Shown: positions 1 to 31,804 of the stretch, piece by piece
Numbering within the stretch: position 1 is the stretch's first letter
How the letters are laid out: each line of letters opens with the position of its first letter
DNA from: a virus
Length of the DNA: 31,804 bases
Strand: one strand, 5' to 3'
IMG/VR virus record: IMGVR_UViG_3300047559_000112
Coordinates: 1 to 31,804 of that record
Made by a program: the position numbers and the translations under genes
Notes under the pieces: generated by a model
Told to the model about the DNA's origin: nothing
Seen by the model: only the letters and a program-made list of their open reading frames with translations
Database searches by the model: none

Positions 1-486
1 GGGTGCAGCAAGAGGTAACACAAAACGCGCTGACTCTTTTGCAATACCCTCACTGATCATCTCTTGGTACAGATGTTTGGAATCTTCCAAGATTGTAGAC
101 ATTCGTCTGTAGTAGTGAGCAAGCTTCTCGCCACCAAGACGTTCCTTCAGGTCGTCGTTGGAGTTTTGTCTATTCTTGTAGTCTTGGCTACGGAGATGCG
201 GCAAGATAATGCTGCCCACATCAGAGACATCAGCATAACGCTGACTGAATTCCTGGAATGAAAACGACCGATGACGCAAGATCTGAGGTGAAATTGCACG
301 TGTCGTTTCAATCTCAACACACATATTGGCCATCTCAAACGGTGACCAATGTTTGTGCTTGATTAAATAACGCAACAACCGTGGAGCCGTATCCATGTTG
401 TCTTGGTTTTTGGGTGCAGAAACCCGTGCCATCTTAACGATAAGTTCTTCTGCATTGGGCGTTGCCCAGGTGAGTTGTACGTTCAT
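1..486 (-). CDS. thyX: Flavin-dependent thymidylate synthase ThyX (partial, C-terminus off the left edge)
   Basis: ThyX makes dTMP from dUMP using methylene-tetrahydrofolate, with FAD and NADPH, in the cytoplasm. I translated this gene by hand from the ATG at 486: 162 codons are open to the window edge. The signature RHRxxSxxxxSxRY is present at residues 71-84 (RHRSFSFQEFSQRY), which defines the family and contributes to FAD and dUMP binding. The N-terminal part (SPFEMANMCVEIETTRAISPQ) also fits ThyX. The start is fixed by a 4-bp ATGA overlap with the upstream membrane-protein gene, so the two are translationally coupled. It is the last visible gene of a leftward run with an NrdR-like zinc protein, consistent with phage takeover of dNTP supply. 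Identity is firm; the missing C-terminus cannot be judged. Confidence 0.95.
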   Translation of the reverse strand, partial: MNVQLTWATPNAEELIVKMARVSAPKNQDNMDTAPRLLRYLIKHKHWSPFEMANMCVEIETTRAISPQILRHRSFSFQEFSQRYADVSDVGSIILPHLRSQDYKNRQNSNDDLKERLGGEKLAHYYRRMSTILEDSKHLYQEMISEGIAKESARFVLPLAAP

Positions 487-686
487 GGGCACTTAAGAAG
501 GTAGTTCCAGCGTTGTGTTGAGTCAGTGTACCTGATCACATCACAGTTCTCATATTTGTCAACCACTTGAAACTTGGGTTGAGACTCTGAGTTTTCTGGC
601 ATAAAGATTCCAAAAAACAACAGCACAAACATTGCTGCAATCAAAAGTGATGCTGCAAAGTATTGCGAACGTTCCAAGGGCGTCAT
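483..686 (-). CDS. Small single-pass membrane protein
   Basis: Unrecognised 67-aa protein. Residues about 11-29 (AASLLIAAMFVLLFFGIFM) form one strong transmembrane segment, preceded by a short N-terminus with one Arg and one Glu. The C-terminal 38 residues are polar with two Cys (YENCDVIRY and LLKCP), so the tail may face the periplasm, but the orientation is not decided by the sequence. It overlaps both neighbours by ATGA (upstream gene at 683-686, thyX at 483-486), which supports it as a real gene and as part of a coupled operon. No function is proposed. Confidence 0.8.
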   Translation of the reverse strand: MTPLERSQYFAASLLIAAMFVLLFFGIFMPENSESQPKFQVVDKYENCDVIRYTDSTQRWNYLLKCP

Positions 687-982
687 TCTCCTGGTACTAA
701 GGCATTCATTGATAGCTTATCAAGTTCCGATGCAGGACAGATACGCATCTGCGCATGTTCAGTAGATGTCTTGAGATTGTCCCATTGGATCACAAGTACT
801 TTCATCTTGCGATTACCCTGGATTGACTTAGTCTTGATATCAATCACAGTGCCATACCGTTGTTTACGGTATTGAGCAATGCGTTGACGGACATCAGCAT
901 GTTGCGTGTAGATGCCATGTGTCTTGGGACGTTCTGCTACACGATCACCAATGACATAAGTGTACTGAACTTTGGTGGTCAT
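683..982 (-). CDS. Small SH3/KOW-like protein of unknown function
   Basis: A 99-aa basic protein. The centre has alternating strand-forming segments (VIGDRVAERP, RYGTVIDIKTK, MKVLVIQWDN, RICPASEL), which suggest a small SH3-like barrel of the kind seen in KOW or plasmid-addiction folds. That is a shape argument, not a family match. The helical stretch HADVRQRIAQYRKQR lies between the first two strands. It is linked by 4-bp ATGA overlaps to the zinc-ribbon gene upstream (979-982) and the membrane protein downstream (683-686), so it belongs to the same leftward operon as thyX. It could be a nucleic-acid-binding or host-takeover protein. Confidence 0.75.
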   Translation of the reverse strand: MTTKVQYTYVIGDRVAERPKTHGIYTQHADVRQRIAQYRKQRYGTVIDIKTKSIQGNRKMKVLVIQWDNLKTSTEHAQMRICPASELDKLSMNALVPGE

Positions 983-1362
983 TTGGATTTAAAGAGTTGG
1001 AAGTGATTGCAATCGTACGACTCAGCAGTGTCGTACTCAGGGAATTCAAATGCGCAGTAACAACCATCCTTGTTGTGCTGGCAGTCACTGCATTTGTTGA
1101 GCGCCCTGAATTTAGAAACACTTACCCCAGGAATAGGTAGGTCTGCACCAAGTAGTTTACGCATTTGTGTTACAAGGATTTGATTTTGTTTTGCTTCTTC
1201 AAAGAAGTCAGCATCAACCTCGTGCGTTGTGATGCGATATCCACATGCCATGCATTCTTTGCGACGACGTGTGGATTGTTTGCTCTTCCTTGATTCAATT
1301 GTCTTTAGTTTGTCCTCCTTGCATTGCGGACACTTGGGTAGGATCTGTGGATGGAATGCCAT
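979..1362 (-). CDS. NrdR-like zinc-ribbon protein with a second Cys cluster
   Basis: The 127-aa product starts at the ATG at 1362. Residues 11-48 match the zinc ribbon of the ribonucleotide reductase repressor NrdR: C11-x2-C14, then TRRRKEC-MAC-GYRITTHE with C37 and C40; the NrdR consensus is RRRREC..CG.RFTTYE. NrdR normally continues with an ATP-cone domain of about 90 residues; here that is absent. Instead the C-terminus has a second cluster, C91-x2-C94-x6-C101-x-C103 plus C118 and H120, which may bind a second metal. The gene overlaps the upstream gene by 68 nt and the downstream gene by ATGA. With thyX two genes away, a role in binding NrdR-type promoter boxes or interfering with host dNTP control is plausible but inferred. 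An upstream in-frame ATG at 1440 lies deep inside the neighbour and was not used. Confidence 0.75.
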   Translation of the reverse strand: MAFHPQILPKCPQCKEDKLKTIESRKSKQSTRRRKECMACGYRITTHEVDADFFEEAKQNQILVTQMRKLLGADLPIPGVSVSKFRALNKCSDCQHNKDGCYCAFEFPEYDTAESYDCNHFQLFKSK

Positions 1363-1666
1363 CTTTAATGAACTGATCGAGTTGAGCAGAGTTAAGTAGT
1401 TCCAATGCATTGATTGCACCCATGATTTTGAATGCATCAATGATCAGCTCATCTTGTTTCTCGGGAAGCTGATAGTACTTGAACAAGCACTCTTCTGCTT
1501 GATCAAAGGCATCATAACTGCCAGTCAATCGCTCGACCACCGAGCCAGGCATGTTATCAACAAGAGCTGTAACAATCACCTGCCTTACATACTCCCATGC
1601 ATTGGGTGGTATTAACGCAACTGTTTTATCAATGAGATCAAGATCGATGAGTTCAGTTTGTGTCAT
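1295..1666 (-). CDS. Acidic helical protein, unknown
   Basis: Unrecognised 123-aa acidic protein, predicted mostly helical (NAWEYVRQVIVTALVDNM, EKQDELIIDAFKIMGAINAL). The ATG at 1666 follows a G-rich hairpin arm by only about 9 nt (see 1676-1693) and there is no separate Shine-Dalgarno. Its last 68 nt overlap the start of the NrdR-like gene in another frame, so the C-terminal tail (SAMQGGQTKDN) is dual-coded. No motif assigns a function; its position suggests it is expressed with the nucleotide-metabolism genes. Confidence 0.7.
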   Translation of the reverse strand: MTQTELIDLDLIDKTVALIPPNAWEYVRQVIVTALVDNMPGSVVERLTGSYDAFDQAEECLFKYYQLPEKQDELIIDAFKIMGAINALELLNSAQLDQFIKDGIPSTDPTQVSAMQGGQTKDN

Positions 1667-1675
1667 AGAGAAAGA

Positions 1676-1693
1676 CCCCCGCTTGCGCAGGGG
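1676..1693 (-). terminator. GC-rich GCAA-tetraloop hairpin between two leftward genes
   Basis: Read on the minus strand the arms are CCCCTGC and GCGGGGG around a GCAA loop (one G-U pair), followed by TCTTTCTC and then the ATG at 1666. The pyrimidine tract is short and interrupted, so this may be a weak or partial terminator, a processing or stability hairpin, or a structure whose GGGGG arm stands in for the ribosome-binding site of the 1295-1666 gene. Confidence 0.5.
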
Positions 1694-1713
1694 CCGAACA
1701 TTCCAACAGAAGC

Positions 1714-2076
1714 TTAGGCTGGTTGAGCTGTGGTGTCCAGTGTTTCGTCGAGTACGCCAGCATCCCGTAACTTATCCAGCATGCCAACCATGATGGAGGC
1801 ATGGGCTTGGGTTTGTTCCATGAAGTGCTTAGCACGTTCAGGGCTGATGGTATGGACACAACCATTGGGCTCAACATAACGCCAGCTACCATCGGGCTGT
1901 GGTTCCCCCTGGAGCGCAAGACGCTCTGAGTTACGCACATACCTCAGCTCAAGGTTGTGATAATCCTTGAGGCCATCGGCTGCTGTCCATGTAGCACCAA
2001 TGTTGTAGCGTTGATCTTCGTCACTGAATGCATGGAACTCAGGGACAAGATGTTTGAAAGCAGCAAAGATTTGCAT
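1714..2076 (-). CDS. Unknown 120-aa protein
   Basis: The start at 2076 was chosen because the 35 extra codons upstream would run through the family 1 leader hairpin (2098-2135). The ATG sits in the shared leader context CACACC-ATG and has no purine-rich Shine-Dalgarno. The protein is soluble, with a possible small beta domain (YNIGATWTAADG, LELRYVRNSERLALQGE, SWRYVEPNG) followed by a helical tail (RAKHFMEQTQAHASIMVGML). No family was recognised. It is followed downstream by a GC-rich hairpin before the next leftward gene. Confidence 0.7.
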   Translation of the reverse strand: MQIFAAFKHLVPEFHAFSDEDQRYNIGATWTAADGLKDYHNLELRYVRNSERLALQGEPQPDGSWRYVEPNGCVHTISPERAKHFMEQTQAHASIMVGMLDKLRDAGVLDETLDTTAQPA

Positions 2077-2097
2077 GGTGTGAATTAAGTAAGTGGG

Positions 2098-2135
2098 TTG
2101 ACAACTGGGACTTACACCAAAGGATGCCCAGTCAA
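2098..2135 (-). ncRNA. Family 1 leader RNA element, copy A
   Basis: On the minus strand: CTGGG-CATCC-TTT-GGTG-TAAGT-CCCAG, with flanking TTGA and TCAA extending the closing stem across a 3-nt bulge. It lies between the stop of the HTH gene (2136) and the ATG at 2076. It shares CTGGGCATC and GTGTAAGTCCCAG with the copies near 5440, 6349, 7110 and 7382, and with the divergent copy at 10611. Confidence 0.65.
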
Positions 2136-2630
2136 TTATACGTGTTTCCAGGTAACACCTTTGTGAATCAATTGAATACACATATAGGTAACACCGTATG
2201 CTTCGCCAAGATCTTTGTATGCTTTATAACAAGATGGATAAGTAGACATAAACTTTGGATCTGCTAATAGCGTTTTAATTTCCATCACTTGCGACTTCTT
2301 TAGTTTGGATTCAAAATTACGAGAACGTGATTGTTGTTTAGAAGGGGGTTCAGCTCTTGGAAGCTTGATTACTTTAGGTTCATTCCTGATTTCAATTTGA
2401 CGACCATCTTCTGTCCTGTCAATACGAACAATAGATTGTTTGAGTAGCGTATCTTTTTCCTCAACTGTTTTGGTTAAACCATCAACAGTCTTCTTTGCTA
2501 GTACAACATTACGCGGAAGCTTTATTGATTGTGTAATGCCACTACTATCTTCAACAGAAATCTCAAAGTAATCTTGAGCCTGGAACACTGAAACGGTTTG
2601 AGGATTTTGATAGGTAACAACAGGTTTCAT
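2136..2630 (-). CDS. HTH protein of the homing-endonuclease accessory type
   Basis: The 164-aa product ends in a domain typical of HNH/NUMOD-associated helix-turn-helix modules: LKKSQVMEIKTLL, then SCYKAYKDLGEAYGVTYMC, then IQLIHKGVTWKHV; the ending I..I..G..WKHV is characteristic. The N-terminal 100 residues are unlike any nuclease I know and contain charged coiled-coil-like segments (LTKTVEEKDTLLKQS). No HNH or GIY-YIG catalytic motif is visible, so this looks like a DNA-binding protein rather than an active homing nuclease. It starts 25 nt after the 3' end of tRNA-Leu and could be part of a tRNA-linked mobile module (inference). The start at 2630 lacks a clear Shine-Dalgarno. Confidence 0.7.
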   Translation of the reverse strand: MKPVVTYQNPQTVSVFQAQDYFEISVEDSSGITQSIKLPRNVVLAKKTVDGLTKTVEEKDTLLKQSIVRIDRTEDGRQIEIRNEPKVIKLPRAEPPSKQQSRSRNFESKLKKSQVMEIKTLLADPKFMSTYPSCYKAYKDLGEAYGVTYMCIQLIHKGVTWKHV

Positions 2631-2655
2631 GGAACAAAATGAGTGGGTGTTTGAT

Positions 2656-2741
2656 TGGTAGGAGCGACAGGACTTGCACCTGCACGGTCAAAGACCAACG
2701 CATTTTAAGTGCGTCATGGCTACTAATTACATCACGCTCCC
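2656..2741 (-). tRNA. tRNA-Leu (anticodon UAA), CCA encoded
   Basis: Folded by eye on the minus strand. Acceptor GGGAGCG pairs with CGCTCCT (one G-U), discriminator A, then encoded CCA. The D stem is ATG/CAT. The anticodon stem ACGCA/TGCGT closes the loop CTTAAAA, giving anticodon TAA for UUA codons. A long variable arm (GGTC/GACC), typical of tRNA-Leu, is present. The T stem GCAGG/CCTGT closes loop TGCAAGT, in which position 55 is G instead of the near-universal T. No intron is present, unlike many cyanobacterial tRNA-Leu(UAA) genes. The 5' end overlaps the stop codon and last codons of the gene at 2732-2950. Confidence 0.9.
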
Positions 2742-2950
2742 TCACTTGGACTTACCTCTACATCAATTGATGTGGAGTGCCAAGTGTGATCTTGAGGCAG
2801 GACTTCCATTCCGTAAGTCCAGCTATCGTAGTCATCCTCATTGCGAGGGTCTTCGTCAATCAAGATGTACTGAGGTGAGTTGTCATGGATGTACTCACCA
2901 ATGTTGGCCATAGCCATAGCGAGTAACTGATCATCGGTGTAGTCAGTCAT
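2732..2950 (-). CDS. Small acidic protein, overlapping tRNA-Leu
   Basis: Unrecognised 72-aa very acidic protein (YILIDEDPRNEDDYDSW) with no membrane segment. The ATG at 2950 follows a 10-bp hairpin (2960-2987). Its last codons and TGA stop (2732-2741) lie inside the first ten nucleotides of tRNA-Leu, so either the tRNA is cut from the same leftward transcript or the mRNA ends in tRNA sequence. Acidic phage proteins of this size are often DNA mimics or inhibitors, but nothing here proves that. Confidence 0.65.
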   Translation of the reverse strand: MTDYTDDQLLAMAMANIGEYIHDNSPQYILIDEDPRNEDDYDSWTYGMEVLPQDHTWHSTSIDVEVSPSEGA

Positions 2951-2959
2951 AGGTAGAAA

Positions 2960-2987
2960 CCAGCCCTAGTATCGAGGCTAAGGCTGG
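2960..2987 (-). other. Leader/intergenic hairpin
   Basis: On the minus strand CCAGCCTTAG pairs with CTAGGGCTGG (10 bp, one G-U) around loop CCTCGATA, followed by TTTCTACC and the ATG at 2950. It fills the gap after the PcfJ-like gene. The short T run makes it a possible weak terminator; its position also matches the leader hairpins found before other left-arm genes. Confidence 0.55.
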
Positions 2988-3001
2988 TAAGCCGTGCGGA
3001 C

Positions 3002-4732
3002 TCAGCTACATGCTAGCTGTTTCTCGCGTTGCTGCAAGACCTCACGGAAAGCTTCTGTGTAAGCTTCACGCTGCTCTTCCGTCAGACGCTGGTTGGCGAC
3101 ACCAGCGATCTGCTTGACGGACATCAGGCCCATATCAACCACCAGTTGGATGGTAAAGGTAGGCTTACCATCAATCATGCATAGCACGATGAAGTGCTTA
3201 CGCTTCTTGATGTCATCGGCATAGTGTGATGCAGAGCCGACGCAGTTACGTACGGCCTGACCCCACATAGCCAACTGATGTGTATCGACAGGCTGGAAGA
3301 ATGACCAGGTCTCACCATTGCGTGTAACCCTGATAGGTTCAGGGAATAGATCTTGACGCAAAGATTCGTTAGGGTTCTGGATCTTCCAAGACTCAGCTTG
3401 GACATAGTCATGGAACTCATTGATGCGCCAACGCTTAGGTGGTGCAAGTTCTCCTTTGTGCTTGAGGATACGGATTGCCATGGAGAATGTATCATTCAGT
3501 TCATGGAATCCATGCCGTGCATAGCCAACATCAGAGTCAACCCATAGGGACCTAGTGTCTTGTTCTTCAAGATACTTACGCATCATTTTGAAGAGCGATG
3601 CAACAGGCATATGCTCACGCAACCAACTAATTAATATATCTTCGTTAGCATCAATGCTGCGCACACGAACGTGATGAAGCTTAATAGAAAGAAGTTCGTT
3701 GTAATAAGTCTGGTAATAATCAAGCGGGCAATCAGGCCAGATGTTGTTGATCCAATCAATAGCATTGATAACCTGGAGGAAAGTATTCCAATCTTGCCTG
3801 ATTGGTTTCTGGTGATTGTTATCCGGATTGTTATAGGTTGCAATGCATCGATCAAGATGTGCTTGTAAAAGCTTCTTGATTGCAGGCTTAGTAATAATGT
3901 GAGCAATAGATTGCAAAGAACTGTAAGTACCAGATGTCATTGTTGCTCTGATATTAAACTCTTCTGCTGCTGCAACAAGTGCATCTACAGTAAAGCCATG
4001 CTTGGGATCAATGAACTCAGACATCTGTTTTGGTAGTTCAATTGCATCAAAGATATTCTTGCAACGGATGCGATCGAATAATCCACGGGAATCTTCCCAT
4101 GTAGGAATGTTTTCACGTAGGCTTTTCTCAAATTCCACTACAACATTGTCTCTGATTTGATAACCCTTCTGGCAATAAAGGTTTGCTGCACGCCACTGGT
4201 AACTACGCAATGTGTATTCATCTTTAGAAGTAATATCCTCCTTGGTTATGTTCATTGAGTAAGTAAAGGTCTGGACACCACGTGCACCTTCGTGCATGAT
4301 GCACTTATCTTTGCTGGTCCAGATGTGATGCGGTGCAGTCTTGGCAGCAGCCGCTGTGTTCTTGAATGCATAAGCATGACCATACACATACTCATCTGCT
4401 TGCTGCTTAGAAGGTAGCCATGCTGCGTACCACACTTGTTCGTAGTGGTAGAGAATGGCAATAACTTTGAGGCGAGCCTGCGGAGTTGCTACGTCCACAG
4501 GCGTAGTAAACACACGGTAACGATCAGGTGCTTTCTGCTGGTTGATGTGATCAATCGCAGCTTGTTGATCTGCTTCACGCACCACGTTGTGTGGGATGAG
4601 ATGGGGAATGTTACCCAGTGGATACTTAGCTTTCTTAGCGGTTGCAGGCTTAGCCTTTTGAGCTAGCACCTTCAGTGTTGGGTCGTAGGCAAGGAGTTCG
4701 GTTTGGAGGTTGGAGGGAAGTTGGAACTGCAT
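3002..4732 (-). CDS. PcfJ-like protein
   Basis: At 576 aa this is the largest left-arm gene. The C-terminal part (about residues 470-560) has the hallmarks of the PcfJ-like family: AVRNCVGSASHYADDIKK, then KRKHFIVLCMIDGKPTFTIQ, then VKQIAGVANQRLTEEQ, the usual order in phage and plasmid members (G..MRNCV..Y, P..TiE, Q..G..N). The N-terminal 450 residues are mixed helical and not recognised. The biochemical role of PcfJ-like proteins is not settled; the name comes from a conjugative plasmid gene. The gene starts at 4732 after a small hairpin (4755-4777) and the shared CACTTAC..CTCAATTCA leader, without a Shine-Dalgarno. A lysine- and alanine-rich stretch lies at residues 25-36. Confidence 0.7.
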   Translation of the reverse strand: MQFQLPSNLQTELLAYDPTLKVLAQKAKPATAKKAKYPLGNIPHLIPHNVVREADQQAAIDHINQQKAPDRYRVFTTPVDVATPQARLKVIAILYHYEQVWYAAWLPSKQQADEYVYGHAYAFKNTAAAAKTAPHHIWTSKDKCIMHEGARGVQTFTYSMNITKEDITSKDEYTLRSYQWRAANLYCQKGYQIRDNVVVEFEKSLRENIPTWEDSRGLFDRIRCKNIFDAIELPKQMSEFIDPKHGFTVDALVAAAEEFNIRATMTSGTYSSLQSIAHIITKPAIKKLLQAHLDRCIATYNNPDNNHQKPIRQDWNTFLQVINAIDWINNIWPDCPLDYYQTYYNELLSIKLHHVRVRSIDANEDILISWLREHMPVASLFKMMRKYLEEQDTRSLWVDSDVGYARHGFHELNDTFSMAIRILKHKGELAPPKRWRINEFHDYVQAESWKIQNPNESLRQDLFPEPIRVTRNGETWSFFQPVDTHQLAMWGQAVRNCVGSASHYADDIKKRKHFIVLCMIDGKPTFTIQLVVDMGLMSVKQIAGVANQRLTEEQREAYTEAFREVLQQREKQLACS

Positions 4733-4754
4733 TGAATTGAGTAGGTAAGTGGAA

Positions 4755-4777
4755 TGGACAGTTTAACGTCATGTCCA
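4755..4777 (-). other. Leader hairpin before the PcfJ-like gene
   Basis: TGGACA and TGTCCA form a 6-bp hairpin with an 11-nt loop on the minus strand, followed by the leader CCACTTACCTACTCAATTCA directly before the ATG at 4732. It is simpler than the family 1 elements but sits in the same place. Confidence 0.45.
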
Positions 4778-4787
4778 GGACGGTTGA

Positions 4788-4973
4788 TCAGTCTTCGTAT
4801 CGATGGATATCTAAGAACATTGATGTTTCTTCAATGTACTGTTCCATGTCATGCGTACCGATCGGTGTCATGACTGGCATGCGCTTTGCGAAGCCAGTAG
4901 CTAGATAGACACGACCTTTGGGACCACGCAGTACAAAGTACCAGCGTTTGAATTCAATTGAGAAGCCAATCAT
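4788..4973 (-). CDS. Small protein, unknown
   Basis: A 61-aa protein. Aromatic and strand-forming residues (FSIEFKRWYFVLRGPKGRVY) suggest a small beta sheet with a short helical tail (MEQYIEETSMFLDI). The ATG overlaps the stop of the upstream gene by one base (TAATG at 4971-4975), indicating coupled translation. No family was recognised. Confidence 0.7.
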   Translation of the reverse strand: MIGFSIEFKRWYFVLRGPKGRVYLATGFAKRMPVMTPIGTHDMEQYIEETSMFLDIHRYED

Positions 4974-5230
4974 TAGTCAGGATCTCCTACTGAAGTGTCG
5001 AGTAATTGCCACTGAGGATCGAGGTGATCAAGATAGGCACAGAAGCCATCTTCATCAAGAGGGATTGGTTCCTCTGGATCCAGCTCAATAGTTGTTTGAC
5101 ACAATGCAGGAGCCCACTCTTCAGGCTCGAAGTGAGTTGCGCGATAGAGCAGGCGCATTTCGTCAACAACTGCTGTAACTGTGACATGAGTGTCAGTGAA
5201 TGAGGTGTCTTCGATTGCAAGGACAGTCAT
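4973..5230 (-). CDS. Small acidic protein, unknown
   Basis: The 85-aa product is taken from the ATG at 5230, which overlaps the upstream stop by one base (TGATG). An upstream in-frame start exists but would lie inside the neighbour. The protein is acidic, with strands MTVLAIEDTSFTDTHVTVTA and a Pro/Glu/Asp-rich C-terminal half (DPEEPIPLDEDGFCAYLD). It is the middle gene of a three-gene coupled set. Function unknown. Confidence 0.7.
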   Translation of the reverse strand: MTVLAIEDTSFTDTHVTVTAVVDEMRLLYRATHFEPEEWAPALCQTTIELDPEEPIPLDEDGFCAYLDHLDPQWQLLDTSVGDPD

Positions 5231-5415
5231 CAGTCTTCGTCGATGTAGGAATAGGTGGAGTACTTGACAAGGCGGTACTTCATCCACAGGCGTGCGGTGT
5301 CGTACTCACCTTCGAATCGTGTTGAATTCAACACATTGTCTGATGCTCTGCGCCGTGCGCAGGCAGCAAGGTTAATGCGATCAAACAAGTTGATGTTGTC
5401 GGTAATAGCAGACAT
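5230..5415 (-). CDS. Small protein, unknown
   Basis: A 61-aa protein, first of a three-gene set joined by 1-nt stop-start overlaps. Its ATG at 5415 is preceded by CCACTTACTCAACTCAGCTC and, further up, by family 1 element B, the same arrangement as at 2076. The sequence (LFDRINLAACARRRASDNV, RLWMKYRLVKYSTYSYIDED) matches no family I know. Confidence 0.7.
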   Translation of the reverse strand: MSAITDNINLFDRINLAACARRRASDNVLNSTRFEGEYDTARLWMKYRLVKYSTYSYIDED

Positions 5416-5439
5416 GAGCTGAGTTGAGTAAGTGGACGG

Positions 5440-5501
5440 GATCTGGGACTTACACCTACGGCTTGTCCTGGACGCGGCGTTGCTTTTCGGATGCCCAGAT
5501 C
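5440..5501 (-). ncRNA. Family 1 leader RNA element, copy B (long loop)
   Basis: The closing stem GATCTGGG/CCCAGATC is longer than in copy A and differs in its outer pairs. Inside are the constant CATCC and GGTGTAAGT, separated by a 32-nt insertion in place of the 3-nt loop of copy A. It fills the gap between the stop at 5503 and the ATG at 5415. The constant core with an expandable inner arm indicates an RNA fold rather than a protein operator. Confidence 0.65.
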
Positions 5502-5502
5502 T

Positions 5503-5703
5503 TTAGATTAACTTAATGTTTCGTTTGCTTAATCCTGTGCCAGGGATGCTGATGGATCCACGGACACCAGACTCACGAGCATTGAGTGTGAGTTGGAACG
5601 GACCAAGTTGAAACGATTTGGTGTACGACTGGACTCCACGTTCTGTGACGTTGAATCCAGCGATGGTCTTGTCAAAGTTGATTGGTGATTTGTCTTTAGT
5701 CAT
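5503..5703 (-). CDS. Small DUF4236-like beta protein
   Basis: A 66-aa protein whose second half, FQLTLNARESGVRGSISIPG followed by TGLS, resembles the short repeated-strand pattern of DUF4236 proteins (GhsLS..G..GsS.tig.PGtGls). The match is by eye and partial. It is joined to the upstream gene by an ATGA overlap at 5700-5703. Function unknown. Confidence 0.65.
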   Translation of the reverse strand: MTKDKSPINFDKTIAGFNVTERGVQSYTKSFQLGPFQLTLNARESGVRGSISIPGTGLSKRNIKLI

Positions 5704-5906
5704 TTGAGGTTGTCAGGTAGGAGTGCCTGAGTTTCGTCATCATCCATATTGGACATTACAAACTTCTCTCCATTGGGGGCAACAAAGCCCCCAATGAAAC
5801 CAACGCCGTGCTTGTCGGCTGATTCTTTCATCTTTGCAACAAGTTGCATAGCTTGAAGTCTTTGCATATCCAAGGAGTCTGGTATGCGAGGAGTGTTGTT
5901 AGTCAT
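5700..5906 (-). CDS. Small protein, unknown
   Basis: A 68-aa protein with a helical N-terminal half (SLDMQRLQAMQLVAKMKESA), then a Gly-rich turn (GVGFIGGFVAPNGEKFVMS) and an acidic tail. It starts at 5906 after the leader AACACCACACCATCCCA, with no Shine-Dalgarno, and overlaps the next gene by ATGA. No family recognised. Confidence 0.65.
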   Translation of the reverse strand: MTNNTPRIPDSLDMQRLQAMQLVAKMKESADKHGVGFIGGFVAPNGEKFVMSNMDDDETQALLPDNLK

Positions 5907-5938
5907 TGGGATGGTGTGGTGTTAACAAGGGAAGTCTA

Positions 5939-5997
5939 CCAGGGAAGTCAAGGACTAAGACATAAGTATGTCCTATATAAATCCAAGGATTCCCTGG
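5939..5997. repeat. Nested inverted repeat (possible cruciform or long leader hairpin)
   Basis: The outer arms CCAGGGAA and TTCCCTGG are an 8-bp perfect inverted repeat. Inside, GGA pairs with TCC, and the perfect GACATA-AG-TATGTC hairpin forms the tip. It lies between the genes ending at 6035 and starting at 5906, so it would be in the leader of the 5906 gene. It does not carry the family 1, 2 or 3 signatures. Confidence 0.55.
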
Positions 5998-6034
5998 TAC
6001 TCCAACGGGGAGTGTGAGGGGGAGTACTTATGTA

Positions 6035-6319
6035 CTACCTGTGCATCTCTTGATGTTCTCTCCATGCAGCAGTGTGCATCTCATCAAGAGTAATGGGCGG
6101 CTCCCCTGGGTCATTAGGTGTTGGATCATAGTCAATGCGTTCTTCAAGCATTGCAATAACTTCTTCTACAACTTCTTCATCCCCTGGCACAAGATGTGCA
6201 GAAGTACATGAACGCTTTGATTCACGTTCAAGGACTGCTTTGAGTAAGTCCACAGCTTCTTGCAGCTTGTGGTACTCGTTTGATTTCCAATCGATCGTGG
6301 GGTACTTGCTGTAAGGCAT
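6035..6319 (-). CDS. Acidic protein, unknown
   Basis: The 94-aa product is taken from the ATG at 6319 (MPYSKYPTIDW). A longer reading from a GTG at 6364 would begin inside leader element C and is rejected. The protein is acidic and helical (LQEAVDLLKAVLERESKRS, DEEVVEEVIAMLEERIDYDP) with a Pro-rich turn near the C-terminus. Family 1 element C lies immediately upstream, and the GAACC-ATG start has no Shine-Dalgarno. Function unknown. Confidence 0.65.
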   Translation of the reverse strand: MPYSKYPTIDWKSNEYHKLQEAVDLLKAVLERESKRSCTSAHLVPGDEEVVEEVIAMLEERIDYDPTPNDPGEPPITLDEMHTAAWREHQEMHR

Positions 6320-6348
6320 GGTTCGTTTGAAGTTGAGGTTGAGGTAGA

Positions 6349-6389
6349 CCTGGGACTTACACACCTAGTTGGCGTCGGTGATGCCCAGG
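6349..6389 (-). ncRNA. Family 1 leader RNA element, copy C
   Basis: The closing stem CCTGGG/CCCAGG extends to ACCTGGG/CCCAGGT here; the inner stem is CACC/GGTG, with constant GTAAGT. The 41-bp block is identical base for base to 7110-7150, but the flanking sequences differ. It lies upstream of the ATG at 6319. Confidence 0.7.
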
Positions 6390-6432
6390 TATTGGCTATT
6401 TGCAGATAACAAACAATATTAAGTACAAATAC

Positions 6433-6801
6433 TTAGCAATAGTGAGGTTTGGTCTCGGGGTACGTATGAGCTAGTGCGTTGGAGAACATTAGCTCATACC
6501 TTGAGTGAGTTGTTGTATCTCCAAGAGACGGCTGCCCTTCGATCTCGTACTCTTCGAAGTACTGGATGTAGGTTTGGATCGCCTGCTTTTTGGAGAAGAT
6601 GCAGTGGCTGAGGACTGGGTATCCTGCTTGGTACCACCATCCGCCTTCTTCCGGACCGCCGTAGTTGAGCGTCGTTTCGTGGATGGTGATAACCGTTGGG
6701 TCTTCATGTTCCCAGTACTTGTGCTGGTTGTAGGCTCCGATTGCGTATCGGGCTTTGTAGGTGTTGGGATAGAACTTCTTGAGTTCTGAGATGTAAGACA
6801 T
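6433..6801 (-). CDS. Unknown 122-aa protein
   Basis: Soluble, aromatic-rich protein (YPNTYKARYAIGAYNQHKYW, GGPEEGGWWYQAGYPV, QAIQTYIQYFEEYEIEGQ). The ATG at 6801 has a good Shine-Dalgarno, GGAG 8 nt upstream, unlike most left-arm genes. A second open frame (6489-6896) runs over most of this gene. The predicted protein looks natural, with many Tyr/Trp and no low complexity, so this frame is likely the primary one. No family recognised. Confidence 0.75.
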   Translation of the reverse strand: MSYISELKKFYPNTYKARYAIGAYNQHKYWEHEDPTVITIHETTLNYGGPEEGGWWYQAGYPVLSHCIFSKKQAIQTYIQYFEEYEIEGQPSLGDTTTHSRYELMFSNALAHTYPETKPHYC

Positions 6802-6896
6802 GATGCAAACTCCGTGATGATGATTGAAATGATTGCGATCAGAATGATGATGATGTCACCGTCATCCCATGCTTGACGCAGTGTGTACTTAGTCAT
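6489..6896 (-). CDS. Candidate overlapping gene: one-TM protein with Ser/Thr/Lys-rich tail
   Basis: The first 32 codons lie in the gap before the 6801 gene and encode a strong membrane segment (DIIIILIAIISIIITEFA), hard to explain as non-coding. The start overlaps the upstream gene's end (stop TAA 6889-6891, ATG 6894-6896). The rest, about 103 codons, overlaps the 122-aa gene in another frame and is rich in Ser, Thr, Lys and Arg, as expected for either an overprinted tail or a chance frame. Alternatives: only the TM part matters, or a ribosomal frameshift near 6801 joins the TM anchor to the 122-aa protein. Confidence 0.5.
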   Translation of the reverse strand: MTKYTLRQAWDDGDIIIILIAIISIIITEFASCLTSQNSRSSIPTPTKPDTQSEPTTSTSTGNMKTQRLSPSTKRRSTTAVRKKADGGTKQDTQSSATASSPKSRRSKPTSSTSKSTRSKGSRLLEIQQLTQGMS

Positions 6897-7080
6897 TGAT
6901 TACGTACCTCTCGTTGTAATGGTCACATGCGTTACGCTCTGCTGAGCTGATATCTTCGATACCATCCCAGTTAGATTGATTGCTTTCACGCATGGCTTGT
7001 TCTTGTTCGTATGCAAGGTCAGCCATGGCATCAAACAAGTCAGCGTTACGCTGTTCGTCGATGAAGTTAGGATCTCTCAT
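6889..7080 (-). CDS. Small acidic protein, unknown
   Basis: The 63-aa product is taken from the ATG at 7080 (MRDPNFIDEQRN), in the leader context CAATTCACACC-ATG. A reading from the GTG at 7125 would start inside element D and is rejected. The protein is acidic and helical (ADLFDAMADLAYEQEQAMRE). Its end overlaps the start of the candidate membrane protein by 8 nt. Function unknown. Confidence 0.65.
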   Translation of the reverse strand: MRDPNFIDEQRNADLFDAMADLAYEQEQAMRESNQSNWDGIEDISSAERNACDHYNERYVIND

Positions 7081-7109
7081 GGTGTGAATTGAGTGAAGTT
7101 TGCAGTGAG

Positions 7110-7150
7110 CCTGGGACTTACACACCTAGTTGGCGTCGGTGATGCCCAGG
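7110..7150 (-). ncRNA. Family 1 leader RNA element, copy D
   Basis: Identical in all 41 bp to copy C at 6349-6389. It occupies the gap between the stop at 7153 and the ATG at 7080, followed by a leader containing ACTTCACTCAATTCACACC. The exact identity points to recent duplication or gene conversion. Confidence 0.7.
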
Positions 7151-7152
7151 GA

Positions 7153-7359
7153 TCAGAAGGTATTGGCCACCCTTGTTGCCAAAGAATCAACAAAGGTTGG
7201 ACCATCCTCTTGGAATGCGAGCATGTATTGTTCACGCTCGTCTTCATCCATCAATGCACCCAGGGTGTGGTGTGCATGATAGAAGGCTAGTGCGTTGACA
7301 ATGGCATACTTCTCATCAACGTTAATGATGAGGTGATACCGCTTGTTCTCTTCGGTCAT
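7153..7359 (-). CDS. Small protein, unknown
   Basis: A 68-aa acidic protein with a strand-forming N-terminus (KRYHLIINVDEKYAIVNALA) and two helices after it (HTLGALMDEDEREQYMLAFQ). ATG at 7359 in the context ATACCATC-ATG, without a Shine-Dalgarno; family 1 element E lies just upstream and copy D directly downstream of the stop. No family recognised. Confidence 0.65.
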   Translation of the reverse strand: MTEENKRYHLIINVDEKYAIVNALAFYHAHHTLGALMDEDEREQYMLAFQEDGPTFVDSLATRVANTF

Positions 7360-7381
7360 GATGGTATGGAATGAAGTAAGC

Positions 7382-7432
7382 CTGGGACTTACACCACGTT
7401 ATTGAGAAGAGTTCTCAAGAGTGGAAGCCCAG
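7382..7432 (-). ncRNA. Family 1 leader RNA element, copy E (branched loop)
   Basis: Closing stem CTGGG/CCCAG; inner stem CCAC/GTGG; constant TGTAAGT. The loop holds an extra perfect hairpin, TTGAGAA-CTC-TTCTCAA. CATC is changed to CTTC here. The different but pairing inner stem (CCAC/GTGG against CACC/GGTG in C and D) is compensatory evidence for an RNA fold. Confidence 0.65.
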
Positions 7433-7436
7433 ACAT

Positions 7437-7661
7437 TTAGTGAGGAATGAAGTCAGTGTCGTTGAGTAGCTGATGAATTGTCAAACAGTCTTCAGCTACT
7501 TCCTCTGGTGTGCAACCCTCCCAGTCATCGGTTTGATCCTCGATGACTTCGCAGCCAGCATCTTCGAGTTGGTCAATGAATCGATTCCAGCTCTTTGGTA
7601 CACCCCAGACGTGAGCATAACGCCCACTCCGGTCAGTAACCAGTGCGATTTTGAATGACAT
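7437..7661 (-). CDS. Small acidic protein, unknown
   Basis: The 74-aa product starts at the ATG at 7661 (MSFKIALVTDRSGRYAHVWG) in context AACACC-ATG. Longer in-frame readings start inside the upstream gene and give a low-complexity Ser/Pro/Leu stretch, so they are rejected. It looks like a small alpha/beta domain: strand KIALVTD, helix KSWNRFIDQLEDAGCEVIE, then a second helix PEEVAEDCLTIHQLL. It overlaps the end of the 7839 gene by 29 nt. Function unknown. Confidence 0.7.
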   Translation of the reverse strand: MSFKIALVTDRSGRYAHVWGVPKSWNRFIDQLEDAGCEVIEDQTDDWEGCTPEEVAEDCLTIHQLLNDTDFIPH

Positions 7662-7839
7662 GGTGTTGTTTCGGTGAAGGGTCAGTGATGTCAACGCCCA
7701 CCAGTGCAGTAGCGGTGATGGTGGCGATGACGATGGAGAAGAGAGCAATGGCAAGCGACCAACGTCGAGTCTCATGAGTCTCACCATAAGAATCGAGGGT
7801 AATGTACTTGCCTTTGCCCATGGAGTAAATGGTCTTCAT
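7633..7839 (-). CDS. Small single-pass membrane protein
   Basis: The 68-aa product starts at the ATG at 7839, immediately after the stop of the 8113 gene (TGA-C-ATG). Residues about 29-48 (LAIALFSIVIATITATALVG) form one membrane segment after a basic residue pair (ETRRWS), so the N-terminus is probably cytoplasmic. The tail is short and polar. Function unknown. Confidence 0.65.
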   Translation of the reverse strand: MKTIYSMGKGKYITLDSYGETHETRRWSLAIALFSIVIATITATALVGVDITDPSPKQHHVIQNRTGY

Positions 7840-7840
7840 G

Positions 7841-8113
7841 TCAGTTGGTTGCAAGGATGTAACGGCAATTTGTAAAAGGACGTTCCGTAAAAGGTTCTGC
7901 AAAAAGTTCTTCGGCAGACCTCCATGTACCTTTGATCTGGAAATCAAGGCACTCCCAATCACCCTTGGCTAAATACTCGTCAATATCACTGGGACATGCG
8001 ACCCAGTACATATATACGCATTGATCAGTAAACTCGAGATAATAATCAGTCACCTCAAGTTTGTACTCTCGCAATGCCTGCATGATGTCGTGATGGTCAA
8101 TCGAAATTGCCAT
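7841..8113 (-). CDS. Unknown 90-aa acidic protein
   Basis: Starts at 8113 in context CGACACC-ATG, with a structured leader upstream (8130-8184). Aromatic-rich acidic protein with strands LEVTDYYLEFTDQCVYMYWV and a second half EYLAKGDWECLDFQIKGTW. No family recognised. It is the first gene of a three-gene overlapping group reaching to 7437. Confidence 0.7.
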   Translation of the reverse strand: MAISIDHHDIMQALREYKLEVTDYYLEFTDQCVYMYWVACPSDIDEYLAKGDWECLDFQIKGTWRSAEELFAEPFTERPFTNCRYILATN

Positions 8114-8129
8114 GGTGTCGTAGCAATGG

Positions 8130-8184
8130 TGTAGTAGCCCTCGTTGAGGACTACAGAGAAGGGCCGAAGCCCCTCAGTGTAGTC
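8130..8184 (-). ncRNA. Family 2 leader RNA element, copy d (competing stems)
   Basis: On the minus strand GACTACA pairs with TGTAGTC around an inner hairpin GGGC-TTCG-GCCC. The same middle segment can instead form GTAGTCCTC-AAC-GAGGGCTAC with downstream sequence. Both cannot form together, as in attenuator-type leaders. It lies between the stop at 8186 and the ATG at 8113. Its TGTAGT..CTC..GAGGGCTA core also resembles part of family 3. Confidence 0.55.
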
Positions 8185-8185
8185 G

Positions 8186-8431
8186 TCAGTCTTGTTCCAG
8201 TTGCCTCCGTTCCCAACGAAGCAGATCCCGGTTGAGATCTACCTTACGCTGCACGATAGCAACGAAGGGCATGAGATCAGCAAACTGCCTCATACCGTCT
8301 TGCCATTGAAAGAAAACTTCAAGTGCCGCTTGACGCTGCACTTCAAGCTCCTGGTCGATAACAGGTGCATCCCTCCTGGCAAGCAGGCGTGCATCTTGAG
8401 TAAGCAAATGCTCAACAGCTTTAGGAGTCAT
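8186..8431 (-). CDS. Helical protein, unknown
   Basis: An 81-aa, almost wholly helical, charged protein (DAPVIDQELEVQRQAALEVF, VQRKVDLNRDLLRWERRQLE) that could form a coiled coil. ATG at 8431 in context GGAGAACC-ATG, where GGAG is a usable Shine-Dalgarno; the family 2 element a is upstream. No family recognised. Confidence 0.7.
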   Translation of the reverse strand: MTPKAVEHLLTQDARLLARRDAPVIDQELEVQRQAALEVFFQWQDGMRQFADLMPFVAIVQRKVDLNRDLLRWERRQLEQD

Positions 8432-8459
8432 GGTTCTCCAGATGGTGTCGTGTGGTGTA

Positions 8460-8534
8460 GTGCAGAGCTAAACCCTGCAGAAAACCTACCGTCCGATACG
8501 AATTCGTATCAAGACGGAAAGGTTAAGTGCAGAG
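8460..8534 (-). ncRNA. Family 2 leader RNA element, copy a, with palindromic tip
   Basis: Minus-strand order: CTGCA-CTTAACC, CCGTC, the palindrome GATACGAATTCGTATC, GACGG, GGTTTT-CTGCAG, loop GGTTTAGCT, CTGCA. The middle TGCAG can pair with the upstream CTGCA (long stem with mismatches) or with the downstream CTGCA (small hairpin). It fills the gap between the stop at 8536 and the start at 8431. Confidence 0.6.
8495..8510. repeat. 16-bp perfect palindrome, copy 1
   Basis: GATACGAATTCGTATC reads the same on both strands. The identical 19-bp block cGATACGAATTCGTATCaa recurs at 10771-10789. It could be an operator or recombination site, or only the stem tip of the leader RNA it lies in. Confidence 0.85.
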
Positions 8535-8535
8535 A

Positions 8536-8739
8536 TCAGTTCATGTACTTACTGTTGATGCAGTAGTACGTGTCCCCAAGGAATCCCTGGGTGTAGATCA
8601 GATTGTGTCCTGGTCTGTCATGGCACGTTGCTTGGTAATGCTTGTTGAGGAGCTTCTGCGCTCCAACAGATGCAAGTAGACCCAAACCAGTGCCAAGAAT
8701 GACAGCAACACAGGGCTCAACAGGGATGTAGTTACGCAT
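8536..8739 (-). CDS. Small protein with one membrane segment
   Basis: A 67-aa protein. Residues about 9-26 (PCVAVILGTGLGLLASVG) are hydrophobic and Gly-rich, giving a likely membrane or signal-anchor segment; the rest is polar with Cys residues (ATCHDRPGH, TYYCIN). ATG at 8739, 2 nt after the upstream stop, with GGTAGG upstream as ribosome-binding site. It resembles the 9364-9552 protein in plan (short hydrophobic Gly/Ala segment, then a Lys-rich turn and Cys-containing tail), perhaps a distant paralogue. Confidence 0.6.
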   Translation of the reverse strand: MRNYIPVEPCVAVILGTGLGLLASVGAQKLLNKHYQATCHDRPGHNLIYTQGFLGDTYYCINSKYMN

Positions 8740-8741
8740 AA

Positions 8742-8930
8742 TCAGTTACCTACCTTGGGAGTGATGATAAATGCCATGTCGTTAGGCATAACAAGTGCCG
8801 CTGCACGACAACGGATGTCATGTAGCTTGGAGCCAACGTCAGCCTTGGTAGGCATCTTGGCATTCTCTACTGCCGCCGCAGTGTTAACCAATGCAGCAGC
8901 AATGTTCTTGCGGATGTTGAACCTGGTCAT
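8742..8930 (-). CDS. Small protein, unknown
   Basis: The 62-aa product starts at the ATG at 8930 (MTRFNIRKNIAAALVNTAAA) in context TTCGACACC-ATG. Earlier in-frame starts lie inside family 2 element b and are rejected. Basic N-terminus, Ala-rich helix, then a possible strand MAFIITPKV at the end. Not recognised. Confidence 0.65.
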   Translation of the reverse strand: MTRFNIRKNIAAALVNTAAAVENAKMPTKADVGSKLHDIRCRAAALVMPNDMAFIITPKVGN

Positions 8931-8948
8931 GGTGTCGAATGGAATGGT

Positions 8949-9022
8949 GTACAGGATGTTGAGTCCTGCAGTAAACCCACCGCCGTAGTACATACATACC
9001 ACGACGGAAGGGTTAAGTGCAG
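8949..9022 (-). ncRNA. Family 2 leader RNA element, copy b
   Basis: Minus-strand order: CTGCA-CTTAACCC, CCGTCG, an inner loop, CGGCGG, GGGTTTA-CTGCAGGA, loop CTCAACA, TCCTGTA. TGCAGGA pairs with TCCTGTA (one G-U), or its TGCAG pairs with the upstream CTGCA. It shares the hairpin TACAGGATGTTGAGTCCTG (plus strand, 19 bp) exactly with copy c at 9313. Confidence 0.6.
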
Positions 9023-9025
9023 AAG

Positions 9026-9292
9026 TCAGATGTACTGGTGAGCTCTCTCAATCTCGAGCTCTAGACCTCTGTCGTAATGCTCCTTCATCTTCTGGTACAA
9101 CTCCTTGGTTGATGTTGGCATGTCATACTCAAGCGTAAAGACATCCATGTCAACCCACTCGGAAGTAAACTCGTCATTGGCATCAAGACCAGTGACGCGC
9201 TTCTCGAAGTGTAGTTGGGTTGATTCTCCGCCGTACCAAGTCACACGGTAGTGCTTGTCCAACGGAGGAGCATAAATCATTACAGGTGTCAT
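9026..9292 (-). CDS. Unknown 88-aa acidic protein
   Basis: Starts at 9292 (MTPVMIYAPPLDKHYRVTWY); a second Met four codons on is possible. Beta-rich first part (YRVTWYGGESTQLHFEKRV, WVDMDVFTLEYDM), helical end (STKELYQKMKEHYDRGLELE). No family recognised. Family 2 element c lies directly upstream. Confidence 0.65.
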   Translation of the reverse strand: MTPVMIYAPPLDKHYRVTWYGGESTQLHFEKRVTGLDANDEFTSEWVDMDVFTLEYDMPTSTKELYQKMKEHYDRGLELEIERAHQYI

Positions 9293-9312
9293 GAGTTGTG
9301 TTGGTAGTGGGA

Positions 9313-9361
9313 TACAGGATGTTGAGTCCTGTTGAGGGGACCGTAGTCCCCAGAGCAGGAG
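9313..9361 (-). ncRNA. Family 2 leader RNA element, copy c
   Basis: Minus-strand order: TCCTG, inner hairpin GGGGAC-TAC-GGTCCCC, CAGGA, loop CTCAACA, TCCTG. CAGGA can pair with either TCCTG copy. This is the plainest example of the family 2 plan: a direct repeat with its complement between the two copies. Confidence 0.6.
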
Positions 9362-9363
9362 TC

Positions 9364-9552
9364 TTAGATCTTGTAGCCGTTAATAACGCACCAATCACGG
9401 TGGATTTGATCGGCCTCCTTGGGCCAATCATGTGTCAGGCATTGCTTAGTTGTCGCCTTATCAATGAAGTATGCAGCAACAGGACCGGCAAGTATACCGA
9501 GTCCGAATGCCTGGATAACAATGAGTGCAGCCACGTTCTGTCCTTTGATCAT
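9364..9552 (-). CDS. Small single-pass membrane protein
   Basis: The 62-aa product starts at the ATG at 9552 (MIKGQNVAALIVIQAFGLGI). Residues about 7-26 form a hydrophobic segment; the rest is polar with two Cys (KQCLTHDW, RDWCVINGYK). A longer frame upstream runs through leader element 3c and is rejected. The plan is similar to the 8536-8739 protein. Function unknown. Confidence 0.65.
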   Translation of the reverse strand: MIKGQNVAALIVIQAFGLGILAGPVAAYFIDKATTKQCLTHDWPKEADQIHRDWCVINGYKI

Positions 9553-9591
9553 GGTCGTGTGGTGTAGGTAAATGCCACTGAGTTGTGGCAA

Positions 9592-9641
9592 TACTGAAGG
9601 CAGGGATTGCACCTGCCAATGCCGCTTTAACGGACTCAGTC
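9592..9641 (-). ncRNA. Family 3 leader RNA element, copy c (divergent)
   Basis: Closing stem ACTGA/TCAGT; first arm CCG/CGG with loop TTAAAG; second arm GGCAGG-TGCAATC-CCTGCC, a 7-nt loop like that of a tRNA T-arm. Its 5' edge overlaps the last codons of the 9636-9917 gene. A further hairpin GCCAC-AACTCA-GTGGC follows before the ATG at 9552. Confidence 0.5.
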
Positions 9642-9917
9642 TTCGTCTTGCCAATCAAGGCGTTCTTGCTCACGCTGACGCATGAACTTGATAATGCCTT
9701 GAACTTGGGCAAGTGTTAAGTAACCTGTCGGGTTACATGTGCCTGGAAACCACGCTTCATACGTAGTCTCTGAGCCTGGATCGTTGGCTGCCATCAGCCC
9801 TGAACCTTTGGGTCCAGTGACGATAGAAATCTCGCCAACGAGACTATCGATGTATACAAGGTGGAAACCACCAGGTACACCAGGGTGTGGTACCCAACCA
9901 TTAGCCAGGTCGATCAT
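9636..9917 (-). CDS. Unknown 93-aa protein
   Basis: The start at 9917 (MIDLANGWVPHPGVPGG) is preferred because GGAGAG lies 6 nt upstream; other in-frame Met codons at 9929 and 9944 are possible. Longer readings begin inside family 3 element a. The protein is Gly/Pro-rich and may be a small beta domain (GFHLVYIDSLVGEISIVTG), with a helical charged end (VQGIIKFMRQREQERL). Its 5' region is similar at DNA level to that of the next gene upstream, suggesting a shared module boundary. No family recognised. Confidence 0.6.
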   Translation of the reverse strand: MIDLANGWVPHPGVPGGFHLVYIDSLVGEISIVTGPKGSGLMAANDPGSETTYEAWFPGTCNPTGYLTLAQVQGIIKFMRQREQERLDWQDED

Positions 9918-9959
9918 GGATCTCTCCATAGGTGTGGTGCCCATCTCCACAGGGGGGGC

Positions 9960-10018
9960 AATAACTGAGGCTAGGAGTTGCACCTAGCCCTCCTCAATGA
10001 GGAGTACTACAGCTCAGT
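9960..10018 (-). ncRNA. Family 3 leader RNA element, copy a (three-way junction)
   Basis: Minus strand: ACTGAG, single-stranded CTGTAGTA, arm CTCCTC-ATT-GAGGAG, arm GGCTAGG-TGCAACT-CCTAGCC, then TCAGTT closing on AACTGA. Thirty-four bases at one end and eighteen at the other are identical to copy b; the first arm's loop differs between them while still pairing. Confidence 0.65.
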
Positions 10019-10020
10019 TG

Positions 10021-10299
10021 TCAGAAGTTACCCACGTATTCGTCCTCGTCTCCTATCAAGGAGAGAGGAACTAAATCCACTGTCCCAACGCACCCGTTGG
10101 GCACGTAAGGATCTTCGAACCACTCCTGGCAGGAGCGAATTGCGGGCTGGGGCGCGAAACTCCAGTGATAGCGTTGCCCACTGTCGTGGGCGTAAACCAT
10201 GGGGCCAACTCCACCATGGACTTGAAAGGGAACCGAGTAGGTCCCGTTGTGGGTAGCTCCCACGATGGGATGTCCGTGATCGTTGCAGGTGAAAGCCAC
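10021..10299 (-). CDS. Unknown 92-aa protein (GTG start)
   Basis: The GTG at 10299 is chosen because AGGAG lies 6 nt upstream. No ATG is available in frame until far inside, and the frame upstream runs into family 3 element b. The sequence (VAFTCNDHGHPIVGATHNG, MVYAHDSGQRYHWSFAPQ, GTVDLVPLSLIGDEDEYVG) looks like a compact beta protein, with His and aromatic residues. No family recognised. Confidence 0.6.
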   Translation of the reverse strand: MAFTCNDHGHPIVGATHNGTYSVPFQVHGGVGPMVYAHDSGQRYHWSFAPQPAIRSCQEWFEDPYVPNGCVGTVDLVPLSLIGDEDEYVGNF

Positions 10300-10341
10300 A
10301 GGAAACTCCTGTTGTGTGCGGTACCCATCTCCGCTGTGGGT

Positions 10342-10401
10342 AATAACTGAGGCTAGGAGTTGCACCTAGCCCTCCAATAAAATGGAGTACTACAGCTCAG
10401 T
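10342..10401 (-). ncRNA. Family 3 leader RNA element, copy b (three-way junction)
   Basis: Same plan as copy a. The first arm is CTCCA-TTTTAT-TGGAG, with a different loop from copy a, while the T-arm-like second arm and the ACTGAG/TCAGTT closing stem are identical. It sits between the stop at 10397 and the GTG at 10299. Confidence 0.65.
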
Positions 10402-10594
10402 GTTGCAGACGGCAGTGCTCATCAGTTAGTCCCCGGTATGCCGGATACTCCTGCGAGCGGCGCACGTCTGCTTGCCATCGAGCCTGGAACGGACCTGCTG
10501 TCACCTGCTCCACGTACTGGAACTCAGTGACAGGAAAAACTTCCTGGAGGAAGTACTCGCCGTTACGCTCGATGATGTTGACGGTGTAGTCCAC
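10397..10594 (-). CDS. Small protein, unknown (GTG start)
   Basis: The 65-aa product starts at the GTG at 10594 (VDYTVNIIERNGEYFLQEVF), preceded by AGGAG 5 nt upstream. A longer reading from a TTG at 10789 would run through both the palindrome and leader element 1F and is rejected. The N-terminal half is beta-like; the rest is polar and Arg/Gln-rich. Not recognised. Confidence 0.65.
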   Translation of the reverse strand: MDYTVNIIERNGEYFLQEVFPVTEFQYVEQVTAGPFQARWQADVRRSQEYPAYRGLTDEHCRLQH

Positions 10595-10610
10595 GGTTAC
10601 TCCTGGTAAA

Positions 10611-10644
10611 CTTGGGCTTACACCACTGAAGTGTGGATGCCAAG
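10611..10644 (-). ncRNA. Family 1 leader RNA element, copy F (divergent, compensated stem)
   Basis: The closing stem is CTTGG/CCAAG instead of CTGGG/CCCAG, so both strands changed together. The inner stem is CCAC/GTGG with loop ACTTCA; GGCATCC and TGTAAGC are retained. It lies just upstream of the GTG at 10594. This copy gives the best covariation evidence. Confidence 0.65.
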
Positions 10645-10771
10645 GTCGTGAACGACCGCCGAGTTGTCTGCTACGTTTAACGTCCAGCTTGACGAGCAAT
10701 CGCTGAGATCCCTTGCGCGAGAACGGTTCTTGGCGAAGTAGGCGCGGAGATACCCAAAATTCCGCACGCGC

Positions 10772-10787
10772 GATACGAATTCGTATC
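10772..10787. repeat. 16-bp perfect palindrome, copy 2
   Basis: GATACGAATTCGTATC, identical to 8495-8510, with 19 bp shared in all. It lies in the roughly 200-bp gap between the genes at 10397-10594 and 10848-11129. A GCGGA/TCCGC hairpin follows on the minus-strand side. Confidence 0.85.
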
Positions 10788-10811
10788 AAACGAAGCAGGT
10801 GTTGAGGGCTA

Positions 10812-10835
10812 TATAAACCCCTGGTTGCCCAGGGG
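10812..10835 (-). terminator. Probable leftward terminator
   Basis: On the minus strand CCCCTGG-GCAA-CCAGGGG (7 bp, stable tetraloop) followed by TTTATAT, 13 nt after the stop of the 10848-11129 gene. The T tract is short. Its stem is identical to that of the rightward terminator at 30719-30741, which has a better T tract. Confidence 0.6.
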
Positions 10836-10847
10836 AAGAGATAACCG

Positions 10848-11129
10848 TCAGACCTTGTGGATAACGATCAGCTTAAGTCCTTCTTCGTTGTGGTAAATGC
10901 GCATGCTCAGCTTCTCGCTTCGCATGTCACATACAACTTGGAAGAGATACTGCGGTTGACATACCTGCCGAACGTCAGTGTACGGTAGTGCTGCGTGCTG
11001 GAAATCCTCGATCGCCTGATTCGCCCACTCCACATACTGGTGGAATAGCTCAGCATTCTCGGATGTAGGACGCTCGCCTACCTTCTGCCGCCAGTCATAC
11101 TGCCAACGCTTAACCTGTTGTGCTTGCAT
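10848..11129 (-). CDS. Unknown 93-aa protein
   Basis: Starts at the ATG at 11129 (MQAQQVKRWQYDWRQKVGER). Helical first half with a possible coiled coil (ENAELFHQYVEWANQAIEDF), strand-forming second half (YLFQVVCDMRSEKLSMRIYH). It is followed by a hairpin terminator and preceded by the long non-coding region, so it is probably the first gene of a leftward transcript. No family recognised. Confidence 0.7.
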   Translation of the reverse strand: MQAQQVKRWQYDWRQKVGERPTSENAELFHQYVEWANQAIEDFQHAALPYTDVRQVCQPQYLFQVVCDMRSEKLSMRIYHNEEGLKLIVIHKV

Positions 11130-11361
11130 GGTACTAAGTCGTGTGGAAAACCTGCGTTACACGGATGCGCAGCCCCCGATACTTGCCTAACCCCTCACAC
11201 CTTTCTTTTTTTCTATACGTAATTCACTACGCGTGGGGTGTTGGAGAAGGCTCAGATAATTTTTTATCCTTTTTTGCCTCTATAGGGGCCTTCTTTTGTA
11301 TCACAACGTACTAAAACTTAAAAAGTGTCGTGATATTTAAGGTTTTACCCTAGTTTTTACA
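11130..11361. other. Non-coding AT-rich control region upstream of the left arm
   Basis: About 230 bp without a supportable gene. It holds a GATAATTTTTTATC inverted repeat (near 11256) and a short hairpin GCCTC-TATA-GGGGC followed on the plus strand by CTTCTTTTG (near 11279). Its position, after the 11362-11387 terminator and before the first gene of the leftward group, suggests a leftward promoter region. TATAGA near 11214 on the minus strand is a weak -10 candidate. Nothing in it proves a replication origin. Confidence 0.45.
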
Positions 11362-11387
11362 CAAAAAGCCGGGGTGTTTGCCCCGGC
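11362..11387 (-). terminator. Strong leftward intrinsic terminator
   Basis: Minus strand: GCCGGGG-CAAACA-CCCCGGC, then TTTTTGTG. A perfect 7-bp GC stem with a T run, about 33 nt after the stop of the 68-aa gene at 11420-11626. It isolates that gene from the rest of the left arm. Confidence 0.85.
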
Positions 11388-11419
11388 GACGCTTTAATTT
11401 ATCTTTTTTTAAAAAAAAT

Positions 11420-11626
11420 TTAAAAATTGTCTTTGGCTTTTTTAGCGACAACGGCTGCATCAAAGTAATTTTCTACATCTGGCCGCTGTTCAGCAAGCTC
11501 TTTCCTGGCGCCAACCGTAAAACTTTTGACGGCAATGGGATCGGCACCACCTTCTGCCAACTTTTTTGCTTCTTCGGTAATTGCATCTAACGCAACAACG
11601 CGTTCTGCCCGGTTTTTAGGGTTCAT
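11420..11626 (-). CDS. Small helical protein, own transcript
   Basis: A 68-aa protein (RAERVVALDAITEEAKKLAE, VKSFTVGARKELAEQRPDVE), charged and almost wholly helical. It is divergent from the 989-aa gene and is closed off by its own strong terminator, so it is probably a single-gene transcript, perhaps expressed early. The start at 11626 follows a small CCCT/AGGG hairpin and has no strong Shine-Dalgarno. Function unknown. Confidence 0.7.
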   Translation of the reverse strand: MNPKNRAERVVALDAITEEAKKLAEGGADPIAVKSFTVGARKELAEQRPDVENYFDAAVVAKKAKDNF

Positions 11627-11748
11627 TTTTTGTTAAGTCCCTAGATTCAGGGTATTTTTACGTCTTCTGCTACTACTTTAGCTCATGTAGTTGCGTTTTA
11701 ATAGCCTAAAATACAAATAACAAGAATACACAAGTAGATAAAGTACCC
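11627..11748. promoter_or_regulatory. Divergent promoter region between the arms
   Basis: The gap lies between the leftward 68-aa gene and the rightward 989-aa gene, so both promoters should be here. On the plus strand GCCTAAAATAC (TAAAAT at 11707-11712) is about 37 nt before the ATG at 11749 and resembles boxes at 20070 and 28136. No clear -35 is seen. Promoter assignment is inference. Confidence 0.45.
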
Positions 11749-14718
11749 ATGGCACTAGCACCCGCCGATTTTTACGCTTATAGCCGTGCAACCGGGGTGC
11801 CGGTACCAGAAGATCCCGAGGAACGGGCTGCATTGGCACCAGAAGTCCTTGAATTCCGGCGTAATCAGCTTCGTGCGCCGCAAGAAGAGTCAACGATTCC
11901 TCAGCTTCTTGGTGTAGGAGCACTGGGACTTGCTGGCATCGGCGCAGGATATGCAGGTTACCGTGCATTGGCTGGTCGTGGCACTAAAAACCAAATTTCT
12001 GTTGATGCAACTCCAACCGCGCAAGCACGATACGCCGAAGAAAATGAAAGCTTACTAAGGAAGGCAGTTGTTCCTCCTTCTCAAGTTACACAAGGTGAAC
12101 AAGTTATTCAAGAAGCCCGCAAAGAACGTCCTCGCGGTGTTGTCAAAGCAGATTTAACTTCTTTCTTGCAAGATTTACGTCAACAAGAAGAGCTTCGCAG
12201 TATTGGTCGTCCAGTAACGCCGTATCGTCCAGGTTCTCTTGCAGATCGCACAACCCGTGAAGCCTTGGCACGTCAAGAGGAAAGAAATCCAGAGTCTTCT
12301 TCTTACGTCTCCAAACTAAATGAACGTCGTCAAGTTCGCGCACAACAAGCACAACAACTTGCCAATTCCGTAAAAGATGCACTTCTTTCTGGTGAGCAGC
12401 AGGAAGACTACGATCTTGGAATAAGTCAAGTTCAAACTGCAGGAAGCTCTTCTACTGAAGCATTAAATAAAGCCATGGAGCGAAAGCAACAAAATGCTGT
12501 TGCACCAATTAGTCGTGACTGGAACGAAAAATTATTCGACAATCGTGGCATGCTTCGGTCCAACATCATTTCCATGCACCTTGGAGATGAAAACGTTATT
12601 CCACAACCGATTGCACGGCAGTTAATGAGTAGCGCAATAAAAGATAATCGTGGCAACATTCTTTCTTTTAATGATTCAAACGCAGTGTTTAATGCAACGC
12701 GTTACGTAAGAGAAAATCTTTTATCTCAAGATCATCAAGGATCTGTAAAAAATTATCTTGCAGGCGACTTCCCTGGCGACATTCAAGCCATTCAATCTCG
12801 TGGCTTTGGCTGGTCAGCACGTCCAGCCTCTCGCACTGATGTTATTAGCGTACAACAAGGCGAAGGTGGCCAACCTGAAATCTCTGTTAAAAAACGTGCT
12901 TCTTCTCAGTTTGACATTAGTGATCTTGAACCCCTTTATTTAGATGCAAGTGGTAATTTAATACCTAAATCTGCTATTGGCACCAGTGGCACGTCTGACG
13001 CCGCAACAGGTACTGGTATTGGTGAGGAGATTGGCCAAGCCGTGGCTTTTGTGCCACGAGAAAAACTTGGACCCTTTGTTGCGTCTCCGGGGGTTACAGG
13101 TGAAAAAGAACTGCGTTACAAACAACAGGGCACTGGTTATGCGATTGGAGGCGTTAAAGAATTTGGAGGCAGTCCTGGAGCTGGCTATACAGCAGGCCAA
13201 GATTTTTCATTGCCAGTAATGACGGCTAGCGAGTTAATTGATAATAAATTTGTAGGCATTTCCAACAATGGCAATGTGTTTGCAAAAGTCAAACCAATTG
13301 CATTAACAGGAGACAGTCGTTTGTCTGCTCGTCTTAATCAAGAATATGGCAATATTTTTTATGAGCATCCAATTACTGGACAAAAGTGGAATTCACCAGA
13401 AGAAGCCGCTGCATTTGTGAATAACGTACACAGCCAATTTAATGAAAAACAACTTAGCAAGATGCGTGCGCAAACCGAAACGCCCGAAACTTATCGCGGC
13501 TCAATGGAGGTAGCCCTTACAGGCAGAGATACATCTGGACGCCAACGCAAAACATGGATTGATCCTTATCAAAAACTTTCAGCAACTGATGAAGCAACTT
13601 TTGCCTCACAAATTCAAGACTCTCTCCTTCAAAAAGGTTTAATTCAAGAGGCGTATACAGAAGATGGAGCCAAATATTTAAGGCAAACAAGATATTCTGT
13701 CCCAGAAATTATTGAGGGGCAAGAAACAACAAATTGGGTTTTAGGTCCAGAGCACTCTGGCATGTTTGAAACAACTTTAGACAAAGGCAAAAAAAATGAT
13801 TACGAATATTTAACGGCTGTTCAAAATGCTTATCAAAACATTACTGGCAATCGCCTGGCAGATATTGATCTCGCTTTAGATCTTCGGAAACAAAAAGTAG
13901 GTCCTTTCCTTGGTGGCTCACGCTCTAATCCTTATTTAAATAAAGCGCTTACTGTAGCCAATACATTGACACAGATTTCAGAACCAACACGTCAACTTGT
14001 GCGTGCCCCGGGACAAGAAGAGGGTCTTGGTGAGCGCTATGGATTAGGTGCTACTGTTTCCGAAAAACCAACGCGTACATTACCAAGTCGCCAAACATCC
14101 GTGCCTCTGGTTGGCGCTTCGTTTGAGCCTATATATGAATGGAATCCAGAAAAAAACGCAATGGAGTACTTAGGTGAACAAGCCACTTATAAAACAATTA
14201 CCAAACAAGTGGATCCAGGTGAAATTGGTGGCAAACGTCTTGCCGCCGCTTTAGTTGATTATCGACAACGCTCAGGGCGGCCAATGAAACAATCTGATTT
14301 TATGCAGTTTGCTTCATCAATTGCCCAACAAGAAGGTGCTGATCTCAACGAAGTTATTCAACAAGCAGCAAGCTTCTCCCGTGGCAAAGGACAAGAGCTT
14401 GCAACAGGTAAATTAATGACACAAGGGCGTCGTGCTCTTGCTGCAATGGATCGTCCATCACCAGCAGAAGAAGTTGCCCAAACTATCGCCGAATACGACT
14501 TTGGTGAGACCATTGGCTCTGATATTGAAAAAGCTGTTCAAGGACCTTCGCCAATAGATATTGATGCTGAACTAACAGCAAAACAAGCAGCGCGTGCAAA
14601 AATAGAACCCCCTGGCAGCCAAGAAATATTCTCTGTTGATGATCAAATGCTTTCTAATATGATGGGTAAGTTGCGTGCGCAAGCGGGGCGCCGTGCTGGT
14701 AAACGTCGAAGTCGTTAA
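11749..14718 (+). CDS. Large virion-associated protein, candidate internal/ejection protein
   Basis: A 989-aa protein that opens the late arm. Residues 1-45 are a polar segment (PADFYAYSRATGVPVPEDPE); a Gly-rich hydrophobic stretch follows at about 50-75 (IPQLLGVGALGLAGIGAGYA). The long remainder is Gln/Ser-rich without clear catalytic motifs, and the last residues are very basic (AGRRAGKRRSR). Size, Gly-rich membrane segment, basic tail and the company of other Gly/Ala-rich membrane-like proteins suggest a virion-internal or DNA-ejection protein, but no family was recognised. The ribosome-binding site is weak. It could also be a tail or baseplate component. Confidence 0.7.
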   Translation: MALAPADFYAYSRATGVPVPEDPEERAALAPEVLEFRRNQLRAPQEESTIPQLLGVGALGLAGIGAGYAGYRALAGRGTKNQISVDATPTAQARYAEENESLLRKAVVPPSQVTQGEQVIQEARKERPRGVVKADLTSFLQDLRQQEELRSIGRPVTPYRPGSLADRTTREALARQEERNPESSSYVSKLNERRQVRAQQAQQLANSVKDALLSGEQQEDYDLGISQVQTAGSSSTEALNKAMERKQQNAVAPISRDWNEKLFDNRGMLRSNIISMHLGDENVIPQPIARQLMSSAIKDNRGNILSFNDSNAVFNATRYVRENLLSQDHQGSVKNYLAGDFPGDIQAIQSRGFGWSARPASRTDVISVQQGEGGQPEISVKKRASSQFDISDLEPLYLDASGNLIPKSAIGTSGTSDAATGTGIGEEIGQAVAFVPREKLGPFVASPGVTGEKELRYKQQGTGYAIGGVKEFGGSPGAGYTAGQDFSLPVMTASELIDNKFVGISNNGNVFAKVKPIALTGDSRLSARLNQEYGNIFYEHPITGQKWNSPEEAAAFVNNVHSQFNEKQLSKMRAQTETPETYRGSMEVALTGRDTSGRQRKTWIDPYQKLSATDEATFASQIQDSLLQKGLIQEAYTEDGAKYLRQTRYSVPEIIEGQETTNWVLGPEHSGMFETTLDKGKKNDYEYLTAVQNAYQNITGNRLADIDLALDLRKQKVGPFLGGSRSNPYLNKALTVANTLTQISEPTRQLVRAPGQEEGLGERYGLGATVSEKPTRTLPSRQTSVPLVGASFEPIYEWNPEKNAMEYLGEQATYKTITKQVDPGEIGGKRLAAALVDYRQRSGRPMKQSDFMQFASSIAQQEGADLNEVIQQAASFSRGKGQELATGKLMTQGRRALAAMDRPSPAEEVAQTIAEYDFGETIGSDIEKAVQGPSPIDIDAELTAKQAARAKIEPPGSQEIFSVDDQMLSNMMGKLRAQAGRRAGKRRSR

Positions 14719-14720
14719 TC

Positions 14721-14936
14721 ATGGCTGACAAGAAAAAGAAAGACAAAAAGTGGATTCAAGGCATGGATATGAAGGAAGGCGCCTTCACTGCCAAAGCCAA
14801 ACGCAAAGGCATTACCACTGCTCAGTTACAGGAAAACGTACTATCCAACCCAGATGAGTACGATGAAAAAACCGTGAAACAAGCACGTCTTCGTAAAACG
14901 TTGGTAGGATTGAAAAAACGTAAAGATAAAAAGTAA
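14721..14936 (+). CDS. Small Lys-rich phage protein
   Basis: The 71-aa product (KKWIQGMDMKEGAFTAKAKR, then QARLRKTLVGLKKRKDKK) matches a small conserved phage pattern in which K.WI...M.KGA....AK is followed by a Lys-rich helical tail. It starts 2 nt after the previous stop and its last base overlaps the next ATG (TAATGG), so it is coupled in translation. The high charge suggests DNA or head-interior binding. Function not established. Confidence 0.75.
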   Translation: MADKKKKDKKWIQGMDMKEGAFTAKAKRKGITTAQLQENVLSNPDEYDEKTVKQARLRKTLVGLKKRKDKK

Positions 14937-15514
14937 TGGCAAAGGATCATCGCCTGGCGCTAGATCGTTATATTGATTACACAAAAGATCCTTTTGTTAA
15001 AAAACGAAAGGTTGATTTTAATGATTCCTTTGCAGCCAAACCATCCACTGGTGCATCACCATGGATGCCAAGCCGCTTCGAGCAAACAGACCTACTGCGA
15101 CGCATTCAAACACGTAAATTAAGCCTTAACCCCAGTCTTAATTTCGTTGGTGACAACCCGGAACAGTATGAAGTTTTTGCAAACATTGGACGTTTTGTGC
15201 GTAATGAAAGCTACGACTTTAATGAAGGTCGCCCGCTGACTTCGTTACGGCCGGAAGAACAACCAGGTTTTTCTCCAATTTGGATGGAAGCTTATCGCAT
15301 TAGTCCAACCATTAATCCAGATAAGCGTGCAAGTAATCCAATGCCACGCGTCAAGAATCCCGATCCCAGGGGTTACATGATGGCTGCGGCAGAGAAGCGT
15401 GCACTCAATGAAGTAGAAGACAACAAGTCTGTTGCACAGTTACTTAACAAACCAAAAGAAGAAAGTAAAGAGGAGACGTTTAAAAAAAATAACGAAGAGC
15501 CCGAAAAAGCCTAG
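14936..15514 (+). CDS. Structural-region protein, unknown
   Basis: A 192-aa soluble protein, start overlapping the previous stop by one base. The middle has many Pro, Asn and Arg (MPSRFEQTDLLRRIQTRKLS, FSPIWMEAYRISPTINPDKR) and the tail is a charged low-complexity helix (KPKEESKEETFKKNNEEPEK). No family recognised. Position among virion-type genes suggests a minor structural protein. Confidence 0.7.
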   Translation: MAKDHRLALDRYIDYTKDPFVKKRKVDFNDSFAAKPSTGASPWMPSRFEQTDLLRRIQTRKLSLNPSLNFVGDNPEQYEVFANIGRFVRNESYDFNEGRPLTSLRPEEQPGFSPIWMEAYRISPTINPDKRASNPMPRVKNPDPRGYMMAAAEKRALNEVEDNKSVAQLLNKPKEESKEETFKKNNEEPEKA

Positions 15515-15517
15515 GTT

Positions 15518-15523
15518 TATAAT
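15518..15523 (+). promoter_or_regulatory. TATAAT box before the 15541 gene
   Basis: GGTTTATAATAAAAAG lies in the 26-nt gap, 18 nt before the ATG. It fits a bacterial or phage late -10 element; no -35 was identified. It could be simply AT-rich spacer. Confidence 0.3.
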
Positions 15524-15540
15524 AAAAAGAAAACAATATC

Positions 15541-16089
15541 ATGGCATTGGCGGGCTTTGGACAGTTACTTAGACAGGTGGCTAGGCCCGCTTTAACGAGT
15601 GGTGCCTTTACCGGCGGCATGTCTTTGTTGACGGGTTCAACGCCGCTGCAAGCCCTGGCTACGGGAGCAGTTGATGCCGCTGCTTCTGCCATACCTCTTG
15701 CCGGTTTACGTAAACTAAGTCCCAAGTCATATCAAAAAAGAACACTAATAGATCCAAAAACAAAAGAAACAGTTGTTCAACAGGGTTCACATCCCTTAGA
15801 TACTCCACTTAACATTGTCACCTCTCTTGGCGCAAGCTACGCAACTGCTCCTTTGATTTACGGCAATCAACAAGAGCAAATTCAACAACAACTCATGCAG
15901 CGCTCTGTTGTTAACCAGCTCCCAATCCAAGAAGAACTTGCATACTTATCCCCTGGCACTATGTCGCAAGTATCGACGACAGAGTTCCAGCAACTCCTCA
16001 ATCAAATGCCGCAAAGATCTTGGACTGACTATCTTGATCCTTCAGATGCGCAGATGATTCAAGAGGCCCTTAATCCACGGTTGATGTGA
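15541..16089 (+). CDS. Gly/Ala-rich membrane-like structural protein
   Basis: The 182-aa product has an N-terminal hydrophobic Gly/Ala/Leu region (residues about 1-60, e.g. FTGGMSLLTGSTPLQALATG) and a second mild hydrophobic patch (LNIVTSLGASYATAPLIYG), then a Gln-rich helical C-terminus (QEQIQQQLMQRSVVNQLPIQ). Several neighbours share this plan, suggesting related membrane-active virion proteins. No family recognised. Confidence 0.7.
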   Translation: MALAGFGQLLRQVARPALTSGAFTGGMSLLTGSTPLQALATGAVDAAASAIPLAGLRKLSPKSYQKRTLIDPKTKETVVQQGSHPLDTPLNIVTSLGASYATAPLIYGNQQEQIQQQLMQRSVVNQLPIQEELAYLSPGTMSQVSTTEFQQLLNQMPQRSWTDYLDPSDAQMIQEALNPRLM

Positions 16090-16090
16090 G

Positions 16091-17068
16091 ATGTTTCAGC
16101 AATTATTAAATCAATTGTCAGGGCTCAAGCAAGGCTTCACTGAAGGTCTTCGCAAAGATGTTGCTGCAGGAAAAAAAGCTGCAGAAGCCGGGGAATATTA
16201 TCCGACTGTCTTAACAAGTGTTCCTGGCGTTGGTAAAGCCGCAACACAAATTCGTGGCGTAAGAGATACCTACCAAAAAGAATTAAAAACGCTTGGTGTT
16301 TCTTTTGGAGAAACTCCTGTACAGGCGACAGGTGCTCTCGCTGGCCGCTTAATGACTGACATCACCAATGATGGCACCAGAGGCATTTATTGGCGTTACA
16401 ACCACCCTCTCGCAATTCTTGGTGCAGGCGTTGAATCTGCAATTGGCAAAGAAGCCTACAGAGAGCTTGGACCCCTGAAGACAGGTTTAATTGGTGCGTC
16501 TATTACCCTTCCAACCACAGCACTTGCTGGTGCATATGACATAACAAACCCTGGTGAAGCCTTCAGGCCAAAAGGCTTTGCTCAAGCGTATGCAGAAGAA
16601 GGTTCAGAGGACAGACGTGAAACTTCTCAACCCGTTGGCGAAATGTTCGAGCGTTTCTTCTTGGGACGCACAGGACGTCCATTAAAATATGAAACAGCAA
16701 AAGAAGACATTCCTTCTTTAACACCTGAACGTTACGGCAATTACTTGCGTAACTATTATCAAGACAAAGGTTTGCTTGGCATTGTCAAAGCAACACCCGA
16801 GAACTTGCAGGGTGTGCCAGAAGTTCGTGTCCTTGGCTATCCAATTACTGTACCTTCTGTCACAACGGCAGTCGGCGGTCTTGTTGGTGCGGGTGCAGCA
16901 ATAAGAACTGCGCCCCTTGTTAAAAACTCTTTCAAGCGTGCATTGATTGGTTCCACAGGAGGAGCTGCTGCTGGTGCTATTGCAGGTAATCTTGCCAACG
17001 CTGTACTTGCAGCAAAACCAGTAGAAAATCAACTGCCAACCACAGCTCAATATGAAATGATGCAGTGA
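16091..17068 (+). CDS. Gly/Ala-rich membrane-like structural protein
   Basis: A 325-aa protein starting 1 nt after the previous stop. Amphipathic N-terminus (MFQQLLNQLSGLKQGFTEGL), hydrophobic stretches near residues 138-158 (LKTGLIGASITLPTTALAGA) and 255-310 (VTTAVGGLVGAGAAIRTAPL, GGAAAGAIAGNLANAVLAAK). The Gly/Ala repeats in the last segment resemble pore-forming or ejection proteins. Function inferred from context only. Confidence 0.7.
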   Translation: MFQQLLNQLSGLKQGFTEGLRKDVAAGKKAAEAGEYYPTVLTSVPGVGKAATQIRGVRDTYQKELKTLGVSFGETPVQATGALAGRLMTDITNDGTRGIYWRYNHPLAILGAGVESAIGKEAYRELGPLKTGLIGASITLPTTALAGAYDITNPGEAFRPKGFAQAYAEEGSEDRRETSQPVGEMFERFFLGRTGRPLKYETAKEDIPSLTPERYGNYLRNYYQDKGLLGIVKATPENLQGVPEVRVLGYPITVPSVTTAVGGLVGAGAAIRTAPLVKNSFKRALIGSTGGAAAGAIAGNLANAVLAAKPVENQLPTTAQYEMMQ

Positions 17069-17099
17069 TAGAATTTATTTTATAAAGGAAGATAGATTG

Positions 17100-17885
17100 A
17101 TGGCTTCTGAACGTATTCCTCAAGGAGGCGGTTTAACCGTATACGATCCCTTGGTTGCAGCGCAAGGTGCTTTTCGTGATCCAGGTGCTTATTACAACGC
17201 CACCTTGCGTAGGCCTTTACAAGGTGCCAGAGAATCTGCACAAAAATTTCTGGGTAAATACGCCTTCCCGGTGGGTGCAATAGCTGCATCAGTTCCTGCG
17301 ATAATGACGGCTAAAGAAGAAGTAGAAGCAGGACGCCCAACTGGTGCTTTAGGCGCCCTTGCTCCCGCTGCCCTTTCAACTGCCGGCGCTGCAATGCTGG
17401 GTAAGGGAGGATTACCTGGAACTGCTATCGGCCTCGGGCTAATGGGGCTTGGAGCTATTCTTCCGGGTGCAGGTGCTGCCGCCGCTGAATCTGTTCGCCA
17501 AAGTGTCACGGGTAAACCGACTAAAGGCAAGGAGGCTGAGTTCAGTACTCAACTTGCCATGCGTGGTCAGCTCATGGACCAAGACCTTGGCATGCTAGAT
17601 CGCAGTCTTGGGATTCAAACAAGCCAGATTAAAGATTTAACGCAGTTCTATAACCAGGCTCAGGTTGAGCAATTCAAGGCGATGGCCCCTGAGATTGAAA
17701 AAGCAAAGATGAATGACTTTGCACGCTATCAATCTGCAATGGCATTACAAGGTCGTATTCGGGGTCAACTGAACGTTCTGCAGACTGCTGGTAATCTGGC
17801 AGAAGGACAGCAAGCTGGAATGTATAACTTAACTGCTACTGCGTTGCAGAATAACCCATATGCACAAATCCGAGGTATTGGCTGA
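17100..17885 (+). CDS. Gly/Ala-rich membrane-like structural protein
   Basis: 261-aa product. The ATG at 17100 is chosen over an adjacent TTG because AAGGAAG lies upstream at about 10 nt. Hydrophobic region at residues about 58-130 (AFPVGAIAASVPAIMTAKEE, LGALAPAALSTAGAAMLGKG, GLGLMGLGAILPGAGAAAAE), then a Gln-rich helical half (EFSTQLAMRGQLMDQDLGML, AQVEQFKAMAPEIEKAKM). It resembles the two previous proteins in plan. Overlaps the next start by one base. Confidence 0.7.
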   Translation: MASERIPQGGGLTVYDPLVAAQGAFRDPGAYYNATLRRPLQGARESAQKFLGKYAFPVGAIAASVPAIMTAKEEVEAGRPTGALGALAPAALSTAGAAMLGKGGLPGTAIGLGLMGLGAILPGAGAAAAESVRQSVTGKPTKGKEAEFSTQLAMRGQLMDQDLGMLDRSLGIQTSQIKDLTQFYNQAQVEQFKAMAPEIEKAKMNDFARYQSAMALQGRIRGQLNVLQTAGNLAEGQQAGMYNLTATALQNNPYAQIRGIG

Positions 17886-18373
17886 TGGCTTCTTACGCAC
17901 AGGGGCGTCCGTTTAACTCTGGCCCCGTATGGGATGTGATGGCATTTCCCAAACCAGGGCAGGGTTATAGTACAGCAGGCGGTTCATATCCCTTGGCGGG
18001 AAGTTACATGAACTACGTAGACCAAATGCGCAATGTTCTCGCAGGCATCCCCAGTGATGTCACTGGCGAGGACCGTACGTTACTTACTTTTGCTGGATTA
18101 CAAGGTTTAAATGCAGAGCAGACGCGGCAGGCAAACCGCGAGTTTATGCAAGAAATGTTAAAACAACGCAGAGAAGAGTCCCTGGAAGCCAAAAAACTTG
18201 CAAGGGAAGACGCAGTAATGCGCTCTTTCCTCGTTGACGTACCTGCGGCAATTGGTAATGCGTTTGGACAACGTCAGAAATACGCGCCAGAAACCATTCA
18301 AATTGCCGCCAATGCAGCGAACAGACCTCTCTCTGGGTACGGAATGCCTAATTACTACGGCTTTGTCGGTTAA
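17885..18373 (+). CDS. Structural-region protein, unknown
   Basis: The 162-aa product starts in a TGATG overlap. Gly/Pro/Tyr-rich first third (GRPFNSGPVWDVMAFPKPGQ), charged helix in the middle (QEMLKQRREESLEAKKLARE), Asn/Ala/Pro-rich tail. Not recognised; probably a minor virion or assembly protein. Confidence 0.65.
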   Translation: MASYAQGRPFNSGPVWDVMAFPKPGQGYSTAGGSYPLAGSYMNYVDQMRNVLAGIPSDVTGEDRTLLTFAGLQGLNAEQTRQANREFMQEMLKQRREESLEAKKLAREDAVMRSFLVDVPAAIGNAFGQRQKYAPETIQIAANAANRPLSGYGMPNYYGFVG

Positions 18374-18396
18374 AATAAAAAAATAACGATTTAGAA

Positions 18397-18837
18397 ATGG
18401 CAGGAAGCGCCGGTTCAATTGCCCAATTTTTCCCTGACATCTTTGGTGGCGGGGCGGCAATGTCGGGCGCCGGTAGTGCCGCCACAACAACAGCAGCAAC
18501 TGGAGCAGGATCAATGGCTTTAGGACCATGGATGGCAGCCTCTGCGGGTATTCAAGGACTCGCAAATATAGCTGGTGGACTGATGGGACAACAGTCCCAA
18601 AGAGAAGCCATGGAGGAGGCAGCAAAAAACCTGTCTCGCAACTGGGGCTTTGATACTTGGCAACGCGAAAAAGAACGCGGCGCACAGGCGCAGTCTTTAC
18701 TTGAGGGCTACAACTTTATGCAAAGTCCTGTTTTTCGCACTAAAGCAACGCAAGATTTTGCAGATGCTTACTCTTTGGGCCCACTTGCCGGAAAGTTCGA
18801 TCCGTACCTTTTGGGCATGGCAACAAGAATGCGTTGA
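18397..18837 (+). CDS. Gly/Ala-rich structural protein, unknown
   Basis: A 146-aa protein. The first 70 residues are Gly/Ala/Ser-rich and mildly hydrophobic (GGGAAMSGAGSAATTTAATG, MAASAGIQGLANIAGGLMGQ); the rest is a charged helical segment. It has the same general plan as the ejection-type candidates before it. The 23-nt gap upstream is AT-rich without a clear ribosome-binding site. Confidence 0.65.
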   Translation: MAGSAGSIAQFFPDIFGGGAAMSGAGSAATTTAATGAGSMALGPWMAASAGIQGLANIAGGLMGQQSQREAMEEAAKNLSRNWGFDTWQREKERGAQAQSLLEGYNFMQSPVFRTKATQDFADAYSLGPLAGKFDPYLLGMATRMR

Positions 18838-18875
18838 TTTTGTTGTTTTAAACTAGTTCTAACAGAGTTAATACA

Positions 18876-19442
18876 ATGGCACTTAGAGGACCAGATCCAG
18901 GCGAGGGGCATCACTCTTCTTTAAGTCGGTTTGAAGATTATCCCTTTACAGCCTCTAGTTTATCCAAGCGCGAAAAGAAACGCATTAAATCTACCGCGCG
19001 TACATTATTCGAGCAAGAAGGCCCTGGTTCAGCAACAGCTTATTTAGCTGGAACACGTGGATATACAAATTTTCGTCCTGACACGTTAATAGGGAAATAT
19101 CTATCAAAGCCCGTTGATTATGAAAGATTTCGCTCAATTGGTTCTCTTGCCTTCCAAGATCTTCTTGGTCGCCCCATAGGGGAATCAGATTTTGCCCAGG
19201 CGGTTGACTACGCAAAAGCTATGGGTGTTAAAGACCCATCAGCTTTTCAATCATTACTAACACAACGTATTGCATCCACACCAGAAGGTCAGTCCAAGAT
19301 CAAATCACAAGCTGATATCGAATGGGAAAGCTTGTATGGAAACATGCCGCGAGACGCTCAGGGCAATTTATTGCGTGGCATGGCAAGGTTTGATGCAAGT
19401 AGAGTCAAAGAACTAGCTGATGCAATGATGGGGCAGGCCTGA
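18876..19442 (+). CDS. Structural-region protein, unknown
   Basis: 188-aa soluble basic protein, no membrane segment (TASSLSKREKKRIKSTARTL, GYTNFRPDTLIGKYLSKPVD, DFAQAVDYAKAMGVKDPSAF). ATG at 18876 after a 38-nt AT-rich gap. Helical throughout. Not recognised. Confidence 0.65.
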   Translation: MALRGPDPGEGHHSSLSRFEDYPFTASSLSKREKKRIKSTARTLFEQEGPGSATAYLAGTRGYTNFRPDTLIGKYLSKPVDYERFRSIGSLAFQDLLGRPIGESDFAQAVDYAKAMGVKDPSAFQSLLTQRIASTPEGQSKIKSQADIEWESLYGNMPRDAQGNLLRGMARFDASRVKELADAMMGQA

Positions 19443-19444
19443 AC

Positions 19445-20059
19445 ATGGCAAACATCAAAAAACTACTCAACAAAGCTGGCGATAATCTAAGCGCCAAAGA
19501 AATAAAACAGATCCAAAAACAAACACGCTATACACCCGAGAGTATTATTCGTCGCGCAGAGAACGCTGGAATAAACGTTAAACCAGCGGCTCAAAATTTT
19601 GTTCAGCAGTTTGCCACACAACAAACACAAGCCCAGGAACAACGCGCCACAGCGGCCGCACCTGCCAACACTCAACCCGTTTTTTCTTACTCGCCTACAG
19701 GTAGTATTACAAGCGTTGCGTACGAACCAACACAGATTACTCCCCCCGACCCCTTCTCCTCCTCTTCAAGCGCAACTGGCACTGGCACCGGCACAGAAGG
19801 ATACGAAGATTTTTTAAATATACAAGCAGCTTTACGGAAAACTGAGCTAGACAATCTATTCAATATCGAACAGCTCAGGGACGCAGGTATGACCGAACGT
19901 CAACGCTTGGTCAACGAAAACAATCTTGCAGTAACAGAGAAAGAAGTGGGTGGCAAACTTGACCTTCAAAAAATTGTAAATGCTGGCTACAAAAACATTG
20001 CTAATATTGAAAGAGGCTCAAACATGTTTGCGAGCATCATGAGCGCATTTAATTTTTAA
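19445..20059 (+). CDS. Structural-region protein with Ser/Thr/Gly linker
   Basis: The 204-aa product starts 2 nt after the previous stop. A basic helical N-terminus (ANIKKLLNKAGDNLSAKEIK) is joined by a Gln/Ala/Pro/Ser/Thr-rich linker (residues about 57-115, FSSSSSATGTGTGTE) to a helical C-terminal domain (LDNLFNIEQLRDAGMTERQR, LDLQKIVNAGYKNIANIERG). Two-domain layout with a flexible linker; no family recognised. Confidence 0.65.
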   Translation: MANIKKLLNKAGDNLSAKEIKQIQKQTRYTPESIIRRAENAGINVKPAAQNFVQQFATQQTQAQEQRATAAAPANTQPVFSYSPTGSITSVAYEPTQITPPDPFSSSSSATGTGTGTEGYEDFLNIQAALRKTELDNLFNIEQLRDAGMTERQRLVNENNLAVTEKEVGGKLDLQKIVNAGYKNIANIERGSNMFASIMSAFNF

Positions 20060-20069
20060 TTGACTGCGC

Positions 20070-20075
20070 TAAAAT
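20070..20075 (+). promoter_or_regulatory. TAAAAT box before the 20105 gene
   Basis: GACTGCGCTAAAATAAACG in a 45-nt gap, 30 nt before the ATG; GACTGC-TAAAAT recurs before the capsid gene (28136). A late-promoter candidate without an identified -35. Confidence 0.3.
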
Positions 20076-20104
20076 AAACGTACAAACTTTCAAAAGGTTT
20101 AAAA

Positions 20105-20368
20105 ATGGCCCAGAAAACTTATCAAGAGATTCTTGCGGAAATGGAGACCGCTGGTTTTGTCCCCAGTGAAGAAGCGAAAAAGGAATTGGCCAACGAGCTT
20201 ATTTCTAAGCAATATGGCGGCGGCATGTCTCAAGCTGAACTTGCAGACTTTGAAACTTTGATTGGTCGTCTTGAGTCCTCCAAGATGAAGCAAGCGGGTC
20301 AAGCCAACCGCGCTCGTCAACGTGACGTGATGGCTGGTGGTCTTGCCAGCATGATGGCCAACTTCTGA
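20105..20368 (+). CDS. Small protein, paralogue of the next gene
   Basis: An 87-aa protein whose second half (GGGMSQAELADFETLIGRLE, SSKMKQAGQANRARQR) is nearly identical to the C-terminus of the 20437-20877 product. The similarity is also clear in the DNA (gagtcttccaagatgaa-type segments), so this is a tandem duplication. Helical, soluble. It is followed by a hairpin with a T-rich tail. Function unknown. Confidence 0.75.
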   Translation: MAQKTYQEILAEMETAGFVPSEEAKKELANELISKQYGGGMSQAELADFETLIGRLESSKMKQAGQANRARQRDVMAGGLASMMANF

Positions 20369-20378
20369 TTTTGTTATC

Positions 20379-20420
20379 TGCCGGTAGCTTGGTCGATGCT
20401 GCCGGCATTTGATTATTTTG
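20379..20420 (+). terminator. Rightward terminator-like hairpin
   Basis: TGCCGGTAGC pairs with GCTGCCGGCA (10 bp, one G-U) around TTGGTCGAT, followed by TTTGATTATTTTG. It lies 10 nt after the stop at 20368. The tail is T-rich but broken, so partial termination between the two paralogues is likely, tuning their ratio. Confidence 0.65.
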
Positions 20421-20436
20421 TTTCGCATAAAAAAAC

Positions 20437-20877
20437 ATGGCAACCTGGTCAATCGTAGGAGGATCAGTCTCTGGCCCTGCAAACACAAATTTTTTACCCA
20501 ACGAACTAAAAAGCTCTAAGCCAGTTCAGGGTACACTTCCTGCGCCAAACCAGTCCTCTGTTGCACCAGCACAAGTTTCTCTACAGGCTTTAAACGCAGA
20601 AGGTGTACCTACAGCATCTCCTGCCAAACCTGTTGATTACGAGGCTGCGTATGAATCAATTGGTGTTGAACCTTCTGATGACGTAAAGCAACAAGTTGCT
20701 AATGAGATGTTTGGCCGCGAGTTTGGCGGCGGCATGTCTAAAGCAGAGCTTGGTGATTTTGAGACTCTTATTGGACGTCTTGAGTCTTCCAAGATGAAAC
20801 AAGCGGGTCAAGGCAATCGCGCACGCCAAAGGGAAACGTTTGCAAAAGGCCTGGCAAATATGATGAAGAACTTCTAA
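20437..20877 (+). CDS. Paralogue of the previous gene with an added N-terminus
   Basis: A 146-aa protein. Residues about 65-146 align with the whole of the 87-aa neighbour (GGGMSKAELGDFETLIGRLE, SSKMKQAGQGNRARQR). The added N-terminal 65 residues are Ser/Pro/Ala-rich (VGGSVSGPANTNFLPNELKS) and probably disordered. ATG at 20437 after an A-tract, no clear ribosome-binding site. Function unknown. Confidence 0.75.
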   Translation: MATWSIVGGSVSGPANTNFLPNELKSSKPVQGTLPAPNQSSVAPAQVSLQALNAEGVPTASPAKPVDYEAAYESIGVEPSDDVKQQVANEMFGREFGGGMSKAELGDFETLIGRLESSKMKQAGQGNRARQRETFAKGLANMMKNF

Positions 20878-20878
20878 T

Positions 20879-21052
20879 ATGCCAAAAGAATCCCCTGGGG
20901 CCACAGAAGGACAAGAGCTTCGGCGTTATCAACAAGCCGCTGATATCGCCTATAAATACGCAAAGCAGAAATATAACGATAGAATCAATAAAGATACGTC
21001 TGAACAAGACGATCAAGCCTTTGGGCCTGATCGGAAAGAACAACAGGATTGA
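20879..21052 (+). CDS. Small hydrophilic protein (57 aa)
   Basis: A short gene read by hand: MPKESPGATEGQELRRYQQA, then ADIAYKYAKQKYNDRINKDT, then a Gln/Asp-rich end. The ATG follows the previous stop by one base (TAATATG) and the stop is 2 nt before the next ATG, so it fills the gap exactly, which supports it as real. Highly charged and helical, function unknown. Confidence 0.65.
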   Translation: MPKESPGATEGQELRRYQQAADIAYKYAKQKYNDRINKDTSEQDDQAFGPDRKEQQD

Positions 21053-21054
21053 CC

Positions 21055-21339
21055 ATGGAAGATGAAGATCTGATCTGGGGAAACGTCGAGAATCCGGATC
21101 CGTATGATTTATTGTTTGACGAAGATAAAGCCCGCAAAGCTGCATCTGCCGTTAAGATCTTCCAAGATGTTTCCGTTGGGTCTACCAAGGAAAAGATGAA
21201 AGAAGAAGGCGCACAACAACGTGAAACCATTGGTAAGTCCGGACAGGAACAACGTGAAACAGCAGCCCAAGCTCAGCGTTTCGCACAAGAAGACGAAGCC
21301 CGCGACTACGGTCAAGCCCAACGAGCTTATCGATATTGA
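21055..21339 (+). CDS. Small acidic helical protein with a short repeat
   Basis: 94-aa product from the ATG at 21055 (MEDEDLIWGNVENPDPYDLL). The C-terminal half is Gln/Glu/Arg-rich and has a short internal repeat (AQQRETIGKSG / EQQRETAAQAQ in pattern), mirrored in the DNA as two copies of AACAACGTGAAAC. The repeat region is overlapped by the start of the next gene in another frame. Possibly a packaging accessory protein, given its neighbours. Confidence 0.65.
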   Translation: MEDEDLIWGNVENPDPYDLLFDEDKARKAASAVKIFQDVSVGSTKEKMKEEGAQQRETIGKSGQEQRETAAQAQRFAQEDEARDYGQAQRAYRY

Positions 21340-21826
21340 GGTCTTTGATCAGTGGGTCGAAAATCTTGATGCGCCAACCGAAGAATCATTCACCGGTTTT
21401 TGCTCGGAAAATTACTCCATAATTGAGTGTTATTTATACGCTCGATTCCTTGGTTACAAAGGAAGTATTACTGGATGTGATCATTGGGTTCAAAAGAATT
21501 ATCCCAAGCCAGATCATCGTGCGGTTCTATTGAATGAAATAGAAGAAATGCAGGAAGATATTCGTAAGTTACGTGCAGATGTTGATGACGGTCTTGTGAA
21601 ACGCGATGCTGGCGTTGCGCGTATTGCAGGAATGCAAAAAGAACTCCGAGGGACTATTGCGCAAGTAGAGCTTAGTACCGCCAATAAAGATAGAAAAGGC
21701 TTGTTGATGGCTGGAGCAGATCGTGCAATTCGAGAACTCCTTACCATTTTCAAGGATGATCCAATTGAGTATCCTTTGGAAGAAGCATCGATGAGCGTTT
21801 GGGCTCATATGCAACTAGAAGAGTAG
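21254..21826 (+). CDS. Putative terminase small subunit
   Basis: About 190 aa from a GTG at 21254; another GTG at 21221 is equally in frame and no ATG is available, so the start is uncertain. Both lie inside the preceding gene. The recognisable part begins near VFDQWVENLDAPTEESFTGF: a small helical DNA-binding-like domain (SIIECYLYARFLGYKGSITG), then a long coiled-coil segment (VLLNEIEEMQEDIRKLRADV) and an acidic end. Helical DNA-binding head, central coiled coil and location two genes before TerL fit TerS, which recognises phage DNA and feeds it to the motor. No sequence family was firmly matched. Confidence 0.6.
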   Translation: MKQQPKLSVSHKKTKPATTVKPNELIDIEVFDQWVENLDAPTEESFTGFCSENYSIIECYLYARFLGYKGSITGCDHWVQKNYPKPDHRAVLLNEIEEMQEDIRKLRADVDDGLVKRDAGVARIAGMQKELRGTIAQVELSTANKDRKGLLMAGADRAIRELLTIFKDDPIEYPLEEASMSVWAHMQLEE

Positions 21827-21844
21827 TTCAATTAAACTAATAAA

Positions 21845-22141
21845 ATGAACCCAACTGAACCACAACCTCAGTACGGAGAAAATATTGCCGGAAGGCTTTT
21901 TGGTGTTGCACGTCAACTCCAGAAAAACCGTGAACGCATTACAGGGTTCACCAGGCCATCTCCTGTTATTGACAAGGTTGCAGAAGGGCAACAGGTCATG
22001 TCTGCTTTATTAGCAAATAAAAAGAATGAGCAAGAACAAAATGCCGCCAGAACTCCTGGAGCACTTCAAGAAAAAGGAGGCCAAGAACAAGGACGGCAGC
22101 GAAATGTCCGACAAGGAGAAGCGGAAAGCCGCCTTGGATAA
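21845..22141 (+). CDS. Small hydrophilic protein, unknown
   Basis: A 98-aa protein (YGENIAGRLFGVARQLQKNR, FTRPSPVIDKVAEGQQVMSA). The last 34 codons overlap the MPPELL gene in another frame and are Gln/Arg/Gly-rich. The unique N-terminal two thirds look coding. Not recognised; perhaps a head or packaging accessory. Confidence 0.55.
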   Translation: MNPTEPQPQYGENIAGRLFGVARQLQKNRERITGFTRPSPVIDKVAEGQQVMSALLANKKNEQEQNAARTPGALQEKGGQEQGRQRNVRQGEAESRLG

Positions 22142-22190
22142 AGCTCGCAAGTACAAAGAACAGAAGAAGAACAACAAAGACGAAGAATGA
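22041..22190 (+). CDS. Conserved cyanophage Lys-rich small protein (MPPELL type)
   Basis: A 49-aa protein read by hand: MPPELLEHFKKKEAKNKDGS, then EMSDKEKRKAALDKARKYKE, then a Lys/Asn/Glu end. Proteins starting MPPELL with an MSD-KRK-ALDKAR body are, to my knowledge, common next to terminase genes in marine cyanophages; their role is unknown. It overlaps the previous gene by 101 nt in a different frame and lies 35 nt before terL. This is one of the main clues to the host. Confidence 0.8.
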   Translation: MPPELLEHFKKKEAKNKDGSEMSDKEKRKAALDKARKYKEQKKNNKDEE

Positions 22191-22225
22191 GGTAGTATTC
22201 AGTAATACACTGAACAATACCCATC

Positions 22226-23752
22226 GTGCCTGCTTATCAGCATCTTGCATATCGTCGTAACGCACAAGCTGCTGCACGCAGACAACAAATACGTGTTCCC
22301 CGAAATCTTGAATCCCTGGAAAGAGCAAGGGAAGATTTCGGGTTTTTCTGTGGCTATGTAGCTGATAAGCCTCCGGCAGAACACCATAAAGAATGGCATC
22401 GTCACTTTGTTACCAACGAGGACAGTAGTTGTTTAAAGAAAATTGCTGGACCCAATGTTGATCTTTTGGCACCACGAGGCTCTGCTAAATCAACAGTCTT
22501 GGGTTTGTTCACTGCTTGGGCAATTGGCGTTCATACTGCAGCCAAGATGCCGTTGCAAATTCTTTACTTGTCGTACACGGTTGATATTGCACGTTCTAAG
22601 TCAGCAACCATCAAACGCATCATTGAAAGCAAACGATACCAAGAAGTCTTTCCAACTGTACGTCTTTTAAAGAACGTTACTAGCAATGAGTACTGGTCTA
22701 TCGATCACAAATTTGCTGGCATTGATACCACCGGTGAAGAGCAGTTTACTCTCTGTGCTGCAGGCCTCAAGGGTTCGGTGACCTCCAAGCGTTCGCATTT
22801 GGTCATCATCGATGACGCCATCAAATCAGCAGCAGACATCTCCAACCCTGACATCCGTAAACAGATGCAGGACAACTGGAATGCCGTGATCGCACCAACC
22901 ATGTTTGAAGGCGGCCGTGCTATCTGCCTTGGTACTCGCTTTCGTCACGATGACATTCATGCAACAACATTCAATACGCAAAACAACTGGTTACAGATCG
23001 TGTTATCTGCAATCCTCAACGATCCCAAAACAGGTGATGAAAAGTCATACTGGCCTGATATGTGGTCCTTGGACTATTTAAAGGAGAAGAAACGACAAGC
23101 ACCTATTGCCTTCTCGTTCCAGTACATGAATCAAGTCGTTAGACAGAACGAGTTGTCACTGGCGCCAGAATTAATTGTCAAGGCGGAGATTGCTACGGAA
23201 TTTGATTCGCTTGGTATCGGGGTTGACCTCTCCGTTGGCACTAAAGAAAAAAACGATTACACAGTGATGGTATTGGGTGGCCGCATTGGTGATCAGATTC
23301 ATATCATTGATTATCGTCGCCTACGCGTCATGGGCAACCTTGAAAAGCTAGATGCGCTTAAAGAACTTCTTAATGATTGGTCCATTCTTGGTAAAGATGA
23401 AAACGGCAATTATTTCCCGACCTACTCGACGTGTGATATCTGGAGTGAAGCTGTTGCGTACCAGGCATCACTGGAGGCTGACTTCAAACGCATCTGCCTT
23501 AACAACGAGAGCCTATACAATTTGAATTGGCATGCCGTTAAAGGATTCCGAGCAGATAAGCTGGCCCGTTTTCGTGGATGCATGGGCATGTTTGAAGATC
23601 GCAAAATTATTTTCAATCGCTTTCGCAACTTTACGGCCATGTTTGAAGAGCTGACTAATTTTGGTGTTAGTAGTCACGACGACTGTGTTGACGCTCTTGT
23701 ATACCTGCTTACAGGATTGATGCGCCGGGGACAGCTCCAGCTTGATTACTAA
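22226..23752 (+). CDS. terL: Terminase large subunit (DNA-packaging ATPase/nuclease)
   Basis: TerL pumps DNA into the procapsid at the portal and cuts it. The 508-aa product has Walker A at residues 82-90 (APRGSAKST), Walker B at 192-197 (LVIIDD, followed by A where many family members have E), and the coupling segment at about 234-241 (CLGTRFRH). The RNase H-like nuclease domain starts with GIGVDLSVG (D334) and ends with SHDDCVDAL (about 483-491). Length is normal for the family. The GTG at 22226 is the only start giving the expected N-terminus. The order TerS candidate, small genes, TerL, then portal and capsid is a standard packaging module. Confidence 0.93.
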   Translation: MPAYQHLAYRRNAQAAARRQQIRVPRNLESLERAREDFGFFCGYVADKPPAEHHKEWHRHFVTNEDSSCLKKIAGPNVDLLAPRGSAKSTVLGLFTAWAIGVHTAAKMPLQILYLSYTVDIARSKSATIKRIIESKRYQEVFPTVRLLKNVTSNEYWSIDHKFAGIDTTGEEQFTLCAAGLKGSVTSKRSHLVIIDDAIKSAADISNPDIRKQMQDNWNAVIAPTMFEGGRAICLGTRFRHDDIHATTFNTQNNWLQIVLSAILNDPKTGDEKSYWPDMWSLDYLKEKKRQAPIAFSFQYMNQVVRQNELSLAPELIVKAEIATEFDSLGIGVDLSVGTKEKNDYTVMVLGGRIGDQIHIIDYRRLRVMGNLEKLDALKELLNDWSILGKDENGNYFPTYSTCDIWSEAVAYQASLEADFKRICLNNESLYNLNWHAVKGFRADKLARFRGCMGMFEDRKIIFNRFRNFTAMFEELTNFGVSSHDDCVDALVYLLTGLMRRGQLQLDY

Positions 23753-23784
23753 ACTCTAGAATTAGAAAAAAGCAAAATTTTGTA

Positions 23785-24081
23785 GTGGGACCTGAATACG
23801 TAGCCATCGGCTTGACGGCCGTAATATCGGCCATTACAGGCGGTGGTTGGGCCGCATCTAAACTTTTGAGTAGACAAAGCGATCAAGTACAACAAGCCTT
23901 TAATTACATCGGATCACAAAAACGGAGGATTGACGTGCTGGAAGAAGACCTGAAGCGCATGCCGTTGGAGTACGTGCTGAAGGTTGACTTCTTAAGAGAA
24001 ATTCAAGATATGCATGACAATTTTCGCGAAATCAATAATAAACTTGATAAACTGATCGATAAGATGCTTGACAGTAAATGA
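23785..24081 (+). CDS. One-TM coiled-coil protein, holin/lysis-type candidate
   Basis: 98-aa product, GTG start at 23785. One N-terminal membrane segment (residues about 5-27, YVAIGLTAVISAITGGGWAA), then a long coiled coil (QKRRIDVLEEDLKRMPLEYV, IQDMHDNFREINNKLDKLID). Small one-TM coiled-coil proteins of this kind sit beside TerL in several cyanophages and are sometimes called holin-like; that function is not shown. It overlaps the next gene by ATGA. Confidence 0.7.
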   Translation: MGPEYVAIGLTAVISAITGGGWAASKLLSRQSDQVQQAFNYIGSQKRRIDVLEEDLKRMPLEYVLKVDFLREIQDMHDNFREINNKLDKLIDKMLDSK

Positions 24082-24260
24082 GTTACATCCTTGAGGTCCA
24101 GGAGGACGAGAACGGTGATCAATACATTGTCCTTCCCGACGAGGTGATTGAAGACCTTGGCTGGCAAGAGGGCGATGTTCTCAATTGGGATGTTCGCAGC
24201 AACGGTATCGTTATTAGCAAAGTGAATGACGCTGCTGGCTACGAGGTTATAGAAGAGTAA
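24078..24260 (+). CDS. AbrB/MazE-like small protein
   Basis: A 60-aa protein with the swapped-hairpin pattern of AbrB/MazE proteins: YIVLPDEVIEDLGWQEGDVL then NWDVRSNGIVISKV, matching I.LP.e....lg...GD.l......g.i.l. Such proteins bind DNA as dimers in hosts, and short versions are frequent in cyanophages. Strongly acidic, so DNA binding is uncertain. ATGA overlap with the upstream gene; the stop merges into an AT-rich AAAATAAAAAG spacer. Confidence 0.75.
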   Translation: MSYILEVQEDENGDQYIVLPDEVIEDLGWQEGDVLNWDVRSNGIVISKVNDAAGYEVIEE

Positions 24261-24285
24261 AATAAAAAGATTGATAGGTAGTTAG

Positions 24286-24858
24286 ATGCGTATTTACGGC
24301 GGTATGCAACAAGGCGGTAACTTGGGCCAAGTTGCACGCGGAAATCCCCTTCTTGATCCACGTTTTAAAATCCAAGGAGGAGAACCCTGGAATAAAACCC
24401 CTATTCTTCCCGGCAAAGAGACAAAAGATTTTGAGAACCAACCTTTTCCTGCGCCCATCCTCCCTCCAGCTACAGGTAATTTACTAGCACAGGGATTGCC
24501 GCCCATGGGTAACGCGGGGGCTTTAGGTGCGCCGATACAGATGGGTCCCCGTTTTGGCCCACGTCCCTTAAATCTTGACATCAATGCCGTTGATGATCGC
24601 CTTGAGTCGGTAGGCGGCAGTGCAAATATTCAATTAGATCAAAATCAGAGATTACGGCTCGGTGGAACTTTCAACCCTGCCTATACTGATGAATTGGGAA
24701 TTCAAAATCCACAAGGCTATGAATTGTTTGGAGAATACACCACTCCAAGTCTTGGCATCAATGTAAATTATAGAAACACAAGGGGCAACTCAAGTGCGAT
24801 TGGTGCACCAGGGGGTTTTCCTGGTCAAGTCCAGGCGGGTTTTAAAGGACGTTTTTAA
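24286..24858 (+). CDS. Structural-region protein with beta-strand repeats
   Basis: The 190-aa product is Gly/Pro/Asn-rich. The second half alternates polar and apolar residues in strand-like units (SANIQLDQNQRLRLGGTFNP, YELFGEYTTPSLGINVNYRN), ending in Phe (AGFKGRF), reminiscent of a small beta-barrel or outer-membrane-like C-terminus. No signal peptide. Unrecognised; the position between AbrB and portal suggests a virion component. Confidence 0.65.
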   Translation: MRIYGGMQQGGNLGQVARGNPLLDPRFKIQGGEPWNKTPILPGKETKDFENQPFPAPILPPATGNLLAQGLPPMGNAGALGAPIQMGPRFGPRPLNLDINAVDDRLESVGGSANIQLDQNQRLRLGGTFNPAYTDELGIQNPQGYELFGEYTTPSLGINVNYRNTRGNSSAIGAPGGFPGQVQAGFKGRF

Positions 24859-24898
24859 GTAACAAAACTGTTAGTATCAAGTCAACCAAAGACAAATA

Positions 24899-27166
24899 AT
24901 GGCAGACGCTAAAGCCAGGCTTCAAGAAATCATCAATGCCTATCTCGATAAAGATAGTGACATTGTTGTAGACACTGGTATTGTTGCGTCTCATATTGCA
25001 CAGATGAAACTCTTTGGCATCCGCCAAGGAGTTGAATTTTTCCCGGCCCAAGATAATTTTGGTAATCAACGCAAAGATTTTATCGACCGCGTAGCCAAGT
25101 ACAACAAACTTGACACACGCCTAGATTCCATCTGGGAGTACTTCCTTTGCGATGGCAAGGGTTTGTTTTACATTCGTCCTACAAAGCAAAACTATCGTCT
25201 TTATTATTTCCGTGAGCATGAATATCGTGCTTACTATAACGTCGACGGCGAGCTTGACGAAGTTGTAATCATCTACAGCTATAAGGTACGTAAGGGCCAA
25301 GGCTTTGCCGATCAACTTGCAACATCCTCCATTACCGGACAGATGAACACCGGTAGCCCTGGTGCCAAGCGCTACATCAGGCTTTCGATCAAATCAAATG
25401 AAATTGAAGAGACTCACTCGGATGCCGAGTTGTCTTTTGAGATGCCAACCTATGCATTAACAGGGCAAACAAAAACGTTTAAAAATAGCCTTGGTTTTAT
25501 TCCTTGCGTTGAGATTGTCAATAATCCACAAGGATTCTCTTCTGATGGAACAGGAGAATTTGACGCAATGGCAAATCACATTTGTACGCATGATGATTTG
25601 ATGCGCACGATGCGCAAAAACATCACGTTCTTTGGTAATCCAACTCTTCTTTCATCTCGTCCCAAGACGGACCTGATGGAAGCCGGTGGTGAAGCAACAA
25701 TTCAGCGTCCTTCTATTGCTGCAAACTCAGGCTTTGCAAGTCCGTCGCCGATGAGTCGGTCCATGTTTAAATCGGATCCAGTAACTCGTGGCGCCGATGC
25801 TCAAATCAGAGTTCCACGTGTCATCGCAAACCTGGAGCCAAACGATCGAGTTGGTTACATTGTCCCCGATGCAATCACTGGCGATCAAAACGCATTTGCT
25901 CGTCAATACCGAGAAGAAATTCGCACTGCTCTTGGCGGTGTAGATGAATTGTCTATTTCGGCAGGCGTGACTGCAACAGAGTACAAATCATTGTTTGGCC
26001 GTGTTGCTGCAACGTCCAAAAAGAAAGCAAATGCAATTTATACCCATGGTATTTGTCGTTGCTTTGAGCTGATTATTTATCAAGAAGAACAGTTATTTAA
26101 GTCAACGCTTGCAGCAGCGGCAAAGATTGAGAAGCCTGTTGATCTCCCCCCTGGCGCCTCACCGGAAGAATCTGCAGCCTACGAAGAAGCAATGAAGCAA
26201 TATAACGAGATGCTCAAAAAATTAATCATGGCTTGTGTCGAGACGCAACAAATACCGCCAAGTGTTATTGGCTTAATTCCAGACGGTGACGTCACGATGT
26301 TGTGGCGTTGGATGGGTCCCGTTTACGAAGACTCAACCCAAGACATCCTCAATAACTCCATTGTGGTACGCAACTTGCAGGAGTTAGGTGTTGATAGCAT
26401 TGAAGCACTGAAATACCTCTTCCCGTCTAAGACGGATGAGGAAAGAGCCGAGATGTTATCTGGGTTCCCATTCAGGATGGTGAACGAATTACAGGGTGCA
26501 TACTCTCAATTCGCTCGCTTAGTGGGGGGAATGATGCAGACTCCCCACCCGCAAGCACCGGATCTTCCGATGGCTGCGGATCCAAGATTGGATTTAACTC
26601 CATATCTGTATCGAACCTTAGAAGCTCTACAAAAGGAGATGAGTTATGCAGGACGCTACCGTCCAATCGATCCCACAGACGAGCCAAGTCCCGGCAGCGG
26701 TGGCTCCAAGCAGCTACGTGGCTCCAGCCCCGGTCAATTACCAGGCGGCCCCGAGCCAGGCTCCAGTGGCGTATCAGGTGGGTACCAGTTACCCCCAGGC
26801 AGTACCTCAAGCGGCCCCCAGTTACCAATCAGCCCCTACTCAGTACGCCCCCCAGTCCCCATCGGAGGCCCCGGCCAGCAATCCGTGGGAGTCGGCGTTC
26901 AACAAGGTAGTGAATCTGTTGAGCGCACCAGTTCAATCCCCGTTCCAGGGGCAACCCTCTCAGACGACTCAATACGCTCCGGCGAATTACGGTCAGCAGT
27001 ACAGCAACCAAGTTACGCCACAATCGGCTCCGCAGACTTGGTCACGCAACCAGGCTTACTCGCCCAGCTCTTCCCAAATTTCCTCGGCGATCTCCTCAAC
27101 GCTCGAAGTACAAAGCGCGATCGCGGATTACCTCCAACTAAACGCGGAAAGCCGTCACGTCGTTGA
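24899..27166 (+). CDS. Portal protein with dual-coded C-terminal tail
   Basis: Portal rings sit at one capsid vertex and conduct DNA. The 755-aa product has a portal-type core of about 580 residues, without catalytic motifs (LFGIRQGVEFFPAQDNFGNQ, DSIWEYFLCDGKGLFYIRP, VDELSISAGVTATEYKSLFG, then long helices). Position after TerL and before scaffold and capsid supports the call. From about residue 583 the frame overlaps the scaffold gene for 521 nt and becomes Gly/Pro/Ser-rich (GSSGVSGGYQLPPGSTSSGP), ending with a basic KRGKPSRR. That tail is probably disordered and overprinted. The true function of the tail is unknown. Confidence 0.85.
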   Translation: MADAKARLQEIINAYLDKDSDIVVDTGIVASHIAQMKLFGIRQGVEFFPAQDNFGNQRKDFIDRVAKYNKLDTRLDSIWEYFLCDGKGLFYIRPTKQNYRLYYFREHEYRAYYNVDGELDEVVIIYSYKVRKGQGFADQLATSSITGQMNTGSPGAKRYIRLSIKSNEIEETHSDAELSFEMPTYALTGQTKTFKNSLGFIPCVEIVNNPQGFSSDGTGEFDAMANHICTHDDLMRTMRKNITFFGNPTLLSSRPKTDLMEAGGEATIQRPSIAANSGFASPSPMSRSMFKSDPVTRGADAQIRVPRVIANLEPNDRVGYIVPDAITGDQNAFARQYREEIRTALGGVDELSISAGVTATEYKSLFGRVAATSKKKANAIYTHGICRCFELIIYQEEQLFKSTLAAAAKIEKPVDLPPGASPEESAAYEEAMKQYNEMLKKLIMACVETQQIPPSVIGLIPDGDVTMLWRWMGPVYEDSTQDILNNSIVVRNLQELGVDSIEALKYLFPSKTDEERAEMLSGFPFRMVNELQGAYSQFARLVGGMMQTPHPQAPDLPMAADPRLDLTPYLYRTLEALQKEMSYAGRYRPIDPTDEPSPGSGGSKQLRGSSPGQLPGGPEPGSSGVSGGYQLPPGSTSSGPQLPISPYSVRPPVPIGGPGQQSVGVGVQQGSESVERTSSIPVPGATLSDDSIRSGELRSAVQQPSYATIGSADLVTQPGLLAQLFPNFLGDLLNARSTKRDRGLPPTKRGKPSRR

Positions 27167-27626
27167 TGCATACGGCTGGAACGCACCTGCCGTCCTTAAC
27201 AACTACGCCCTTCAACTGGAAGGCATGTTGGATAGCGCCGTTGCATGGGGCTCCAAGGCACAAGAGACCCTGCAGCGTTATGCCAATTTCTCTGTTGCTG
27301 AGCACCAAGAGAATCTGGCTTACAACGAGATTCTGACCAACCCCGACGTCCTCAGTGATTACACGCTGAAGTTCTTTGGTCCTGAAGGTCCGTACCCTGT
27401 CTACGAAGACGAATCTCAACTGGAGACCCGTGGTTATCCCACCTCTCCCATTAACGCTGCCTTAGGTCAGTTCCCTGCTCCTCCCGCAGCCGCTGCTCCC
27501 CAGCAACCTGAAAACTTCTGGGGCTCCTTCAAGCAACAGATGGATGTGGATCCCGCACAAGCTTGGCGCCTTCTGAACCAAGCTCAGCCTCAAGTTGTTG
27601 CAAACAAACTGTTTGTAATGGAGTGA
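26646..27626 (+). CDS. Putative scaffold/head assembly protein, overlapping portal
   Basis: The 326-aa product starts at 26646 with AAGGAG 7 nt upstream, inside the portal gene in another frame. The N-terminal 150 residues are a Pro/Ala/Tyr/Gln-rich repeat-like disordered region (VAPSSYVAPAPVNYQAAPSQ); the second half is helical (SQISSAISSTLEVQSAIADY, LNNYALQLEGMLDSAVAWGS) with an acidic end. Position between portal and major capsid, disordered N-terminus and helical C-terminus fit a capsid scaffold. The codon pattern (PAQY-type repeats) makes this the primary frame in the overlap. Function is by position, not sequence match. Confidence 0.75.
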   Translation: MQDATVQSIPQTSQVPAAVAPSSYVAPAPVNYQAAPSQAPVAYQVGTSYPQAVPQAAPSYQSAPTQYAPQSPSEAPASNPWESAFNKVVNLLSAPVQSPFQGQPSQTTQYAPANYGQQYSNQVTPQSAPQTWSRNQAYSPSSSQISSAISSTLEVQSAIADYLQLNAESRHVVDAYGWNAPAVLNNYALQLEGMLDSAVAWGSKAQETLQRYANFSVAEHQENLAYNEILTNPDVLSDYTLKFFGPEGPYPVYEDESQLETRGYPTSPINAALGQFPAPPAAAAPQQPENFWGSFKQQMDVDPAQAWRLLNQAQPQVVANKLFVME

Positions 27627-27630
27627 TGCC

Positions 27631-28116
27631 ATGCGTGGCACTCTTAAATATGGTGTACCTGCTGCCGCCGCTTTAGGCGTTGGTGGGTACGCCCTTTCTC
27701 AAGGCGAAGATCCAGGTTCTGCCGCACTTGCTGCTGGTGCAGGTGGCCTTGGTGCATATGGTGGTTTACTTGGCGCTCGTCAACTTGCGGGTAAATACGG
27801 ACCTGTTTTAGCAAATAAAGCCAGGAACGTTGTAACTCCTGAGATTGCAGACAAGCTTGGTATGAATGTAATCCAAGGCCCTATTGATGCATCTGTGCAA
27901 CGCAAAGGCCCGACCCGTGCCTATGGCAAGGCAATGGCCGCAGGTCTTGTTCCCGCCGCAGCACTTACCGCTGGCCTGGGTGGTGTAGCACTTGGCGCTA
28001 TTCCCGGTGCCATGGGGCTACCAGGTTTCCAACAAGGTGGTGGTATTGATCCCGAATCTCCCTACGTTTCCCAAAATCCTAGAGGACTTGGGATGACAAC
28101 TATGCAGTACGTGTAA
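27631..28116 (+). CDS. Gly/Ala-rich membrane-like structural protein
   Basis: 161-aa protein with GGAGTG 6 nt before its ATG. Residues about 8-50 (PAAAALGVGGYALSQGEDPG, AALAAGAGGLGAYGGLLGAR) and 108-130 (LVPAAALTAGLGGVALGAIP) are Gly/Ala-rich hydrophobic, as in the 15.5-18.8 kb genes. It lies directly before the capsid gene. Unrecognised; it could be an internal head or ejection protein. Confidence 0.65.
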   Translation: MRGTLKYGVPAAAALGVGGYALSQGEDPGSAALAAGAGGLGAYGGLLGARQLAGKYGPVLANKARNVVTPEIADKLGMNVIQGPIDASVQRKGPTRAYGKAMAAGLVPAAALTAGLGGVALGAIPGAMGLPGFQQGGGIDPESPYVSQNPRGLGMTTMQYV

Positions 28117-28135
28117 TAAATAAATTACCGACTGC

Positions 28136-28141
28136 TAAAAT
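28136..28141 (+). promoter_or_regulatory. TAAAAT box before the capsid gene
   Basis: GACTGCTAAAATTTGTG in the 104-nt gap, 80 nt before the GTG, followed by a GACAT-ATCA-ATGTC hairpin (28155-28168). The box repeats the GACTGC-TAAAAT seen at 20061-20075. A likely promoter for the highly expressed capsid gene, unproven. Confidence 0.35.
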
Positions 28142-28220
28142 TTGTGATAGATAAGACATATCAATGTCTGAATCTTTCACCCGATAAAACACTTCCTGCG
28201 ACACTGGAGGATAAAACAAA

Positions 28221-29390
28221 GTGTTCATTGATAACGACTTTCCAAAGATTCTGGGTGCGGAACTTTACCGTCCTCACCCTGCTTACATCGCTGAAATGGC
28301 AGTGGAGCCCGTGGTGGTCCATGACTTCACTCGCCAGCCCGGTCAAACCGTTCAGTTAGACCGCTATAAGTTCTGGGGAACCCCTGGTACCAAGGACAGC
28401 CGTGAGCGTATTGCCGACCAAACTATCGGTACCGCCAACAGCCGTAACATCACCAAGGAGAAAGTCCTGGTGGTACTTAAGGAATACACCGGTCCTGCCG
28501 ATCCGGGCGATCCTACCCAGCCCAGCACATTCAAAATTGCTCGGGAAACCCTGATTACCGCCCAGCGTCTTCTGCTGGATACCGGTAACCTCAACATGTT
28601 CCACCAGTCGATCGGCAGCCTGACTCTGCTTGACGACTATCGCCGTTGGCGTGACCGCGTCTTCATTGACGAACTTGCTAAAGCTGAAGCCAATGGTGCT
28701 GCTGGCACTACCCAAGGTGGCTACTACTTCGCTGGTGGCAAGACCAAGGATTCCCAAGGTCGTATTGCTTACACCACCACCGAGTACGGCAATGAAGTGC
28801 AGCAGTTCCAGGTGAAAACCGACCTGCTTACCATCGTTAAGGACCTGCGCAAGCGTAACGTTCCTACTTTTGCTGACGGTCTGTATCGCTGCATTTGCGA
28901 TCCCACCTTCATGATGCACCTGCGTCGTGACAGTGACTTCCGTGAGATCGCCCGCTACGCTGGTAATCCTGGTCAAGGCATGTACATGGGTAATCCCATG
29001 ATGCCTAACAACGCCAGCTTCTACATGGGTCCCCAGGCCGGTCAAGGTTACTTCCTGGCTGGTGAACCCGTGATGCCTACCGGCGTTCAGTTTGAAGGTG
29101 TGAAGTTCTTCGAGTCGACCAACTTCCCGACTAAGAACGTGACTGCCACCTTTAATTCCGAGGGTGCCGCTGATTACACCTCTCAAGAAGTTGCCCAAGG
29201 TTACTTCTTCGGTCCTCAGTCCATCGGTGTTGGCATCGGCGGTCCTAACGCTCAGGTGCTCATCAACAACAACGATGACTTCAGCCGCTTCATCATCCTG
29301 ATCTGGCAACTGTACGCTGGCTTCGAGATCCTGAACAAGGACTTCGTTACCACCGCTTACAGCTTCGTGTCTGATGACGGCTCTGTTTGA
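28221..29390 (+). CDS. Major capsid protein
   Basis: The 389-aa product has the composition and layout of an HK97-fold capsid protein and may belong near the N4-gp56 group: VVVHDFTRQPGQTVQLDRYK at the start, long strand-rich middle (ADGLYRCICDPTFMMHLRRD, DFREIARYAGNPG), and QVLINNNDDFSRFIILIWQL near the end. GTG start with GGAGG 11 nt upstream. GC-rich, strongly biased codons compared with its neighbours, as expected for the most abundant virion protein. Position after portal and scaffold fixes the call more firmly than sequence does. Confidence 0.82.
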   Translation: MFIDNDFPKILGAELYRPHPAYIAEMAVEPVVVHDFTRQPGQTVQLDRYKFWGTPGTKDSRERIADQTIGTANSRNITKEKVLVVLKEYTGPADPGDPTQPSTFKIARETLITAQRLLLDTGNLNMFHQSIGSLTLLDDYRRWRDRVFIDELAKAEANGAAGTTQGGYYFAGGKTKDSQGRIAYTTTEYGNEVQQFQVKTDLLTIVKDLRKRNVPTFADGLYRCICDPTFMMHLRRDSDFREIARYAGNPGQGMYMGNPMMPNNASFYMGPQAGQGYFLAGEPVMPTGVQFEGVKFFESTNFPTKNVTATFNSEGAADYTSQEVAQGYFFGPQSIGVGIGGPNAQVLINNNDDFSRFIILIWQLYAGFEILNKDFVTTAYSFVSDDGSV

Positions 29391-29426
29391 TAATTAACCA
29401 TAAACACACAACATAGGAAAAGATAA

Positions 29427-30233
29427 ATGACCTATTTGTCCGCTAAGAAAATCTACCCAGGTAACTGGGCAGAACCCCTAAACGGTTGGTACAAGAACAT
29501 TGATACCAACGACAACGGCACCAATGACGCTACCAAAGGCGGCCCTACTTCTGTATTGGCTGTTCCTGGTTATCGCTATTTCCAGCAGCGTGGTTACGTC
29601 CCCGTGACTGCTACCTCTGGCGTTGGTGCAGTGGCAAGTGCTGACGTGATCGTTCCTTCGCCTTACCGCCAGGATGACACCCGTCCTGACATCACAGGCA
29701 TGGTGATCTCTGGTAGCAGCACCCTGCCTGCTTACGTGTATCGCGCAACCATCTCCGTTGCCTCTGGCTGGGGTGATGGCCGTGTCGCCTCTGGCGTGTA
29801 TGCCGCCACCGGTAACGTGCTTTCGTTCGGTCGTAGCAACGCTGGTAGCCCCACCGCTGCTTCCGGTATCGGTGAAGGCGTGATTCAGGCCAACCTGACT
29901 TCTACCGTATCTGGCTCCCAGGCTGGCGAGATCTTCTTCGCTGCTGGTAGCGCTGCTTATAGCACCAATCCCTTTGCTACTACCACAGGCGCAGCTTCTG
30001 GCCTGGTGCCCGGTAACGTGTACTATTCTGCGACTGCTTCCACCACACTCAAGGTGTTTGCAAAAGAAACCGCTAATAGCACCGCTACTTCCGGCGGCTT
30101 CTACATCTCCAGTGGCGATGCTACCGGTGGCCGCACTGGCTACTTTGTGGTTGAAGTGTGTTACGTCCAACCTGATGTTGCTCCTGGCTACGAAGACATC
30201 GAAGGCTATCTCTTAGGCCGCACTGTTAGCTGA
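29427..30233 (+). CDS. Abundant head protein candidate (decoration or second capsid component)
   Basis: A 268-aa, Gly/Ser/Thr/Ala-rich, beta-type protein (TATSGVGAVASADVIVPSPY, NLTSTVSGSQAGEIFFAAGS) with the same biased, GC-rich codon use as the capsid gene, suggesting equally high expression. AGGAAAAGATAA precedes the ATG. The C-terminus (FVVEVCYVQPDVAPGYEDIE) is conserved-looking. It could be a head decoration protein or a fibre-like protein; the role is inferred from position and codon use. Confidence 0.65.
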   Translation: MTYLSAKKIYPGNWAEPLNGWYKNIDTNDNGTNDATKGGPTSVLAVPGYRYFQQRGYVPVTATSGVGAVASADVIVPSPYRQDDTRPDITGMVISGSSTLPAYVYRATISVASGWGDGRVASGVYAATGNVLSFGRSNAGSPTAASGIGEGVIQANLTSTVSGSQAGEIFFAAGSAAYSTNPFATTTGAASGLVPGNVYYSATASTTLKVFAKETANSTATSGGFYISSGDATGGRTGYFVVEVCYVQPDVAPGYEDIEGYLLGRTVS

Positions 30234-30245
30234 TTGAGTTAAACT

Positions 30246-30268
30246 AAGACCAGTTAATCACTGGTCTT
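30246..30268 (+). other. Perfect hairpin abutting a start codon
   Basis: AAGACCAGT-TAATC-ACTGGTCTT, 9 bp, ends at the base before the ATG at 30269. No T tract follows, so it is not a normal terminator; no Shine-Dalgarno lies between hairpin and start. It may repress initiation or be a processing site. Confidence 0.7.
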
Positions 30269-30697
30269 ATGTCACCTACAGCAGCAATGCTTTATCAGCA
30301 CAAAAAAACAGGTGCTCGCGTCAAAGTCATAAGCGAATGGGATCAAGGCGATTGGTTCATGGTCGAAGATCAAGACGGTCGCCTTTTTACCGTTTACAAA
30401 ACCGAGATCGAGCCCGATGAAGAAGCCACCAAAAAGGTGAAGACTCTTCAGGTAAAAGATAAGGCAGCGCAAGAAGAACCTCGTACCTTTCCTCCAGATA
30501 CACGTTTAAATATCAATGGCGCTACCGCTCAAATGATCGCTGATCATATCAAGGGTATCGGCTTGAAAACGGCCCGAGAGATTAAAGATCTTCAGATGTC
30601 CTTATCGGGTGAAAAGTTCAACAATCTCGAACAGCTAAAACAAATCAAAAGAGTTGATTGGGATGCGGTGATTGCTGCTGACTTAATTCGTGTATAA
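30269..30697 (+). CDS. SH3-like plus helix-hairpin-helix protein
   Basis: The 142-aa product has an N-terminal beta segment (ARVKVISEWDQGDWFMVEDQ, residues about 16-48) like an SH3-type fold, a charged linker, and a C-terminal HhH region: INGATAQMIADHIKGIGLKT (about 82-101) and NLEQLKQIKRVDWDAVIAAD (about 119-138), the G-I-G hairpin pattern used for non-specific DNA-backbone binding. It might act at the DNA end in the head-neck region. The start is directly behind a hairpin; an internal Met at residue 7 is an alternative. Confidence 0.7.
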   Translation: MSPTAAMLYQHKKTGARVKVISEWDQGDWFMVEDQDGRLFTVYKTEIEPDEEATKKVKTLQVKDKAAQEEPRTFPPDTRLNINGATAQMIADHIKGIGLKTAREIKDLQMSLSGEKFNNLEQLKQIKRVDWDAVIAADLIRV

Positions 30698-30718
30698 CTA
30701 ACTTCTTCTGTAGATATA

Positions 30719-30741
30719 CCCCTGGGAGACCAGGGGTTTTT
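30719..30741 (+). terminator. Strong rightward intrinsic terminator
   Basis: CCCCTGG-GAGA-CCAGGGG (7 bp, GNRA loop) followed by TTTTTATTTTA, 22 nt after the HhH gene. The next ATG is only 9 nt after the T run, so the M23-like gene needs its own promoter or read-through. Confidence 0.88.
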
Positions 30742-30749
30742 ATTTTAGA

Positions 30750-31451
30750 ATGGGAAATAAAACAGATATGTCAATAGGTCCCGCTCTTTATTTAGGTCGC
30801 GTTGGCTCCACAGGCACGTCAACGGGTCCACATGCACACTGGGAAGTCTTGAAAGACGGAAAGCGGTTTCCTCTCTCTAAAGCAAGATCTGATATCGGCC
30901 AATATTTACAATTTCGTCTCCCTAAACAAGAAACCTGGCAGACTTTATACTCCAAGCAGGGTGATAACTTTGCATTAAATCCGGCAGCAACACTTACCAG
31001 TCCCATGGGCATGCGCAAGCATCCGGTCCATGGGGACATGCGTATGCACGGTGGTGAGGACTATGGTTTACCAGAAGGCACACAGCTACGTTTCCTTGGC
31101 CCTGGCTCAGTAGCCACTCACCGCAACCAAGGAGGCGCAGGTAACGTTTCAAGTTTACGCACCGGCCCATATGAACTACAGACTTTTCATTTAAGTGAAT
31201 TACCCGAAGCTAGTATTGCCAAGGGAGAAAGGTCTATCCCTGGAGCAACGCAAGGATCTTCAGGTGATTTCCAAGGCTTACTATCCGGTTATTTGCTTGG
31301 CTCTTTGCTGAGAGGCGAACCAAAAGAAGATCCAAAAACACAGATGATGCGCGGATTTGTAAAAAATTTGATGCAGCCGCAGCAAAATGACATGGCAGGC
31401 GCACTGTTTCAGCAGTTACTGTCCTCTTCTGTTGGTGGAGTACTTGGTTAA
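30750..31451 (+). CDS. M23 (LytM-type) peptidase-like protein, halves in swapped order
   Basis: 233-aa product. Residues 18-40 (VGSTGTSTGPHAHWEVLKDG) are the C-terminal HxH motif of M23 metallopeptidases (H28, H30). The N-terminal half follows later: LTSPMGMRKHPVHGDMRMHG then GEDYGLPEGTQL, with ligands H100 and D104, and FHLSELP near 147. In normal M23 domains the HxxxD part comes first and HxH last, so this is a circular permutation or a fusion of two half domains. If active it would cut peptidoglycan cross-links. The C-terminal 60 residues are a helical, Met/Gln-rich extension (MMRGFVKNLMQPQQNDMAGA). Confidence 0.75.
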   Translation: MGNKTDMSIGPALYLGRVGSTGTSTGPHAHWEVLKDGKRFPLSKARSDIGQYLQFRLPKQETWQTLYSKQGDNFALNPAATLTSPMGMRKHPVHGDMRMHGGEDYGLPEGTQLRFLGPGSVATHRNQGGAGNVSSLRTGPYELQTFHLSELPEASIAKGERSIPGATQGSSGDFQGLLSGYLLGSLLRGEPKEDPKTQMMRGFVKNLMQPQQNDMAGALFQQLLSSSVGGVLG

Positions 31452-31462
31452 TTCAGTTCATC

Positions 31463-31468
31463 TATAAT
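31463..31468 (+). promoter_or_regulatory. TATAAT box before the last gene
   Basis: TCTATAATTA lies in the 39-nt gap, 22 nt before the GTG start. A -10-type element without a clear -35. Confidence 0.3.
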
Positions 31469-31490
31469 TAAAAACATACGGAAGTAAGCT

Positions 31491-31804
31491 GTGCAGCTCA
31501 GCGATTTTGACAAGAGTAGAGTCCGGTATCACCTGGGCTACTTCACGGTTTCTGTGCCGGCGGGTGATTACGCCCGTTTAGAAGAAGCTCTAAACACGGT
31601 TCCGGATTCATACTTCTATGACAAGATCGTTATTCAGATCGGTCGTTGTGATACGGCCGAGAAGAAAACAGAAGTTGCAACGTCGCCTTCCACTCGGTTA
31701 GAAAGCATCGCTGGTGATGTGGACCGTACGATTCGGTCTAGCAATGCCAAAGAAGCACTAAAGGTCTGGGATGAGATTTATCTCTACGAGACCAACCGTT
31801 TAGC
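31491..31804 (+). CDS. Probable head-tail connector (partial, C-terminus off the right edge)
   Basis: Read by hand from the GTG at 31491; 104 codons remain open to the edge. GGAAG lies 6 nt upstream. The sequence (VQLSDFDKSRVRYHLGYFTV, SVPAGDYARLEEALNTVPDS, then a central TRLESIAGDVDRTI) resembles small cyanophage proteins that I associate with the neck, with PAGD and GDVDR segments. Its position after the head genes supports a head-tail adaptor, but this is recognition from memory and context only. Confidence 0.6.
   Translation, partial: MQLSDFDKSRVRYHLGYFTVSVPAGDYARLEEALNTVPDSYFYDKIVIQIGRCDTAEKKTEVATSPSTRLESIAGDVDRTIRSSNAKEALKVWDEIYLYETNRL

Follow-up and report, generated by a model that had tools for sequence, protein, structure and literature searches.

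A structured RNA element with a nearly invariant core recurs between the genes of S-EIV1-like cyanophages and other viruses

What is a small hairpin likely to do when it is repeated six times, always on one strand, among the small leftward genes of an uncultivated virus? The window that raises this question is the whole stretch of DNA analyzed here, 31,804 nt in length (positions 1 to 31,804 of IMG/VR record IMGVR_UViG_3300047559_000112). A sequence-only reading had taken the six copies for a leader RNA element of no named class, under selection for RNA structure, and the three tests set for it in advance (further copies in related phages, covariation, and a match in Rfam) all came out in its favor. 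We regard the element as almost certainly a real, undescribed class of structured RNA. The term leader did not survive, for reasons that lie in the genomic position of the copies.

All six minus-strand copies are present in the sequence, and each is strongly scored by covariance model R1, which was trained on 49 diverse copies (alignment A2), none of them from the window, with close relatives of some window copies (e.g., F) included. The model returned exactly six strong window matches, all on the minus strand (E 8e-11 to 1.4e-7, 147 kb searched), and the next-best match, at 12.2 bits, is at chance level. With limits drawn at a 5-bp closing stem, copy A (2105-2131, 45.7 bits) runs through CTGGG, CAT, CC-TTT-GG, TGTAAGT, and CCCAG; it lies 4 nt past the stop codon at 2136-2138, and the ATG at 2076 follows 28 nt further on. 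Copy B (5443-5498, 40.7 bits) has a long apical region and sits 4 nt past the stop at 5503-5505, with the ATG at 5415 27 nt further on. Copy C (6350-6388, 46.1 bits; P2 stem CACC/GGTG) and copy D (7111-7149, 41.3 bits) are identical in element sequence and differ in their flanks: C begins 44 nt past the stop at 6433-6435 and D 3 nt past the stop at 7153-7155, each with an ATG (at 6319 and 7080, respectively) 30 nt further on. In copy E (7382-7432, 35.0 bits), CTT replaces CAT and the loop holds an additional hairpin, TTGAGAA/TTCTCAA (fold z -4.73); the copy is found 4 nt past the stop at 7437-7439 and 22 nt before the ATG at 7359. Copy F (10611-10644, 38.0 bits) has the closing stem CTTGG/CCAAG, P2 CCAC/GTGG, and TGTAAGC, with a GTG start (10594) about 16 nt downstream.

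Copy E departs from the CTGGG-CATC described earlier, with CTT where the other copies have CAT, and the six copies, though all present, are not six independent witnesses, given the identity of C and D. The claim that each copy stands directly 5' of a start codon was right about the side and loose about the distance (22-30 nt from ATG in A-E, about 16 nt from GTG in F), and it saw half of the positional pattern, the tighter spacing being upstream, to the preceding stop codon (3-4 nt for A, B, D, and E; 44 nt for C). Folded singly, the window copies give z from -0.97 to -4.73 and most are only moderately stable, so the structural case rests on comparison rather than on energy.

A degenerate seventh copy is possible at 2743-2786 (minus strand; CACTTGG...GTAAGTCCAAGTG; 12.2 bits, E 0.78), 1 nt before tRNA-Leu at 2656-2741, with homologues before tRNA-Leu at three other loci (L018, L011, L023). 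Its assignment is uncertain because an ORF (...DHTWH.TSI.V.VSPS...) reads through the element-like sequences at all four places, which may represent either an overlap of coding and RNA signals or degenerate copies. Elsewhere in the window, the gene starting at 4732 has the CCACTTAC..CTCAATTCA leader common to element-bearing genes (4733-4790), but the hairpin preceding it differs (GGACA/TGTCC). A second hairpin family occupies 9598-9650, 9960-10010, and 10340-10400, with 7-nt loops (TGCAATC/TGCAACT) on long perfect stems, and resembles a tRNA T-arm stacked on an acceptor-like stem.

Across viruses, the element is built from a closing stem, P1, of 5-7 bp, a nearly invariant, asymmetric internal loop, and a hairpin, P2, whose length is free; its core, GGC(A/G)N–hairpin–N(G/A)UAAG(Y)CC, is nearly invariant. 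In the internal loop, C-R-N on the 5' side lies opposite N-R-U-A-A-G-Y on the 3' side. C11, U35, A36, A37, and G38 are unchanged in 146/146 rows, a constancy that the search itself favors; since C11 and UAAG are constant, C11 and G38 likely pair, which would leave Y39 bulged. Changes on both sides of the closing and inner stems, noted earlier for the window, are confirmed there and far exceeded by the covariation in other viruses, and the variable loop size was likewise borne out. In pattern matches gathered without a pairing filter (all 143 matches, and a non-redundant set of 64 copies), P1 pairs 4-6 and P2 pairs 3-4 form more frequently than in any of 1000 shuffles. The covariation score of the A2 MAFFT alignment is 0.351, compared with 0.120 when shuffled and at most 0.114 when slid, and that of a model-fitted alignment of 146 distinct rows is 0.426 compared with 0.139 when shuffled. 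This significant covariation supports selection on RNA structure. Positions 13 x 33, which divergent copies hinted might covary, are not significant in alignment A3.

The capping loops bear on the nature of the folding molecule. Among non-redundant minimal forms, 13/41 carry a GNRA cap (about 3% expected by chance) and 1/41 a cap that is GNNA but not GNRA, and UUCG closes 7/9 of the one-pair minimal forms; because these loops are far above chance and GNRA is preferred to other GNNA, they indicate that the element folds as RNA, not DNA. Unusually for an RNA helix, the stems accommodate G.U no better than A.C (0.30 vs 0.38 observed/expected), whereas a tRNA acceptor control, pre-filtered for paired stems including G.U, gives 0.74 for G.U and 0.12 for A.C. 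This poor tolerance had suggested a DNA hairpin (an N4-promoter-like or single-stranded DNA site), a candidate set back by the RNA tetraloops.

Many more copies were found in related viruses. IMG/VR holds at least 119 stretches with a GGG/CCC closing stem, at least 76 with TAGG/CCTA, at least 17 with TTGG/CCAA, and at least 5 with CGG/CCG, four sets that overlap (some contigs fall in several) and include some matches that are not genuine; a permuted pattern of equal length had one IMG/VR match, about the chance level. Prokaryotic genomes (GTDB, 257 Gb) yielded five stretches only, about chance by estimate. Four of them (L124, L125, L126, L128) are probably chance, and the fifth (L127:3535-3575) is a well-paired copy that looks genuine by its stems, on a contig binned as Oscillospiraceae, which suggests that the element may reach beyond cyanophages. 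Element-bearing loci span 29% to 63% GC, and the carriers comprise S-EIV1-like cyanophages, relatives of S-CBWM1/S-TIM5 (by major head protein), and GC-rich contigs with phrog_4652. In 28 records with matches, 1-7 copies occur per record, all on one strand in each.

Megablast of the window and short-query blastn gave no useful match to relatives among cultured phages. By tblastn, a window virion protein is 73% identical to one in the cultured Synechococcus phage S-EIV1, which shares the layout of small leftward genes followed by rightward virion genes. S-EIV1 carries two copies on the minus strand between small genes (40724-40789 and 41434-41480), each with a single core change (CGT; TATAAGT) that exact patterns missed; copy 41434 belonged to the model training set and copy 40724 did not. 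No copies are found in S-CBWM1, although in the L003 group the element is followed by a major head protein related to that of S-CBWM1.

As the earlier reading supposed, no named class covers the element. A search of the whole window with Rfam 15 (4227 families) at the gathering threshold returned tRNA only, and permissive E-values applied to copies C-E and several further copies added only tRNA and sub-threshold chance matches, the best among the elements tested being Histone3 at 17.2 bits against a 34-bit cut-off. Searches of the open-licence literature for the core sequence and for surveys of phage structured RNAs turned up no description of the element. Considerably more than a hundred stretches of DNA from uncultivated viruses, together with cultured S-EIV1, carry this unnamed structured RNA with its nearly invariant core.

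The element is spaced most tightly on its upstream side. A stop codon usually precedes it, most often by 3–4 nt. In 90% of cases, an ORF of 60 codons or more terminates shortly 5' of the element, compared with 15% in the control (135/186 compared with 19% in a wider set). Over 58 unrelated upstream families, the gap is 2-5 nt in 24 and below 2 nt in none, although part of this spacing may just reflect compact genomes. Downstream lie unrelated genes at about 28 nt (68 unrelated families, median gap 28.5 nt), tRNA genes almost directly (elements end at or beside them in L018, L033, L051, L162, L177, L194, and L211), or repeated non-coding units. With family counts that are minima (at least 58 upstream and at least 68 downstream), the element is not a gene-specific leader.

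The non-coding units, about 150 nt long, stand 3-5 in tandem, and an element opens each one. At L163:2919-3640, five successive units of about 150 nt open with the element and close with a GCCTG/CAGGC-type hairpin, contain no tRNA, and look like an array of small RNAs. The unit order is element, about 85 nt of T/C-rich sequence, and a GCCTG-TACTTAAA-CAGGC hairpin; tandem non-coding units are also seen in L167, L169, L171, L179, L181, and L190. They lie behind a gene with a phrog_4652-like ending (phrog_4652 itself was matched in the L163 contig). In GC-rich contigs (L001, L010, L021, L030, L055, L089, L104, L105, L114), a phrog_4652-like gene and the element are followed by GGCNNGGC repeats, which are long and apparently non-coding. 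In more than one separate group of viruses, phrog_4652, which has no known function, precedes non-coding repeats. As a partner protein of the element it was rejected, being absent from 28/35 records searched, S-EIV1 included.

Taken together, position, generality, and RNA-type loops fit a separator of transcript units, and we tentatively favor, at somewhat less than an even chance, an intercistronic RNA-processing or insulating signal. A small cis-acting RNA on the coding strand would serve as a generic separator, whether between ORFs, between an ORF and a tRNA, or in tandem non-coding units; its invariant loop would be recognized by an RNase or be itself catalytic, and near the element the polycistronic transcript would be cleaved or have its ends protected. 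From the spacing and standard ribosome footprints, we expect the 5' strand of P1 to be masked by a ribosome that terminates at the neighboring stop codon, so that the fold could form only once that ribosome has left. Against processing, a hairpin directly beside a tRNA might obstruct RNase P; against a catalytic loop, a free-standing one might have a permuted form, and the permuted form of the element gave one match in IMG/VR (about chance), a result compatible with catalysis. The boldest version, in which a new minimal self-cleaving ribozyme class or general intercistronic processing signal, shared by many unrelated uncultivated phages, cuts mRNA, tRNA, and small-RNA precursors with ribosome-gated folding, appears unlikely at present.

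A regulatory leader, in which the loop would bind a small molecule or a host or phage protein and control downstream translation or transcription as a riboswitch or phage translational operator does, is possible but rather doubtful. Aptamers and protein sites typically have such a small invariant core, with covarying stems and free loops around it; about 28 nt separate most copies from a downstream ORF, and with several copies per genome the element could define a regulon. The downstream genes, however, are not related through the metabolism of any ligand, as those of a riboswitch would be, but comprise the 68 unrelated families together with tRNA genes and non-coding arrays; no Rfam riboswitch or leader matches; spacing is tightest toward the preceding stop codon; and Shine-Dalgarno-like sites are equally common with the element (49/200) and without it (490/2176), which gives no sign of a special role in translation.

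Gene gain and loss speak for a function at the DNA level, in which the element would be a recombination hairpin or cassette junction, akin to integron attC or REP sites, serving mainly to swap, gain, and lose [ORF + element] units; we nevertheless judge this distinctly unlikely. Relatives differ by the gain and loss of such units, and the breakpoints fall at elements: at least one end falls at an element in 30 of 120 distinct indels between related contigs (6.3 expected), and both ends do so in eight, compared with 0.1 expected at random positions and 0.75 for similarly spaced gene junctions in the same loci. These eight include one event counted three times, leaving about six independent ones. 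One such unit in the window (7111-7381, minus strand), comprising the gene MTEENKRYHLI... (7153-7359), its leader, and copy D, is absent from the related L087 contig, where the homologue of copy E joins the next gene directly. The sparing use of G.U pairs and the occurrence of C and D as one element in differing flanks point the same way. Neighboring elements are also exchanged, and the resulting chimeras differ in the side of the loop on which the crossover falls, as expected of homologous recombination between repeats; fixed-point site-specific recombination was rejected on this disagreement. Further against a DNA-level function are the GNRA and UUCG caps, the constant placement on the coding strand, and the lack of attC-like conserved boxes (RYYYAAC and GTTRRRY at the hairpin base) in the element flank logos.

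A transcription element that acts just past the stop codon by pausing, attenuation, antitermination, or Rho protection seems quite improbable: a few nt past the stop is where transcription uncouples from translation, but the stem is generally not followed directly by the U run of an ordinary intrinsic terminator (at most 35/64 T per position in the downstream logo, and none in GC-rich copies), and processive antitermination needs no closely spaced multiple copies. Shared ancestry alone, as a recombination-spread repeat without present function, would suit the exchange of sequence between neighboring elements but is scarcely credible, as both stems carry compensatory changes while the core stays invariant over GC 0.29-0.63, which requires continuing selection.

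The association of the element with unrelated genes, tRNAs, and small-RNA-like arrays alike implies a function general to transcript organization, and cultured S-EIV1 offers a laboratory system able to separate processing, regulation, and recombination.

Several known systems share features with the element. Like an integron attC site in a gene cassette, it is a folded site beside a stop codon, gained and lost as a unit with an ORF, but it has RNA-type loops and neither R-box sequences nor a fixed crossover point, and no integrase is known here. Rfam motifs of cyanobacteria and cyanophages (e.g., glnA, Downstream-peptide, PhotoRC) are likewise small structured RNAs of similar genomes, yet none reached threshold on the window or further copies. 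G-UGUAAGU-C matches a tRNA T-loop in length and in its U-N-N-R-A pattern, but the G on one side and the C on the other pair with P2 and P1 rather than with each other. Twister-sister (RF02681), whose hairpin loop resembles UGYAAGU (a lead only), and other small self-cleaving ribozymes also hold a small invariant core within covarying stems, but the element matches none in Rfam even permissively, has two helices rather than three or four, and shows no permuted form beyond chance in IMG/VR, such a form being common among these ribozymes but not required. Conserved cis-acting intercistronic hairpins are themselves a known kind of thing, but the sources searched contain no description of this RNA family. 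The intercistronic RNase III sites of T7 are, like the element, hairpins with an asymmetric internal loop that separate the cistrons of a polycistronic phage RNA. RNase III needs about two turns of duplex, a near-continuous helix of about 20 bp, whereas the element has a P1 of 5-7 bp and a P2 of usually 1-7 bp (together usually 7-12 bp); its internal loop is invariant and its apical part unconstrained.
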